A stretch of 64,000 bases of DNA from Saccharopolyspora sp. SCSIO 74807 (GTDB lineage Bacteria; Actinomycetota; Actinomycetes; Mycobacteriales; Pseudonocardiaceae), in assembly GCF_037023755.1 (NCBI RefSeq), contig NZ_CP146100.1, positions 2,048,501 through 2,112,500 on the forward strand. The letters are read 5' to 3'. Below are positions 1 through 64,000 of this stretch, one piece after another. Numbering within the stretch: position 1 is the first letter of the stretch; each line of letters starts with the position of its first letter. Both the position numbers and the translations under genes were made by a program. The notes below the pieces were generated by a model, which did no database searches, was not told the origin of the DNA, and saw nothing but the letters and a program-made list of their open reading frames with translations.

Positions 1-1350
1 GATCTGGTTCTCCAGCTCCACCGAGGAGATCCACTCGCCACCGGACTTGATCACGTCCTTGGCCCTGTCGGTCAGCCGCAGGAAGCCGTCCGGGGACAGC
101 GTGCCGACGTCGCCGGTGCGCAACCAGCCGTCGTCGAACTTGTCCGGGTCGTCGTCGCGGTAGTAGGACGAGGCGACCCACGGGCCGCGCACCTCCAGCT
201 CACCGACGCTCTTGCCGTCCCACGGCTGCTCGGTGCCGCCCTCGCCGATCAGCCGCGCCTCGACGGCCGACGACAGCCGGCCCTGCGACTCCCGGTAGGG
301 CCATTGCGCCTCGCCGGTCGCGGCCGCGGGCGGGCGCGCGACGCTGCCCAGCGGCGAGGTCTCGGTCATGCCCCACGCGTGCAGCACCGGCACGCCGTAG
401 CGCTCCTGGAAGGTCCGCATCAGCGATGGCGGGCACGCCGAGCCGCCCACCACGACTTCCCGCAGCGCGGAGATGTCCTGCGGATCGGCGTCGAGGTGCT
501 GCAGCACGCCCTGCCAGATCGTCGGCACCGCGGCCGCCATCGTCGGGTGCAGCGTGCTGAGCATCCGCACCAGTGGCTCGGGCTGCAGGAACCGGTCCGG
601 CATCACCAGCGAGGCGCCGACCATCAACGCGGCGTAGGGCAGGCCCCAGGACATGGCGTGGAACATCGGCACCACGGCCAGCCCGCGGTCGGACTGCCCC
701 AGGCCCATCCCGTCCGACATGCACACCTGCATCGAGTGCAGCCAGATCGAGCGGTGCGAGTAGACGACGCCCTTCGGGCTGCCGGTGGTGCCGGAGGTGT
801 AGCACATCGCGGCGGCGGCGTGTTCGTCCACTTCGGGCCAGTCGAAGGTGTCCGGGTGGCCGCGCAGCAGCTGGTCGTAGTCGTGCACCTGAACGCCCGC
901 GGGCGCTTCCAGGGCCGACGCGTCGCCGTTGGCGACGATCACGTGCCGGACGGTGCTCAGCGTCGGCAGGATCTTCCCGAACAGCGGCAGCAGGCTGCCG
1001 TCCACGACGACCACGTGGTCCTCGGCGTGGTCGGCGATGTAGGTGATCTGCTCCGGGAACAGCCGGATGTTCAGCGTGTGCAGCACGGCGCCCATCGACG
1101 GCACCGCCAGGTAGGTCTCCAGGTGCTCGGCGTTGTTCCACATGAACGTGGCGACCCGCTGGTCACCGGTCACGCCGAGCTCCCGCAGCGCGTGCGCCAG
1201 CTGAGCCACCCGCCTGCCGACCTCGGCGTAGCTGCGCCGCCGCGGCTCCGCGCCGGTCCAGGTCACGACCTCGGAGGAGCCGTGCGGGCCGGTGCCTTGC
1301 GCCAGGATCCTGGCGATCGACAGCGGGCCGTCGTGCATGGTGCTCAGCAT
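1..1350 (-). CDS. Fatty-acyl-CoA synthetase (AMP-forming), C-terminus cut by window edge
   Basis: ANL-superfamily enzyme that would activate a medium- or long-chain fatty acid to acyl-AMP and then acyl-CoA. The visible 450 residues begin at an ATG (1350) behind a GAGGAGG Shine-Dalgarno. The adenylate-forming P-loop [11 protein letters not shown] lies near residues 183-193, the AWGMTETSP motif follows, then GWLRTGDVG near residue 410 and the hinge into the small domain. The reading frame is open to base 1, so the last ~80-100 residues with the conserved Lys are outside the window. It is divergent from proC across a 107-bp gap. Substrate chain length cannot be read from the sequence. Confidence 0.93.
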
Positions 1351-1457
1351 CGGATTCGGACCTCCTCGTCCGGCACGCTTCTGGGTGCGGACACACTAAC
1401 CGCGCACCCGCCGCCTGGGGGAGGGTCTACTCCAGGTGTTCTGGCACCCTGTGCCGC

Positions 1458-2267
1458 ATGAAGACCATTGCCGTGCTCGGAGCGGGCAAGATCGGCGAGT
1501 CGCTGCTCGCGGGGCTCCTGGACGCCGGGCGCGCCCCGGCCGAGCTGATGTTCACCGAGCGCTACTCGCAGCGGGCCGCCGAACTCACCGGGAAGTACGG
1601 CATCGAGCACGTCGACGTGCCCACCGCGGCGAACCGCGCGGACGTGCTGGTGGTGGCGGTCAAGCCGCAGGACATCGACCCGCTGCTGGACGAGGTTGCC
1701 CCCTTGCTGGGACCGGACAAGCTGCTGGTGTCGATGTGCGCGGGCCTGCCCGCCAAGCTCTTCGAGCGGCGGCTTGCCGAGGGCACGCCGGTCATCCGGG
1801 TCATGCCGAACACTCCGATGCTGGTGGGCGAGGCGATGAGCGCGATCTCCGGCGGCGCGCACGCCACCGACGAGCACCTGGAACTGGCGGAGGAACTGCT
1901 CGGCAGCGTCGGCCGCGTGGTTCGCGTGCCGGAGCAGCAGCAGGACGCGGTGACCGCGCTGTCCGGCTCCGGGCCCGCCTACTTCTTCTACCTGGTCGAG
2001 GCCATGACGGACGCGGGAGTCCTGCTCGGCGTCCCGCGCGGCACCGCCAAGGACCTGGTGGTGCAGGCCGCGATGGGCGCGGCAACGATGCTGCGCGACG
2101 GACCGGAGAACCATCCGGCGCTCCTGCGCGAAGCGGTGACGTCCCCGGCGGGCACGACCGCCGCGGGCATCCGCGAACTCGACAAGCACGGGGTGCGCGC
2201 CGCGCTCACCGACGCCGTCGAGGCCGCCAGGGACCGATCGGCGGAACTGGGCCGCGCGCACGACTGA
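1458..2267 (+). CDS. proC: Pyrroline-5-carboxylate reductase
   Basis: Catalyses the last step of proline synthesis, reducing 1-pyrroline-5-carboxylate with NAD(P)H in the cytosol. The 269 residues match the usual family length. An N-terminal Rossmann GAGKIGES motif lies at about residues 7-14, and the C-terminal P5CR signature (SPAGTTAAGIREL) near residue 230. The start has no clear Shine-Dalgarno. A CACCCT hexamer at 1445-1450 ends 7 nt before the ATG, so the mRNA may be leaderless. The order proC, small HTH gene, bS22, epimerase, acyltransferase matches the mycobacterial Rv0500-Rv0502 region as I recall it. Confidence 0.95.
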   Translation: MKTIAVLGAGKIGESLLAGLLDAGRAPAELMFTERYSQRAAELTGKYGIEHVDVPTAANRADVLVVAVKPQDIDPLLDEVAPLLGPDKLLVSMCAGLPAKLFERRLAEGTPVIRVMPNTPMLVGEAMSAISGGAHATDEHLELAEELLGSVGRVVRVPEQQQDAVTALSGSGPAYFFYLVEAMTDAGVLLGVPRGTAKDLVVQAAMGAATMLRDGPENHPALLREAVTSPAGTTAAGIRELDKHGVRAALTDAVEAARDRSAELGRAHD

Positions 2268-2429
2268 GCGCCCGGTTCCCCGCCGCTGACGGGCGCAAAC
2301 TCCTGAAACCGGGTCGTTCGTGCATCGCAGCCATCCCAGCCGTCCCGCTACTCTCGACAGGGCACGCCCGTGCAGTGTCCGCCGGAGGGGAAGCCGGCGG
2401 AGCGTGGTGTGCGAAGGGCTCGGTGAAGC

Positions 2430-2654
2430 ATGTCCGCGAACTCGGAACCCAGCCAGCAAGCGCCCCCGCAGGCCGGTCAGGTGCAGTTCCTCACCGTGGC
2501 CGAGGTGGCCAGGATGATGCGGGTGTCCAAGATGACCGTGTACCGGCTGGTGCACGCAGGTGAGCTCCCCGCCGCGCGAGTGGGCCGTTCCTTCCGCGTG
2601 GCGGAGAGCGACGTGCACCACTACCTGGAGCACGCCTACTACAACGCGGGTTGA
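2430..2654 (+). CDS. Small excisionase-family helix-turn-helix protein
   Basis: A 74-residue single-domain DNA-binding protein of the MerR/excisionase (HTH_17) class. Residues ~17-65 carry the typical pattern LTVAEVARMMRVSKMTVYRL, then AGELPAARVGRSFRV and a terminal helix ending in DVHHYLEHAYY. The first ~15 residues are Gln/Pro rich and probably disordered. It lies in the position of mycobacterial Rv0500A between proC and the bS22 gene. A 7-bp inverted repeat with an 8-nt loop (2379-2400) sits in the leader. Targets are unknown. Its conserved pairing with a ribosomal mini-gene is the only contextual clue. Confidence 0.93.
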   Translation: MSANSEPSQQAPPQAGQVQFLTVAEVARMMRVSKMTVYRLVHAGELPAARVGRSFRVAESDVHHYLEHAYYNAG

Positions 2655-2874
2655 GGAGCGGTTTTTCGCTCCGCAGCAACGGATTCGCTGTTCGAGCGCG
2701 GTGCTCGCCGCGCACGCCGTGCCGCCGTGCCGGGACCACTCCGTCAGGGCGGCACCGGCGGCGCGGTAAGCTGCGGGATCGTTCGTGCCTGGTGCCGGTG
2801 CCACACCGGCTGCGCCAGGGAGCGGCCCGCACCGGCACGGGATTCGTAGCACCGCCGACAGCGAAGGATGCCGC

Positions 2875-2976
2875 ATGGGCTCGGTCATCAAGAAGCGCCG
2901 CAAGCGCATGTCCAAGAAGAAGCACCGCAAGCTTCTGCGCCGGACCCGCGTCCAGCGTCGCAAGTTGGGCAAGTAA
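2875..2976 (+). CDS. Small ribosomal subunit protein bS22 (33 residues)
   Basis: A 33-residue, extremely basic protein starting [12 protein letters not shown] and ending [12 protein letters not shown], about 60% Lys/Arg. It matches the actinobacterial mini-protein known in mycobacteria as Rv0500B and later seen as bS22 in mycobacterial 30S ribosome structures (AURKAIP1/COX24 family). The ATG follows a purine-rich stretch (GCGAAGGATGCCGC). A perfect 12-bp stem terminator begins 54 bp downstream. Confidence 0.93.
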
Positions 2977-3279
2977 GACCTCGCGCCGACGCGACCCGGT
3001 ACCCGGGGGCGCGCCGCCCGGCGTTTTGCACCGCCGCCGACCCGTTGCGGTCGGCGGCGGTTCGTTTACCACCCGCTCCGGTGGTGTACGCGATCTCGGG
3101 TTGCCCGGCTCCGGGTGCGCTGTTGGGGTTCCCACCGATCGCCCTCGGCGTTTCCGCGCACGTAACCGGGGCCTCGCGCGCTCTCGGTAGCATCACGAGC
3201 GAGGTTCGTGCTTTCGGTGCCGCGCTGGTTCGCGCAAGCGCGAGCGATCGCTTTCCGGCCGCACATCTCGGGGAGAACC
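2977..3279. other. Intergenic region between bS22 and the epimerase
   Basis: About 300 bp without a convincing gene. The 5' part holds the intrinsic terminator at 3031-3060. The 3' part should carry the promoter of the downstream epimerase, but I see no confident -35/-10 pair. No RNA gene was recognised. Confidence 0.6.
3031..3067 (+). terminator. Strong intrinsic terminator after bS22
   Basis: Perfect 12-bp stem: CCGCCGCCGACC at 3031-3042 pairs with GGTCGGCGGCGG at 3049-3060 across a 6-nt loop, followed by TTCGTTT. It separates the proC-HTH-bS22 set from the epimerase gene. Confidence 0.85.
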
Positions 3280-4314
3280 ATGGTGCCGAACGTCGTGCTC
3301 GTGACCGGCGTCAGCAGCTTCCTCGGCGGGCACCTCGCCGCCCGGCTGGCCGCGGACCCCGCGATCGAACGAGTGCTCGGCGTGGACACCGCCCCGCCGC
3401 GTCCGGACCTGCAGCGCAGGCTCGGCCGCACCGAGTTCGTGCGCGCCGACATCCGCAACCCGCTGATCGCCAAGGTGATCTCCGGGGCGAACGTGGACAC
3501 GGTCGTGCACGCGGCGGTGAGCTCGAACGCCGGCCCCGAAGGGCGGGCCGCGATGAAGGAGCTCAACGTCATCGGCACCATGCAACTGCTGGCCGCCTGC
3601 CAGAAGTCGCCGCTGGTGCGCAGGCTGGTGGTGAAGTCCACGACCGCCGTCTACGGCGCGAGCCCGCGCGATCCGGCGGTGTTCACCGAGGACATGGAAC
3701 CCAAGGACGTGCCGTCCTCCGGTTACGCCAAGGACGCCGGGGAGATCGAGGGCTACGTGCGCGGCTTCGGCAGGCGCAGGCCCGACGTGGACATCACGAC
3801 GCTGCGGTTCACGCACTTGATCGGGCCGCGCATCGACGCCGACCTCACCCGCTACTTCGCCCTGCCGCTGGTGCCGACCGTGCTCGGCTACGACGCCCGG
3901 ATGCAGCTGCTGCACTCCGAGGACGCGCTGGCGGTGCTGGAGAAGGCGACCGCGCAGGCGTTGCCCGGGGTCTTCAACGTCGGCGGCGACGGGGTCCTGA
4001 TGCTCTCGCAGGCGATCCGCCGCGCCGGTCGCGTCGCGGTCCCGGTGCCGCGGCTGGGGGTGCCCGCGATGAGCCGGTTCTTCCGCGGTGCCCGGCTGGT
4101 GGACTTCTCCCCCGAGCAGATGCGGTTCCTCAACTTCGGCCGGGTGGTGGACACCACGAAGCTGCGGGAGCGCTTCGGGTTCACCCCGCGCTGGACGACC
4201 CAGCAGGCGTTCGACGACTTCGTGCGCGGGCGGGACCTGCACCCGGTGATCGACCCGGAGCGCATCACCGCGCTGGAGCACGGCGTCGGTGACCTGCTCG
4301 CCCGACTGCGGTGA
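3280..4314 (+). CDS. NAD-dependent epimerase/dehydratase-like (extended SDR)
   Basis: 344-residue extended short-chain dehydrogenase-like protein. The N-terminus has a beta-strand and a glycine motif (LVTGVSSFLGG, residues 7-17) for NAD(P) binding. The ATG at 3280 follows GGGGAGA. The expected catalytic Tyr is in SGYAKDAGE (Tyr149), but the Lys falls at +2 rather than +4, so the canonical YxxxK is degenerate. It overlaps by a few bases, or closely abuts, the acyltransferase downstream, a pairing also found in mycobacteria (Rv0501-Rv0502). Substrate unknown; a sugar-nucleotide epimerase label is by similarity only. Confidence 0.88.
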   Translation: MVPNVVLVTGVSSFLGGHLAARLAADPAIERVLGVDTAPPRPDLQRRLGRTEFVRADIRNPLIAKVISGANVDTVVHAAVSSNAGPEGRAAMKELNVIGTMQLLAACQKSPLVRRLVVKSTTAVYGASPRDPAVFTEDMEPKDVPSSGYAKDAGEIEGYVRGFGRRRPDVDITTLRFTHLIGPRIDADLTRYFALPLVPTVLGYDARMQLLHSEDALAVLEKATAQALPGVFNVGGDGVLMLSQAIRRAGRVAVPVPRLGVPAMSRFFRGARLVDFSPEQMRFLNFGRVVDTTKLRERFGFTPRWTTQQAFDDFVRGRDLHPVIDPERITALEHGVGDLLARLR

Positions 4315-4325
4315 TGGGAGACCTG

Positions 4326-5270
4326 ATGGCTGATGCGCGCGTGATCCCGCTGCACCCGGCGGAGCAGCGCGGCCCCGGAGCCCGCCGCGGACCGGTGGCG
4401 CCGGTGCCGGACGCGGTGCCCGCCGGGGACGGCGGCTGGGAGGACGCGGTCGCCGATGCGATGGCCTTCGCCCGGCGCCGGCTGCTCGGCGACTACCGGG
4501 TGGACGAGTTCGGCTTCGACGAGGACCTCACCGACCACCTCGTCGTGCCGCCGCTGCGGCCGCTGTACGAGAAGTGGTTCCGGGTCGAGACCATCGGGCT
4601 GCACAACGTGCCCGACTCGGGCGCGCTGGTCGTCGCGAACCACTCCGGCACGCTGCCGCTGGACGCGCTGATGACGACGGTGGCGCTGCGCGATCACCAC
4701 GATCCCGGGCGGCACCTGCGGATGCTGGGCGCGGACCTGGTGTTCCGGCTGCCGATGGTCGGGTCCATCGCCCGCAAGGCCGGGCACACGCTGGCCTGCA
4801 ACCCGGACGCGGAGCGGCTGATGCGGGCGGGCGAGCTGGTCGGGGTGTGGCCGGAGGGCTTCAAGGGCGTCGGCAAGCCGTTCCGGGACCGCTACAAGCT
4901 GCAGCGGTTTGGCCGCGGCGGGTTCGTCTCGGCGGCGATGCGGACCGGGGTGCCGATCGTGCCCTGCTCGATCGTCGGCGCGGAGGAGATCTACCCGAAG
5001 ATCGGCGACCTCAAGCCGCTGGCCCGGCTGCTGGGGCTGCCGTACTTCCCGGTGACGCCGTTCTTCCCGCATTTCGGGCCGCTCGGGGCGGTTCCGCTGC
5101 CGTCGAAGTGGTACATCGAGTTCGGCGAGCCGGTGGAGACCGCTTCGTACGGGGAAGGCGCCGCGGACGATCCGATGGTGGTGTTCAGCCTCAGCGACCA
5201 GGTCCGCGAGATCATCCAGCAGACCCTCTACCGGCTGCTCTCCCAGCGCCGCAGCGTTTTCCTCGGCTGA
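4326..5270 (+). CDS. Lysophospholipid acyltransferase family protein (PlsC-like)
   Basis: 314 residues from an ATG at 4326 preceded by GGGAG; in-frame upstream starts at 4311 (GTG) and 4314 (ATG) are possible. The acyltransferase HX4D box is clear (NHSGTLPLD, His106-Asp111), and the second motif WPEGFKGVGKPF lies near residue 180. A hydrophilic N-terminal ~50 residues precede the domain. It probably transfers an acyl chain to a lysolipid or a related acceptor at the membrane. It is translationally close to the upstream epimerase-like gene, so the two may act on one glycolipid pathway (inference). Confidence 0.88.
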   Translation: MADARVIPLHPAEQRGPGARRGPVAPVPDAVPAGDGGWEDAVADAMAFARRRLLGDYRVDEFGFDEDLTDHLVVPPLRPLYEKWFRVETIGLHNVPDSGALVVANHSGTLPLDALMTTVALRDHHDPGRHLRMLGADLVFRLPMVGSIARKAGHTLACNPDAERLMRAGELVGVWPEGFKGVGKPFRDRYKLQRFGRGGFVSAAMRTGVPIVPCSIVGAEEIYPKIGDLKPLARLLGLPYFPVTPFFPHFGPLGAVPLPSKWYIEFGEPVETASYGEGAADDPMVVFSLSDQVREIIQQTLYRLLSQRRSVFLG

Positions 5271-5284
5271 GCGGCCCGCCTCGT

Positions 5285-6349
5285 TCAGGAGCGGTCGCGG
5301 CGCCGGTAGGCGAGTCCTGCGGCGATCGCACCGGCCACGGCACCGGCGCCGAGCATCGACTGCGCGCCGATGCGGGCCGCCTTGCGGCCGGTGCGGAAGT
5401 CGCGGATCTCCCAGCCGCGCGAGCGCGCGATGTCCCGCAAGCGCTGGTCCGGGTTCACCGCGACCGCGGTGCCCACCGCGGACAGCATCGGCACGTCGTT
5501 GGCCGAGTCCGAGTACGCGGTGCAGCGGCGCAGGTCCAGCCCCTCGCTGGCCGCGAGGGCGCGCACCGCGTGCGCCTTGGCCCGGCCGTGCAGCATCTCC
5601 CCGACCAGCCGGCCGGTGTAGACACCGTCGGCGTGCCCGGCCACCGTGCCGAGCGCTCCGGTCAGCCCGAGCCGCCGCGCGATGATCTGCGCCAGCTCCA
5701 CCGGGGTCGCGGTGACCAGCCACACCCGCTGACCGGCGTCCAGGTGCATCTGGGCCAGCGCTCGGGTGCCCGCCCAGATCCGGTCGGCCAGCAGCTCGTC
5801 GTAGATCTCCTCGCTGAGTTCGACCAGCTCGGCGACGCTGCGCCCGGCCACGAACGACAGCGCCTGCTCCCGGCTGGCCTGCACGTCGCCGGCGCTCTCC
5901 CGGCCGCCGACGCGGAACTTGAGCTGCTGCCAGGCGAATCCGGCCAGGTCGGCGGCGGTGAAGAACTTCCGCGCGGCCATCCCGCGGGCGAAGTGGAACA
6001 GCGACGCGCCCATCATCATCGTGTTGTCCACGTCGAAGAACGCCGCCGCGGTGAGGTCGGGGGGCGCGGCCAGCGCGCCGTCCGGTTCGGCACCGGCGAC
6101 GGCGGCCTCCGCGGAGGCGCGTCCGGCGAGCTTCGCGCTGTCCAGCGGGAGCTGCGCCGGAATCGGGCCGTTCGGCTCGCCGCTGCCCCGGCCGTTGCGC
6201 GCGCGGCCTTCGGCCGGGCCGTCTCCGGTGCCGTTCCGGTTCGGCTGGTCGGCATCGGGCTGGTCGGCATCGTGCCTGCCGAGGCTGCGCTGGTCGTCGC
6301 CCGGACAGCCGTCGCCCTGGCCTCCGGCTGAGCCTGGACGTGTCGGCAC
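5285..6349 (-). CDS. HAD-IB family phosphatase (SerB-like) with N-terminal extension
   Basis: 354 residues from a GTG (6349) behind GGGAGG. Residues 1-100 are Pro/Asp/Asn/Ala rich, with a short [11 protein letters not shown] repeat, and look disordered. The HAD domain begins at [13 protein letters not shown] (nucleophile Asp and general acid Asp) near residue 105. Later Lys and Asp motifs ([11 protein letters not shown]-like segment and [11 protein letters not shown]) complete the active site. The C-terminus holds a short hydrophobic Ala/Gly segment ending YRRRDRS, possibly a membrane anchor. It faces the acyltransferase gene with only 14 bp between stops. The family includes phosphoserine phosphatases and lysolipid-linked HAD-IB enzymes; substrate unproven. 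Confidence 0.88.
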
Positions 6350-6527
6350 CGCCGCGCCTCCCGGTCTCCGGCTTGGTGGGTCTCCTGGTCTGGTGGCTGG
6401 TGCGCGGGCCGTTGCCGCCGGCGCGGCGACCCGGATCAGCAGGCTCCCAGCTTAGAGGCTGCCTGCTGTCCGGTTGGCGCGGTCCACGCCGATCGACCCG
6501 GCCGGAACATGATCGTGATCCGTTCGC

Positions 6528-7196
6528 TCAGCGCACATCGTCCGGCAGCAGGTGCGCGAGGCGGCGAACCGCGCGGTGCTGCAGGGCTTTGATCGCCCCT
6601 TCTCCGCGCTGCATCCGCTGCGCGGTCTCGGTGACCGAGAGCCCCTGCATGAACCGCAGCCGGATGCACTCCCGCTGGTCCGGGTTGAGCTGCCGGACGC
6701 AGTGCAGCAGCTCGTGCTGGGTGGCGGCGTCGAGCACCTGCTGCTCCGGCCCGCACTGGGTCTGCGGCCGGTGCGTGTCGGTGAGGTCGGCGGCCGGGAC
6801 CTCCAGCCGGTTGCGGCTGGACTTCACGTGGTCGAGCACGAGGTTCTTGGCGATCGTGATGAACCACGCGGCCACGTCCCGGCCCTGGTAGCTGACGGTC
6901 GCGATGCGCCGCAGCGCGCGCAGGAAGGTCTCGCTGGTGATGTCCTCGGCCAGGCAGTGATCGCTGACCCGGAACAGCACGTACCGGTAGACGATGTGCG
7001 AGTACTCGTCGTAGAGCCTGCCGAAGGCGTCGTTGTCGCCGTTCTGCGCCGCGTCGACGTGGCGCCAGCTGTCGCTGTGCGGCGCCGCGGCCGGACGGGT
7101 CGGTGCGTGCCTGCGTGCCGCTAGGCCCGCGTGCCGGCCGGTGGCCGGTGCCGTAGCGGGCGATGGTGCCGGGCTGGGCAGCGTGCTGGTGGGCAT
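6528..7196 (-). CDS. bldN: ECF sigma factor, BldN type
   Basis: 222 residues from the ATG at 7196, preceded by AGGAGGT. Sigma region 2 starts near residue 55 (DAFGRLYDEYS) and contains AEDITSETFLRALRR. Region 4 contains LNPDQRECIRLRFMQGLSVTETA and ends in a LLPDDVR tail. The order of motifs closely follows Streptomyces BldN from memory (DAFGRLYDQYS, DLTSETFLRALRRI, KSSRFRLEV, LLPDD). The first ~50 residues are Pro/Ala/Thr-rich, comparable in place to the BldN pro-sequence. The neighbours glutaredoxin, rex, hemA and hemC are also near bldN in S. coelicolor. A membrane anti-sigma gene (rsbN) would be expected next to it, but none is visible. Confidence 0.88.
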   Translation of the reverse strand: MPTSTLPSPAPSPATAPATGRHAGLAARRHAPTRPAAAPHSDSWRHVDAAQNGDNDAFGRLYDEYSHIVYRYVLFRVSDHCLAEDITSETFLRALRRIATVSYQGRDVAAWFITIAKNLVLDHVKSSRNRLEVPAADLTDTHRPQTQCGPEQQVLDAATQHELLHCVRQLNPDQRECIRLRFMQGLSVTETAQRMQRGEGAIKALQHRAVRRLAHLLPDDVR

Positions 7197-7488
7197 TGTT
7201 TCGACCGACCTCCTGCCGTGGGGGCGACCCTGCCGCGGTGCCGACCGCCGCACCCCGGGTCACCGAGTTGGCTGCTGGCCTGGTGCAACGATCTGAGTCG
7301 GGGGCGTGCGCCGGAGCATACGGGTTGTTACTCAGAAGTAGGTAGTGCTTGCAGGTCTCGGATTCATCGCGGTTTGCGCGGCATGCGGGACGCGCGCTCG
7401 GGTGACGTAAAACACTCCGTGCAAGACTGCGGGGGTCAGCCCGGTGCCGGACCACCCGTTTGACCGGCGCCCGAAAGGAGGTGCAGTC
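7197..7488. promoter_or_regulatory. Divergent promoter region of the sigma factor and the acyl-CoA synthetase
   Basis: 292 bp between two divergent starts, each with a strong Shine-Dalgarno (AGGAGGT on the minus strand, AAAGGAGGTG on the plus strand). On the minus strand a TATGCT hexamer near 7316-7321 could be a -10 element, giving a leader of about 110 nt for the sigma gene. No convincing BldD-type palindrome was found. Confidence 0.45.
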
Positions 7489-8988
7489 ATGTCGGCCGAA
7501 ACCTGCCCGCCGCTGCTGGGCGGCGGTGCCGAGCAGGACCCGAACCTGGCGCGCCTGCTGCGGTCGGCCGCCGAACGCGGGCCGCAGCACCCGGCGGTGC
7601 TGGACGCGGGCACCGGTCGCGAACTGACCTGGTCCGAACTGGACGCCGCGGTGACCGGGCAAGCCCTGCGGCTGCGCGCGGCCGGTGTGCAGCCCGGCGA
7701 CCGGGTCGCGATGGCGCTGCCGAACGGCGTGGAGTTCTGCGTCGCGCTGTTCGCGGTGCTGCGCGCCGGTGCCATCGCCGTGCCGCTGTCCCCCGCGTCT
7801 CCGCGGCTCGAGACGTTGCGCGTGCTCGAGGACAGCGGTGCTCGGCTGTTGCTGGGCAACGAGTCGTTCGACGGGGTCGCGGTGCTGGCGCCGACGGTGG
7901 ACACCGAAGCGGCCGGGGCTGAGGTCGAGTCACCGGGCGGCGACCTGGCCGTGCTCTGCTACACCTCGGGCACCTCCGGGCCCGCGCGCGGCGCGATGCT
8001 GTCGCACTCGGCGCTGCTGGCCAACGTGCGCCAATGCGCGCGGCTGCGGCCGATGCCGGTCAACGCCGCCGACCGGGTGCTGCTCGCGCTGCCGATGTAC
8101 CACGTCTACGGGCTCGGCCCTGGGCTGCTGCAGGTCGCCTCGGTCGGCGCCACGGCGGTGCTGCTGCCCGAGTTCGACCCGGAGGAGGCTCTGGCCGCGA
8201 TCGCCGAATTCCGGGTCACCGCCGTGGTCGGCGTGCCGCCGATGTACCAGGCGTGGCTGAAGGTCCCGGCGCAGCGCCTGCGGCAAAGCATGTCGACGGT
8301 CCGGTTGCTGACCTCCGGCGCCGCTCCGCTGGGCGTGGACGTGGCCACGGCGGTGCGCTCGGCGACCGGGCTGGACATCTTCGAGGGCTACGGGCTCACC
8401 GAGACCGGTCCGGTGCTGACCACGACGCTGGCCAGCGCGCGGGCGAAGCCGGGTTCGGTGGGCCGCCCGCTGCCGGACGTGCAGCTGCGGCTGGTCGACG
8501 CCGACGGTTCGTCCATCGAGGAAGGGGACACCGGGCGGGTAGCGGCGCGCGGGCCGAACCTGTTCCGCGGCTACTGGCCGGACGCGGTGCACGGCCCGGA
8601 CCAGGACGGCTGGTTCCGCACCGGCGACGTCGGCTACTTCGACGCCGACGGTGACCTGCACCTGGTGGACCGGGCCACCGACCTGATCGTGGTGCACGGT
8701 TTCAACGTGTTCCCGCACGAGATCGAGTCGGTGCTGGCCGAGCTGCCCGGGGTGCGGGAAGCGGCCGCGATCGGCGTGCCGGACGAGGCGCAGGGCGAAA
8801 CGATCAAAGCCGTCGTGGTCGCCGATCCGGACGCGGGGCTCACCGCGGACGGCGTGCGCGAGCACTGCGCCGCGCGGCTGGCGAAGTTCAAGGTGCCCGC
8901 GTCGGTCGTGTTCGCGGCCTCGTTGCCGCACTCGCCGACGGGCAAGGTCGCCCGCAGGCCGCTGCGCGGCTCGCGGCCGGCCGAGTGA
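7489..8988 (+). CDS. AMP-dependent acyl-CoA synthetase/ligase
   Basis: 499 residues starting at the ATG at 7489, directly behind AAAGGAGGTG. It contains the adenylation P-loop YTSGTSGPARG near residue 160, then GYGLTETGP, GWFRTGDVG and the hinge DRATDLIVVHGFNVFP. The catalytic Lys motif HSPTGKVARRPL sits at the C-terminus, so all ANL motifs are complete. In the P-loop the usual Lys is replaced by Arg (PARG rather than PKG). It probably activates a carboxylic acid with CoA; the acid is unknown. Confidence 0.9.
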   Translation: MSAETCPPLLGGGAEQDPNLARLLRSAAERGPQHPAVLDAGTGRELTWSELDAAVTGQALRLRAAGVQPGDRVAMALPNGVEFCVALFAVLRAGAIAVPLSPASPRLETLRVLEDSGARLLLGNESFDGVAVLAPTVDTEAAGAEVESPGGDLAVLCYTSGTSGPARGAMLSHSALLANVRQCARLRPMPVNAADRVLLALPMYHVYGLGPGLLQVASVGATAVLLPEFDPEEALAAIAEFRVTAVVGVPPMYQAWLKVPAQRLRQSMSTVRLLTSGAAPLGVDVATAVRSATGLDIFEGYGLTETGPVLTTTLASARAKPGSVGRPLPDVQLRLVDADGSSIEEGDTGRVAARGPNLFRGYWPDAVHGPDQDGWFRTGDVGYFDADGDLHLVDRATDLIVVHGFNVFPHEIESVLAELPGVREAAAIGVPDEAQGETIKAVVVADPDAGLTADGVREHCAARLAKFKVPASVVFAASLPHSPTGKVARRPLRGSRPAE

Positions 8989-9046
8989 GCCGTTCAGTAC
9001 GGTCGGACGGCGAACGACGCGGGCCGAACGAAGCGGGGAGGTGGCG

Positions 9047-9304
9047 GTGTCCGAGCAGCCGGGCAGCGGGCACGCGGTGACGGTGCTGGTGCGCGAGCAG
9101 TGCCACCTGTGCGACGAGGCGGTGGCCGCGGTGCGCGAGATCTGCTCCGAACTCGGCGCCCGCTGCACGACCGAGGACGTCGACGCGGACGCCGAGCAGC
9201 GCGCCGAGTACGGCGACCGGGTCCCGGTGATCCTGGTGGACGGCGCCGAGCACGGCTTCTGGAAGGTCGAGCCCGCGCGGCTGCGGGCGGCGCTGCAGCG
9301 CTGA
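9047..9304 (+). CDS. Glutaredoxin-like thiol-disulfide protein
   Basis: 85 residues if begun at GTG 9047, 5 nt after GGGGAGG; GTG 9041 would add two residues. The redox motif EQCHLCDEA (CxxC) follows the first beta strand, and the cis-Pro region reads DRVPVILVDG. The fold is that of the DUF836 / glutaredoxin-2-like family. It lies directly upstream of rex, as in Streptomyces, though a 342-bp gap with its own promoter separates them. It is a likely thiol reductant or small redox adaptor; partner unknown. Confidence 0.9.
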   Translation: MSEQPGSGHAVTVLVREQCHLCDEAVAAVREICSELGARCTTEDVDADAEQRAEYGDRVPVILVDGAEHGFWKVEPARLRAALQR

Positions 9305-9646
9305 GCACGGCTGTCCTGGCATGTGTCGTTCGGCACCGTTCAAGATCAACGACTGATCCGCCGGTACCCGGCGCCACCGCCTCCGCCGCTCGCGGGGGCG
9401 TTCTCAGTCATCGCGCTGACCAGCCGTTTTGGTTCCCGGCGGCGTTTCGGACATCATGGAGCGGGGTGCTCGTGCGGCCGTCGTAGGCAGCGCACGCGGA
9501 CTTTGTGCCCGTCTTCACAAGTGGCTACGGTGGTCGACGGAGCCGTGCCAGCGGAGTCGGCGGTTCGCACCCCGTGTTCGCCGGTGTGCGCTCCCGCGGA
9601 GCGGGCGCGGCGGGCAGCATCACCAAGGCAGGTCAAGGGAGCGCCA
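9305..9646. promoter_or_regulatory. rex-hemACD promoter region
   Basis: 342 bp without a gene. It contains a Rex-type operator at 9503-9520. A -35 like TTGTGC (9503-9508), a 17-bp spacer and a -10 TACGGT (9526-9531) overlap that operator. If used, the transcript leader to the rex GTG is about 110 nt. Nothing else recognisable is seen in the first 190 bp. Confidence 0.6.
9503..9520. promoter_or_regulatory. Rex operator (ROP)
   Basis: TTGTGCCCGTCTTCACAA matches the actinobacterial Rex consensus TTGTGAAnnnnTTCACAA at 12 of 14 specified positions, with a perfect right half. It overlaps the proposed -35 and spacer, which suits repression. Autoregulation of rex-hemACD is known in Streptomyces coelicolor. 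Confidence 0.82.
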
Positions 9647-10510
9647 GTGACGGCCCACGGAGAGGGCGTGCGGGACGAAGCCGGGCAGTCGGCGGAAGTC
9701 CCGTCCGGGTCCGGACGGTCACCCGAGTCGATCGACGTACCCGCCGCGCGGGAGCGCGCGAGGGCCATCCCGGAGGCGGCCGTCGCGCGGCTGGCCGTGT
9801 ACCTGCGCGTGCTCTCCAGCCTGGACGAGCAGGGCACCGGAACGGTTTCCAGCGAGGAACTGGCCGCGTTCGCCGGGGTGAACTCGGCGAAGCTGCGCAA
9901 GGACCTGTCCTACATCGGCTCCTACGGAACCCGCGGCGTCGGCTACGAGGTCGGCGTGCTGATCGGGCAGATCGAGCGGACGCTGGGGCTGACCCGCAAG
10001 CACCGCGTCGCCGTCGTGGGCATCGGTAACCTGGGGCACGCGCTCGCGAACTACGGCGGCTTCCTCAACCGCGGCTTCCCGGTCGCCGCGCTGTTCGACC
10101 TGGATCCGGATCTGCTGGACGTGCCGGTCGGCGGCATCCCGGTCAACGCGGTCGAGGACATCGTCGATGTCTGCCGCGAGCGGGAGGTCACCATCGGCGT
10201 GATCGCCACCCCGGCCGAAGGCGCGCAGGAGGTGTGCGATCGGTTGGTCGAGGGCGGCGTGGTGTGCATCCTGAACTTCGCACCGGTCGTCCTGCAGGTC
10301 CCCGAGCACGTCGAGGTGCGCAAGGTCGACCTGGCGGTGGAGATGCAGATCCTTTCGTTCCACGTGGCGCGGCGCAATCAGGAGGCGGCGGCCGTCGGTA
10401 CCGGCATCGCGGGCGACGGGGGTCCGCCGGGCCGCGGCGCGGACGGCGAAGGGAATTCGGAACCCGCGCAGCAGCGCGAGGATGCGGACGGGATGGTGGT
10501 TCGGCCGTGA
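9647..10510 (+). CDS. rex: Redox-sensing transcriptional repressor Rex
   Basis: 287 residues from GTG 9647, with AAGGGAG 5 nt upstream. After a ~35-residue polar N-terminal tail comes the winged-helix DNA-binding domain ([16 protein letters not shown], then [17 protein letters not shown]). The Rossmann domain begins at [13 protein letters not shown] (~residue 122) and includes LFDLDPD, the Asp-bearing end of the second strand for NAD selectivity. The C-terminal domain-swapped helix [13 protein letters not shown] is followed by a polar tail of ~50 residues that is longer than usual. It binds DNA when NADH/NAD is low and is released by NADH. The stop overlaps the hemA GTG. Confidence 0.96.
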
Positions 10511-11931
10511 ACCTGCTCACCGTCGGGCTTTCGCACCGGACCGCGCCGGTCCGGGTGCTGGAGCGCGCCGCGATCGGCGCCGAGGACGTCGGCAAGGTGC
10601 TCGACGAGCTGATCGCCCGGGACCACATCAGCGAGGCCTTCCTGGTCTCCACCTGCAACCGCGTCGAGGTGTACGCGGTCGCCGAGACCTTCCACGGCGG
10701 GCTGGACGACGTGACCGCGGTGCTGGCCAGGCAGGCCGGTGCCGAGGTCGCTGAGCTGGCCGACCACTTCTACGTGCACTACGCCGGTGCGGCCGTCGAG
10801 CACCTGTTCTCGGTTGCCGCCGGCCTGGACTCGATGGTCGTCGGCGAGGCCCAGATCCTGGGTCAGCTGCGGCAGGCGTACGGGGTCGCCGATCAGGCCG
10901 GCACCGTTGGCCGCACGCTGCACGAGCTGGCGCAGCAGGCGTTGCGCGTCGGCAAGCGGGTGCACGCCGAAACCGAGATCGACGGCGCCGGTGCCTCGGT
11001 GGTCTCCGAGGCGCTTTCGGACGCCGAGGCCGCTCTGGGCGGCGTGGCCGGTCGGCGCGCGCTGCTGGTCGGCGCGGGCTCGATGGGCGCGCTGGCCGCC
11101 GCGCAGCTGCGGCGCGCCGGGATCGCCGAGGTGACGATCGCCAACCGGACCGCCGCCAACGGTGCGCGGCTCGCCGAGTCGCTGCGCGCCGAGGGCGTCG
11201 CGGCCGGCACCGTCGAACTGGACCGGCTGCGAACCGCGATCACCGCCGCCGACCTCGTGGTGACCTGCACCGGCGCGGTCGGTGCGGTGGTCACCGAGGA
11301 CATCGTCGCCGGTGCGGTGCAGGACCGGCAGGATCCGCAGCGGCCGCTGCTGTTCTGCGACCTCGGGCTGCCGCGGGACACCTCTCCCGGCGTGGCCGAG
11401 CTGGCCGGAGTGGCCGTGGTCGACCTGGAGACCCTGCAGCAGCGGCTGACCGAGCAGCGCGGTGGCAGCGAGAGCGAACGCGCCGACCGGATCGTGGCCG
11501 AAGAGCTGCGCGGCTACCTGGCCGCGCAGCGCTCGGCGGAGGTCACCCCGACCGTGACTGCGCTGCGCAAGCGCGCCGCCGAGGTGGTGGACTCCGAGCT
11601 GCTGCGGCTGGACTCCCGGCTGCCCGCCGACCTGGACGGCGACGTGCGCAACGAGCTGAACCGCACGGTGCGCCGCGTGGTGGACAAGCTGCTGCACGCG
11701 CCGACCGTGCGGGTCAAGGAGCTCGCCTCGGTGCCCGGCGGCTCCGGCTACGCCGAGGCGCTGCGCGAGCTGTTCGAACTCGACCCGCAATCCCCCGCCG
11801 CGATTCGCGCGCCCCGTTCGGCAGAGGACGTGCCGGTCACCGGCGCACGCTCCGCGCAGGCATTGCTGCGGAGCTCCGAACAGGGCGGCTCCGAGCCGGA
11901 CGGGCCGGAACAGGACGGTGAAAACCGGTGA
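10507..11931 (+). CDS. hemA: Glutamyl-tRNA reductase
   Basis: 474 residues. First committed step of C5-pathway tetrapyrrole synthesis: NADPH reduction of glutamyl-tRNA(Glu) to glutamate-1-semialdehyde. The N-terminus [13 protein letters not shown] and the catalytic Cys in STCNRVE (near residue 50) are present, as is [13 protein letters not shown] near residue 118. The NADP-binding motif VGAGSMGAL and the C-terminal dimerisation helices follow. The GTG start overlaps the rex stop (GTGA), implying translational coupling within rex-hemA-hemC-hemD. The last ~50 residues are a Ser/Glu-rich tail. Confidence 0.96.
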
Positions 11932-12866
11932 ACAAGACGCTGCGCATCGGGACCCGGGGCAGCGCGCTGGCGATGGCGCAAAGCAGCACGGTCGCCGAAG
12001 CGCTGGAAGCCGCGGGTTACTCGACCGAGCTGGTCCGGGTGGACACGCCCGGGGACCGCTCGATGGCTCCGATCGCCGAGATCGGCGTCGGGGTGTTCAC
12101 CTCCGCGCTGCGCGATGCGCTCGCGGGCGGCGAGGTGGACGTCGCGGTGCATTCCTACAAAGACCTGCCGACCGAACCGGACCCCCGGTTGTCGCTGGCC
12201 GCCGTACCCGTCCGGGAGGACCCGCGGGACGCTCTGGTGGCACGGGACGGTTTGACGCTCGGCGAACTTCCTCCGGGCTCCGTCGTGGGCACCGGTTCGC
12301 CGCGTCGCGCCAGCCAGCTGGAGGCCCTCGGCCTCGGTCTGGAGGTGCGCGGCATCCGCGGCAACGTGGACACCCGCCTGCGCAAGGTGAGCGACGGCGA
12401 GATGGACGCCGTCGTGCTCGCGCGCGCCGGGCTGGCCCGAGTCGGCCGGCTCGGGGTGATCACGGAATCGCTCGATCCACTCCAGATGCTGCCCGCGCCC
12501 GCCCAAGGCGCGCTGGCCGTGGAATGCCGCGTCGACGACGTGGACAACGAGCACCTGCTCCAGTCCGTTCTGGACGACCCGGCCTGCCGCGCCGCGGTGA
12601 TCGCCGAGCGCGCCATGTTGGCTGCGCTGGAGGGCGGTTGCAATGCGCCGATCGGCGCGCTGGCCGAAGTGGTGGAGGACCTCGAACCGGACGGCGGCCT
12701 GGCACAGCGGCTGTCCGTGCGCGGGGTCGTGGCGACCGACGGGAATCGTTTGGTGCGCGCCTCCAGCACTGGTGAGACGACCGCCGCAGAGCAGCTCGGC
12801 CGGGCGCTGGCCGCCGAGCTGCTCGATGCCAGGGACGCTTTGCTCAGCGGTCCCGGTAGTAGTTGA
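11928..12866 (+). CDS. hemC: Porphobilinogen deaminase (hydroxymethylbilane synthase)
   Basis: 312 residues. Polymerises four porphobilinogens to hydroxymethylbilane. Starts [13 protein letters not shown]; the catalytic Asp region [12 protein letters not shown] is present, and the dipyrromethane-cofactor Cys is Cys238 in GGCNAPIGA. The GTG overlaps the hemA stop (GTGA). Length and motif order are normal for the family. Confidence 0.96.
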
Positions 12867-12880
12867 TGGGGAGTGCCCTG

Positions 12881-14407
12881 ATGACACGCAAGAGCCCAGG
12901 ACGGATCGCATTCGTGGGCTCCGGCCCCGGTGACGCGGGACTGCTCACCGTTCGGGCGAAGTATGTGCTCACCACTGCTTCGCTGGTGGTGACCGATCCG
13001 GATGTGCCCGCCGACGTGGTCGCGATGGCCGCGGACGGCTCCGAGGTGCGCCCCGCCGTGGGCGAGCCGGGCGAGGTGGCCCAGGACCTGGCGAACGAGG
13101 CGGGAACCGGGCGGCCGGTGGTCCGGCTGGTCTCCGGTGACCCGCTGACCTCGGACGCCGTGGTCCGCGAGGTCCGCGAGGTCGCGCGCACCGACGCCGC
13201 GTTCGACATCGTGCCCGGGGTTTCGCCGGGCAGCGCGGTGCCCGCCTACGCGGGTGTCGCGCTCGGCGCCGGCCACACCGAGGTCGACGTGCGCGGTGAG
13301 GTGGACTGGGCGGCGCTGGCCGCGCAGCCGGGTGCGCTGGTGCTGCACGCGACCGGCAGCCACCTGGCGGAGGCCGCTTCGGCGCTGGTCGAGCACGGCA
13401 TGGCCGCGCAGACCCCGGTCGCGGTGACCTCGTCCGGAACCACGGTCCAGCAGCGCACGATCGACACCACGCTGGCCTCGCTGCCCGCGGACGCGGGTGA
13501 GCTGCAAGGCCCGCTGGTGGTGACGATCGGATCGGTCAGCTCGGAGCGCTCCGGGCTGTCCTGGTGGGAGTCCCGCGCGCTGTACGGCTGGAAGATCCTG
13601 GTGCCGCGCACCAAGGAGCAGGCCGGTTCGATGAGCGAGCGGCTCTGGTCGCACGGCGCCGTCTCGCACGAGGTGCCGACGATCTCGGTGGAGCCGCCGC
13701 GCAGCCCCGCGCAGATGGAGCGCGCGGTGAAGGGCCTGGTCGACGGCCGCTACCAGTGGGTGGTGTTCACCTCGACCAACGCGGTCCGCGCGGTGTGGGA
13801 GAAGTTCCGCGAGTTCGGCCTGGACGCGCGCGCGTTCTCCGGTGTGAAGCTCGCCTGCGTCGGGGAGGCCACCGCGGAGAAGGTCCGCTCGTTCGGCATC
13901 ACCCCGGAGCTGCTGCCCTCCGGCGACCAGACCAGCGAGGGCCTGCTGCAGGACTTCCCGCCGCACGACGACATCCTCGACCCGGTGGACCGGGTGCTGC
14001 TGCCGCGCGCGGACATCGCCACCGAGACGCTGTCGGCGGGGTTGCGCGAGCGCGGCTGGGAGATCGACGACGTGACGGCCTACCGCACGGTGCGGGCCGC
14101 GCCGCCGCCCGCCGAGACCCGCGAGATGATCAAGACCGGCGGGTTCGACGCGGTGTGCTTCACCTCCTCGTCGACGGTGCGGAACCTGGTCGGCATCGCG
14201 GGCAAGCCGCACGCGCGCACGCTGGTGGCCTGCATCGGCCCGAACACGGCCGAGACGGCCAAGGAATTCGGCCTGCGGGTGGACGTGCAGCCCGAGCTGG
14301 CGCAGGTACCGGCGCTGGTCGACGCGCTGGCCGAGCACGCGGCCAAGCTGCGCGCCGAGGGAGCGCTGCCGCCGCCGAAGAAGGCCAAGCGCGCCCGCCG
14401 GAGCTGA
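12881..14407 (+). CDS. hemD: Bifunctional uroporphyrinogen-III C-methyltransferase / uroporphyrinogen-III synthase
   Basis: 508 residues from the ATG at 12881, 7 nt behind GGGGAG. Residues 1-240 form a SUMT/CobA-type methyltransferase domain (FVGSGPGDAGLLTVRA at the N-terminus, GSVSSERSGLSWWESR at the junction). Residues ~245-490 are HemD: ILVPRTKEQAGSM, FTSTNAVRAVWE, LLPRADIATETL and CFTSSSTVRNL. The tail is Lys/Arg rich. Such fusions are common in actinobacteria. The methylase half would divert uroporphyrinogen III to sirohaem or cobalamin, but several SUMT positions look diverged, so methyltransferase activity is not assured. Confidence 0.93.
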   Translation: MTRKSPGRIAFVGSGPGDAGLLTVRAKYVLTTASLVVTDPDVPADVVAMAADGSEVRPAVGEPGEVAQDLANEAGTGRPVVRLVSGDPLTSDAVVREVREVARTDAAFDIVPGVSPGSAVPAYAGVALGAGHTEVDVRGEVDWAALAAQPGALVLHATGSHLAEAASALVEHGMAAQTPVAVTSSGTTVQQRTIDTTLASLPADAGELQGPLVVTIGSVSSERSGLSWWESRALYGWKILVPRTKEQAGSMSERLWSHGAVSHEVPTISVEPPRSPAQMERAVKGLVDGRYQWVVFTSTNAVRAVWEKFREFGLDARAFSGVKLACVGEATAEKVRSFGITPELLPSGDQTSEGLLQDFPPHDDILDPVDRVLLPRADIATETLSAGLRERGWEIDDVTAYRTVRAAPPPAETREMIKTGGFDAVCFTSSSTVRNLVGIAGKPHARTLVACIGPNTAETAKEFGLRVDVQPELAQVPALVDALAEHAAKLRAEGALPPPKKAKRARRS

Positions 14408-14414
14408 CGACGTC

Positions 14415-14458
14415 GTGGCCCGGATCTCGCGAACGCGGGGTCCGGGCCACGTTGCTTT
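14415..14458 (+). terminator. Intrinsic terminator after hemD
   Basis: GTGGCCCGGA (14415-14424) pairs with TCCGGGCCAC (14441-14450), a perfect 10-bp stem; the 16-nt loop contains an inner CGCG/CGCG. GTTGCTTTCC follows. It separates rex-hemACD from hemB. Confidence 0.7.
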
Positions 14459-14574
14459 CCGGCACTGGCAGGCTGGTCCTGGGGAGGCCGTGGACACCGG
14501 CTCGCGGTGCCCGGAGATCCGCCTGATTCGCGACCGCTCGCCGGTCGCCGTTCGTCGTCGCGAGGAGCTCGCCG

Positions 14575-15564
14575 ATGTATCCGTCGCATCGCCCGCGCAG
14601 GTTGCGCCGCACCGCCGCCGTGCGCCGGCTGGTTTCCGAAACGAGCGTGGAACCGAGGCACCTGGTGCTGCCGATGTTCCTGCGGGAGGGCTTGTCCGAA
14701 CCGGTGGGCATCACCTCCATGCCGGGCGTGGTGCACCACAGCCGGGATTCGCTGCGCAAAGCCGCGACCGAAGCGGTCAGCGCCGGAGTGGGCGGGCTGA
14801 TGCTGTTCGGCGTGCCCGCCGAGCACGACGCCACCGGTTCCGGCGCGGTGGACCCGAACGGCGTGCTCAACACCGGGCTGCGGGACCTGGCCGCCGAGGT
14901 CGGCGACAGCACGGTCCTGATGGCCGACACCTGCCTGGACGAGTTCACCGACCACGGCCACTGCGGTGTGCTGGACGACGACGGCGTGGTGGACAACGAC
15001 CGGACGCTGCAGGTCTACGGCGAGATGGCGGTCGCGCAGGCCGAGGCCGGGGCGCAGGTGATCTCGCCGAGCGGCATGATGGACGGCCAGGTTTCGGTGA
15101 TCCGGGATTCGCTGGACGCGACCGGGTTCGCCGACACCTCGGTGCTGGCCTACTCGGCGAAGTACGCCTCGGCGTTCTACGGGCCGTTCCGGGAGGCCGT
15201 GGACTCGCAGCTGTCCGGGGACCGCAACACCTACCAGCAGGACCCCGGCAACGGCCGGGAGGGGCTGCGCGAAGCGGACCTGGACCTGGCCGAGGGTGCG
15301 GACATGGTGATGGTCAAGCCCGCCATGTCCTACCTGGACGTGCTGCGCGACGTGGCGGCGCTGTCCGACGTGCCGGTCGCGGCCTACCAGGTCTCCGGTG
15401 AGTACTCGATGATCGAGGCGACCGCCGCGCACGGCTGGCTGGACCGGCGGCGCATCGTGCAGGAGACGGTGACCTCCATCCGGCGCGCGGGCGCGGACAT
15501 CGTGCTGACCTACTACGCGACCGAGCTGTCCCAGTGGTACCGGGAAAGCCTGGGGCTCAAGTGA
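14575..15564 (+). CDS. hemB: Delta-aminolevulinic acid dehydratase (porphobilinogen synthase)
   Basis: 329 residues. Condenses two 5-aminolevulinates to porphobilinogen. The ATG follows GAGGAG. The metal/allosteric region reads [17 protein letters not shown]. The Schiff-base lysines lie in [15 protein letters not shown] and [10 protein letters not shown]. The C-terminus [13 protein letters not shown] is typical. Cys residues in the DTC...HGHCG segment suggest partial retention of the Zn site. Its stop overlaps the next gene's GTG, so the membrane protein cluster begins as part of the same transcript. Confidence 0.96.
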
Positions 15565-16148
15565 TCGCACCGCAGTCGTCCGAGGGTGCTTCCGAACCGC
15601 AGGGACAGCCACCCGCGCCGCGGACGTTGGAGCTGGCCCGGTGGTTGTGGATCGCGGCCGCGGCGTTCGAGTTCGTGCGGTCGCTGTGGCAGCTGGCCGA
15701 CCGGGAGCGGCTGATCAACGAGCTGCACGGCGCGGCTCCGCAGCTCAACCAGCAGGAGCTGGACGCGGCCGCGAACAACGGGGTGCTGATCACGCTGCTG
15801 TTCGCCTCGGCGATTGTCGTGGTCTACGCCGGTTTGTCGACCCGGATGCTGCAAGGCCGCAACTGGGCGCGCGTGGTGCTGGCGGTGTTCGGCGGGTTCG
15901 GCGTGTTCGGCACGCTGGTCACGCTGCTGACGCTCGCGGTGCTGGGGCGCGCCGAGGTGGTGCGGATGGTGGGCGCGGACATCGCGCCGCTGGACATCGT
16001 CTTCAGCGTCTTCGTGGCGCTGTTGCACGCGGCCGCGCTGGTGTTGATGTTCCTGCCGGACTCCAACCGGTTCTACCAGCGCGGTGCGCCGCGGTCGTTC
16101 CCGCCGATGCAAGGGCCGCCGATGCAGGGGCCGCCGTTCCTCCGGTAG
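15561..16148 (+). CDS. Small four-TM membrane protein, paralogue 1 of the hemB-hemL cluster
   Basis: 195 residues from a GTG overlapping the hemB stop. A polar N-terminus is followed by [15 protein letters not shown] (TM1), a polar loop with [15 protein letters not shown]2, the short basic motif [11 protein letters not shown]3 and TM4. The C-terminus is Pro/Met rich with a GPPMQ repeat. The same architecture and the R-x-W-[AS]-R motif occur in the three following genes. Function unknown. Position between haem genes suggests a membrane role connected with haem or redox, but this is only context. Confidence 0.82.
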
Positions 16149-16208
16149 TGGGGTTTCCCGCTATTTCGGCGCGGGAGCATCCGGCTGTTCTGATCTACGC
16201 TCGATGAT

Positions 16209-16787
16209 GTGAACAGCTCGCAGGATTCCCGGCCGGAACCGGACTCGGATTCCTCGCCCGGCGGTTCCGGCGCGCTGCAAGCGTCGCCCTGGCCGCAGGC
16301 CGGCGCCGTCGATTCCCCGGCTTGGGTCGGCGAGCCCGATGCGGGCCGCCCGCGGCCGGTGACCGCTGCGTTCTGGCTCGGCGTGGTCGACGTGATGATC
16401 GGCTCGGCGCTGCTGGCGGTGCAATGCGTCGCCTCCGACGACCTGCTGCTGCGGATGCTCGGAGACGCCGAGTTCCTGCTCACCGGCGGCGACGTCCGCA
16501 GCGTCTACCTCGGCATCCTCGGCGGCCTGGTGGCGATGGCCGTGCTCGCGGCGGCGTTGTGGTCGCTGTTGCTGTTCGCGATGCTCCGCGGCCGCGAGTG
16601 GGCACGACTGGTGCTGACCTCCATCGCGTTCGTGTGGGCGGTCTCGAGCCTGCTGGCGCTGGTGGGCAAGAACCCGTACGGCCCGCTGTACGTGGTGCTG
16701 GAGGCGGCGCAGGTCGTGGCGCTGAGCGCGACGGTGCTGTGCATGTTCGCGAGCTCGGCGCGCGATCACTTCACCTACCGCCCCTGA
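16209..16787 (+). CDS. Small four-TM membrane protein, paralogue 2
   Basis: 192 residues. Begins with a GTG 7 nt after a TACGCT -10-like element (16196-16201), so probably leaderless. After a ~50-residue Ser/Pro/Gly-rich cytoplasmic-looking segment come PRPVTAAFWLGVV (TM1), a polar loop, TM2, LRGREWARLVLTS, TM3 and TM4. It aligns by eye with the neighbours through [P]-x-x-V-x-A-x-F-W-L and G-R-x-W-A-R. No recognised domain name. Confidence 0.8.
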   Translation: MNSSQDSRPEPDSDSSPGGSGALQASPWPQAGAVDSPAWVGEPDAGRPRPVTAAFWLGVVDVMIGSALLAVQCVASDDLLLRMLGDAEFLLTGGDVRSVYLGILGGLVAMAVLAAALWSLLLFAMLRGREWARLVLTSIAFVWAVSSLLALVGKNPYGPLYVVLEAAQVVALSATVLCMFASSARDHFTYRP

Positions 16788-16869
16788 TCGGCACGCCAGG
16801 TGCTCGCGAACCGGTGATGTTGATCGAACAGGTGGACAGCGACCTTGCCGGATTTCTACTGTTCTGCAC

Positions 16870-17520
16870 GTGACGTCACCGCACGATCCTGGGCAGCAGC
16901 GCGGCCAGCAGCCGCCACCGAGTGGATTTCCGCAGCAGCCGGGCGGCTACCCGCAATACCAGCAGGCCGACCCGTACGCGGCGCCGTCCGCACCGGATCC
17001 GGGCGAGCCGCGCAGGCCGGGAACCGTCGAAGCCGCGTTCTGGCTCGCGGTGGTGGTGCCGGTGGTGGCCACGGTGCTCTACGCGGTGAGCTTCTTCCAG
17101 ACCCAGGGCTTCACGCGGGAACTCTTGGCCGCGGAGTTCGCAGGCGGGCAGCAAGAACTGGCGGCGCAGACCGCTGCCAACGTGCTCGTGGCGTTCTTCG
17201 TGGTCGCCACGGTCGTGCTGGTGGTGCTGACCGCGTTGTGGATCATCTTCGGGTTCAGCCTCCGCGCGGGCCGGAACTGGGCGCGGGTCACGCTCACCGT
17301 GTTCGCCGCGGTCTGGGTGCTCGCCGCGTTGTCCGGCCTGATCGTCGGCGGTTCGGGCTGGGGCGAGGGTGAACTGCCGCCCGGCGTGGTCGAACCCGCC
17401 GGCCTCGTCGCGCTCGGCTACGCGCGCAGCGCCTTGGAACTCGTCGCGATGGCCGCGTTCATCGTGCTCAGCTACCTCAAGCCTTCGCAGTGGTACTTCG
17501 CAGCGAGGTCGTACCGGTGA
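16870..17520 (+). CDS. Small four-TM membrane protein, paralogue 3
   Basis: 216 residues. A TACTGT -10-like element (16857-16862) ends 7 nt before the GTG, with TGGACA 18 bp further upstream. The N-terminal ~50 residues are Gln/Pro/Gly/Tyr rich, as in many actinobacterial membrane proteins. TM1 includes PGTVEAAFWLAVVVPV. A loop carrying QQELAAQTAANV is followed by TM2, RAGRNWARVTLTV, TM3 and TM4. It is closest in pattern to paralogues 1 and 2. Function unknown. Confidence 0.82.
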   Translation: MTSPHDPGQQRGQQPPPSGFPQQPGGYPQYQQADPYAAPSAPDPGEPRRPGTVEAAFWLAVVVPVVATVLYAVSFFQTQGFTRELLAAEFAGGQQELAAQTAANVLVAFFVVATVVLVVLTALWIIFGFSLRAGRNWARVTLTVFAAVWVLAALSGLIVGGSGWGEGELPPGVVEPAGLVALGYARSALELVAMAAFIVLSYLKPSQWYFAARSYR

Positions 17521-17948
17521 GCGCCGCGAACACCGCGCCGCAGGCGGTGCGCGCGGGCGTCGGGCTCTGGTGCGCGCTGGCGGCCTTCCTGCTCGTGCAG
17601 ACGGCCTTCTCGTGGGCGGGACGGTCCGCGCTGCAGCAGCAGCTGGTGGCCAACCACGCGGCGGCACCCGAGCAGGCGGCGGACCGGACGCTGCAACTGC
17701 TGCTGATCAACACCGGCATCGCGGTGGTCTTCGCCGCCGGATACGTCGTGCTGGGGCTGCTGATCCTGACCCGGCGGCCGTGGTCCAGGATCGGGGTGTC
17801 CGTGCTGCTGGCGGTGCAGGTGGTGATGATGCTCGGCAGCCAATCCCTGACCGTGGTCAACCTCATCGTGCTGGTGCTCGGCGGCGCGGCCGCGTGGTGC
17901 TGCTGGTCGAAGACCGGAACGGAATGGGTGACCGGCGAGCATGAGTGA
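17517..17948 (+). CDS. Small four-TM membrane protein, paralogue 4 (short)
   Basis: 143 residues, starting at a GTG that overlaps the previous stop (GTGA). It has almost no N-terminal extension. PQAVRAGVGLWCALAAF begins TM1. The loop has LQQQLVANHAAAPEQAADRT, TM2 follows, then RRPWSRIGVSVLLAVQ, where WSR replaces WAR, and TM4. It is the most diverged copy. Function unknown. Confidence 0.78.
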   Translation: MSAANTAPQAVRAGVGLWCALAAFLLVQTAFSWAGRSALQQQLVANHAAAPEQAADRTLQLLLINTGIAVVFAAGYVVLGLLILTRRPWSRIGVSVLLAVQVVMMLGSQSLTVVNLIVLVLGGAAAWCCWSKTGTEWVTGEHE

Positions 17949-18390
17949 CGCCGAAACCGGCCCGGTCCTCTACGCCGAGGACGGTTCGACCTGGTGGCCC
18001 GTCGCGTGGGGGCCGGTCTTCGCCGGCTGCGGACTGCTCGTCGAACTCCTCACACCCGGTGTCGTGAACCTCGCCGCGTGGCTGCTGCTGGCCGGAGTGC
18101 TGGCCGTGGCGGCCGCGGCGTGGGTGTACGCGCGGCGGCGCGCGCTGCTGGTGCGGTTGACGCCGACGCTGCTCACGGTCGGCCGGGAAGATCTGGAGAT
18201 CGCGCGGATCGCCGCGATCACCGACGTGGGAGCGCCGATGGGCGTGCCGGTGCTGGGCGGCGGTTTCACCCCGCCGAAGGGCATGGGCGAGATTCCGCTG
18301 CGGTTAGCGGACGACCGCGTAGTGCTGGCCTGGGCCAAGGACCCCGCGGCTTTGCTCGAGGAACTGCGGCCGCTGCTGGTCGAGCCCTAG
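17941..18390 (+). CDS. Two-TM protein resembling DUF3093
   Basis: 149 residues. The ATG overlaps the end of paralogue 4 by 8 bp. The layout is a Trp-rich start (STWWPVAWGP), two TM helices, then a soluble beta-rich domain with GREDLEIARIAAITDVGAP and LRLADDRVVLAWAKDP. This resembles the DUF3093 family from memory, but I cannot confirm it. Translationally coupled to the paralogue cluster. Confidence 0.72.
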   Translation: MSDAETGPVLYAEDGSTWWPVAWGPVFAGCGLLVELLTPGVVNLAAWLLLAGVLAVAAAAWVYARRRALLVRLTPTLLTVGREDLEIARIAAITDVGAPMGVPVLGGGFTPPKGMGEIPLRLADDRVVLAWAKDPAALLEELRPLLVEP

Positions 18391-18508
18391 GGGCGGCTGC
18401 TCAGCGGCTGCGCTGCGGACCGGGCAGAGATCAAGAGCCGGACTCGGGCGGAGCCGTGGACCCACGACGCGGCGTCGGGTCGCACGACCGCGTGAGACCC
18501 TGCGTGGC

Positions 18509-18862
18509 GTGACGTTTCCGGAACCGTGTTCGGCCGACGGGCCGATGCCGCACGAGGACACCGCGAACACCGCTGCCCCGGCCGGGCGGCTGGCGCAGCC
18601 GTGGCGGCTGGCCATCGCAGCCGGGGAAGTTCTGCTGATCATCGCGCTCGTGTTCGCCGCGTGGTGGTGCTGGGGCGAGTCGCGATCGAGCGTCGAGGTG
18701 CCGGGTGCGGACGGGGCACCGATGCACTCGACCCGGATCGCGGGCAACTGGGTCGGGCTCAGCGTCACCGCCGCGACCGCGGCGGCCTTCGCCGTGATCG
18801 ACGTGGTCCGGCAGTCGATGCTGGCATGGCGGGTGCGCCGCTCCCGCGGACCGCGCCGCTGA
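18509..18862 (+). CDS. Small two-TM membrane protein, unrecognised
   Basis: 117 residues from GTG 18509, 7 nt after GACCCT (18496-18501), a weak -10-like element. Two hydrophobic helices (near residues 33-53 and 78-96) flank an extracytoplasmic-looking loop with [19 protein letters not shown]. The C-terminus is strongly basic ([11 protein letters not shown]). It lies just before hemL. Function unknown; could be misannotated, but codon composition and position support it. Confidence 0.6.
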
Positions 18863-18921
18863 CGGCCGGGGCCCGCGCGGGGTGCGGCAACGCACACTCC
18901 GCGGCCTGTCAGACTGGAGGC

Positions 18922-20253
18922 GTGACAGCCGAAACCCCTGGCAACCCGAATCCTGCGGCGCCCCGTTCGCGGGAGTTGTTCGATCGAGCGCAGGAAGTCA
19001 CCCCGGGTGGCGTCAATTCCCCGGTGCGCGCCTTCCGGTCCGTCGGTGGCACCCCGCGGTTCATGGTGCGCGCCGAAGGTCCTCGCATGTGGGACGCCGA
19101 CGGCAACGAGTACGTCGACCTCGTCTCCTCGTGGGGGCCGATGGTCAACGGGCACGCGCATCCGGACGTGGTCAAGGCCGTGCAGGACGCCGCGGGCAGC
19201 GGGCTGTCCTTCGGCACGCCGGGCGTCGGTGAGATCGAGCTCTCCGCCGAGATCATCCGCCGGGTCGAGCCGGTGCAGCAGGTCCGGCTGGTCAACTCCG
19301 GCACCGAGGCCACGATGAGCTCGGTGCGGCTGGCGCGCGCGTTCACCGGCAAGCGCAAGGTGGTGAAGTTCGCGGGCTGCTACCACGGGCACGTCGACTC
19401 GCTGCTGGCAGGCGCCGGTTCGGGACTGGCGACGCTGGGGCTGCCGAGCACGCCGGGGGTCACCGGCGCGCAGGCCGCGGACACCATCGTCCTGCCGTAC
19501 AACGACGTCGACGCGGTGCGCACCGCGTTCGCCGAGCACGGCGACGACATCGCGTGCGTGATCACCGAGGCCGCCGCGGGCAACATGGGCGCGATCGCTC
19601 CGCAGCCCGGCTTCAACGCGGCGCTGCGCGAGATCACCAGCGCCGCCGGGGCGCTGCTGATCATGGACGAGGTGATGACCGGCTTCCGAGTCTCGGCTTC
19701 GGGCTGGTTCGGCCTGGACGGCGTGGCAGGCGACCTCTACTCCTTCGGCAAGGTCATGTCCGGTGGCCTGCCCGCCGCGGCGTTCGGCGGCCGCGCCGAC
19801 GTGATGGAGCTGCTGGCGCCGACCGGGCCGGTGTACCAGGCGGGCACCTTGGCCGGGAACCCGGTCGCGGTCGCTGCCGGGCTGGCCAACCTGCGCGCCG
19901 CGGACGCGGACGTCTACGCGGCGCTGGACCGCAACGCGGCGCGGCTGGGCGATCTGCTCGGCTCGGCGCTGTCCGCGCAAGGCGTGCCGCACCAGGTCGC
20001 GTTCGCGGGCAACCTGGTCAGCGTGTTCTTCAGCGAAACGCCGGTGACGAACTACGAGCAGGCGCAGGCGCAGCAGGCGTGGCGCTTCCCGGCCTTCTTC
20101 AACGCCTTCCTGGACCGCGGCGTCTACCCGCCGCCGAGCGCGTTCGAGTGCTGGTTCGTCAACGCCGCGATGGACGAGGGGGCGTTCGAGCGGATCGCCG
20201 AAGCCGCTCCGCACGCCGCGGCCGCCGCGGCCGCGGCGAAGGAGCCCGCGTGA
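18922..20253 (+). CDS. hemL: Glutamate-1-semialdehyde 2,1-aminomutase
   Basis: 443 residues. PLP-dependent conversion of glutamate-1-semialdehyde to 5-aminolevulinate, the step after HemA. Motifs: [50 protein letters not shown], and the Schiff-base Lys277 in [17 protein letters not shown]. The GTG is 6 nt after CAGACT (18910-18915), pointing to a leaderless mRNA; GGAGG is present but only one base from the start. The C-terminus is an Ala run. Confidence 0.96.
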
Positions 20254-20885
20254 GCCCGGTCAAGACGATCGTGCACTTCCTGCGGCACGGCGAGGTCTAC
20301 AACCCGGAGCAGGTCCTCTACGGGCGGCTGCCCGGCTACCGGCTGTCCGACCAGGGCGAACGTCAGGCGAAGACGGTCGCGGAGTTCCTGACCGGGCGCC
20401 CGGTGACGCACGTCGCGGCCTCGCCGCTGCAGCGCGCCCAGCAGACCGCGGAACCGATCACCGCGGCGTTCGCGCTGGACGTGCACACCGACGAGCGGCT
20501 GATCGAGTCCGAGAACAAGTTCGAGGGCCTGCGGGTTTCCGTCGGTGACGGCGCGCTGCGCTCGCCGCAGCACTGGCCGAAGCTGTGGAACCCGTTCGCC
20601 CCGTCCTGGGGCGAGCCCTACCTGCGCGTCGCGCACCGGATGCTCGCCGCCGCGCAGCGCGCCAGGGCCGCCGCCGCGGGCAACGAGGCGGTGTGCGTGT
20701 CGCACCAGCTCCCGATCTGGACGTTGCGCCGCTTCGTGGAGGGAAAGCGGATGTGGCACGACCCGCGCAACCGGCAGTGCTCGCTGGCTTCGCTGACTAG
20801 CCTGGTCTTCCGGGACGAGGAACTGGTGCGGGTGGCTTACGCGGAACCGGCAGGCGAAACCGATCCGAGGGTGACCGGGGCATGA
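20250..20885 (+). CDS. Histidine phosphatase family protein (phosphoglycerate mutase-like)
   Basis: 211 residues from a GTG overlapping the hemL stop. The catalytic RHG motif is in [14 protein letters not shown] (His16). The second catalytic His is in CVSHQLPIW. The family contains many phosphatases, and the mycobacterial positional equivalent is Rv0525. The substrate is unknown, and cofactor-dependent mutase activity is unlikely. Coupled to the following TlpA-like gene by ATGA. Confidence 0.9.
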
Positions 20886-21481
20886 GGAAGCTGTTGCTGC
20901 GGTTGGTGCTCGCGGTCACGGTGCTCGCGCTGGTCGGCGGCTGCGCCACGGCGGGCAAGGACGCGGTGGACCAGGGCTCCGAGTTCACGTTCGTCTCGCC
21001 GGGCGGGCAGACCCGCATCTTCTACCCGCCCGCCGAGCGCAAGCCGCTGGCCAGCCTGGGCGGGGACAGCTTGCTGGAGGAAGGCAAGCAGATCGGGATC
21101 AAGGACTTCCCGAACCAGGTCGTGGTGCTGAACCTGTGGGGTTCGTGGTGCGGCCCGTGCCGCTCGGAGGCCGACGACCTGCAGGCGGTGCAGGACAAGT
21201 TGGGTCCGCAGGGCGTGCAGGTGCTCGGCATCGACGTGCGGGACAGCCGCTCGGCGGCGCGGGACTTCCACCGCGATCGCGGACTCACCTACCCGTCCAT
21301 TTTCGACGCGTCGGGTCGTTCGCTGCTGGCGTTGCGCAACTATCCGCGCAGCGCCGTGCCTTCCACCATCGTGCTGGACCGGCAGCACCGGGTGGCTGCG
21401 ATCTTCCTGACCGAGATGCTGGAGAGCGAACTGCTCCCCGAAGTGCAGAAGATCGCGTCGGAGCAGGCTGCCCGAGGCTGA
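20882..21481 (+). CDS. TlpA/ResA-type thioredoxin-like lipoprotein
   Basis: 199 residues. N-terminal lipoprotein signal with lipobox LVGGC (Cys ~21). The thioredoxin fold has the active site WGSWCGPCRSEAD (Cys90, Cys93). Expected on the outer face of the membrane, delivering electrons from CcdA to apocytochrome c haem-binding cysteines or to other disulfides. It belongs with ccdA, resB and ccsB downstream as the system II cytochrome c maturation set, but here an XRE/Cys-rich pair interrupts the set. ATG overlaps the previous stop. Confidence 0.94.
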   Translation: MRKLLLRLVLAVTVLALVGGCATAGKDAVDQGSEFTFVSPGGQTRIFYPPAERKPLASLGGDSLLEEGKQIGIKDFPNQVVVLNLWGSWCGPCRSEADDLQAVQDKLGPQGVQVLGIDVRDSRSAARDFHRDRGLTYPSIFDASGRSLLALRNYPRSAVPSTIVLDRQHRVAAIFLTEMLESELLPEVQKIASEQAARG

Positions 21482-21494
21482 CTCACGGGCGCAC

Positions 21495-21719
21495 CTATTG
21501 GACGCGGGATCCGGTCAAGGCCCGCCAGCATTCCATGCAGGTGCCCTGCTGCACCCATTCCCGCTCGGTGCGCCCGTGCAGCTCGCCCGCTTCGGTGTGC
21601 ACTCCGCAGTAGGAGGTGACCGGCGAATCCGGCGCCGCGTCCAGCGCTGCGGCAGCGAAGGCGTGCCGCCCGGTCGGGATCGGGCGCCACACGTAGGTCA
21701 AGCCTTGCTGCCGGGGCAT
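21495..21719 (-). CDS. Small Cys/His protein divergent from the XRE-DUF5753 regulator
   Basis: 74 residues, starting MPRQQGLTYVWRPIPTGRHA. It contains Cys38, His41, His48 and a C-terminal CMECW (Cys61, Cys64), which would suit one zinc site. Similar WRP...GRHAF...CG...C-x2-C-W proteins are frequent in Pseudonocardiales near DUF5753 regulators, from memory, and are often annotated only as zinc-finger proteins. No clear Shine-Dalgarno; longer in-frame forms starting near 21998 are possible but their composition is not protein-like. The 3' end is 13 bp from the end of the TlpA-like gene. Function unknown. Confidence 0.68.
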   Translation of the reverse strand: MPRQQGLTYVWRPIPTGRHAFAAAALDAAPDSPVTSYCGVHTEAGELHGRTEREWVQQGTCMECWRALTGSRVQ

Positions 21720-21849
21720 CGTGGCTCCATTCCGCGTCGTTCGGTTCGCGCCTCGACCGGCGCGGCAGGTGCGACCGGTGGTCGACGGTCCCGGTCCGCC
21801 TGCGGTGTTCCGGCGGAGCGGCGGGCGGACGGTGACCGGGTCGCCGCAG

Positions 21850-21940
21850 TCGGCCGGTGTTGCGGCGGTCCGCGTTGCCGAGTCGGTGTTGCCCCGTCGG
21901 TGTTGCCGCAGTCGGTATGCCGGGGTCGGTTTGCCGGAGC
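21850..21940. repeat. Imperfect tandem repeat, unit about 14-15 bp
   Basis: Five to six consecutive degenerate copies of TCGGTGTTGCCGCAG, for example TCGGTGTTGCCCCG, TCGGTGTTGCCGCAG, TCGGTATGCCGGGG and TCGGTTTGCCGGAGC. It lies in the non-coding space between the small Cys/His gene and the XRE regulator. Confidence 0.75.
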
Positions 21941-21957
21941 GGGGCCGCGCGGTCGCG

Positions 21958-21973
21958 CTCATTCCAGAATGAG
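21958..21973. promoter_or_regulatory. Palindrome, candidate operator of the XRE-DUF5753 regulator
   Basis: CTCATTCCAGAATGAG has perfect 7-bp arms around a 2-bp centre. Located 83 bp upstream of the regulator's start, it overlaps the left arm of a second, wider inverted repeat. Operator function is inferred from symmetry and position. Confidence 0.5.
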
Positions 21974-22055
21974 ACCGTCCCGGAACGCGGAAAGGCAATC
22001 CGCTTCACCGAATCGAGCGATGGCACGGTCTCAGCGCAGAAAATAGATTCCTGCT

Positions 22056-22976
22056 ATGTCCAGCGTTCGAGCAACCGACGCCGGGGAAAGCCCTGTTCAA
22101 CAGCGCACTCCCGGCGCGGCCGGATCCAGCGTCCGCGCCCGCAGCCTCGGCATGGAAATCCGCACGTTGCGCAAGAACGCCGCGCTGCGGCTGGAACAAC
22201 TCGCGCAGCGCTGCGGATGGTCCAGGGCGACGCTGGGCCGCATCGAATCCGGCGAACGCGTTCCCGGTGAAACCGAGATGGCGACGCTGCTGGGCACCTT
22301 GGGGGTCACCGGCCCGGAACGCGCCCGGCTCTTCGAGCTGGTGCAGGCCGCCGCCGAGCCGCGCTGGTGGGAGGTCGGCGGGCACGCCGGAACACCGGCC
22401 GCGCTGGCCGCGCTGATCGACTACGAGCGGTTCGCCACCGAGATCACCGATGTCGCGCTGGCGCTGGTGCCGGGGCTGCTGCAGACCGCCGACTACGCGC
22501 GGGCGGTGCTGACCGCGGGCGGTGTCACCGGTGCCGACCTGGAATCGCACGTCGCGCTGCGGCTCGGCAGGCAAGGCGTGCTGACCAGGGAGCAGGAGCC
22601 GGTGCGGTTCCGCGCCTACCTGGACGAGGCGGTGCTGTGCCGCCCCGTCGGCGGGCCGGAGGTGATGCTCGACCAGCTCCGGCACGTGCTGCGGATGGCC
22701 CGGCGCGCGCACATCACGGTGCAGGTCGTGCCGTTCGCGGCGGGTGCGCACGCGGGCATGAACGGCGATCAGATGCTGCTGGAGTTCCGGCGGCAACGGC
22801 CCATCGTGCACGTCGAGCACCTGCGGTCCGGTGCTTTCCTGGACGACAGCGCGGAAACCGCGCCGTTCTTCGAGTCGCTGTCCCGGGTGGCCGGAGCCGC
22901 GCTGTCCGCGGACGACTCGGTCCGGCTGATCACCGAGCGGGCCGCGCAGCTCGAGGCCGACCACGTTCCCGCGTAG
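22056..22976 (+). CDS. XRE-family transcriptional regulator with DUF5753 domain
   Basis: 306 residues. After ~30 polar residues, an XRE helix-turn-helix (GMEIRTLRKNAALRLEQLAQRCGWSRATLGRIESGERVPGETE region, ~33-85) is followed by a ~190-residue DUF5753 domain. Typical DUF5753 phrases are YERFATEITDVALALVPGLLQTADYARAVL, LDEAVLCRPVGG and VVPFAAGAHAGMNG. The family is sometimes named Scr1-type and is often paired with small DUF397 or Cys-rich proteins. No DUF397 gene is seen here. A leaderless start is suggested by TAGATT 6 nt upstream of the ATG. It splits an otherwise conserved cytochrome c maturation operon, so an insertion is likely. Confidence 0.9.
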   Translation: MSSVRATDAGESPVQQRTPGAAGSSVRARSLGMEIRTLRKNAALRLEQLAQRCGWSRATLGRIESGERVPGETEMATLLGTLGVTGPERARLFELVQAAAEPRWWEVGGHAGTPAALAALIDYERFATEITDVALALVPGLLQTADYARAVLTAGGVTGADLESHVALRLGRQGVLTREQEPVRFRAYLDEAVLCRPVGGPEVMLDQLRHVLRMARRAHITVQVVPFAAGAHAGMNGDQMLLEFRRQRPIVHVEHLRSGAFLDDSAETAPFFESLSRVAGAALSADDSVRLITERAAQLEADHVPA

Positions 22977-23156
22977 TGCTCCGCCGTTGCCGCTTGCAGG
23001 TCTTCGGCGCTGAGCGGAATCCGGCCGGTCCGCGAGCGGCTGCTGATCGCTCCGGCGCGCCCGAGCGCGAGCCGGTGCGGGCCTGGCAAGTGGTTGTGCG
23101 CGTGGTCACGCGGGGTGGTGCGTAGCCACACTAGCCTCGGCCCTACCCTCGGAGCC

Positions 23157-23939
23157 GTGAACCCGACCGAGCTCGCCGCGTCCGGCCCGCTGCTGTTCGC
23201 GGCCGTCATCGCGGTGCTCGCCGGGGCCGTCAGCTTCGCTTCGCCGTGCGTGGTCCCGCTGGTGCCGGGCTATCTCGCCTACCTCGCGGGCGTCGTCGGC
23301 GCGGAATCCCCGCCGATCGACGCGGGCGAGGCGCAGCGCACGCGCCGCGGCCGCTGGCGGGTCGCCGGCGCCGCGCTGCTGTTCGTGGCCGGGTTCAGCG
23401 TCGTGTTCGGCGCCAGTTCGCTGCTGCTGCTCGGGTTGTCCGACGCGTTGCTGGCCAACGAGCCGCTGCTGCAACGCATCGGCGGAGTGATCACGGTCGC
23501 GATGGGGCTCGTGTTCATCGGCCTGGTTCCCGCGCTGCAACGCGACGTGCGGGTGCACAAGGTCCCGCAGGCCGGGCTGTGGGGCGCCCCGCTGCTGGGT
23601 GCCGTGTTCGGTCTCGGGTGGACACCGTGCCTCGGGCCGACGTTGACCGGTGTGATGTCGCTGGCCATCGGCACCGACGTGAGCACCAGCACGGCCGTGC
23701 GCGGTGTTCTGCTCGTCGCCGCCTACTGCTTCGGCCTCGGCCTCCCGTTCGTGCTGCTGGCGCTCGGTGCCCGGTGGGCGGTGCGCAGCGCGGGCTGGCT
23801 GCGCGGCCGCGGGCGCGTCATCCAGATCGCCGGTGGTGCGCTGCTGGTAGTGGTGGGCTTGCTGCTCGTCACCGGTCTTTGGGGAGAACTGATCGCGGTT
23901 TTGCGTGAACCTGTAAACGGATTCGAGACGCCGATCTGA
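23157..23939 (+). CDS. ccdA: Cytochrome c biogenesis protein CcdA
   Basis: 260 residues with six predicted TM helices. It carries electrons across the membrane from cytoplasmic thioredoxin to TlpA-type proteins. The two intramembrane Cys motifs are visible: SFASPCVVPLVPGY (~residue 25) and LGWTPCLGPTL. The GTG is 7 nt after TACCCT (23144-23149), a likely leaderless start. The stop overlaps the resB ATG. Confidence 0.95.
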   Translation: MNPTELAASGPLLFAAVIAVLAGAVSFASPCVVPLVPGYLAYLAGVVGAESPPIDAGEAQRTRRGRWRVAGAALLFVAGFSVVFGASSLLLLGLSDALLANEPLLQRIGGVITVAMGLVFIGLVPALQRDVRVHKVPQAGLWGAPLLGAVFGLGWTPCLGPTLTGVMSLAIGTDVSTSTAVRGVLLVAAYCFGLGLPFVLLALGARWAVRSAGWLRGRGRVIQIAGGALLVVVGLLLVTGLWGELIAVLREPVNGFETPI

Positions 23940-25552
23940 TGTCCCGAGTCCGCACCGCCCTGGCTTTCCTGCGCAACACCTGGCGTGGCCTGACGTCCAT
24001 GCGCACCGCGCTGGTGCTGCTGTTCCTGCTGGCGATGGCCGCGCTGCCCGGCGCGCTGATCCCGCAGCGCTCGCTGAACCCGGGCGAGGTCGACAAGTAC
24101 TTCAAGGATTACCCGAAGGTCGCGCCGATCCTGGACAAGCTGGGCGTGTTCGAGGTGTTCAGCTCGGTCTGGTTCGCCTCGATCTACGTGCTGCTGTTCA
24201 TCTCGCTGATCGGCTGCCTGCTGCCGCGCTGCCTGGAGTACTACCGGCAGCTGCGCGGCAGGCCGGTGCGCACGCCGCGGAATCTCGAGCGGATGCCGCA
24301 CCACGCGACGGCCACTGTGGACGGAACGCCGGACGAGGTGCTGGCAACCGCGAACCGCAAGCTGCGCGGCTGGCGCAAGGACGAGCGCACCGACGACGAA
24401 GGCCGCCGCTCGATCAGCGCGGAGCGCGGCTACCTGCGCGAGGCCGGGAACCTGGTGTTCCACTTCGCACTGGTGGCCCTGTTGATCGGGCTCGCGGGCG
24501 GCAAGCTCTACAGCTACGAGGGCCAGGTCATCGTGATGGCCGACGGTTCGGAGTTCTGCAACTCCGGCACCTACAACTACGACTCGTTCCGCGCCGGGCT
24601 GAACGTGGACGGAACCCGGCTGAGCCCGTTCTGCTTGCGGGTCAACGACCTCAACGTCAAGTACCAGCACACCGGACAGCCTGCGGGTTTCCAGGCCGAC
24701 GTGGACTACCAGTCCGGGGAGGACCTGGCCAGCGGCGACTGGCAGCAGCACGATCTGCAGGTGAACCATCCGCTGCGCACTGCTGGCGACCGGGTCTACC
24801 TGACCGGTGAGGGCTACGCGCCGACGTTCACCGTCACCTGGCCGGACGGGCAGAAGCGCACCAGCACCGTGCAGTGGCAGCCGATGGACACGACGACGAA
24901 GTTGTCCCAGGGCGCCACCAAGTTCGACCAGCCCGGCGTGACCGATGAGAAGCAGCGGCGCGAGACCCAGATGGCGGTTACCGGGCTGTTCGCGCCGACG
25001 GCCGGCTACGACGGCAAGGTGCTCGGTTCGCGGTTCCCGGACCTGCTGGACCCGGCTGCGGCGGTGGACGTGCTGCGCGGCGACCTCGGGCTGGACTCCG
25101 GACGCGGGCAGTCGATCTTCGGCGTGGACCAGAAGATGGTCGAGTCCGGGCGGCTGCAGCGGGTCGCGCGGGAGAACCTGCGCGTCGGGCAGGAACTCCG
25201 GCTCGCCGACGGCACCAAGGTGCACTTCGACGGCGTCGAGCGGTGGGCCAACCTGCAGGTCTCGCACGACCCGTCCCAGCAGTACGTGCTGATCGCGGCG
25301 ATCGCGGTGATCTTCGGGCTGACCGCTTCGCTGAGCATCAAGCGCCGCCGGATCTGGGTGCGGGTGGCCTCGCACCCGGAGGCCGAACAGGACGGTTCCG
25401 CGCGTACCGTTGTCGAGGTCGGCGGACTCGCCCGGACCGATCAGGCCGGCTATGGCGAAGAATTCACCAGGTTGGCCAAGGACTTGCTCGGGACCGATGG
25501 CTCCGACGCGGAGCCTTCCGGGTCGGAATCCGTGCGCGGAAGGAAGAGCTGA
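23939..25552 (+). CDS. resB: Cytochrome c biogenesis protein ResB (Ccs1)
   Basis: 537 residues. Three N-terminal TM helices, the first starting at TSMRTALVLLFLLAM. A large extracytoplasmic domain follows, and a fourth TM near residue 445 (YVLIAAIAVIFGLTASL) precedes a cytoplasmic basic motif KRRRIWVRV. With CcsB it forms the system II haem-attachment complex. The motif LVFHFALVALLIGLAGG holds the conserved His in TM3. It starts on the ccdA stop (TGATG) and ends on the ccsB ATG. Confidence 0.95.
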   Translation: MSRVRTALAFLRNTWRGLTSMRTALVLLFLLAMAALPGALIPQRSLNPGEVDKYFKDYPKVAPILDKLGVFEVFSSVWFASIYVLLFISLIGCLLPRCLEYYRQLRGRPVRTPRNLERMPHHATATVDGTPDEVLATANRKLRGWRKDERTDDEGRRSISAERGYLREAGNLVFHFALVALLIGLAGGKLYSYEGQVIVMADGSEFCNSGTYNYDSFRAGLNVDGTRLSPFCLRVNDLNVKYQHTGQPAGFQADVDYQSGEDLASGDWQQHDLQVNHPLRTAGDRVYLTGEGYAPTFTVTWPDGQKRTSTVQWQPMDTTTKLSQGATKFDQPGVTDEKQRRETQMAVTGLFAPTAGYDGKVLGSRFPDLLDPAAAVDVLRGDLGLDSGRGQSIFGVDQKMVESGRLQRVARENLRVGQELRLADGTKVHFDGVERWANLQVSHDPSQQYVLIAAIAVIFGLTASLSIKRRRIWVRVASHPEAEQDGSARTVVEVGGLARTDQAGYGEEFTRLAKDLLGTDGSDAEPSGSESVRGRKS

Positions 25553-26556
25553 TGCCGGTCAACCAGACGCTGTCCACCTACAGCGACATGGCCTTCGCGA
25601 CCTCGGTCGTGATCTACATCGCGGCCATGCTGCTGTACTTCGCCGAATTCGCCTACGGCGGTCGCAAGCAGGTCAAGGCCGCGCGGGAGGCGGAGCTGGT
25701 CACCGCGGGCGGTGGCTCGGCCGCGGAGTCCAACGGCGGCGTCGGCCGGGTCGAGCAGCCGCAGGGCCGCCCGCTGTCCGAGCGCTTCGGCGGCATGGCG
25801 GTGTCGATGACGGTGCTCGGCGCGCTGGTGCACGCCGCCTCGTTGATCTTCCGCGGGGTCGCGACCGGCCGGGCGCCGTGGGGCAACATGTACGAGTTCG
25901 GCTCGGCGATCTGCCTCGCGGCGGTGATCGCCTGGACGATCGTGCTGTTCCGGCAGATGCGGGCCGAGCGCCGCGACGCGACTCCGGCGCAGTTGCGCGG
26001 GCTCGGCGGTTTCCTGCTGCTGCCGGTGGTGCTGCTGCTGTTCCTGTCCGGCACGGTGCTGTACGCGAAGGCGGCTCCGCTGCAGCCCGCGCTGCAGTCC
26101 TACTGGATCGTGATCCACGTGACCGCGGCGATCATCTCCAGCGGTGCGCTGATGTTCGCGGGTACCGCCAGCGTGCTGTACCTGCTGCGCGCGCGGTACG
26201 AGAACAACCCGCTGAAAATGGTGAAATTCGGTTCCCGGCTGCCCGCCGGGCAGGCGCTGGACCGGATGGCCTACCGCGCCACCGTGATCATCTTCCCGGT
26301 GTGGACGTTCGCGATCATCGCCGGGGCGATCTGGGCGGAGGCCGCCTGGGGCCGGTTCTGGGGCTGGGACCCGAAGGAGACCTGCTCGTTCATCGCCTGG
26401 GTCGTCTACGCTGCGTACTTGCACGCGCGCGCGACCGCGGGATGGCGCGGCGTGCGGGCCGCCTGGGTCAACATCGCCGGGCTGGCCGTGATGATCTTCA
26501 ACCTGTTCTTCATCAACATCGTCGTCTCCGGGCTGCACTCGTACGCTGGGCTGTGA
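25552..26556 (+). CDS. ccsB: Cytochrome c biogenesis protein CcsB (haem handling)
   Basis: 334 residues, eight or so TM helices. The haem-binding WWD-type motif is WGRFWGWDPKETCSFIAW beginning at Trp266, and the flanking histidines are in IVIHVTAAI and near the C-terminus (SGLHSY). It transports and attaches haem with ResB. The ATG overlaps the resB stop behind GGAAGG. Last gene of the cytochrome c maturation set. Confidence 0.95.
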   Translation: MPVNQTLSTYSDMAFATSVVIYIAAMLLYFAEFAYGGRKQVKAAREAELVTAGGGSAAESNGGVGRVEQPQGRPLSERFGGMAVSMTVLGALVHAASLIFRGVATGRAPWGNMYEFGSAICLAAVIAWTIVLFRQMRAERRDATPAQLRGLGGFLLLPVVLLLFLSGTVLYAKAAPLQPALQSYWIVIHVTAAIISSGALMFAGTASVLYLLRARYENNPLKMVKFGSRLPAGQALDRMAYRATVIIFPVWTFAIIAGAIWAEAAWGRFWGWDPKETCSFIAWVVYAAYLHARATAGWRGVRAAWVNIAGLAVMIFNLFFINIVVSGLHSYAGL

Positions 26557-26660
26557 GTCCATGATCCGAGCCGGAGCGCGGCGTCCGGCCACCCGCGTCA
26601 CGCGGGCGGCCGGCACTCGTCCCGGTAATGATCGAGCCAAGTGCAGGAGGTACGGGAACG

Positions 26661-28247
26661 GTGACCGGACGCTACGAAGAGCCCGAAACGCAGCGCGAGG
26701 CGGGTTCGACGTCGCCCGGTGCGGCCGCTGACGGCCCGCGCCCGGAGTCGTCCACGGAAGCCCGGAACCCGTCCGCGGCGTCGAACGGCCCGGCCGGGCA
26801 CGGCGCACCGGATTACGGCTACGGCCCGCAGGAGTCCGCCCAAGCGCCGTACGTCGAGCCGGGCACGACGCCGAACAACACCCCGCTGCAGCCGCCGGAG
26901 ATGCCGCCGCAGCACTACCCGGCACCCGGTGTCCAAGGTGGACAGCCGTTCCCGGACGTCCGCCCGCAGTCCGGGCCGCTCTACGCCGACCCGACCCAGT
27001 CCGGCCCGCAGCAGCAGGCCGGCGTGCCCGGGCCGAACCCGGCGCAGGGCCCGCCCGGCCCCCAGCCCGTCCAAGGTGGACAGTCCGGACCGCACCAGGT
27101 GCCGCCGGGGGGCTCCGGGCCGTTCCCGGCACCGCCCGGGCAGTCCGGGCCGCACCAGGTGGGCGGTGTCCCGTCCGGGCCGTACGCGCCCGCGGCCGGT
27201 CCGTTCCCGCAGCAGCCCGGATACCCGCAGAACCCCCAGCAGCCGAATCCCGGGCAGCCCCAGGGGTTCCCGCCGCAGCAACCGCCGCAGGGCGGCAACC
27301 AGCAGGCGTTCGGCCAGGACCTGTCCTCGGCGCAGCTGCTCCGGCAGACCAGGCGCCCACCGCAGTCCGGTTGGCGCAAGGCCCTCTACGTGGCCAGCGG
27401 CCGCTCGATCAACCTGGGCGAATCCGCTTCGGACGTGCGCCGCCGGGAGCTGATCGGCCGGATCAACCAGCCGCTGCAGGGCTGCTACAAGATCGCGATG
27501 CTGAGCCTGAAGGGCGGCGTCGGCAAGACCACCACCACCGCGACGCTGGGCTCCACCTTCTCGTCGCTGCGCGGTGACCGGGTGATCGCGGTGGACGCGA
27601 ACCCGGACCGCGGCACGCTCAGCCAGAAGATCCCGCTGGAGACCACCGCGACGGTGCGGCACCTGCTGCGCGACGCGCAGCGCATCCGCAAGTACAGCGA
27701 CGTGCGCTCGTACACCTCGCAGGGCCCGAGCCGGTTGGAGATCCTCGCCAGCGAGCAGGACCCGGCGGTCTCCGAGGCGTTCAGCGAGGACGACTACCAG
27801 CGCACCGTGACGTTGCTGGAGCACTTCTACAACATCCTGCTCACCGACTGCGGCACCGGACTGATGCATTCGGCGATGAAGGGCGTGCTGGACGTCGCGG
27901 ACTCACTGGTGATCGTCTCGCCCGGCTCGATAGACGGTGCGCGCAGTGCTTCGGCCACATTGGACTGGCTGGACGCGCACGGCTACGGCTCGCTGGTGGC
28001 GCGCTCGGTCGCGGTGATCAATTCGGTGCGGCCGGGTTCCGGCAAGGTCGACGTGGACAAGCTCAGCGCGCACTTCGGGTCGCGTTGCCGCTCGGTGGCG
28101 CGCATCCCGTTCGACGCGCACCTGGAAGAGGGCGCCGAGGTGGAACTCGACCAGCTCGCCGCGCCGACCAGGCTGGCGCTGCTGGAACTGGCCGCGATCG
28201 TCGCCGACGACTTCCCGCAGGCGTTCGGCAGGCAGCGGCAGGTGTGA
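26661..28247 (+). CDS. ParA/MinD-like ATPase with a long proline-rich N-terminus
   Basis: 528 residues from GTG 26661, 10 nt after AGGAGG. Residues 1-230 are Pro/Gln/Gly rich, with recurrent SGP, QSGPHQV and QQP units, and surely disordered. The P-loop domain starts near 275: deviant Walker A KGGVGKTTTTATL at residue 284, then IAVDANPDRGTLSQ and LLTDCGTGLMHSAM (Walker B-like), and a C-terminal domain with DSLVIVSPGSIDGARSASATL. The layout recalls the EspI/MinD-like proteins linked to type VII secretion, but no secretion gene is in the window. It follows ccsB, as in mycobacteria (Rv0530 position). Confidence 0.88.
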   Translation: MTGRYEEPETQREAGSTSPGAAADGPRPESSTEARNPSAASNGPAGHGAPDYGYGPQESAQAPYVEPGTTPNNTPLQPPEMPPQHYPAPGVQGGQPFPDVRPQSGPLYADPTQSGPQQQAGVPGPNPAQGPPGPQPVQGGQSGPHQVPPGGSGPFPAPPGQSGPHQVGGVPSGPYAPAAGPFPQQPGYPQNPQQPNPGQPQGFPPQQPPQGGNQQAFGQDLSSAQLLRQTRRPPQSGWRKALYVASGRSINLGESASDVRRRELIGRINQPLQGCYKIAMLSLKGGVGKTTTTATLGSTFSSLRGDRVIAVDANPDRGTLSQKIPLETTATVRHLLRDAQRIRKYSDVRSYTSQGPSRLEILASEQDPAVSEAFSEDDYQRTVTLLEHFYNILLTDCGTGLMHSAMKGVLDVADSLVIVSPGSIDGARSASATLDWLDAHGYGSLVARSVAVINSVRPGSGKVDVDKLSAHFGSRCRSVARIPFDAHLEEGAEVELDQLAAPTRLALLELAAIVADDFPQAFGRQRQV

Positions 28248-28288
28248 CCGCGGGCGGCCGCGCCCGGATCGGTCCCGGTCGCCTGGGA

Positions 28289-28483
28289 TCAGTCCTGGTC
28301 GTGGTCGCCGGTGTTGCGCTGCTGCTGCTCGCCGAGCCGCCGCAGGAACTCGGGATCGTCGTCGGGTGCCACCGTCCTGCGGCCGGAGGCGCTTTCCGGT
28401 TCGTCGTCGCGCATCGGGCCGAAAGCCCGCCACATCAGTACGGCGACGGTGAGCGCGCCGATCGCTGCCAGGACGTAGATCAT
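28289..28483 (-). CDS. Small single-TM protein (64 residues)
   Basis: MIYVLAAIGALTVAVLMWRAFGP is one N-terminal TM helix, followed by an acidic, polar cytoplasmic tail with DDDPEFLRRLGEQQQR. The ATG is preceded by GGAGGTGT at a good distance, which strongly supports translation. Sits downstream of bldC on the same strand. Function unknown. Confidence 0.8.
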   Translation of the reverse strand: MIYVLAAIGALTVAVLMWRAFGPMRDDEPESASGRRTVAPDDDPEFLRRLGEQQQRNTGDHDQD

Positions 28484-28598
28484 CGGACACCTCCAACACT
28501 TCCCCGCCGAGACTAGCCCGAGTGGCGGGGCCGGTGGGTGCGCCGATCAGGCAACGACCCGGGGAGCCCGCCGCGCGGGCGGGTCCCCCGGGTGCGGA

Positions 28599-28820
28599 TC
28601 AAGCGGAGCGGACGTCGTTGGTGAGCTCGGCCAGCAGCGTGCGGACCTCCGACTCGCGGAACCGGCGGTGCCCGCCGGGCGTGCGGATGGAGCCGATCCG
28701 GCCCGCGGTCGCCCATCTCGTGACCGTCTTGGGGTCGACCCGGAACAGCGAGGCGACCTCACCAGGGGTGAGCAGTTGTTCCTGGCCGTTCTGACGAGAC
28801 TGGGGAGTCGTCGCGGTCAC
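28599..28820 (-). CDS. bldC: BldC-family MerR-like developmental regulator
   Basis: 73 residues from GTG 28820 with GGAGG 5 nt upstream. The winged-helix core reads LLTPGEVASLFRVDPKTVTRWATAGRI, then RTPGGHRRFRESEVRTLL. This is almost the Streptomyces BldC pattern (EVATMFRVDPKTVTRWAKAGKL...GGHRRYRE). BldC binds direct repeats cooperatively and delays development in Streptomyces. Together with the BldN-like sigma factor it suggests a mycelial, differentiating organism. Confidence 0.93.
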   Translation of the reverse strand: MTATTPQSRQNGQEQLLTPGEVASLFRVDPKTVTRWATAGRIGSIRTPGGHRRFRESEVRTLLAELTNDVRSA

Positions 28821-28995
28821 AGCGGACCTCCACAATGCGGACGGTTTTCGGGCATTCCGGTCGCATCCTGGCACCCGGATGGTCAGGTACTCGAACATTT
28901 GGCTCCAGGTAAAGGGAAGGTAAGGGACGAAACCGGCGCATCGGGCGGGACCGCCGGGCGCCGAGCCGAAACCGCCGTGCTCTACCCTGGCTGAC

Positions 28996-29304
28996 GTGCA
29001 GGAACAGCAGGTGGCCGAGCACGCGGGGCCGGACGGGCGGACGAACCTGGCGCGGGACATCGCGCTTTACACCTTGGCGAGGCTGGGACTGCTGGTCGCG
29101 GTCACCGCCGTGATCGCCGCCTGCCAGGTGCCGGTGCTGGTGGCCGCGGCCGTGTCCGTGGTGGTCGTGATGCCGTTGTCGATGCTGGTGTTCGGCAAGC
29201 TGCGCCGCCGCGTCGCGGCGGGCATGGTGCACCGGGCGCAGCGCCGCGAAGAACTCCGCGCGCAGCTCCGCGGCGACCGCGACGAGTCCGATGACCAGCA
29301 GTGA
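28996..29304 (+). CDS. DUF4229 membrane protein
   Basis: 102 residues from GTG 28996, 7 nt after TACCCT (28983-28988), so probably leaderless. Two TM helices separated by a short turn ([18 protein letters not shown] and [21 protein letters not shown]), followed by a basic C-terminal tail. This matches the DUF4229 pattern. Ends 14 bp inside the next gene. Function unknown. Confidence 0.85.
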
Positions 29305-30415
29305 CGTCGAGCGGGCCCGCGCTGTCGTGGACCGCTCCTGCGGGAGCACGCGGGCCTGGTGCAACGAAGCCGTCCGGCTCATCGAGGCCGACGCGAACCG
29401 CAGCGCCGACACTCACCTGCTGCGGTTCCCGCTGCCGCCGGAGTGGGGCATCGACCTTTACCTCAAGGACGAGTCAACGCATCCGACCGGTTCGCTCAAA
29501 CACCGGTTGGCCCGATCGCTGTTCCTCTACGCCATCTGCAACGGATGGGTGACGGAGAACACGCCGGTGATCGAGGCGTCCTCCGGTTCCACCGCGGTTT
29601 CCGAGGCGCACTTCGCGCACCTGCTCGGCCTGCCGTTCATCGCCGTGATGCCCCGCTCGACCAGCGCGGAGAAGGTCGCGCTCATCGAACGGCACGGCGG
29701 CACCTGCCACTACGTGGATCGCGCGGACGCGATCTACGCGGAGTCCCGGCGGCTCGCCGGCGAACTCGGCGGGCACTTCATGGACCAGTTCACCCACGCC
29801 GAACGCGCCACCGACTGGCGCGGGAACAACAACATCGCCGAGTCGATCTTCGAGCAGATGGCGTTGGAGCGGCACCCGGTGCCGGAGTGGATCGTCACCG
29901 GCGCGGGAACCGGCGGCACCAGCGCGACCCTCGGCCGCTACATCCGCTACCGGCGGCACCGCACCCGGCTCGCGGTGGTCGACCCGGAGCACTCGGTCTT
30001 CTTCGACGCCTGGCGCCGCGGCGATCCGGCGCAGACCGGTTCCCGCGGCTCGCTGATCGAGGGCATCGGCAGGCCCCGGGTGGAGCCCTCCTTCGTCGGA
30101 GAGGCCATCGACCGCATGGTCAAGGTCACCGACGCGGCCTCCATCGCCACCGTCCGCTGGGCCGCGGACGTGCTCGGCCGCCGGGTCGGCGGATCCACCG
30201 GGACGAACCTGTGGGGCGCGTTCGGCTTGATCGCCGAGATGGTGCGGGACGGGCGCGGCGGCAGCATCGTCACGCTGCTCTGCGACGGCGGCGAGCGCTA
30301 CGCGAACACCTACTACGACGACGAATGGGTGGCCGCGCAAGGAATGGACCTGAGCGGGCCCCTCGAGGCGCTGGCGGAGTTCCACCGCACCGGCGCGTGG
30401 CCGGTCGCGGGCTGA
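29291..30415 (+). CDS. cds1: PLP-dependent L-cysteine desulfhydrase (Cds1-like)
   Basis: 374 residues of the cysteine synthase fold. The PLP Lys is Lys70 in [13 protein letters not shown]. The substrate/cofactor loop reads [12 protein letters not shown], and the phosphate-binding Gly loop [12 protein letters not shown]. The closest known pattern is mycobacterial Cds1 (Rv3684), which degrades cysteine to H2S, ammonia and pyruvate and thereby affects respiration. Its location within a respiratory gene region fits that link. A general cysteine synthase-family role is the alternative. Confidence 0.85.
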
Positions 30416-30479
30416 GCCGTCCGCGGCGGTCCTGGCGACGGCACGTACTCTGCGATCAGCAGTCGTTCCAGGAGGTGAC

Positions 30480-31028
30480 ATGCGCGCGATCGTGCCCGCC
30501 GCGCTGATCACCCTGCTCGCGGCCGGATGCACCCAGGGCGGGCCCGGTCCCGCACCCGCGACCACCTCGCCGGGGACCACCACCAGTCAGCCCGAGTCGG
30601 TCGCCCCGTCGATCACTCGGCAGGTGCCGCCGGAGCAGCGCCGCGCGCTCGCGGACGCCTCAGCGAAACAGCTGTGCGGGCTGGTCACGGTGGACGAACT
30701 CGGCAAGCTCGCGTTCCCGGTGGGCGCGGGCGCGCCGCGCGAGATCGGCTTGGAGCCGTCGGTGCGCGGCTGCCAGTTCGAGGCGCAGAACGGGTCGCGG
30801 TCGATCCTGATCGGCTCGCAACCGGACGGTTTCGGCGGGCTCGGCGACGAAGAGGTCGAGCTCGGCGCGGTGCGCGGCACCCAGCAGCTGCACGTCAACG
30901 ACTGCACCGTGTTCGCGCCGCAGGCCGGGGCGACCTTGCAGGTCGCGGTGAACGCGCCGGAAGCCGACTCGGACGACTGCGAGACCGCGCAGGGGGTCGC
31001 GCAGTACGTGCTGGCCGGGGTGCGCTGA
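30480..31028 (+). CDS. DUF3558-type lipoprotein
   Basis: 182 residues. Ideal AGGAGGTGAC Shine-Dalgarno touches the ATG region. Signal peptide with lipobox LLAAGC (Cys17), then a Thr/Ser/Pro-rich linker to ~residue 45. The folded domain has paired Cys residues (QLCGLVTVDEL, VRGCQFEA, VNDCTVF, SDDCETA) typical of actinobacterial DUF3558 lipoproteins. Function unknown; expected at the outer face of the membrane. Confidence 0.88.
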   Translation: MRAIVPAALITLLAAGCTQGGPGPAPATTSPGTTTSQPESVAPSITRQVPPEQRRALADASAKQLCGLVTVDELGKLAFPVGAGAPREIGLEPSVRGCQFEAQNGSRSILIGSQPDGFGGLGDEEVELGAVRGTQQLHVNDCTVFAPQAGATLQVAVNAPEADSDDCETAQGVAQYVLAGVR

Positions 31029-31031
31029 GGC

Positions 31032-31127
31032 GAGCTCGGCTGTGTCCGCAGGCTGAGCCGGGGCTCAGCTGTGTCGACGGGCCGAGCCGGAGCTCAGCTG
31101 TGTCGACGAGCTGAGCCCGGGCTCAGC
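31032..31127. repeat. Three ~30-bp direct repeats forming bidirectional hairpins
   Basis: Units at 31032-31061, 31062-31090 and 31091-31120 share GCTC(A/G)GCTGTGTC(C/G).C and a GAGCC(C)GG end. Adjacent units build perfect stems: GCTGAGCC/GGCTCAGC at 31052-31069 and the 18-bp palindrome GCTGAGCCCGGGCTCAGC at 31110-31127. They lie between the convergent DUF3558 gene and menA, and the last stem covers the menA stop. Likely transcription terminator in both directions, amplified by repeat duplication. Confidence 0.75.
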
Positions 31128-32007
31128 CGGCGGCCAGCGCGACCCCGGTCGCCGCGCCCCACACCAGCATCGCCAGGCCGGTGTCCCGCAGCGTCGGGAT
31201 CAGCCCGCGCCCGGAAGCGCCGCCGGTCACCGCCCGCACCGGGTTGATCAGCAGCGGCAGCGCGAGGAAACCCACCAGTGCCCACGAATTGCGCAGCCCG
31301 GTCAGCACCGTGATCAGGAACGGGATCAGCACCAGCGCCAAGTAGAGCGTGCGGGTGTCCCGATCGCCGAGCAGCACCGCCAGGGTGCGCTTGCCGGTGA
31401 CCCGGTCGCCGGGGATGTCGCGCAGGTTGTTCGCCACGAGCACGGCGCTGGAGAACGCGCCCACCGCGACCGCGCCACCGATGGCGAACCCGCTGACCGT
31501 GCCCGCCTGCGCGAACATCGTCCCCAGCACCGCGACCAAGCCGAAGAAGACGAACACGGCGACCTCACCGAGCCCGGAATAGCCGTACGGGCGCTTGCCG
31601 CCGGTGTAGAACCAGGCGCCACCGATGCACAGCAGCCCGACCAGCAGCATCCACCACTGACCGCTGAGCAGCACCACGCCGATCCCGGCCAGCGCGCCCA
31701 AGCCGAAGCAGGTGAACGCGGCCGTGCGCACCGACTCCGGCGTCGCTGCGCCGGAGCCGACCAGGCGCATCGGCCCGACCCGGCTGTCATCGGTGCCGCG
31801 GACTCCGTCCGAGTAGTCGTTGGCGAAGTTCACCCCGATGATCAGCAGCACCGACACCGCCAGCGCCAGCAGCGCGATCGGTGCGGACCACCCGTCCACC
31901 CCGGCGGCCGCGCCGGTTCCGACCAGCACGGGCGTGATCGCGTTCGGCAATGTGCGCAGCCGCGCGCCTTCGATCCACTGAGTGACAGTCGCCATGGGGG
32001 TCATCAT
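31123..32007 (-). CDS. menA: 1,4-dihydroxy-2-naphthoate polyprenyltransferase
   Basis: 294 residues, UbiA superfamily, eight or nine TM helices. Attaches the polyprenyl tail to DHNA to make demethylmenaquinone at the membrane. The first Asp motif is [15 protein letters not shown] (NDxxD-type), and the second region reads [19 protein letters not shown]. Starts at 32007 (ATGATG) or at the ATG at 31995 (MATVTQW); neither has a strong ribosome site. It follows menE by 16 bp, so the two are one unit. Confidence 0.94.
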
Positions 32008-32023
32008 CTCGCACCGCTCGTGG

Positions 32024-33277
32024 TCATTGATGAAGAGTCGACCGCAACGCCCGCCGGTCCGGCTTGCCCGGCCCGCGCAACGGCAGTTCGGCCAGGAACT
32101 CCACCCGCTTGGGCACGGCCGCGGGGCCCGCTTCGGCGCGCACCGCCGCGCGCAGCGCTTCCGCCCGCGGGGGCGCCGCCGGGTCGGCGGGCACGACCGC
32201 GGCCACCACCGCCTGGCCCCATTCGGCGTCGTCCACCCCGAGCACGCAGACCTCGCGCACGCCGTCGAGTTCGCCGAGCACGCGTTCCACCTGGGCCGGG
32301 GCGATGTTCACGCCGCCGGTGATGATCAAGTCGTCGGCGCGGCCCACGATCTCCAACCGGTCCCCCGACCACCGGCCGAGGTCGCCGGTGCGGAACCAGC
32401 CGTCGTCGAACGCCGCGGCCGGAGCCTGCCGCCGGTAGCCGCGGGCCAGCGTCGGGCCGGACAGCGACACCGGACCGGGCGCGCAGGACTCCGCGACACC
32501 GGACTCCGCGGCACCGGAGGGGGCCTCGACTCGCACCCGTACCCCGTCCAACGGCACGCCGTCGTAGACGCAGCCACCGGAGGTCTCGCTCATGCCGTAG
32601 GTGGTGACCACCCGGACACCGGTCTCGCGCGCGCGGCGCAGCAGCGCGGGTGGCGTGGCCGCTCCGCCGAGCAGGACCGCGTCGAATCCGCGCAGGGCTT
32701 CCAGTCCGGCGGAGGCGTCGTCGAGCAGGCGGTGCAGCTGAGTGGGAACCAACGCGGTGTAGTGCCTTCCCCGGGTGGTCAAAGTCCGTTGCGCGGCTTC
32801 GGCGAACCGATCCGGGCGGAAACCGTCCGAAGCGTCCACCGCATCCGGGTCCGTTCCGGCGATCAGGGACCGGACCAGCACCTGGATGCCTGCGATGTGG
32901 TGCGCAGGCATCGCCAGCAGCCAGTGCCCCGGGCCGCCGAGGTGGCGGTGCGTCGACTCGGCCGATGCGCGCAGCGCGGTCGCGGGCAGCAGCACGCCCT
33001 TGGGCGTTCCTGTGGAACCGGACGTCGCGATGACCAGGGCCGTCGGGTCCGCGGGATCGTCCGCATCGGACTCCAGCGGTTCACCCGCGCCCAAGGCGGG
33101 TGCGGGGTCGGTGCCCGCGGGCACCGGGAGCAGCGCCGGGCCTTCGCCGCTGAGGGCCCGGCGCAGGTCGGGCAGCACGGTCAGCGCCGCTGCTCCCGCG
33201 GGGACGGGCAGTTCTCGGAGTTCCCGGGAGCGGAGCGCACCGGGCCGGGGTTCGCGGGCGGTCGGCATACCGCTCAT
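32024..33277 (-). CDS. menE: O-succinylbenzoate-CoA ligase
   Basis: 417 residues if begun at ATG 33277 ([10 protein letters not shown]); a start 9 bp downstream (MPTAREP) is equally possible. ANL enzyme converting o-succinylbenzoate to its CoA thioester. P-loop [16 protein letters not shown], then [26 protein letters not shown] and the C-terminal [11 protein letters not shown] with the catalytic Lys. Shorter at the N-terminus than many MenE proteins, which is normal for actinobacterial MenE. Context (menA, menB, menD) supports the MenE call. Confidence 0.93.
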
Positions 33278-33551
33278 CTTGCGCCTGCCGGTGCTCGCGG
33301 CGGGTCGGCGGCCTGCGGCAACGGTTCCGTCCATCACAACTCGATCACCAGTTCGGATGAACTCGCTCAACTGTTCGACCCGGCCGGTCGATGGTTCTTG
33401 CAGAGACCGGTGACGAGCGGAAGCGGTGATGACGATGGGCGTGCGGCTCCAGGACCGCAACGGCTGCGAACTTCCCGGCGCGCTGCCGGTGGCCGCGGCG
33501 GAGGCGCCCCGGCCACCGGCGCTCAGCGCTGCCCGCGGCCCGGTGGCGCGG

Positions 33552-34475
33552 TCAGTAGTACCAGGGGAACTCGCTCCAGTCCGGCTCCCTGCGCTGCAAG
33601 AACGCATCGCGGCCCTCGACCGCTTCGTCGGTCATGTACGCGAGCCGGGTGGTCTCGCCCGCGAACAGCTGCTGGCCGATCAGCCCGTCGTCGATGGCGT
33701 TGAAGGCGTACTTGAGCATCCGCTGCGCGGTGGGCGACTTGCCGTTGACCTCCCGCGCCCACTGCAACGCGGTCGACTCCAGCTCGGCGTGCTCGACGAC
33801 CTCGTTGACCATCCCCATCTCGTGGGCCTGCTGGGCGGAGTACGGGCGGCCGAGGAAGAAGATCTCGCGGGCGAACTTCTGCCCGGCCTGGCGAGCCAGG
33901 TAGGCGCTGCCGAACCCGCCGTCGAAGCTGCCGACGTCGGCGTCGGTCTGCTTGAAGCGGGCGTGCTCGTCGCTGGCCAGCGTGAGATCGCACACCACGT
34001 GCAAGCTGTGCCCGCCGCCGGCGGCCCAGCCCGGCACCACGGCGATCACGACCTTGGGCATGAACCGGATCAGGCGCTGCACCTCCAGGATGTGCAGCCG
34101 GCCCGCGCGGGCGGGGTCGACGGTCTCCGAGGTGTCCCCGGAGGCGTACTGGTATCCGGAACGGCCGCGGATGCGCTGATCACCACCGGAGCAGAAGGCC
34201 CAGCCGCCGTCCTTCGCGGACGGGCCGTTGCCGGTCAGCAGCACGCACCCGACGTCGCTGGTCATCCGCGCGTGATCGAGCGCGCGGAACAGCTCGTCGA
34301 CGGTGTGCGGGCGGAAGGCGTTGCGCACGTCCGGGCGGTCGAAGGCGATCCGGACGGTGCCGCGTCCCGGACCGTCCTCGACGCAGCGGTGATAGGTGAT
34401 GTCGGTGAAGTCGAACCCGGCCACCGGCTCCCACGCGGCGGGGTCGAACAGCTCAGAAACACGGGAGTTCAGCAC
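33552..34475 (-). CDS. menB: 1,4-dihydroxy-2-naphthoyl-CoA synthase
   Basis: 307 residues, crotonase fold. Closes the second ring of naphthoate from o-succinylbenzoyl-CoA. Diagnostic MenB segments: WAFCSGGDQRIRG, VVPGWAAGGGHSLHVVCDLTLAS, and DVGSFDGGFGSAYLARQ. The C-terminus WSEFPWYY is MenB-like. The GTG is 7 nt after TATTGT on the minus strand (34483-34488), so the mRNA is probably leaderless. 274 bp separate it from menE. Confidence 0.96.
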   Translation of the reverse strand: MLNSRVSELFDPAAWEPVAGFDFTDITYHRCVEDGPGRGTVRIAFDRPDVRNAFRPHTVDELFRALDHARMTSDVGCVLLTGNGPSAKDGGWAFCSGGDQRIRGRSGYQYASGDTSETVDPARAGRLHILEVQRLIRFMPKVVIAVVPGWAAGGGHSLHVVCDLTLASDEHARFKQTDADVGSFDGGFGSAYLARQAGQKFAREIFFLGRPYSAQQAHEMGMVNEVVEHAELESTALQWAREVNGKSPTAQRMLKYAFNAIDDGLIGQQLFAGETTRLAYMTDEAVEGRDAFLQRREPDWSEFPWYY

Positions 34476-34685
34476 GCCTGGGACAATAGGCCGAGCCCCG
34501 GCGCCCGGAACATCAGGAGGGCGCCGGCCGCGCGGTGCGGCTGCCCAGCGCTTGTCCGTCCCGGTGGCCCAGTGGCCGCCCGTTCCGGTGGCGCAGCCGG
34601 TACCGGGTCCGAATGGTCCGGTGTCCCGGGCGACACTGGGAGCGGTCCGCAGGGGGCAGCTTTCGAGGGAGTCCGGGGTGATGGG

Positions 34686-36362
34686 TTGAATCCGTCCGCG
34701 GCACAGGCCGAGGTCATCGTCGACGAACTGATCCGCAACGAGATCAGCCACGTCGTGCTCTCCCCGGGATCGCGCAACGCACCGCTGTCCTTCGCGCTGC
34801 ACGCCGCCGACGCGGCCGGGCGGCTGCGGCTGCACGTGCGCATCGACGAGCGCAGCGCGGGGTTCCTGGCGCTGGGGCTGGCCGCCGTCGACGGCAGGCC
34901 GGTCGCCGTCGTGGGCACTTCCGGCACGGCGGCGGCGAACCTGCATCCCGCGGTGAGCGAGGCCGCGCACTCCGGCATACCGCTGCTGGTGCTCACCGCC
35001 GACCGGCCGCCGGAGCTGCGGGCCGCCGGCGCGAACCAGACGATCGACCAGCACCGGATGTTCGGCTCCGAAGTCCGGATGTTCGACGAGCTGGCGGTGG
35101 CCGAGAACCGGCCCGGTCAGCAGGCGTACTGGCGCAGCCAGACCTGCCGCGCGGCAAACGCGGCCGGGGGTTCCCCGCACTCGGGGCCGGTGCACTTGAA
35201 CCTGCCGTTCCGCGAGCCGCTGGTGCCGGACGGCGACCTCGACTGGTGCGAGTCGCTGGACGGACGTCCCGGCGGGGCGCGGTGGACCGAGATCGCCGAA
35301 CGCGGTGGTGCGCCGAGCAGCCTGCGCGGGCTGACCGCCCGGCGCGGTCTGGTGCTGGTCGCCGACGGAGACGCCGAGGCGGCCGCGGACTGGGGCGAGC
35401 GCCACGGGTGGCCGGTCGTTTCGGAGACCGGCGGGGTGGGGCTGGCCGGTTCGGCGGCCGTGGACACCGGCATGTGGCTGCTGAACCTGCCCGAGTTCGT
35501 GCGCGAGCACCGGCCGGAACAGGTGCTGTGCGTGGGCAGGCCCACGGTCTTCCGGCAGGTGCAGTCGCTGCTGACCGACGCCGGGGTGGAGGTGCTGCTG
35601 GCGCACGGCGCCGCGGTCGACTGGCCTGCGCCCGGGCACGCCGTGCGGGAGGTGGCCCGTTCCTTCGGCGCCGCTCCGGAGCGGGAGGCCGACCCGGACT
35701 GGCTCACCGCCTGGCAGCAGGCCGACCAGAAGGTGTCCGCCGCGCTGCACGCGGCGCTGGACCTGGAGCGCTGGCCGAACGGACCGGTGCTGGCCCGCGA
35801 CCTGGTCGACGAGCTGCCCGCGCGGTCGCTGCTGGTGCTCGGATCGTCCAACCCGACCCGGGACGTGGCGTTGGCCGCCCGGCACCGTCCGGACGTGACG
35901 GTGCACCGGAACCGGGGAGTGGCGGGCATCGACGGAACGGTGTCCACCGCCGTCGGTGCGGCCACCGCGCACGACGGTCCGTGCTACGCGCTGCTCGGGG
36001 ACCTGACCTTCCTGCACGACAGCAACGGGCTGCTGCTGGGGCCGCACGAGCAGCGCCCGGACCTGACGATGGTCGTGTTCAACGACGACGGCGGCGGGAT
36101 CTTCTCGCTGCTGGAGCAGGGCACTCCGGAGCACCGGGCCTCGTTCGAGCGGGTCTTCGGCACCCCGCACGGCACCGATCTCGCCGCGCTCTGCGCCGCG
36201 CACGGGGTGGAGCACGTCCGGGTGCGGCAGCGTTCGGAATTCGCGCAGGCGTTGCACGGTGCGCGGGGCCTGCGGGTGGTCGAGGTCCAGGCGGACCGGA
36301 CGCAGACGCGGAGTCTGCACGGGCGCCTGCAATCGGTGGTGAATTCCGCGCTGCTCGGCTGA
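34686..36362 (+). CDS. menD: SEPHCHC synthase (2-succinyl-5-enolpyruvyl-6-hydroxy-3-cyclohexene-1-carboxylate synthase)
   Basis: 558 residues from TTG 34686, which gives the usual MNPSAAQA start; an upstream GGGGTGATGGG may serve as ribosome site. ThDP-dependent enzyme joining isochorismate and 2-oxoglutarate. Motifs: VVLSPGSRNAPL, the catalytic Glu region IDERSAGFLALGLA, TSGTAAANLHPAV, and the C-terminal ThDP/Mg site GDLTFLHDSNGLL...VVFNDDGGGIFSLL. Divergent from menB across 210 bp. Confidence 0.95.
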   Translation: MNPSAAQAEVIVDELIRNEISHVVLSPGSRNAPLSFALHAADAAGRLRLHVRIDERSAGFLALGLAAVDGRPVAVVGTSGTAAANLHPAVSEAAHSGIPLLVLTADRPPELRAAGANQTIDQHRMFGSEVRMFDELAVAENRPGQQAYWRSQTCRAANAAGGSPHSGPVHLNLPFREPLVPDGDLDWCESLDGRPGGARWTEIAERGGAPSSLRGLTARRGLVLVADGDAEAAADWGERHGWPVVSETGGVGLAGSAAVDTGMWLLNLPEFVREHRPEQVLCVGRPTVFRQVQSLLTDAGVEVLLAHGAAVDWPAPGHAVREVARSFGAAPEREADPDWLTAWQQADQKVSAALHAALDLERWPNGPVLARDLVDELPARSLLVLGSSNPTRDVALAARHRPDVTVHRNRGVAGIDGTVSTAVGAATAHDGPCYALLGDLTFLHDSNGLLLGPHEQRPDLTMVVFNDDGGGIFSLLEQGTPEHRASFERVFGTPHGTDLAALCAAHGVEHVRVRQRSEFAQALHGARGLRVVEVQADRTQTRSLHGRLQSVVNSALLG

Positions 36363-36703
36363 TCCCTTCGCCGCCACCTGTTGAGATCGCCGGTTCCCAA
36401 TCATCGGGAGGCGCATCGGCGGGCCGCTTCTGCTCATCGCGGCTCCAGCGCTGTGCTCCCGGTGTCGGCGGAAAGCGGTGCACGTCACCGCGCAGTCCTT
36501 AGTGGACACTCTTGAGCTGCGGCGTGAGTCGATCTGAGTGGATCGCGTGGTTGCGCGACAGTGCTCCGCACGCGGACACCGGCGGCATTGCCGAAAATTC
36601 TCGCTTCCTCTGGGAAAAAACCCACCCGGCAGTGTGTCGCGGGGTTTGCGGTGCGATTCGTAGGCTGCGGCGAGCGAACCTGATCTTCGGGAGGTGTGTC
36701 CTG
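36363..36703. other. Intergenic region between menD and the M1 peptidase
   Basis: 341 bp with no supported gene. An upstream extension of the peptidase frame reaches 36512, but it lacks a start with ribosome site and a plausible signal peptide. Possible promoter elements: TAGGCT at 36661-36666 as -10. The peptidase Shine-Dalgarno GGGAGG is at 36689-36694. Confidence 0.5.
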
Positions 36704-38209
36704 GTGTTCCGACGACATGGACTGCGAGTCGCCGCCGCCACGTGCTGTGCCGCGGCCTTCCTCGCGCAGCCCGCGGCGGCGGGCACCGGGAGCCCGGGCG
36801 CACCGGGTCTGGGCGACCCGTACTTCCCGGAGTACGGCAACGGCGGCTACGACGTCTCGCACTACGACGTGCAGCTGCGCTACGACCCGGCCGATGATCA
36901 CCTGGCGGGGACCACGACGATCGTGGCGAACCCGACGCAGGACCTGTCCGCGTTCAACCTCGACTTCGCGCTCCCGGTGAAGTCGATCCGGGTCAACGGC
37001 GCGCCCGCCGAGTTCGGCCAGCGGGGCAGCGAGCTCACCGTGACGCCGTCGCAGGACCTGCCCGAAGGCGCGCCCGCCACCTTCGTCGTCGAGTACGCCG
37101 GGGTGCCCTCCAGCGTCGAGGTCGGCGGCACCAACCCGTGGATCCGGACACCGGACGGCGCGCTCGCGGCCGGTCAGCCCGAGATCTCCGCGTGGTGGTT
37201 CCCCGGCAACGACCACCCGCGGGACAAGGCCACCTTCGACATCTCGGTCGCGGTGCCGGACGGCACCAAGGTGGTCTCCAACGGCACCAACACCGACACC
37301 GAGTCGCAGGCCGGGTGGACCACCTGGAAGTGGCGCAACCCGAAGCCCACCGCGACCTACCTGGCCTTCATCGGCATCGGGCAGTACGCGGTCGAGACCA
37401 AGCCCGGCGCGTTCGGTCAGCAGTCGGTCACGGCGTACGCGGAGGATCTCGGGCCGAACGCCGGTGCGGCGCGGGCCAGCGTGGAACGCACCCCGGAGAT
37501 CTTGGAGTTCCTGTCCGGGCTGTTCGGCGAGTACCCGTTCCAGACCCAGGGCGGGCTCGTGTCCGCGTCGCAGGACATGGGCTTCGCGCTGGAGAACCAG
37601 GGGCGGCCCACCTACAGCCCGAAGTTCTTCGACGACGGCGCGAACACGTCCGTGGTGGTGCACGAGAACGCCCACCAATGGTTCGGCGACTCGGTGTCGG
37701 TGGACACCTGGCGCAACATCTGGCTCAACGAGGGCTTCGCGACCTACGCGGAGTGGCTCTGGTCGGAGGCGAAGGGCAACGGCACCGCGCAGGAGCTGTT
37801 CGACCACTATTACTCGGCACTTCCAGCGGACGACCCGTTCTGGCAGGTGCCGCCAGGTGATCCGGGTGTGGAGAACGTCTTCGGCGACGCCGTCTACGAC
37901 CGCGGTGCGATGACCTTGCACGCCTTGCGCAACGTCATCGGGGACGAGGCGCTGCTGGACGCGGTGCGCACCTGGGTCTCGGAGAAGCGGTATTCCAACG
38001 GGAAGATCGAGGACTTCATCGCGCTGGCCGAGCAGCGTTCCGGCAAGCAGCTCGACGAGTTCTTCCGGATCTGGCTGTTCACACCGGGCAAGCCCGCGCC
38101 GGGAGCGGACAGCGGGATCCCGGAGTCGGCGACCCGTGCCGGGAGCACACCGCCGAAGTCGGTGGCCGAGATCGACGCAACGCATCAGCGGGTGCACGAC
38201 CACCACTGA
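36704..38209 (+). CDS. Secreted M1-family zinc metallopeptidase
   Basis: 501 residues from GTG 36704, 9 nt after GGGAGG. Signal peptide ending near AQPAAA-GTG (~residue 29). The N-terminal beta domain begins YDVSHYDVQLRYDP. The catalytic domain has HENAH (His320, Glu321, His324) and, 19 residues after the last His, Glu343 in NEGFATYAEW, the full gluzincin zinc site. The substrate-recognition GAMEN box is altered to GFALEN. The long C-terminal helical domain of large M1 aminopeptidases is mostly absent, as in the short actinobacterial secreted forms. An exported protein-processing or nutrient role is likely; natural substrate unknown. Confidence 0.9.
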   Translation: MFRRHGLRVAAATCCAAAFLAQPAAAGTGSPGAPGLGDPYFPEYGNGGYDVSHYDVQLRYDPADDHLAGTTTIVANPTQDLSAFNLDFALPVKSIRVNGAPAEFGQRGSELTVTPSQDLPEGAPATFVVEYAGVPSSVEVGGTNPWIRTPDGALAAGQPEISAWWFPGNDHPRDKATFDISVAVPDGTKVVSNGTNTDTESQAGWTTWKWRNPKPTATYLAFIGIGQYAVETKPGAFGQQSVTAYAEDLGPNAGAARASVERTPEILEFLSGLFGEYPFQTQGGLVSASQDMGFALENQGRPTYSPKFFDDGANTSVVVHENAHQWFGDSVSVDTWRNIWLNEGFATYAEWLWSEAKGNGTAQELFDHYYSALPADDPFWQVPPGDPGVENVFGDAVYDRGAMTLHALRNVIGDEALLDAVRTWVSEKRYSNGKIEDFIALAEQRSGKQLDEFFRIWLFTPGKPAPGADSGIPESATRAGSTPPKSVAEIDATHQRVHDHH

Positions 38210-38257
38210 TCGCTCGCCGGACGCGCCGCCCACCTGCGCGCGGGCCGGGCGGTGCGT

Positions 38258-39565
38258 TCAGGCGTCGCCTTCCAGGGCTTCGCGAATCGGACGCAGTTTC
38301 GCCGCGGCCTCGGCGACCTCTTGATCGGGATCGGAGCCCGTGACGATGCCGCCGCCGGCGAACAGCCGGACCGTGCTGCCGCCGTCCGGCACTGCGGCGC
38401 TGTCGCCCGGCTGGTGCTCGATCTGCGCGCAGCGCAACGCGAGACCCAGCGCACCGTTGCCTGCTCCGTCGACCCAGCCGACCGGGCCGGTGTACCGGCC
38501 GCGGTCCATGGGCTCGAGCTTCTCGATGAGTTCGACCGCTTCGGCGGTCGGAGTGCCACCGACGGCTGCGGTCGGGTGCAGCGCGGAGGCCAGCCGCAGC
38601 AGTGCGGCGACGCCGTTGCTCGCCGCGTGCTGGTGCAGTTCGCCGCTGATCAGCGAAGCCAGGTGCAGCACGTTGCGCAGCCGCAACACCTCCGGCTGCG
38701 CAGGCACCGCCAGCTCCCCGCAGAACGGGCGCAGTTCCGCGGCGACCGATTCCGTGGCGAACGCGTGCTCCGCGCGGTCCTTGGCCGAGTCGAGCAAACC
38801 CGCGGCCAGTTCGTCGGCGCTGACGCCCGGACGGGGCCAGGCCGTCCCGGCCAGCACGTGCGAGCGCACCCGGTGCCCGGTGCGCTCCAGCAGCAGCTCC
38901 GGTGTGGCACCGACCAGCCCGTCGACCGCGAACGTCCAGCAGCTCGGATACCGCCTGGCCAGGTTGTCCAGCAGGAACCGCGGATCCAGCGGTTCCGAGG
39001 TCTCGGCCAGCAGGTCGTGCGCGAGCACCACCTTCCGCACCTCGCCGCCATTGGCCAGCGTCCGCACCGCCTCGGCGACCACGTCGCGGTATCCGGTGGC
39101 GGGCAACCGGCCGTCGCCGTAGCGCACGGTTCCCGGTCCGTGCACCGGCAGCACCGGTTCGTCGGCTGCGTTTCCGTCGGCGGCGTCTTCGCCGACGGTG
39201 GTGATCCAGCGGACGCCGTCCCGCTGGCCGATCACCACCCGAGGCACCAGCAGCACGGAATCTCCCGGCTGGTCACCGAACGCCAAGCTGGTGAACGCGA
39301 CGGGACCGGTGCCGGGCAGCCGGACCTCGTCGTCGACGTCCATCCGTGCGCACAGCTCGTGCCAATACGTGTCGGTCTCGGCGAAGCGGTCCGGTCCAGC
39401 GGTGTCGAACCTGGCGGCCACGCCCCAGCCGACCAGCCCGGACCCGTCCCGCACCCAGCTCATCGCGGCGCGGTTCGGCAGCAGGTCCAGCAGCGGGCGG
39501 TGGTAGCGGGGATCGTCGTCGGGGATCTCGCGGGTGCGGACGCGGAGAGGGCTCGGGGTCGCCAC
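38258..39565 (-). CDS. menF: Isochorismate synthase
   Basis: 435 residues. Chorismate-binding fold; converts chorismate to isochorismate. Conserved parts: VRKVVLAHDLL, ELLLERTGHRVRSHVLAGTAWPRPG, SAKDRAEHAF, HPTAAVGGTPTAEAVELIEKLEPMDRGRYTGPVGW region, and LFAGGGIVTGSDPDQEVAE. The menaquinone context favours MenF; an EntC/siderophore role is possible in principle, but no siderophore genes are near. The GTG is 7 nt after TACCCT (minus strand, 39573-39578), a likely leaderless start. Divergent from the DUF3592 gene by 63 bp. Confidence 0.93.
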   Translation of the reverse strand: MATPSPLRVRTREIPDDDPRYHRPLLDLLPNRAAMSWVRDGSGLVGWGVAARFDTAGPDRFAETDTYWHELCARMDVDDEVRLPGTGPVAFTSLAFGDQPGDSVLLVPRVVIGQRDGVRWITTVGEDAADGNAADEPVLPVHGPGTVRYGDGRLPATGYRDVVAEAVRTLANGGEVRKVVLAHDLLAETSEPLDPRFLLDNLARRYPSCWTFAVDGLVGATPELLLERTGHRVRSHVLAGTAWPRPGVSADELAAGLLDSAKDRAEHAFATESVAAELRPFCGELAVPAQPEVLRLRNVLHLASLISGELHQHAASNGVAALLRLASALHPTAAVGGTPTAEAVELIEKLEPMDRGRYTGPVGWVDGAGNGALGLALRCAQIEHQPGDSAAVPDGGSTVRLFAGGGIVTGSDPDQEVAEAAAKLRPIREALEGDA

Positions 39566-39628
39566 TCCGCCGAGGGTATGCGCACTGCCCCGCGGTAGCC
39601 GAGGTCCGGCTCCCTACAATCGGCGGCC

Positions 39629-40117
39629 GTGGCGAGCGAAGCGGAGTCGGAAGCGGCCGGCGGTGCGGGCGGGACCGCGGCATCTCGTTGGCCCGCGCAC
39701 CGGGTGCGCCGCGTCGGGGCCCGGGCGGTGCTGGCGCTGGGCGTGCTGATCAGCTTGCTGGGCCTGTCGGTCGTGGTGGCCTGCGCGATCGACGACCGCA
39801 CGATCTCCGAATCCCGCGGCAGCGGCGTCGCCGAAGTGGTCGGCACGTCGATGACCCGCACGGTCGTCCGGTTCAGCACCCCGGAAGGCGGCGTCTACAT
39901 CCCGGCGAACGGGGTGCTCTACCCGGCCGGTTTGCAGAAGGGCCAGTACGTGCAGGTCGAGTACGACACCCGCAACCCCGACCTGGTGCGCGTCGCCGGC
40001 CGCGGCATGGTGCTCTCGCTGCTGCCGGTGGCCGGTGTGCTCGTCGTGCTCTGGCTGGTCGTGTTGCCGGCGTGGTGGTTGTTGCGCCGCTCCGCCGAGC
40101 GCTCCGCAGGCAGCTGA
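39629..40117 (+). CDS. DUF3592-type membrane protein
   Basis: 162 residues. Two TM helices (near residues 30-52 and 127-148) flank an extracytoplasmic beta-rich domain with GTSMTRTVVRFSTPEGGVYIP and QYVQVEYDTRNPDLVRVAG, the DUF3592 pattern. GTG lies 8 nt after TACAAT (39615-39620), so leaderless translation is likely. Mycobacteria have a similar protein near menD (Rv0556). Function unknown. Confidence 0.87.
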   Translation: MASEAESEAAGGAGGTAASRWPAHRVRRVGARAVLALGVLISLLGLSVVVACAIDDRTISESRGSGVAEVVGTSMTRTVVRFSTPEGGVYIPANGVLYPAGLQKGQYVQVEYDTRNPDLVRVAGRGMVLSLLPVAGVLVVLWLVVLPAWWLLRRSAERSAGS

Positions 40118-40235
40118 TCCGGGGAATCCGTCCCTTCTGCGCCGCCTCGGGCGGGTTCACAGTGGAGCCGTGATCCCGAGACGCGGGTGTTTTCGCGGGC
40201 GCCGACGCCGGCACCGCCGTGAGGTGGTGAGCGAG

Positions 40236-41195
40236 ATGAACGCAGTGAGCTTCGACTCCGGACCGGGACATCCCATCGAGCGGACCCGCATCAGGCCGGT
40301 GGGCAGGCAGCAGCCGGCCGGTTCCGGCGGCCACGCCACCGAGCGGGACACCGGCGCTGACCAGCAGCGCGGCTGGGTGCTGGGGACACCGCCGTCGCGG
40401 ATCGTGAACCGTTCGGTCCCGCCGGGCGTCGCCGCCGTGGACCTCGCGCAGTACGGCCTGATGCTCGGCGATGACGCGTTGCTGATGGCGCACCGGCTTT
40501 CCGGTTGGGGCGTGCGCGGGCCGGACCTGGAGGAGAGCGCCGCGCTGGCGGGCATCGCGATCGACCTGCTGGACCAAGCGCGGACGCTGCTGTCCCGCGC
40601 GGCGGAACTCACCGGTGCGGACGTCGATCGGCTCGCCTACCACCGGGACAGCGGTCAGTTCCGGAACGTCCGGCTCGCCGAGATCGACTGCGGGCCGGGG
40701 CCGGGTGGTGATTTCGCCGGCACGATCGGCAGGTTGCTGCTGTTCGCCACCTGGCGGCACGCGATTTTCGAGCGGCTGGCGAGCAGCCGGGATCCGGTGC
40801 TCAGCGACATCGCCCAGCGGTGCGGGCAGGACCTGCGCAGGCACCGGGAACACGCCGCGCAGTGGGTGATCCTGCTCGGCGACGGCGAATCCCGGCGGCG
40901 GATGCCGGCGGCGCTGCACCGGTTGTGGCCGCTCGCCGGGGAGTTGTTCGCCGCACACCCGGTGGAGGTCAGGTTGGCCGAGGCGGGTGCGGCGGTGCAT
41001 CCGGATTCGGTGCGCACCGACGTGGCCACCGCCGTGGACGAGGCGTTGTCGGTGGCCCGGCTCCAGTTGCCGGACTTGGCGCGGGCCGAGTTCTCCGAAC
41101 GCGGCGGCCGGTACGGGGTGCACACCGAGTCGATGCCGTTCGTGCTCGCGGACATGCAGCACCTGGTGCGCGCGGACCCGGTCGAAATGTCCTGA
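40236..41195 (+). CDS. Orphan PaaC-like protein (ring-1,2-phenylacetyl-CoA epoxidase subunit fold)
   Basis: 319 residues from ATG 40236 behind GAGGTGG. The first ~60 residues are polar and unique. The rest is a helical ferritin-like fold: VDLAQYGLMLGDDALLMAHRLSGWGVRGPDLEES, IAIDLLDQARTLLSRAAEL, FAGTIGRLLLFATWRHAIFERL, and RRHREHAAQWVILLGDGE. These match the structural, non-catalytic PaaC/PaaI subunit pattern. No paaA, paaB, paaD, paaE or other phenylacetate gene is in the window. Possible roles are a moonlighting or repurposed ferritin-like protein near menaquinone genes. Family assignment is by motif memory. Confidence 0.75.
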   Translation: MNAVSFDSGPGHPIERTRIRPVGRQQPAGSGGHATERDTGADQQRGWVLGTPPSRIVNRSVPPGVAAVDLAQYGLMLGDDALLMAHRLSGWGVRGPDLEESAALAGIAIDLLDQARTLLSRAAELTGADVDRLAYHRDSGQFRNVRLAEIDCGPGPGGDFAGTIGRLLLFATWRHAIFERLASSRDPVLSDIAQRCGQDLRRHREHAAQWVILLGDGESRRRMPAALHRLWPLAGELFAAHPVEVRLAEAGAAVHPDSVRTDVATAVDEALSVARLQLPDLARAEFSERGGRYGVHTESMPFVLADMQHLVRADPVEMS

Positions 41196-41349
41196 TCATC
41201 GTTGACGAATGAGTACTTTCCCGGACGAAATCCGGGCCGTGCCGGGTGCACTGTGGAGGCGGTGTCGCCGAAGATCCCCCGCCGTGGTCCGCCACCGACG
41301 CAAGGGGCGAGATCGGTGCGCGGAAGCCAAGCGGAAGGCACACCTGGTG

Positions 41350-42171
41350 ATGAACGCTTTGTGGTCGGCGGTGCTGGCCGGTGCGGTCGCGGGCGCGCTT
41401 GCTGCGGCGCTGCTGCGGCTGTTGAGCGCGCGCAGCAGCCGGACCACGTCCGCGCCGGCTCCGGTGCGACCGGCCCGCTACGACTGTTGGGCGCGTGACC
41501 TGGACCGTTGTGAGCAAGCCGTGTCGCGCGCTGCGAGCGCGGTGCATTCGGTCTCGTCCGCGCCCGCCCGCGAGGGACTGCTCATGGTGGTCCGGCGGAT
41601 GGACGCCGAGCTGCCGAACGTGGCCGCGCTGGTCGAGCTGGGGCGCGGTTTGGCGGCCGAGAACCCGCCGGAGCAGGCGCGCGGCGCCCAGGTGCGGGGA
41701 CGGGTCCGCGGGCAGGTCGCCGATGCCGCCGAACGCTTCGGCTCGATCGCCGAGGAGCTGTTGGAGATCGTTCAGCGGCTGGTGGCGGATCCGGACCTGT
41801 CCCGCCTGCGCGGTGACGTCGCGGTGCTGCGCGACCAGTTCCCGCTGCTGCGGCCGATGTCCGCGGTTCTCCGGCAGGAACCTGCCGCGCCGATGCCGCC
41901 GGAGCCCGCTGCGCCGGGACCCGAGAGGTCGGAACCCGAGCGGGACTTGGGCGCTGAGATTCGGGAGCCGGGGCACCGCCTACCTGTCCGCTGGAAACCT
42001 GATCAGCCGGTCGCCTGCCGCCACCAGTCCAGCACTTCACCGGCCACCGCAGGCGCCGCCACCAGCAGCCCGCCCGCGGGCAGCGGCGACGGCTCACCGC
42101 GCCGATCCAGCACGGCGGCACCGGACTCCGCGGCCAGCGACAACGCACCGGCCACGTCCCACTCCTCGTAG
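41350..42171 (+). CDS. Membrane-anchored helical protein, C-terminus overlapping the opposite gene
   Basis: 273 residues if begun at ATG 41350 (GCGGAAGG lies 11 nt upstream); the frame is open further upstream. One N-terminal TM (LWSAVLAGAVAGALAAALLRLL), then a long helical region with regularly spaced leucines, Ala-rich, no known domain. From about residue 218 the protein is the complement of the oppositely oriented inositol-phosphatase gene (42003-42171), giving a Ser/Pro/Ala-rich tail. Such a 169-bp convergent overlap is unusual and may mean a lost stop codon or a sequencing frameshift. Function unknown. Confidence 0.6.
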   Translation: MNALWSAVLAGAVAGALAAALLRLLSARSSRTTSAPAPVRPARYDCWARDLDRCEQAVSRAASAVHSVSSAPAREGLLMVVRRMDAELPNVAALVELGRGLAAENPPEQARGAQVRGRVRGQVADAAERFGSIAEELLEIVQRLVADPDLSRLRGDVAVLRDQFPLLRPMSAVLRQEPAAPMPPEPAAPGPERSEPERDLGAEIREPGHRLPVRWKPDQPVACRHQSSTSPATAGAATSSPPAGSGDGSPRRSSTAAPDSAASDNAPATSHSS

Positions 42172-42863
42172 GCGTCCAGCACCGCGGCCATGGCGTGGCC
42201 CAGCGCCACCTGCGTGATCGCCAGCGCGGGCGAGCCCAGCAACCGGACTCCCACTTGCGCGGCGGCCGCATTGCTGATGAACCGGTCTATGCCCGGCCAC
42301 GGGCCGCTGCGGGTGAGCTCGGTGCACACGATGCCCGCGCGGGTGTCCTGCCGGTCCGCCAACCGCACCGGGCTGCCGTTCGCCCGCATCCCGCGGTCCC
42401 GCGCGGCCGCGTAGATCTGCGAGCGGTACGGGTCGGCGACCACGCCCACCACCGGCCCGTGCTCGTCGAGCATCGCCAGGCTGTAGGCGCACCACGGCAA
42501 CCCGGCCACGTAGTTCGCTGTGCCGTCCACCGGGTCCACCGACCAGCGGTAACGCGCCGAGGAGCCGCGTGCGGTGAGCTGTTCGGCGACGGTCGTGCCC
42601 GCGTCGGGCGTGGAGTCGAATTCCTCGCCGAACACCGGCACGCCGGGGAATTCGTCGGCGAGCACGCGCCTGGTGTGCCGTTCCAGGGTGCGCCCGGTGT
42701 CGGTCACCCAGTCGAACGGCGAGTCGGTGTCGGCCGGGCTGGCGCCCCGCCCGGCCGTCGCGGTGATCACGTCCGCCGCATCGTTCGCGAGGCGCCCGGC
42801 GACTTCCAGCGCGCGCGACAACAGCCCGGGTTCGATGCGCGGTTGGGAGGGCAAGACCGTCAT
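42003..42863 (-). CDS. Inositol monophosphatase-family phosphatase
   Basis: 286 residues from ATG 42863 behind GGAG. Mg-dependent phosphatase motifs: the metal Glu in VFGEEF, SVDPVDGTANYVAGLPW (DPxDGT), and EEWDVAGALSLAAESG (WDxAA-like). The family covers inositol-1-phosphatases, histidinol-phosphatase HisN, PAP phosphatases and fructose-bisphosphatases. With the neighbouring mannosyltransferase, a role in phosphatidylinositol mannoside supply is plausible but unproven. Confidence 0.9.
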   Translation of the reverse strand: MTVLPSQPRIEPGLLSRALEVAGRLANDAADVITATAGRGASPADTDSPFDWVTDTGRTLERHTRRVLADEFPGVPVFGEEFDSTPDAGTTVAEQLTARGSSARYRWSVDPVDGTANYVAGLPWCAYSLAMLDEHGPVVGVVADPYRSQIYAAARDRGMRANGSPVRLADRQDTRAGIVCTELTRSGPWPGIDRFISNAAAAQVGVRLLGSPALAITQVALGHAMAAVLDAYEEWDVAGALSLAAESGAAVLDRRGEPSPLPAGGLLVAAPAVAGEVLDWWRQATG

Positions 42864-43083
42864 GCCGCTCCAGCGTGCGCGCTGCGGGTGACCGGGGCGC
42901 TACGCGGAGGTGGACGTGAATGGGAGTCGCGACGAGCGTTCCGTGGCGGTACCGCGCCACCTGCGAAGGACCACCTGCGGGATCAAGAGCCGCCTGCGTG
43001 TTGGGAGGAGTTTCGGAAGACGTTGGGCCTGCCGTCACGTGGCGGTCGTCTGGGCGCCGGGATGGCTCGCCACGGTGTGCACC

Positions 43084-44214
43084 GTGCGGATCGCCATCGT
43101 GTCGGAAAGCTTTCTGCCGCAGGTCAACGGGGTCACGAACTCCGTGTTGCGGGTGGTCGAGCACGTGCGCCGCCGAGGCGGCCAGGCCCTCGTGATCGCC
43201 CCGGGTGCCGGCCCGGAGGAGCACGAAGGAACCCCCGTGATCCGGCTGCCCGCCGTGGACCTGCCGGTGGTCTCGTCGCTGCCGATCGGGTTCCCGACCC
43301 GCCGGTTGCTGCTCGCGATGCAGGAGTTCGGCCCGGACCTCGTGCACCTGGCATCGCCGTTCGTGGTCGGGGCGCGCGGCTTGGCGGCGGCGCGCAAGCT
43401 CGGTGTGCCGTCGGTCGCGGTTTACCAGACCGATGTCGCCGGATTCGCCGAGTCCTACGGGCTCGGGCTGACCGCGCGGGCGGCTTGGCGCTGGACGCGG
43501 CGGTTGCACTGCGGCGCGGACCGCACGCTGGCGCCGTCCACCTGGGCGGCCGAAGCCTTGCGCGAGCGCGGGATTCCGCGAGTGCACCGCTGGGGCCGCG
43601 GCGTCGACACCGCGCGGTTCGCGCCGGGCAAGCGGGATCGGGCGTTGCGCGCCGAACTCGCTCCGAACGGCGAACTGCTCGTCGGCTACGTGGGCAGGCT
43701 CGCGCCGGAGAAGCACATCGAAAGGTTGGCCGCGCTGCACGACGTGCCGGGTGTGCGGGTCGTGGTGGTCGGCGACGGGCCGCAGCGCCAAGACCTCGCC
43801 GAGCAGTTGCCGGACGCCGCGTTCCTCGGCTTGCAGACCGGAGAGGAACTGGCGCGGATCTACGCGAGCCTGGACGTGTTCGTGCACACCGGCCCGTACG
43901 AGACGTTCTGCCAGGCGGTGCAGGAGGCGATGGCTTCCGGCGTTCCCGCGATCGCACCGGACGCCGGTGGCCCGCGCGATCTCGTGCAGCCCGGACGCAC
44001 CGGTTACCTGCTGCCCCCGCACGACCCGGACGCGCACGCGCAGGCGTTGCGGGATGCGGTGCAGGCGCTTCGGGATCCGCTGCTGCGTGCGAGGTTCGGT
44101 TCGGCCGCGCGCAATTCCGTCGCGCAACGCACGTGGCCTGCCGTGTGCGAAGAACTCATCGAGCACTACGCGGAGGTCATCGGGCGTCCGCGCGACGACC
44201 GGATGGCCGCGTGA
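43084..44214 (+). CDS. GT4 glycosyltransferase, GDP-mannose-dependent alpha-mannosyltransferase-like
   Basis: 376 residues from GTG 43084 ([20 protein letters not shown]); GTG 43075 would add three. GT-B fold: N-terminal acceptor domain with [13 protein letters not shown], and a C-terminal donor domain with [16 protein letters not shown] and the retaining GT4 EX7E motif in [21 protein letters not shown]. Resembles the mycobacterial MgtA/PimB' group (Rv0557 lies beside menaquinone genes in M. tuberculosis). It probably mannosylates a glycolipid on the inner leaflet. No clear ribosome site. The 190 bp upstream hold no gene. Confidence 0.9.
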
Positions 44215-44240
44215 GAGCTCGCGGCACGTAGGCTGCGAGC

Positions 44241-44936
44241 GTGTCTCGGGCCGGTTTGGACAAGGACCCTCGCGAGGTCGCCGCGATGTTCGACGGCGTC
44301 GCGAAGCGCTACGACCTGACCAACACGGTGCTGTCGTTCGGCCAGGACCGGCACTGGCGGCGCGTCACCCGCGAAGCGCTGGCGCCCGAGCCGGGCGAGC
44401 GGGTGCTCGACCTGGCCGCGGGCAGCGGCGTCTCGACCGCGGAGTTCGCCGAGTCCGGCGCGTGGTGCGTGGCGGCCGACTTCTCGCTCGGGATGCTCTC
44501 GGTCGGCCGCGACCGGGGGTTGCCGCTGGTGGCCGCGGACGCGCTGCGGCTGCCGTTCGCCGACGCCGCGTTCGACGCGGTGACGATCTCGTTCGGGCTG
44601 CGCAACCTGGTGGACACGGTCGCGGGACTGCGTGAGATGGCGCGCGTGGTGCGCCCCGGCGGGCGGCTCGTGGTGTGCGAGTTCTCCACGCCCACCTGGG
44701 AACCGTTCCGGACGGTCTACATGAACTACGTGATGCGCGCGTTGCCGCCGATCGCCCGCGCGGTCTCGTCCAACCCGGACGCCTACGTCTACCTCGCCGA
44801 GTCGATCCGGGCGTGGCCGCACCAGCCCGCGCTGGCCGCGAAGATCGGCTCCGCCGGTTGGTCGAAGGTCGCTTGGCGCGACCTGATGGGCGGCGCGGTG
44901 GCGGTGCACCGCGCGTTCAAACCCGAACTCGGCTGA
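44241..44936 (+). CDS. menG: Demethylmenaquinone methyltransferase
   Basis: 231 residues, UbiE/MenG family. Adds the C-methyl group to demethylmenaquinone using SAM. N-terminus [24 protein letters not shown] is typical. SAM motif [16 protein letters not shown] is followed by [36 protein letters not shown] is 6 nt after TAGGCT (44229-44234), a likely leaderless start. Confidence 0.95.
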
Positions 44937-44977
44937 GCAGCCCGCGTTCGCTCCGGGAGCGGCGCTGCTGAGCATGA

Positions 44978-45895
44978 TCAGCGCAGCTGCCAAGACGCCT
45001 CCGCGGGCAGCTCGCCCGCCGGGCTGCGCAAGGTCCGCAGGAACGCGTCGGCCGCCGGTGCCAACGGCCGCGCCGGGTCGCGGATGACCACGACGCGCCG
45101 GTGCACCTCCGGTCCGGACAGCGGCAGGTGGCCGAGCCCGGCGAATTCCATCAGCGGCAGCACCAGCCCGGGCACCGCGGAAACCCCGAGCCCGGCCGCG
45201 ACCAGCCCGGCGACGGCCGCGATGTTGCGCGCCTCCAGCGCCGGCCGTGCGTTCGGCACGGCGCGGTCGGTGTGCCAGCGGATGCTGCTGCTGGTGTCGA
45301 ACGCGATGCAGGGCTCATCGGCGAGATCGGCCCACTCCAGCCGAGTGCGGTCCGCGAACCGGTGCCCCGCCGGGAAAACGCAGCAGAACCGGTCGGCGGC
45401 CAGCGGGTACACCTCCAGGTCGTCCTCCGAGCCGTCCAGCCGCACGGTCACCGCGAGATCGACCGCACCGGAGCGGACCCGCCGCAGCACCTCGCCGGAC
45501 AACGCGTCTTCGATGGCGACGTCGACGTGCGGGTGCGCCGCGCGGTAGGCGGAGATCACCGGCGGCAGCAGCATCGCAGCCGGCGACGGCAGCGTCGCGA
45601 TCCGGACCTGGCCGCGGGCCCCGGCGAGGAAGCCGTCGAAGTGGTTCATCCCGGCGTCGAAGGAGCCCACGATCCGGCGCGCGACGGCGCAGAACTCCGC
45701 GCCCTCCGGGGTGCTCGCCAGCTCGCGGGTGGTGCGCCGGAACAGCTCGACGCCGAGCTTGCGCTCCACCTCGCGCACGGTCCGGCTCAGCGAGGACTGG
45801 GCGAGGTGCAACCGCTGCGCGGCGAGCGTGAAGCCGCCCGCGTCGTGCACCGCGACCACCAGCCTGAGCTGCTGCAACGTGAGATCCATGCGCAT
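44978..45895 (-). CDS. LysR-family transcriptional regulator
   Basis: 305 residues. N-terminal winged helix-turn-helix (LRLVVAVHDAGGFTLAAQRLHLAQSSLSRTVREVERKLG) and a periplasmic-binding-like effector domain. Divergent from a CitM-type transporter and AtuA-like genes across 85 bp that hold an imperfect dyad, so it likely controls that operon in response to its substrate. Effector unknown. Confidence 0.92.
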   Translation of the reverse strand: MRMDLTLQQLRLVVAVHDAGGFTLAAQRLHLAQSSLSRTVREVERKLGVELFRRTTRELASTPEGAEFCAVARRIVGSFDAGMNHFDGFLAGARGQVRIATLPSPAAMLLPPVISAYRAAHPHVDVAIEDALSGEVLRRVRSGAVDLAVTVRLDGSEDDLEVYPLAADRFCCVFPAGHRFADRTRLEWADLADEPCIAFDTSSSIRWHTDRAVPNARPALEARNIAAVAGLVAAGLGVSAVPGLVLPLMEFAGLGHLPLSGPEVHRRVVVIRDPARPLAPAADAFLRTLRSPAGELPAEASWQLR

Positions 45896-45904
45896 CGGCC
45901 ATGA

Positions 45905-45921
45905 ATCTATCCGGTATCGAT
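45905..45921. promoter_or_regulatory. Imperfect dyad, candidate LysR binding site
   Basis: ATCTATCCGGTATCGAT: outer ATC/GAT arms separated by 11 bp, with inner AT/AT and C/G pairs also symmetric. Only LysR-regulator and transporter starts flank it, 10 bp and 60 bp away. The T-N11-A rule for LysR sites is only loosely met. Confidence 0.45.
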
Positions 45922-45980
45922 GTTTGACCGCGATGTGCGCCGCGGCTCACAGTGCTCGCAGCTCCAACGCCGGAGGTCCG

Positions 45981-47252
45981 ATGCTCGCCGTTGCCGGTTT
46001 CCTGACGATCGGGATATTCCTGGCCCTGGTGCTGTCCCGGCGGGTGTCGGTGCTGCTGGCGCTGACCCTGGTGCCGCTGCTCGCGGCGGTGGTGATCGGC
46101 GCGGGACCGCGGCTGGGCGAGCTCGTCGCCGACGGGCTGAGCACGGTCGCCCCGGTCGCCATCATGATCACGTTCGCGGTGCTGTACTTCAGCCTGATGG
46201 TCGATGCCGGGCTGTTCGACCCGGTGGTGTCCCGAATCCTGCGCTGGGCGGGCGGCGACCCGCTCAAGATCACCGTCGGCACCGCGGTGCTCACGCTGCT
46301 GGTGGCGCTCGACGGCGACGGCGCCTCCACGTTCCTGATAACCGTGTCCGCGCTGCTTCCGATCTACCGGCGGCTCGGGATGCGCCCGCTGGTGCTGGCC
46401 GGAGTCGTGTGCCTGGGCGCGGGCGTGATGAACATGGTCCCGTGGGGCGGTCCGACGGCTCGCGCGATGGCCGCGCTGGGCACCGACGGTGCGGAGCTGT
46501 TCCTGCCGGTGCTGCCCGCGATGCTGGCGGGCATCGCCTGGGTGCTGGTGGCGGCCTACCTGATCGGCCGGGCCGAGCGCAGGCGCATCGGCGTCGGTGC
46601 CGCGCCGGAGGTGGACCGGCCCCGGCTCGACCGCCCGGCGCGCATCCGCTTCCGGCTCAACGCGGCGTTGACGCTGCTGCTGGTCGTGGCGCTGCTGACC
46701 CAGCTGGCCGACCTCGAGGTGCTGTTCATCCTGGCGTTCCTGCTCGCGCTGCTGATCAACCGGCCGGGCTGGGACGCCCAGCGCGAGCTGTTCAACCGGC
46801 ACGGCCACAACGTCGTGCTGGTCACCACGATGATCTTCGCAGCGGGCGTGTTCACCGGCGTGCTCACCGGCACCGGCATGATCCGGGCGATGGCCGAGAC
46901 GCTGGTCGCGGTCGTGCCGAGCGGGGCGAGCGGTGCGCTGCCCGTGGTCAGCGCCGTGCTCGGGATGCCGCTGAGCCTGGTGTTCACCCCGGACGCCTAC
47001 TACTTCGGCGTCGTGCCGGTGCTGGCCGAGACCACCGCCGCGCTCGGCGGCGACCCGCTGTCGGTCGGCCGGGCCGCGGTGCTCGGGCAGATGACCACCG
47101 GTTTCCCGCTGAGCCCGCTGACCGCCTCCACGTTCATCCTGCTCGGCATGACCGGCGTGGACCTCGGCGAGCACCAGCGGTTCATCTTCAAGTGGGCGTT
47201 CGGCACGACGCTGGTGATGAGCGCGGTGGCGCTGCTGACGGGAGCCCTGTGA
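45981..47252 (+). CDS. CitM/citrate:cation symporter-family transporter
   Basis: 423 residues from ATG 45981 behind GGAGG. About 11-12 TM helices. CitMHS-like segments: VAPVAIMITFAVLYFSLMVDAGLFDP, LTLLVALDGDGASTFLITVSALLPIY, and PDAYYFGVVPVLAET. It would import a di- or tricarboxylate, with metal in known homologues. Its stop overlaps the AtuA-like GTG, so it probably brings in the substrate of that pathway. Exact substrate unknown. Confidence 0.88.
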   Translation: MLAVAGFLTIGIFLALVLSRRVSVLLALTLVPLLAAVVIGAGPRLGELVADGLSTVAPVAIMITFAVLYFSLMVDAGLFDPVVSRILRWAGGDPLKITVGTAVLTLLVALDGDGASTFLITVSALLPIYRRLGMRPLVLAGVVCLGAGVMNMVPWGGPTARAMAALGTDGAELFLPVLPAMLAGIAWVLVAAYLIGRAERRRIGVGAAPEVDRPRLDRPARIRFRLNAALTLLLVVALLTQLADLEVLFILAFLLALLINRPGWDAQRELFNRHGHNVVLVTTMIFAAGVFTGVLTGTGMIRAMAETLVAVVPSGASGALPVVSAVLGMPLSLVFTPDAYYFGVVPVLAETTAALGGDPLSVGRAAVLGQMTTGFPLSPLTASTFILLGMTGVDLGEHQRFIFKWAFGTTLVMSAVALLTGAL

Positions 47253-47308
47253 ACCGGACGACTGTGAACCGGACGACTGTGAACCGGACGACTGCGAACC
47301 GGACGACG
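47249..47308 (+). repeat. Four tandem 15-bp repeats at an initiation site
   Basis: GTGAACCGGACGACT occurs three times exactly (47249-47263, 47264-47278, 47279-47293), then once as GCGAACCGGACGACG (47294-47308). Each of the first three units begins with an in-frame GTG. Confidence 0.95.
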
Positions 47309-48682
47309 CGGATCGGCAGCGGAGCGGGTTTCGCCGGAGACCGGATCGAGCCCGCGGCGGCGCTGGCCGAGCACGCCGGGCTCGACGACCTGGTGCTGGA
47401 GTGCCTCGCCGAACGCACCATCGCGCTCGGCCAGCAGCGCAGGCTCGCCGACCCGGCCACCGGCTACGACCCGATGCTGCGCGCCCGGCTGCGCAGGTTG
47501 CTGCCGGTGGCGGCGCGGCGCGGGGTGCGGCTGGTGAGCAACATGGGCGCGGCGAACCCTCCGGCCGCGGCCGAGGTGGCTCGCGATCTGCTGCGCGAGC
47601 ACGGCCTCACCGGCCGGGTGGCCGTGCTGACCGGCGATGACGTGCTGGATCGGATCGATCTGTCGGCCCCGGCGCTGGAGGACGGCAGGCCGCTCGGCGA
47701 GCACGGCGAAGTCGTCTCGGCGAACGCCTACCTCGGTGCCGAGGACCTGCTGCCCGCGTTGCGGACCGGCGCCTCGGTGGTGCTGACCGGACGGGTCGCC
47801 GATCCGTCGCTGTTCCTGGCGCCGATCGCGCACCGCCTCGGCTGGGACCTGCGCGATCCGGCGCTCGCCGCGGCGGGAACGCTGACCGGGCACCTGCTGG
47901 AGTGCGCGGGCCAGGTCACCGGCGGCTACTTCGCCGACCCGGGGGTCAACGACGTTCCGCGACCGGCCGAGCTCGGCTTCCCGTTCGCCGACGTCGCCGC
48001 GGACGGTCCGGCCGTGCTCGGCAAACTCGCGGGCACCGGCGGGACGATCTCGCGAGCGACCGTGCGCGAGCAGCTGCTCTACGAGGTCACCGACCCGACC
48101 GGCTACATCACCCCGGACGTCGTGCTGGACTTCCGCGGCGTCACGGCCGAACCGGCCGGTCCGGACCGGGTGCGGGTCGCGGGCGCGCGCGGCCGGGAAC
48201 GTCCGGACCGGCTCAAGGTCAGCGTCGGCTACCGCGCCGGGCACCGGGCCGAGGCCGAGATCAGCTACGCCGGTCCGAACGCGGCACGCCGCGCGCGGCT
48301 GGCGGCGGACGTGGTGACCGAGCGGTTGCGCGGCGCTGACCTGCGGATGCGCGCGGAGGTGCGTGGCGTCGGCGGTGTCGATGGCGGCGACGGAGCCGGC
48401 CGAGCCGGTGGTGCCGATGGAGCCGGCGGTGCCGCCGGGCCCGTGGAGGTGGACGGCGCCGCAGCCGACTGCCGCCTGCGGATCGCGGCGATGGCGCCGA
48501 CCGCGGAGACCGCCGAGCTGGTCTGCCACGAGGTCGAAGCTCTCTACACCAACGGCCCGGCGGGCGGCGGCGGAGTGCGCACCTCGGTGCGCGAAGTGCT
48601 CGGCGTCGTCTCCGCGCTGCTGCCGCGGGACGTGGTGACGCCCGAGGTGACCGTGCTGGAGACCGGCGATGCTGCTGCATGA
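47249..48682 (+). CDS. AtuA-like core protein (DUF1446, acyclic terpene utilisation family)
   Basis: 477 residues from the first GTG at 47249 (GGGAG 5 nt upstream). The opening codons lie inside a four-copy 15-bp repeat, so three in-frame GTGs (47249, 47264, 47279) could each start translation, giving MNRTT, VNRTT, VNRTT, ANRTT. The core has RIGSGAGFAGDRIEPA, LVSNMGAANPPAA, SANAYLGAE, VLTGRVADPSLFLAP, LECAGQVTGGYFADPG and the DPTGYITPDVVLDF segment. A Gly/Ala/Asp-rich insert (encoded near 48370-48445) precedes the final domain. Function in the family is not well defined; Pseudomonas atuA belongs to citronellol/geraniol catabolism. Confidence 0.87.
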   Translation: MNRTTVNRTTVNRTTANRTTRIGSGAGFAGDRIEPAAALAEHAGLDDLVLECLAERTIALGQQRRLADPATGYDPMLRARLRRLLPVAARRGVRLVSNMGAANPPAAAEVARDLLREHGLTGRVAVLTGDDVLDRIDLSAPALEDGRPLGEHGEVVSANAYLGAEDLLPALRTGASVVLTGRVADPSLFLAPIAHRLGWDLRDPALAAAGTLTGHLLECAGQVTGGYFADPGVNDVPRPAELGFPFADVAADGPAVLGKLAGTGGTISRATVREQLLYEVTDPTGYITPDVVLDFRGVTAEPAGPDRVRVAGARGRERPDRLKVSVGYRAGHRAEAEISYAGPNAARRARLAADVVTERLRGADLRMRAEVRGVGGVDGGDGAGRAGGADGAGGAAGPVEVDGAAADCRLRIAAMAPTAETAELVCHEVEALYTNGPAGGGGVRTSVREVLGVVSALLPRDVVTPEVTVLETGDAAA

Positions 48683-48974
48683 GATCGCGCACTGCCGAGC
48701 AGGCGACAAGGGCGACACCTCGACGCTGTCGCTGTTCCCGCGCGACGACCGCGACTACGACCGGTTGGTCCGGCAGATCACCGCCGAGCGGGTGCGCGCG
48801 CACCTGGCCGATCACGTGCGCGGCGAGGTCGTCCGCTACGAGTTGCCGCTGCTGTGCGGCTTGCAGTTCGTTTGCCACCAGGCTCTGGACGGCGGCGTGA
48901 CCACCTCGCTGGCGCTGGACACCCACGGCAAGAGTCTCAGCTACCGACTGCTGGCCATGCCGCTGCCGGATTGA
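48669..48974 (+). CDS. AtuA-associated small C-terminal domain protein
   Basis: 101 residues starting MLLHEIAHCRAGDKGDTSTLSLF, with LADHVRGEVVRYELPLLCGLQFVCHQALDGGVTTSLALDTHGKSLS. This matches the small ferredoxin-fold-like domain found at the C-terminus of, or next to, AtuA-like cores. Here it is a separate gene overlapping the core gene by 14 bp, so a split version of a two-domain protein. No transcription terminator was recognised after it. Confidence 0.85.
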   Translation: MLLHEIAHCRAGDKGDTSTLSLFPRDDRDYDRLVRQITAERVRAHLADHVRGEVVRYELPLLCGLQFVCHQALDGGVTTSLALDTHGKSLSYRLLAMPLPD

Positions 48975-49331
48975 GACCGGCCCGCCGAACCGCCGCAGCA
49001 GGCGGCGGCATCCGGGTGAGCCGCCGCACGGCATCCCCAGATCACGAGCCCTACCTGCGATGACAGTCACCCGAGCGGCCTACCGAACGGGGTCGATCGA
49101 GTCCGTTGACCGGCCTAGACTCGGGGAGATAGTGAACTCGTTCACAAGCGGGTTCTCCGGCGTCGTGGTGGGGCGGCGCGGGCCGGGCGGCCGCCCGGCG
49201 AACGGGACTCCGGTCGAACCGGGCACCGGGCTCCGAGCAGCGCGGGCCCGCGGGACCGGGGCCGGGAGCCGGTCACCGCCCGGGCCGGGCCCCGCCGCGG
49301 CGCGCACCGAGCACGGCGATCAAGGAGTGTC
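48975..49331. promoter_or_regulatory. menJ control region with long GC-rich leader
   Basis: 357 bp without a gene. Proposed promoter TTGACC (49106-49111), 16-bp spacer, GATAGT (49128-49133). A Rex-type operator at 49130-49147 covers the -10 and likely start point. The transcript would carry a ~190-nt leader, very GC rich (stretches of GGGCCGGG and CCCGGGCC near 49255-49295), able to form strong stems before the menJ ribosome site. Confidence 0.6.
49130..49147. promoter_or_regulatory. Candidate Rex operator upstream of menJ
   Basis: TAGTGAACTCGTTCACAA matches TTGTGAAnnnnTTCACAA at 13 of 14 specified bases and has the correct 4-bp centre. Overlaps the proposed -10, so bound Rex would repress. 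Its inner arms GTGAAC/GTTCAC are perfectly symmetric. Confidence 0.75.
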
Positions 49332-50630
49332 ATGACCAGCGCCCCCAGTCGACGCGGCCCGAACGACGACGCCGACGTCATCGTCGTCGGCGCCGGACCG
49401 GCCGGAGCGACCGCGGCGACGTACCTGGCCCGGTCGGGCCTGGACGTCCTGCTGCTGGAGAAGAGCGTCTTCCCCCGCGAGAAGGTCTGCGGCGACGGCA
49501 TCACGCCGCGCGGCGTCAAGCAGCTCATCGACCTCGGGGTGGACACCCGCGAGGAGGCGGGCTGGCTGCACAACAGGGGACTTCGGGTCGTCGGCGGCGG
49601 TGTCACGCTCGAACTGGACTGGCCGGAGCTGGCGGAATTCCCGCCCTACGGTGTGGTCCGCCCGCGCAACGACTTCGACGACCTGCTCGCCCGCGGCGCC
49701 CAGCAAGCGGGTGCCCGCATGGTGCAGCAGACCAGCGTGACCGGGGCCGTGCGCAACGAGCGCACCGGCCGCGTCGAAGGCGTCACCGCCAAGTCCGGCC
49801 CCGAGAAGGTGCCGGTGACCTACCGCGCGCCGATCGTGGTCGGTTGCGACGGCGTCTCCGCCCGGCTCGCGCTGTCGATGGGCATCGAGAAGAGCGACCA
49901 GCGCCCGATGGGCGTGGCGGTGCGCCGCTACTACGACAGCCCGCGCACCAAGGACGACTTCATGGAGTCGCACCTGGAGCTGTGGGACCGCTCCGCGCCG
50001 GACGATCCGAAGCTGCTGCCCGGCTACGGCTGGATCTTCGGGATGGGCGACGGGACGGTGAACGTGGGGCTGGGCATCCTGTCCACCTCCAGCGCCTACG
50101 GCAAGACCGACTACCGCCAGCTGCTCAAGTCGTGGCTGGACGGCACCCCGGAGGAATGGGGTTTCCGGGACGAGAACGCCAACGGCCGGGTCGGCGGCGC
50201 GGCGCTGCCGATGGGCTTCAACCGCAAGCCGCACTACCGCGACGGGCTGCTGCTGGTCGGTGACGCGGGCGGGATGGTCAACCCGTTCAACGGCGAAGGA
50301 ATCGCCTACGCCATGGAGTCGGCACGGCTGGCCGCCGAATGCGTGGCGCAGGCGTTCGCCCGTCCGGCGGGGCCGTCGCGGGAGCACGCGCTGCACCGGT
50401 ACCCGGCCGCGGTTTCCGAAGCGATGGGCGGCTACTTCCGGATGGGCAACATCTTCAGCAAGTTGATAGGCAATCCGACCGTGATGCGGATGGCGACCAA
50501 GCACGGTCTGCCGCGCCGCACGTTGATGCGTTTCGTGTTGAAACTGCTGGCAAATCTCTACGACGGACGCGACGGCGACGCGATGGACCGTGTGATCAGC
50601 GCCACTACTCGGCTCACCCCTAGCGCCTGA
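49332..50630 (+). CDS. menJ: Menaquinone reductase (geranylgeranyl reductase family)
   Basis: 432 residues from ATG 49332 behind GGAG. FAD-dependent oxidoreductase: VIVVGAGPAGATAATYLARSGLDVLLLEK at the N-terminus, CGDGITPRGVKQL, GADGVS-like VVGCDGVSARLAL, and the FAD-binding C-motif LLVGDAGGMVNPFNGEGIAYAMES. The closest functional match is mycobacterial MenJ (Rv0561c), which saturates one isoprene unit of menaquinone. It is directly upstream of the NDH-1 operon, which uses that quinone. A chlorophyll- or archaeal-lipid-type reductase is excluded by context only. Confidence 0.9.
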   Translation: MTSAPSRRGPNDDADVIVVGAGPAGATAATYLARSGLDVLLLEKSVFPREKVCGDGITPRGVKQLIDLGVDTREEAGWLHNRGLRVVGGGVTLELDWPELAEFPPYGVVRPRNDFDDLLARGAQQAGARMVQQTSVTGAVRNERTGRVEGVTAKSGPEKVPVTYRAPIVVGCDGVSARLALSMGIEKSDQRPMGVAVRRYYDSPRTKDDFMESHLELWDRSAPDDPKLLPGYGWIFGMGDGTVNVGLGILSTSSAYGKTDYRQLLKSWLDGTPEEWGFRDENANGRVGGAALPMGFNRKPHYRDGLLLVGDAGGMVNPFNGEGIAYAMESARLAAECVAQAFARPAGPSREHALHRYPAAVSEAMGGYFRMGNIFSKLIGNPTVMRMATKHGLPRRTLMRFVLKLLANLYDGRDGDAMDRVISATTRLTPSA

Positions 50631-50663
50631 GAGTCCGCGTCTGGTCAGATGGTCGCCAGACGG

Positions 50664-50677
50664 TGTGAGAACTCACA
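50664..50677. promoter_or_regulatory. Palindrome upstream of nuoA
   Basis: TGTGAGAACTCACA: perfect 6-bp arms around a 2-bp centre. It resembles a Rex half-site pair but the spacing is 2 bp too short for the Rex consensus. Candidate operator of the nuo operon for an unknown regulator. Confidence 0.5.
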
Positions 50678-50680
50678 AAG

Positions 50681-50699
50681 TTAGGTTCGCCTCACTGCA
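50681..50699. promoter_or_regulatory. Candidate DtxR/IdeR-type iron box upstream of nuoA
   Basis: TTAGGTTCGCCTCACTGCA: a perfect left half TTAGGT and a central GCCTCAC as in many actinobacterial iron boxes (TTAGGTTAGCCTCACCTAA type), about 15 of 19 by that form and fewer by the symmetric consensus. The right end is weak. Iron control would make sense for a complex with many Fe-S clusters. Confidence 0.4.
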
Positions 50700-50788
50700 A
50701 AACGGAAACGGGCGAGCGCATAGAGTGCGCAACCGACAACCGCAGACGTGACGTTCGTCGCGGCGGGGGCCGCAAGGAGGGCAGTGCC

Positions 50789-51178
50789 GTGGGTGGTTCG
50801 AGTGCTTCGGGTGTTCTCGACCCGTACATCCCGCTGGTGCTGATGTTCGCGCTGGCGCTGGGATTCGCCGTGTTCTCGGTCGCCATCGCCCCGATCGTCG
50901 GCCCCCGCCGCTACAACAAGGCCAAGCTCGACGCCTACGAGTGCGGGATCGAACCGTCGCCGCAGCCGGTGATGGGCGGCGGCCGGATGCCGGTCGCCTA
51001 CTACCTCACGGCGATGCTGTTCATCCTGTTCGACATCGAGATGGTCTTCCTCTACCCGTTCGCGGTCTCCGCGGACTCCCTCGGCCTGTTCGGCGTGGTC
51101 GAGGTCGTGCTGTTCATCGCCACCGTCGGCTTCGCCTACGCCTACGTGTGGCGCCGAGGGGGACTCGACTGGAATTAG
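50789..51178 (+). CDS. nuoA: NADH-quinone oxidoreductase subunit A
   Basis: 129 residues, three TM helices, from GTG 50789 behind AAGGAGGG. Membrane-arm subunit near the quinone site. Typical loop [19 protein letters not shown] with the conserved Cys of NuoA, and [16 protein letters not shown]. First gene of the nuo operon. Confidence 0.96.
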
Positions 51179-51242
51179 CGCCCGGCGCGGCCTCGGGCGA
51201 GCACTGACCGTTCTCAATGGCGAAGCGGAAGGAAGTGCCGAG

Positions 51243-51923
51243 ATGGGCCTAGAGGAGCAGTTGCCCAACGGCATCCTGTTGGCCAACGTCGAAAAGCTCG
51301 TCAACTGGACCCGGAAGACGTCGATGTGGCCGGCGACCTTCGGGTTGGCCTGCTGCGCGATCGAGATGATGACGATCGGCGGGTCCCGCTACGACGTCGC
51401 GCGGTTCGGCATGGAGCGCTTCTCGGCCACCCCGCGGCAGGCCGATCTGATGATCGTCGCGGGCCGGGTGACCAACAAGATGGCCCCGGTGCTGCGGCAG
51501 ATCTACGACCAGATGCCGGAGCCGCGCTGGGTGCTGGCGATGGGCGTGTGCGCCTCCACCGGCGGCATGTTCAACAACTACGCGGTCGTGCAGGGCGTGG
51601 ACCACGTGGTGCCGGTGGACATGTACCTGCCGGGCTGCCCGCCGCGTCCGGAGATGCTGCTCGACGCGATCTTGAAGCTGCACGCCAAGGTCATGGACGA
51701 GCCGATCAACGCCAAGCGCGCCGCGATCCGCGCGGACAGCGGCGAGCGCACCGAACTCGTCGCCTCCTCCGAGCGCTACGCGCCGAAGAACCGCTCCCAG
51801 CGCAAGCGGGCCGAGCGCCAGCAGCGGGCGCAGCAGAAGGAAATGGGTTCCGAGGGGGCGCTGGCCGTCGAGACCGGCGCGCAGCGCGAACAAGTCGAGC
51901 GGCAGCTCGGGGCGGGCAGGTGA
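51243..51923 (+). CDS. nuoB: NADH-quinone oxidoreductase subunit B
   Basis: 226 residues. Carries Fe-S cluster N2, the last before quinone. Ligands: CCAIE (adjacent Cys pair), the Cys in [11 protein letters not shown] and LPGCPPRPE. The C-terminal ~50 residues ([20 protein letters not shown] region) are a basic then acidic extension beyond the core, common in actinobacteria. Confidence 0.96.
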
Positions 51924-51926
51924 GCC

Positions 51927-52706
51927 ATGACGGACTCGAAGCGGACCACACCCGACCCCGGCGAGAAGGGCTCCAGCGCGGAACGCCCCGGGCAGGGGCT
52001 GGAACCGGCCAGGGAAGGTGAAGGCGCCGCCGCGCACCGGCAGGGTCCGGTCGTGGCCGGACGCGCCCGCAAGGGCATGTTCGGCGTGCAGGGCAGCGGT
52101 GACACCTCCGGCTACGGCGGGCTGCAACTGCCCGCGCACGTCCCGCAGCAGGCGCAGCGGCCGTTCGGCGGATGGTTCGACGACGTCGCGGACGCGCTGC
52201 TGGATTCGTTGCGCGACAAGGGGATCGAGTCCGCGGTGCAGCAGACCACAGTGGACCGCGGGGAGATCACCTTCTACATCGACCGCGAGCACCTGGTGGA
52301 AACCTGCCGCTCGCTGCGCGACGACGAAGCCCTGCGGTTCGAGCTGTGCAGCTCGGTGTCCGGAGTGGACTACGGCCCGGACGTGCCGCAGCGGCTGCAC
52401 TCGGTCTACCACCTCACGTCGATGACCTACCGCCGCCGCATCCGGCTGGAAGTGGCCGTGGACGTCGACGATCCGCACCTGCCCTCGGTCGTTTCCGTCT
52501 ACCCGACCGCGGATTTCCAGGAGCGGGAAGCGTGGGACATGTTCGGCCTGATCTACGACGGGCACCCCGCACTGACCCGGATCCTGATGCCGGACGACTG
52601 GGACGGGCACCCGCAGCGTAAGGACTACCCGCTGGGCGGGATTCCCGTGGAGTACAAGGGCGGCGCCGAAATACCGCCGCCGGACCAGCGCCGGGCCTAC
52701 ACATGA
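51927..52706 (+). CDS. nuoC: NADH-quinone oxidoreductase subunit C
   Basis: 259 residues. Peripheral-arm 30-kDa subunit. Starts at ATG 51927, 3 bp after nuoB's stop. A ~75-residue polar N-terminal extension precedes the core. The signature [29 protein letters not shown] is complete, and the C-terminus [17 protein letters not shown] follows. nuoC and nuoD are separate genes here. Confidence 0.95.
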
Positions 52707-52740
52707 TCACCGGTAGGCAGCACGCGGAGAGGTGCTGAAC

Positions 52741-54084
52741 ATGACCACCGAACCACTGACCGATCCCACCACCGGTCCGACCGATCCCGCCGCGCCGCGG
52801 GAGACCACCGAGGGCCGGATCTACACCGTCACCGGCGGCGACTGGGACGAGTTCCTGGACGAGACGGCCGGTGACGAGCGCGTCGTCATCAACCTGGGAC
52901 CGCAGCACCCGTCCACGCACGGCGTGCTGCGCCTGGTCCTGGAGCTGGAGGGCGAGACGGTCACCCAGGCCCGCTCGGTGATCGGCTACCTGCACACCGG
53001 GATCGAGAAGAACACCGAGTACCGCACCTGGACCCAGGGCGTCACGTTCGTGACGCGGATGGACTACCTGGCTCCGCTGTACAACGAGGCCGCGTACTGC
53101 CTCGGCGTGGAGAAGCTGCTGGAGATCGAGGCTCCGCCGCGGGCGCAGACGTTCCGGGTCATGCTCATGGAGCTGAACCGGATCTCCTCGCACCTGGTGT
53201 TCATGGCCACCGGCGCGATGGAGCTCGGTTCCACCACCGGCATGACCTTCGGCTTCCGCGACCGCGAGGAAGTGCTGCACCTGCTGGAGTTCCTCACCGG
53301 GCTGCGGATGAACCACGCCTTCATCCGGCCCGGCGGGGTCGCCCAGGACCTGCCGGAGGGCTACCGGGAGAAGGTGCTGGAGTTCATCAAGGTCATGGAC
53401 TCCCGGCTGCCGGACTACCACAAGCTGTTCTCCGGCCAGCCGATCTGGAAGCAGCGCCTGCAGGACGTCGGCTACCTGCCGCTGGACGGCGCGCTGCAGC
53501 TCGGCGTGACCGGCCCGATGCTGCGTTCCGCGGGCATCGCGTGGGACCTGCGCAAGATCGAGCCGTACTGCGGCTACGAGGACTTCGAGTTCGAGGTGCC
53601 GACCAGCACCGACGGGGACTGCTTCGCGCGGTTCCAGCTGCGGCTGGAGGAGATCCACCAGTCGCTGAAGATCGTCCGGCAGTGCCTGGACAAGCTCGAG
53701 CCCGGCCCGGTCATGGTCGAGGACCCGAAGATCGCCTGGCCCGCGAAGCTGAGCATCGGACCGGACGGCATGGGCAACTCGCTGGAGCACGTCCGCAAGA
53801 TCATGGGCCAGTCCATGGAGTCCCTGATCCACCACTTCAAGCTGGTCACCGAGGGCTTCGACGTGCCGCCGGGGCAGGTGTACTCGCCGGTGGAGTCGCC
53901 GCGCGGCGAGCTCGGCTACCACCTGGTCTCCGACGGCGGCACCCGGCCGATGCGGGTGCACGTGCGGGAACCGAGCTTCGTGAACCTCCAGGCGTTCCCG
54001 GCGATGTCCGAGGGCGGCCTGGTAGCGGACGTGATCGCGGCGGTCGCCTCGATCGATCCGGTGATGGGCGGGGTGGACCGATGA
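52741..54084 (+). CDS. nuoD: NADH-quinone oxidoreductase subunit D
   Basis: 447 residues from ATG 52741; GAGAGGTG just upstream serves as ribosome site. 49-kDa subunit lining the quinone pocket: [15 protein letters not shown] with the quinone-binding His, [14 protein letters not shown], and the C-terminal [22 protein letters not shown] with Asp before PVMGGVDR. A ~40-residue N-terminal extension rich in Thr/Pro precedes. Confidence 0.96.
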
Positions 54085-54848
54085 CCGAGCAGTTCGATTT
54101 CACCACCACCGAGCACACGATCTCCCCGCCGCGGGAGCAGGTGTTCGGCGAGGACGTGCGCGCCGACGCGCGCAAGATCGTCGAGCGCTACCCGGAGTCG
54201 CGGTCGGCGCTGCTGCCGATGCTGCACCTGGTGCAGTCGGTGCAGGGCCACGTCAGCAACGACGGCATCGAGTTCTGCGCCGAGCAGCTCGCGCTGTCGG
54301 CCGCGGAGGTCAGCGCGGTCGCCACCTTCTACACGATGTACAAGCGCACGCCGTGCGGGCGGCACATCGTCAGCGTTTGCACGAACACGTTGTGCGCGGC
54401 GCTCGGCGGCGACGAGATCTACAAGGGACTCTCCGAGCACTTGGGCGTCGGGCACGACGAAACCGCGGGCACACCGGGCGAAGAGGGCTCGCTGACGTTG
54501 GAGCACGCGGAATGCCTCGCGGCCTGCGACCTCGCCCCGGTGCTGCAGGTCGATTACGAGTACTACGACAAGCAGCAGCCGGAATCCGCGCTGGAACTGG
54601 TGAAAGCGTTGCAGCGCGGGGAGAAGCCGGCGCCCACGCGCGGCGCCCCGCTGACCGACTTCCGCACCACCGAGCGCCAGCTCGCCGGGTTCTTCGACCG
54701 GCCGGGCGCTCGCCTCGGCGACACAGTGGACGGACCGTCGGCCGCGCCGGAGACGCTGCGCGGCGCCGGGATGGCCGAGCAGCGCGGATGGACCTCCCCC
54801 GCGATGCCGGACGACGCACCGATCCCGCCGCTGCCGGAGAAGGAGTGA
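54081..54848 (+). CDS. nuoE: NADH-quinone oxidoreductase subunit E
   Basis: 255 residues, ATG overlapping the nuoD stop. 24-kDa thioredoxin-like subunit with [2Fe-2S] cluster N1a: Cys pair in CTNTLC and Cys pair in ECLAAC. The C-terminal ~75 residues after the cluster domain are polar and extend past the usual family length. Confidence 0.95.
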
Positions 54849-54850
54849 CC

Positions 54851-56170
54851 ATGACCGACGCGAACTCCCGGCCGGACCCGCTGACCCCGGTGCTCACCAA
54901 GCGGTGGCTGTCGCCGGACTCGTGGAGCATCCGCACCTACGAGCGGCTGGAGGGCTACACCGCGCTGCGCAAGGCGCTGGCCGCGCAGCCGGACGAGCTG
55001 ATCGAGCTGGTCAAGACCGCGGGCCTGCGCGGCCGCGGCGGTGCCGGGTTCCCGGCGGGCGTGAAGTGGGGATTCATGCCGAAGGAGCCGGTCAAACCGC
55101 ACTACCTCGTGATCAACGCGGACGAGGGCGAACCGGGCACCTGCAAGGACATCCCGCTGATGATGGCCGATCCGCACTCGCTGATCGAGGGCTGCATCAT
55201 CGCGAGCTACGCCATGCGCGCGCACCACTGCCTGATCTACGTGCGGGGCGAGGCGCTGCACTGCATCCGGCGGCTGAACAACGCGGTGCAGGAGGCGTAC
55301 GAGGCGGGCTACCTGGGCAAGAACGTCCTCGGTTCCGGGTTCGACTGCGACATCGTCGTGCACGCGGGTGCGGGCGCCTACATCTGCGGTGAGGAGACCG
55401 CGCTGCTGGACTCGCTGGAAGGCAAGCGCGGCCAGCCGCGGCTCAAACCGCCGTTCCCGGCCGCGGCAGGGCTCTACGCCTGCCCGACGACGGTGAACAA
55501 CGTCGAGACGATCGCCTCGGTGCCGTTCATCGTCAACGGCGGTTCGGACTGGTTCCGCACCATGGGGCGGGAGAAGTCGCCGGGGCCGAAGATCTTCTCG
55601 CTGTCCGGCCACGTCGAGCGGCCCGGCCAGTACGAGGCACCGCTGGGCACCACGCTGCGGGAGCTGCTGGAACTCGCCGGCGGGATGAAGGACGGGATTC
55701 CGCTGAAGTTCTGGACCCCGGGCGGTTCCTCGACACCGCTGTTCACCGCCGAGCACCTGGACGTGCCGCTGGACTTCGAGGGCGCGGCCGAGGCGGGATC
55801 GATGCTGGGCACCACGGCGCTGATGGTGTTCAACGAGACGGTTTCGGTGCCGTGGGCGGTCATGAAGTGGACCCAGTTCTACGAGCACGAGTCCTGCGGC
55901 AAGTGCACGCCCTGCCGCGAGGGCACGTTCTGGCTCGCGCAGGTGCTGGAGCGGATGGTCGGCGGCAACGGCACCGAAGAGGACATCGAGACGCTGCTCG
56001 ACGTCTGCGACAACATCTTCGGCCGCTCGTTCTGCGCGCTCGGCGACGGCGCGGTCAGTCCGATCACCAGCGGCATCAAGTACTTCCGCGAGGAATTCCT
56101 CGCGCTGTGTCAGCAGAACCGGCCCGGCGCCGAACCGGGCGAGCCCGCACTGGCAGGAGCGGCCCGATGA
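54851..56170 (+). CDS. nuoF: NADH-quinone oxidoreductase subunit F
   Basis: 439 residues from ATG 54851. FMN- and NADH-binding subunit: RGRGGAGFPAGVKWGF, NADEGEPGTCKD, YICGEETALLDSLEGKRGQPRLKPPFPA, and the [4Fe-4S] N3 ligands SCGKCTPCREG with a distal Cys in RSFCALGD. Site of NADH oxidation. Overlaps nuoG by ATGA. Confidence 0.96.
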   Translation: MTDANSRPDPLTPVLTKRWLSPDSWSIRTYERLEGYTALRKALAAQPDELIELVKTAGLRGRGGAGFPAGVKWGFMPKEPVKPHYLVINADEGEPGTCKDIPLMMADPHSLIEGCIIASYAMRAHHCLIYVRGEALHCIRRLNNAVQEAYEAGYLGKNVLGSGFDCDIVVHAGAGAYICGEETALLDSLEGKRGQPRLKPPFPAAAGLYACPTTVNNVETIASVPFIVNGGSDWFRTMGREKSPGPKIFSLSGHVERPGQYEAPLGTTLRELLELAGGMKDGIPLKFWTPGGSSTPLFTAEHLDVPLDFEGAAEAGSMLGTTALMVFNETVSVPWAVMKWTQFYEHESCGKCTPCREGTFWLAQVLERMVGGNGTEEDIETLLDVCDNIFGRSFCALGDGAVSPITSGIKYFREEFLALCQQNRPGAEPGEPALAGAAR

Positions 56171-58743
56171 CGGTGGCACCCGAGCGAGAGAGCAAGCCGG
56201 TCCCGGAGGGGCACGTCCGGCTCACCATCGACGGCGTCGAGATCGACGCGCCGAAGGGCGAGCTGCTGATCCGCACCGCCGAGCGGATGGGCATCACGAT
56301 CCCGCGCTTCTGCGACCACCCGCTGCTGGATCCCGCGGGCGCGTGCAGGCAGTGCCTGGTCGAGGTGGAGATGAACGGCCGGGCGATGCCCAAGCCGCAG
56401 GCCAGCTGCACCATCACCGTCGCCGACGGGATGGTCGTCAAGACGCAGCGCAGCTCGCCGGTGGCGGACAAGGCGCAGCAGGGCATGATGGAGCTGCTGC
56501 TGATCAACCACCCGCTGGACTGCCCGATCTGCGACAAGGGCGGCGAGTGCCCGTTGCAGAACCAGGCGCTCAAGCACGGGCGCGCGGAATCCCGCTTCCA
56601 CGACACCAAGCGGACCTTCGCCAAGCCGGTGCCGATCTCGGCGCAGGTGCTGCTGGACCGCGAGCGTTGCGTGCTGTGCCAGCGCTGCACCCGCTTTTCC
56701 AAGCAGATCGCGGGTGATCCGTTCATCGAGCTGCTGGAGCGCGGGGCGGTGCAGCAGATCGGGATCGCCGAGCAGCAGCCGTTCCAGTCCTACTTCTCCG
56801 GCAACACCATCCAGATCTGCCCGGTGGGCGCGTTGACCAGTGCGGCCTACCGGTTCCGGTCCCGGCCGTTCGACCTGGTGTCCACGCCCGGTGTGTGCGA
56901 GCACTGCTCTTCGGGCTGCGCTACCCGCACGGACTGGCGGCGCGGCAAGGTGATGCGCCGGCTCGCGGGTGAGGACCCGGAGGTCAACGAGGAGTGGACC
57001 TGCGACAAGGGCCGGTTCGCGTTCCGCTACGCCACCGCCACCGACCGGTTCACGCGGCCGCAGGTGCGGGAGAACGGTGCGCTGCGACCGGCGTCGTGGA
57101 CGGAGGCGTTGCGCACGGCCGCCGACGGGCTCATCGCCGCGCGCGACGAACACGGCGTCGGTGTGCTGCCGGGCGGGCGGCTGACCGTCGAGGACGCCTA
57201 CGCCTACTCGAAGTTCGCGCGGATCGCGTTGCGCACCAACGACATCGACGCCCGTGCGCGGGCGCACTCGGACGAGGAGCTGGCGTTCCTGGAGTCCACT
57301 GTGGTCGGCATGGGGCCGGGCTCCGGCGCGGTGACCTACGCGGACCTGGAGGCCGCGCCCGCGGTGCTGTGCGTGGCCTTCGAGCCGGAGGAGGAATCGC
57401 CGATCGTGTTCCTGCGGCTGCGCAAAGCGGCTCGCAAGGGCAGCACGAAGGTCTTCCACCTCGGGCAGTGGAACTCGCCCGGGGTGGAGAAGACCACCCG
57501 GATCATGGGCGGTGGCGGGCCGATCGACGCCGGTGCGCTGCTGCCTTGCCCGCCCGGTGGGGAGGCCGCCGCGCTCGCCGCGCTTCCGTCCGAAGTGGAC
57601 GAACTGCTGCGCGCGGACGGCGCGGTGCTCGCCGTCGGTGAGCGCGCCGCGCAGATTCCCGGGCTGTACTCCGAAATCGTGCGCACCGCCGCGCGCACCG
57701 GCGCCGGGATCGCCTGGATCCCGCGGCGTGCCGGGGAACGCGGCGCGGTCGAAGCGGGCGCGTTGCCGAACCTGCTGCCCGGCGGGCGCAGCGTCACCGA
57801 CCTGAACTCCTGCGTGGAACTCGCCCGCGAGTGGGGACAGCCGAGCCTGCCCGGCATCCCCGGCCGGGACACCACCGGCATCCTCACCGCCGCCGCGCGC
57901 GGCGAACTGTCCGGGCTGCTGGTCGGCGGCGTCGACCCGGACGACCTGCCCGATCCGGAACTGGCCGCCCAAGCCCTGGCGCGCGCCGGGTTCGTGGTGA
58001 GCCTGGAACTGCGACCCAGCGGCGTCACCGAACACGCCGACGTGGTGCTGCCGATCGCGCCGAGCGTCGAGAAGTCCGGCAGCTACCTGAACTGGGAAGG
58101 CCGCCGCCGCGAGTTCGCCGTCACGATCGAAGGCAGCGGTGCGCTGCCGGACTGCCGCGTGCTGGACACCCTCGCGGTGGAGATGGACGCCGACCTGTTC
58201 ACCCAGACCCCGGCGGCATCCCGCGCCGAGCTCGACCGGCTCGGGATCAGCGACCGGCCGCGGGCAGCACCACCGGAAGAACCGGTGCGGCCGGTGTCCC
58301 CGCCAGGACCGGGCCGTGCGCTGCTGGCGACCTGGCGGCTGCTGCTCGACGACGGGTCGCTGCAGGACGGGGAACCGAACCTCGCGGGCACCCGGCGCCG
58401 CCCGGTCGCGATGCTTTCGCCGGGCACCGCGCGGCGGCTCGGGCTCGGGCCGCGGCAGCAGGTCGAGGTCCGCGGTGACCGCGGCGCGATCTCGCTGGAA
58501 GCCGAGGTGACCGAGATGCCGGACGACGTGGTCTGGCTGCCGTCGGAATCCGGGCCGTCGAAGGTGAACCGGGCGCTCGGCGTCGGGCACGGCGCCGCGG
58601 TCGCGCTCGCGCCCGCCGCCACGTTCCCAGCCGGGGGCGACAGCGTCGCCGGGCACGGCATCAACGGGGCCAACGGGCACACCGGTAACGGGCACACCGG
58701 GCAGGCGCCGGCAGGTCCGGACGCCGAGGGGAGCCGGTCATGA
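56167..58743 (+). CDS. nuoG: NADH-quinone oxidoreductase subunit G
   Basis: 858 residues. Fe-S relay subunit. N1b [2Fe-2S] ligands lie in [20 protein letters not shown] and QASC. N5 ligands: [18 protein letters not shown]4: [13 protein letters not shown] and [10 protein letters not shown]7-type: [11 protein letters not shown] plus CDKGRF. The rest is a molybdopterin-oxidoreductase-like domain without cofactor. The last ~25 residues are a Gly/His/Asn tail with two NGHTG units, not a usual NuoG feature. Stop overlaps nuoH ATG. Confidence 0.95.
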
Positions 58744-60029
58744 CCCACACCGCGGAGCTGATCGCCGACGACCCGATCTGGCTGGTCCTGATCAAGGTCG
58801 TCGCGATCTTCGCCTTCCTGGTCCTGATGACGCTGCTGACGATCTGGGCCGAGCGCCGCGTGCTCGGGCGGATGCAGCACCGGCCCGGACCGAACCGCGC
58901 CGGACCGTTCGGCATCCTGCAGTCGCTGGCCGACGGGCTCAAGCTCGCGTTCAAGGAGGACATCCGCCCGGTGCTGGCGGACAAGTGGGTGTACTTCCTG
59001 GCGCCGGTGATCTCCGCGGCGCCCGCGCTGGTGTCGTTCTCGGTGATGCCGATCGGGCCGGAGGTCACGATCTTCGGGGAGCGCACCGCGCTGCAGCTGG
59101 TGGAGCTGCCGGTCGGGTTGCTGGTCGTGCTGGCGATGGCCTCCATCGGCGTCTACGGCATCGTGCTCGCCGGGTGGGCGTCCGGTTCGCCGTACCCGCT
59201 GCTGGGGTCGTTGCGCTCGGCCGCTCAGGTGATCTCCTACGAGATCGCGATGGGCCTGTCGTTCGTCGCGGTGATCATGTACTCGGGCACGCTGTCCACA
59301 TCGGGCATCGTCGAGGCGCAGACGAACGGCTGGTTCGCGCTGGTGCTGCCGGTCAGCTTCCTGGTCTACGCGGTGTCCATGGTCGGCGAGACCAACCGCG
59401 CCCCGTTCGACCTGCCGGAAGCCGAGTCCGAGCTGGTCGGCGGGTTCCACACCGAGTACTCCTCGCTGAAGTTCGCGCTGTTCTTCCTCGCCGAGTACAT
59501 CAACATGGTCACCGTCTCGGCGCTGGCCACCACGCTGTTCCTCGGCGGCTGGCACGCGCCGTGGCCGCTGAGCCTGATCGGCGACGGGGTGCTCAACACC
59601 GGCTGGTGGCCGGTGCTGTGGTTCCTCGGCAAGACGCTGTTCTTCCTGTTCGTGTTCGTGTGGCTGCGCGGCACGCTGCCGCGGCTGCGCTACGACCAGT
59701 TCATGAACCTCGGCTGGAAGCTGCTGGTCCCGGTGAGCCTGGTGTGGATCGTGGTGGTCACCGTGATCCGCGCGCTGCGCAACGAGCAGCTGCTCGCCTC
59801 GCCACCGGCACTGATCATCGGCGCGGTCGTGATCGTCGCGCTGGCCGCAGTCGTGTTCCTGCTGCCCGGCCGCGGCGAACCGGAACCGGAGGAGCCCGCG
59901 GCGCCGCTGTCCGGCAGCGGCTACCCGGTGCCACCGCTGGACCTGCAAGTGCCCCCGACCCCACCGCGGCGGCGGCAGGTGCCGTCCGGGGCCGAGGACG
60001 GCTCGAAGGAGGGAGCGGGCAGTGTTTGA
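58740..60029 (+). CDS. nuoH: NADH-quinone oxidoreductase subunit H
   Basis: 429 residues, eight core TM helices. Links membrane and peripheral arms and forms the quinone channel. Motifs: [71 protein letters not shown], and [17 protein letters not shown]-terminal ~80 residues form an extra TM plus a Pro/Glu-rich cytoplasmic tail. Overlaps nuoI by 8 bp. Confidence 0.96.
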
Positions 60030-60582
60030 TCCGCTGAAAGGTTTCGGCGTCACCTTCTCGACCATGTTCAAGAAGGTCGTCACCGAGGAGTACCCCGAGG
60101 TCAAGAAGGTCACCGCGCCCCGGTTCCACGGCCGCCACCAGCTCAACCGGCACCCGGACGGGCTGGAGAAGTGCGTGGGCTGCGAACTGTGCGCCTGGGC
60201 CTGCCCGGCCGACGCGATCTTCGTCGAGGGCGGGGACAACACCGACGACGCGCGGTACTCGCCCGGTGAGCGCTTCGGCGCCGATTACCAGATCAACTAC
60301 CTGCGCTGCATCGGCTGCGGCCTGTGCATCGAGGCGTGCCCGACGCGGTCGCTGACCATGACCAACGAGTACGAGACCGCCGACGACAACCGGCAGAACC
60401 TGATCTACACCAAGGAGGACCTGCTCGCGCCGCTGCTGCCCGGCATGGAGCAGCCGCCGCACCCGATGCGGCTCGGCGAGGACGAGCAGGACTACTACGT
60501 GCGCGGCCCCGAACTCGCGCGGCAGGCCGGAGTGCCGTCGGGCGAGACCGTCGAGACCGGCCAAGAGGAGGCGCGGCGGTGA
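60022..60582 (+). CDS. nuoI: NADH-quinone oxidoreductase subunit I
   Basis: 186 residues from GTG 60022 behind AAGGAGGG. Two [4Fe-4S] clusters (N6a, N6b) with ligands [15 protein letters not shown] and [15 protein letters not shown]. Amphipathic N-terminal helix ([19 protein letters not shown]) anchors it on the membrane arm. Confidence 0.96.
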
Positions 60583-61568
60583 TGCTCGCGGCAACGGCGG
60601 TGCTCGCCCAGCAGCAGGCCGCGGACGTGGTCGGCGCCGGTGAGACCGCGGTGTTCTGGATCCTCGGCCCGCTGTCGCTGGTCGGGGCGCTCGGCATGGT
60701 GTTCGCCCGCAACGCCGTGCACTCGGCGCTGTGGCTGGTGCTGACGATGCTCAGCCTCGGGGTGCTCTACATGGCGCAGAGCGCGCAGTTCCTCGGGTTC
60801 ACCCAGATCATCGTCTACACCGGCGCGATCATGATGCTGTTCCTGTTCGTGCTGATGATGGTCGGGCGGGACTCGTCGGACTCGGTGGTGGAAGTGCTGC
60901 GCGGGCAGCGGCTGGCGGCCGCGGTGGCCGGGGTGGGCTTCGCGCTGCTGCTGGTGACCGGGCTGGCGCGGTCGCTGACCGACGTGCCGGTGGCGGCGCC
61001 GCTGGACCCGTGGTCGCCGCAGGGCGGCGGCGCGGGCGGGCTCGGTGCGCTGATCTTCACCGACTACCTGTTCCCGTTCGAGCTGACCTCCGCGCTGCTG
61101 ATCACCGCGGCGATCGGCGCGATGGTGCTGGCCTACGGCGGCAAGGGCCGGGCGGCCAAGATCGGCCAGCGGGAGCGGGCCGACGCCCGGTTCCGCGGTG
61201 CGCGGCCGTCGCCGCTACCGGGTCCCGGCGTGTACGCGACCGCCAACTCGGTCGCCACGCCCGCGCTGCTGCCGGACGGCACGGTGGCTCCCGAGTCGCT
61301 GTCCGAGATCTTGGACAACCTGCCTGCGGAACGGCTCACCCGCGAACGCGCCGCCGTCGCGGGCCGCACCGAGCAGCCGGACCCGCACGCGCTCACCACG
61401 CCCGAACGGCGCGGCAAGCACGAGAAGCCCGAGTCCGCACCGGACACCGCGGAACCCGGGCAGCGCAACGGAACCCGGTCCGGCGACGAGGGCAACGGCA
61501 ACGGGGACAACGGCAACAACGGGCGGTCCGAGTCCGGGCACGCCGCACCCGAGGAGGTCCGGCAGTGA
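60582..61568 (+). CDS. nuoJ: NADH-quinone oxidoreductase subunit J
   Basis: 328 residues from ATG 60582; GTG 60579 is also possible. Core of five TM helices: [42 protein letters not shown] and [19 protein letters not shown]. From residue ~185 a hydrophilic tail of about 140 residues follows, ending in an Asn/Gly-rich run ([11 protein letters not shown]). That is far beyond the E. coli length of 184; actinobacterial NuoJ often has such tails, but this one is long. Confidence 0.94.
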
Positions 61569-61864
61569 CCCCGACCTACTACCTGTTGCTGTCCGCGCTG
61601 CTGTTCAGCATCGGCGCCGTCGGCGTGCTGGTGCGGCGCAACGCGATCGTCGTGTTCATGTGCGTGGAGCTGATGCTCAACGCGGTCAACCTCACGCTGG
61701 TGACCTTCGCCCGGATCGAGGGCTCGGTGCACGGGCAGGTGATGGCGTTCTTCGTGATGGTCGTCGCCGCAGCCGAGGTCGTGGTGGGGCTGGCGATCAT
61801 CATGTCGATCTTCCGCACCCGCCGGTCGGCCTCGGTCGACGACGCGAACCTGCTCAAGTACTGA
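61565..61864 (+). CDS. nuoK: NADH-quinone oxidoreductase subunit K
   Basis: 99 residues, three TM helices, from GTG 61565 overlapping nuoJ's stop. MrpC-like proton-channel subunit with conserved membrane Glu residues in [11 protein letters not shown] and [11 protein letters not shown]. Normal length. Confidence 0.96.
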
Positions 61865-61889
61865 CCGCGCTCATCGAGGGAGACCTGGC

Positions 61890-63926
61890 GTGACGACGAC
61901 GTTTCCGGCTGTCGGTCTTGAGCTGGCAGGCCCCGAGCTGGCAGGCCCCGAGCTGGCAGGTCCCGGCTCGGCCGTGCAGGCCGCGCAGGGCGCCATCCAG
62001 GGCAACGCCTGGCTGCTGATCGCGCTGCCGCTGCTCGGCGCGGCGGTGCTGCTGCTGGCCGGGCGGCGCGCCAACGGGTGGGGGCACCTGCTCGGCTGCG
62101 CCACCATGATCGCGGCCTTCGCCTACGGGGTGCTGCTGTTCACCTCCATCTCCGGTGACGTGGCCCCGGTGCGCGAGCTGCACCTGTTCTCGTGGATCCC
62201 GGTGAACGCGCTGCAGGTGGACTTCGGCCTGCGGCTGGATCCGCTGTCGATGGTGTTCGTGCTGCTGATCACCGGAGTGGGCGCGCTGATCCACCTCTAC
62301 TCGGTCGGCTACATGGCGCACGACCAGCAGGGGCGCGAGGGCCGGGACAACTCCGAGCGGCGGCGGTTCTTCGGCTACCTGAACCTGTTCGTGGCCGCGA
62401 TGCTGATCCTGGTGCTGGGCAACAGCTTCGTGACGCTCTACCTCGGCTGGGAGGGCGTCGGGCTGGCGTCCTACCTGCTGATCGGGTTCTGGCAGCACCG
62501 GCCGTCGGCGGCCGCGGCGGCGACCAAGGCGTTCGTGATGAACCGCGTCGGCGACGTCGGCCTGGCGCTGGCGATCTTCCTGCTGTTCGCGAAGCTCGGC
62601 ACCACGCAGTACACCGAGGTCTTCGCCCGCGCGGACGAGCTCACGCCGGGCGTGCTGCTGGCGATCACGCTGTTGCTGCTGCTGGGCGCGTGCGGCAAGT
62701 CCGGTCAGGTGCCGTTGCAGGCGTGGCTGCCGGACGCGATGGAAGGCCCGACGCCGGTGTCCGCGCTGATCCACGCGGCCACCATGGTCACCGCGGGCGT
62801 GTACCTGATCGCGCGCGCCAACCCGCTGTTCACGCTCTCGCCGGACGGGCGGCTGGTGGTCACCGTCATCGGCGCGGTGACGCTGCTGGTCGGGTGCGTG
62901 ATCGGCTGCGCTTACGACGACATCAAGAAGGTCCTCGCGTACTCCACGGTGAGCCAGATCGGCTACATGATCCTCGCCGTCGGGCTCGGCCCGGCCGGGT
63001 ACGCGCTCGGGATCATGCACCTGCTCACGCACGGGTTCTTCAAGGCCGGGCTGTTCCTCGGCGCCGGCTCGGTGATGCACGCGATGCGCGACGAGGTCGA
63101 CATGCGCAAGTTCGGCGGGCTGGCCAAGCACCTGCCGATCACGTTCGCCACCTTCGGGCTCGGCTACCTGGCGCTGATCGGGTTCCCGTTCCTGTCCGGC
63201 TACTACTCCAAGGACGCGATCATCGAGGCCGCGTTCGGCCAAGAAGGCTGGCAGGGCTGGGTGTTCGGCGGGGCGGCGCTGCTGGGCGCGGCGCTGACCG
63301 CGTTCTACATGACGCGGCTGATGCTGCTGACGTTCTTCGGCGAGAAGCGCTGGGAGAACCTGAAGTCCGCGGACGGTCAGGAATTCCACCCGCACGAATC
63401 CCCGCCGATCATGACCGGCCCGATGATCGTGCTGGCGATCGGCTCGATCGGCGCGGGCGCGTTCTTCGCGGTCGGCGACCGGCTCGTCACGTTCCTCGCG
63501 CCGTCGCTCGGTGAACTCCAGGAAGCGCACGGCGGGGCGCTGCCGCACTCGGTGATCCCGGTGCTGACCGTCGCGCTCTCGGCCGCGGGCGTGCTGGTGG
63601 CCTGGCTGGCCGTCGGGCGCAAGCAGGTGCCGGTCACCCGCCCGCAGCGGGTGTCGCCGGTGGTGCGGGCCGCGCGGGCCGACCTGGGCGGGAACCGGCT
63701 CAACGACCTCGTCGCGGTGAAACCGGCGTTCGGGCTCACCCGCGGTCTGGTCGCGTTCGACGACAAGGCCGTCGACGGCGCGGTGAACGGCCTGGCCGGT
63801 GCGCTGCAGGGCGGCTCCGGCTGGATGCGGCGCTGGCAGACCGGCTTCGTGCGCTCGTACGCGCTGTCGATGCTCTGCGGCGGCGTGATCCTGATCGCCG
63901 CGCTGATGGCGGTGGGGACGCCATGA
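61890..63926 (+). CDS. nuoL: NADH-quinone oxidoreductase subunit L
   Basis: 678 residues from GTG 61890 behind GAGGGAG. Antiporter-like proton pump subunit. Motifs: [19 protein letters not shown] with the TM5 Glu, [45 protein letters not shown], and [17 protein letters not shown] with Lys residues. The N-terminus contains three in-frame ELAGP units (residues 11-25) that no other part of NuoL resembles. Stop overlaps the next mini-cistron (ATGA). Confidence 0.95.
61920..61964 (+). repeat. Three tandem 15-bp repeats in nuoL
   Basis: GAGCTGGCAGGCCCC at 61920-61934 and 61935-61949, then GAGCTGGCAGGTCCC at 61950-61964. They encode ELAGP three times just before TM1. Confidence 0.95.
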
Positions 63927-64000
63927 TCGCCGAGCGCCTTCTCGCGGTTCCCTCCGGAGAACTGCCCGTCATCGAGGCATCGAGGGAGGAGACCCGATGA
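63923..64000 (+). CDS. 25-codon mini-cistron between nuoL and nuoM
   Basis: An ATG overlapping the nuoL stop (ATGA at 63923-63926) opens a frame of 25 codons (starting [16 protein letters not shown]) that stops with TGA at 63998-64000. That stop overlaps another ATG (63997-63999), the expected nuoM start, behind GGGAGGAGA. The peptide is not membrane-like and matches nothing known. It may be only a coupling device for nuoM translation, or chance. Confidence 0.5.
63997..64000 (+). CDS. Expected start of nuoM, cut by the window edge
   Basis: Only ATGA is visible. The call rests on position: nuoM follows nuoL in actinobacterial nuo operons, and GGGAGGAGA lies 4-5 nt upstream. No protein sequence can be read. 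Confidence 0.4.

Follow-up and report, generated by a model that had tools for sequence, protein, structure and literature searches.

The site at 49130-49147 of the window (the whole stretch of DNA analyzed, 64 kb) is very probably, judging from its letters and its distribution among genomes, a genuine and widely conserved Rex operator. We consider it likely that this predicted operator sits on the promoter of a menJ-nuoA-N unit, the repression of which would be relieved by NADH. In the genome comparisons described here, most of the conservation of the site is better explained by complex I than by menJ. Across many genera, the arrangement would connect the NADH sensor Rex with a gene for reduction of the quinone tail. 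The features of the region are as follows.

49093..49098, + strand: -35-like block TCGATC, 17 nt before TAGACT; kept in the genus as judged by eye, uncounted
49116..49121, + strand: TAGACT, conserved -10 hexamer of the predicted promoter before menJ, 8 nt upstream of the operator
49130..49147, + strand: candidate Rex operator TAGTGAACTCGTTCACAA, 1 mismatch to TTGTGAANNNNTTCACAA
49332..50630, + strand: menJ-like gene of the geranylgeranyl reductase family, 432 aa, above the TIGR02032 cut-off
50789..51178, + strand: nuoA, complex I chain 3, first nuo gene (PF00507)
51243..51923, + strand: nuoB, complex I 20 kDa subunit (PF01058)

The candidate operator, its promoter and the gene downstream

The reference motif, TTGTGAANNNNTTCACAA, is that of Streptomyces avermitilis Rex (PMC5355995) and was scored at its 14 fixed positions. 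TAGTGAACTCGTTCACAA agrees with it at 13 of these, the sole mismatch being at position 2, and the letters, coordinates and 13/14 match given in the original prediction proved exact on recheck. Two sites with two mismatches or fewer were found in the window, one before menJ and one before rex. Shuffled sequence gave a mean expectation of 0.01 such sites in 64 kb, and none of 100 shuffles reached two. Scanning the 6.69-Mb genome returned three sites at one mismatch and two at two mismatches (counts made without a separate control for the 0-2 mismatch class). When up to three mismatches were allowed, 20 sites were obtained, compared with 16 for a backwards control, and the three-mismatch class is therefore uninformative. 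The CRP-type pattern TGTGA-N6-TCACA (up to two mismatches) was found 9 times in the window against 12.2 expected, which is not above chance; the case for the operator thus rests on its Rex form and its conservation. As regards membership of the class of Rex operators, the site matches the motif, lies on or next to a promoter, occurs in a genome that encodes Rex and is conserved before orthologues of the downstream gene.

Inspection of the sequence upstream of the operator revealed a conserved -10 element. Of the 90 operator-bearing genomes, 85 (27/29 genera) have TANACT within the 26 nt that precede the operator; none of 244 control windows has it. The distance from its end to the operator is 3-16 nt overall and 12-14 nt in 66 of the 85 genomes. 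From the position of TAGACT, transcription would start at about 49128-49130. The promoter named originally, TTGACC-16-GATAGT, is present as letters and was picked by a consensus scan, but neither hexamer is kept in sister species, which keep TAGACT (49116-49121) instead, and it was rejected as the menJ promoter. In this species, the 184-nt leader between the operator and menJ (49148-49331) is G+C-rich; the operator of S. rosea begins just 56 nt ahead of the menJ start.

The product of the downstream gene (P0001) scored 251.4 bits against TIGR02032 (cut-off, 158.8), which places it in the geranylgeranyl reductase family. Its score against the NCBI MenJ equivalog NF045655 was 249 bits, far below the cut-off of 700. 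The original label "MenJ-type" is thus sound at the level of the family and goes too far at the level of the NCBI MenJ model. The next protein of this genome to match P0001 is 31% identical to it over 348 residues (E value of 2.3e-22). By similarity, P0001 is the closest candidate in the genome for a menaquinone side-chain reductase and is plausibly that enzyme. MenJ of M. tuberculosis, the menaquinone side-chain reductase described in PMC5936774 and PMC9686282, belongs to the same geranylgeranyl reductase superfamily; P0001 differs in its low score (249 of 700 bits) on the NCBI MenJ model. A geranylgeranyl reductase gene, ggr, also lies by the nuo locus of Actinomyces oris, adjoining ubiE, and the CS-2 coaggregation mutants described for that species include one with an insertion in a geranylgeranyl reductase gene as well as insertions in nuoA, nuoJ and nuoG (PMC5478893).

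Conservation of the operator before menJ

Within Saccharopolyspora, the 18-mer before menJ is identical in 15 of 16 loci (L003-L017 and L044, with L004 and L009 on the same contig), and S. subtropica has one spacer-base difference. Two wider samples were used. The first consisted of 80 loci, the best 80 of a longer list. A site with two mismatches or fewer was present in the 300 nt before menJ in 44 of these best 80 loci and absent in 36. The 36 loci without one include all 21 of Streptomyces among the best 80, together with those of Kitasatospora, Streptacidiphilus and Wenjunlia.

The second sample, which partly overlaps the first, consisted of 150 genomes of the order. A MenJ match was obtained in 134 of these, and six of the genomes without one lie outside family f7. 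With 17 weak f7 matches and the window's own genome set apart and the best match taken per genome, 116 genomes remained; these, the window's own genome and four more of the genus make up the 121 genomes counted here. Ninety of the 121 carry a site with two mismatches or fewer within 300 nt before menJ, and 50 rounds of shuffling gave none. When the half-sites GTGA and TCAC alone were sought, they occurred at a spacing of 6 in 83 of the 121 genomes and at spacings of 2-5 and 7-11 in 0 or 1 genome each. Of the bases that this search left free, the inner A was present in 83 and the inner T in 82 of 85 GTGA-N6-TCAC sites, the outer T in 82 and the outer A in 84. These counts span 29 genera and include many close relatives, so that they do not represent independent events. 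The search ahead of menJ orthologues in related genomes, put forward with the original prediction, found the same site far beyond the genus. It is hardly credible that a chance palindrome explains 49130-49147: a 64-kb window is a large search space, but this is all that speaks for chance, and it is outweighed by the expectation of 0.01 and by the 90 genomes that carry the site against none in shuffles.

The family f7 differs from the rest of the sample. Of 155 genomes, 133 have a Rex that exceeds the Pfam cut-off, comprising all 128 outside f7 and 5 of the 27 within it. The menJ-like matches of f7 have 36-41% identity to P0001, and we take them to be MenJ. No site within three mismatches was found upstream of the 17 weak f7 matches, which are distant homologues and a poor control. 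The 28 regions upstream of nuoA in the 27 f7 genomes (L299-L326) contain no Rex site with two mismatches or fewer, including those of the five Rex-bearing genomes, and the rule that a genome with rex has the operator at nuo fails in these five.

The same f7 regions bear on whether the menJ site belongs instead to a CRP/GlxR-type regulator, the consensus of which, TGTGA-N6-TCACA with no fixed inner pair, overlaps that of Rex. A one-mismatch match to this consensus is present in 23 of the 28 f7 nuoA upstream regions (800 nt), 15 times as TGTGnnnnAGCTCACA, in counts uncontrolled for chance. However, the TGTGnnnnAGCTCACA sites of f7 are without the inner A/T pair of the Rex motif, the inner A/T and outer T/A of Rex are nearly fixed in the 85 sites before menJ, and the CRP-type pattern is no commoner in the window than chance. 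We regard assignment of the site at 49130-49147 to such a regulator as improbable. For the menJ sites as a group, the CRP reading was rejected on the basis of the spacing control and of the scan with unconstrained inner bases, and these sites do not qualify as members of the CRP/GlxR class. Complex I in f7 seems, from these upstream regions, to be under a regulator other than Rex, and the regulator of complex I may have changed in this family.

Position of the operator relative to menJ and nuo

The gene order on one strand is menJ, a gap of about 160 nt, and then nuoA and nuoB of the nuoA-N cluster. In order to determine which gene the operator follows, its location was read in 115 of the 116 genomes, all of them rex bearing (G135 was left out). 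In 81 genomes (25 genera), an operator was found only ahead of menJ, and in 27 (9 genera) only in the menJ-nuoA gap; 4 genomes have it at both places and 3 at neither (G006 and G030, in which no nuoA was found within about 3 kb, and G034). The median menJ-nuoA gap is 102 nt with a menJ-only operator versus 472 nt with a gap-only operator. Upstream of the first operator in the gap, the -10 element is TANACT in 19 of 31 genomes and TAGGGT-like in 10, the remaining 2 apparently having been read on the wrong strand. Among the best 80 loci, all seven Streptomyces-group loci with nuoA in the stretch have a site with two mismatches or fewer before nuoA and none before menJ. The pre-nuoA site of S. 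lucensis is letter identical to the 18-mer footprinted at nuoA1 of S. avermitilis, as reported in PMC5355995.

These comparisons revealed that one cassette, a -10 element plus a Rex operator, is found either before nuo or before menJ-nuo. Its position varies between menJ and nuoA, but it is retained somewhere in the complex I region. Most simply, selection would hold complex I under Rex and menJ would be included where it heads the unit. Since the operator mostly tracks the complex I genes, menJ is probably switched together with them. The original prediction held that the operator controls menJ. What stands of this is a predicted Rex operator on the promoter before menJ, conserved and in a genome with rex; menJ as the specific target is not supported, because the site moves with the complex I promoter and 27 of the 31 genomes with an operator in the gap have none before menJ.

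That last count, together with the 21 of 21 Streptomyces loci and the three close genera without an operator before menJ among the best 80, also argues against a second reading, in which the operator serves menJ in its own right, quinone side-chain reduction is an output of Rex, and nuo transcription in this genus comes mainly from the promoter in the gap. In favor of that reading, the menJ operator is kept in G112, G123, G077 and G097 although nuo has its own, and the same double arrangement occurs among the best 80 loci in Umezawaea, three Saccharothrix and Actinokineospora enzanensis. Further, A. iranica, Herbihabitans and two Streptoalloteichus have a menJ site with 1-2 mismatches, with TANACT, and no nuoA within 3 kb downstream; in Herbihabitans, menJ is followed by a long open reading frame on the opposite strand. 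The several genera in which menJ has an operator of its own, whether nuo carries one as well or is located at another place, are, we assume, all Pseudonocardiaceae. Within Saccharopolyspora, a promoter-like region is conserved in the gap and contains no good Rex site. On the other hand, of the 22 loci among the best 80 without nuoA in the stretch after menJ (L028, with only 386 nt downstream, was left out of this count), 4 have the operator on menJ and 18 have none. The 18 loci that lack both a nearby nuoA and the menJ site are 16 of Streptomyces, one of Kitasatospora and YIM PH 21723. The retained menJ sites are also a minority, several of them with two mismatches, and may be relics. We find this second reading doubtful, and the evidence on Rex control of menJ itself, possible as the sites make it, is mixed. 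We prefer the reading in which complex I is controlled jointly with menJ, the gene that heads the unit.

Tandem Rex operators are present in 20 of the 31 operator-bearing gaps, and all 20 pairs are 32 nt apart. In the named tandem examples, the distance is 32 nt in 7 of 9, with 20 nt in Kutzneria and 31 nt in A. enzanensis. The gaps with tandem operators include those of L221, L226, L228, L232, L031 and L026. A separation of about three helical turns suggests cooperative binding of Rex.

Alignment of the menJ-nuoA gap in Saccharopolyspora and Actinopolyspora revealed several conserved blocks: GTCTGRTCAGAT, which differs at a single base in two of the rows; a degenerate Rex-like site; TTAGGTTCRCCTCA, in which S. 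endophytica has G for T at one position; and a -10 element resembling TAGAGT. The features in the window are as follows.

50661..50678, + strand: degenerate Rex-like site CGGTGTGAGAACTCACAA, the window copy being beyond 4 mismatches
50681..50694, + strand: conserved dyad TTAGGTTCGCCTCA (consensus TTAGG-N4-CCTAA), second nuoA promoter-like region
50721..50726, + strand: TAGAGT, -10-like element of the second promoter-like region before nuoA, from the gap alignment

The sites aligned to 50661-50678 have three mismatches in S. rosea and two Actinopolyspora. Of 61 loci, 37 have the dyad TTAGG-N4-CCTAA, with two mismatches or fewer, upstream of nuoA; when its spacing was varied from 0 to 10, the other spacings gave 0-5 loci, except for 18 at a spacing of 8. 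The dyad is often followed at about 22-26 nt by a TAGAGT or TAGGGT -10 element, and we take it to resemble part of the DtxR/IdeR iron box. The region as a whole looks like a second nuoA promoter, as predicted from these elements, and probably gives nuo a further, differently controlled supply in this genus. Conserved promoter-like elements in a gap of about 160 nt imply that nuo need not depend on the menJ promoter, and nuo here may be only partly under it. The stretch 48950-50900 contained no terminator-like site, a result of little weight given that shuffled sequence yields 0.7.

Proposed regulation and other Rex sites

In the mechanism that we propose, RNA polymerase would use the -10 hexamer TAGACT (49116-49121), with transcription beginning at about 49128-49130. 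Initiation would be blocked by a Rex dimer bound at the operator, where it would cover the start site and the first transcribed bases. Oxygen shortage would raise the NADH/NAD+ ratio, NADH would release Rex, and menJ would be made, with read-through into complex I. The steps that we infer are Rex binding in this species, repression, transcription of menJ and nuo as one unit, and any effect on menaquinone. That menaquinone saturation is linked to Rex is a reasonable guess. Tentatively, and with less confidence than we place in the operator, we suggest that in many actinobacteria NADH buildup could raise complex I and the menJ-like reductase together, shifting the saturation of the quinone that complex I reduces. 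Menaquinone saturation is a taxonomic marker, and its dependence on redox state becomes testable.

Rex control of nuo was already published for S. avermitilis, with a motif backed by footprints and gel shifts (PMC5355995). The site resembles that of S. avermitilis nuoA1-N1 in its motif, in the complex I operon and in the position of the repressor at a promoter. It differs in that the nuoA1 footprint (-42 to -16) is at the nuoA1 promoter, whereas the site here precedes menJ, ahead of nuoA (PMC5355995). At cydA1B1CD of S. avermitilis, the footprint (-3 to +25) lies over and after the start site, a placement that would be the same here, but the target is cytochrome bd and there is an accompanying half site (PMC5355995). 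The terms geranylgeranyl and menaquinone do not occur in the main text of that paper. The S. spinosa rex mutant paper (PMC4172946) refers to cytAB and unspecified NADH dehydrogenases and does not contain the word nuo. No Rex-menJ link was found in the literature accessible to us on Rex with menaquinone, geranylgeranyl reductase, nuo or Saccharopolyspora, and databases such as RegPrecise may hold one.

The window also contains rex and a second operator.

9503..9520, + strand: Rex operator TTGTGCCCGTCTTCACAA before rex, 2 mismatches
9647..10510, + strand: rex (PF06971 and PF02629; start codon chosen by eye), followed by two genes that we take, from the list of open reading frames, to be hemA and hemC

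The Rex protein, which has both the DNA-binding and the NAD(H)-binding domain, matches solved Rex proteins with E values down to 1.7e-47 and has an RKDLSY-containing stretch in common with the best of them. The five sites in the genome with two mismatches or fewer are those before menJ and rex, a tandem pair before a WhiB-like gene and one before a serA-like gene. The two sites of the pair are 29 nt apart (L206 1501-1547; C1:604530-604576) and precede a WhiB-like gene of 85 residues, named by eye (L206 1606-1863). In S. avermitilis, Rex acts directly on both rex and wblE (PMC5355995), and the tandem sites before the WhiB-like gene are placed as for wblE in that species. The one-mismatch Rex-like site TTGTGAACGAGTTCTCAA (L205 1501-1518; C1:394295-394312) lies just before a -10-like TTAAACT, and the gene behind it, also named by eye, reads like serA, an NAD-dependent dehydrogenase.
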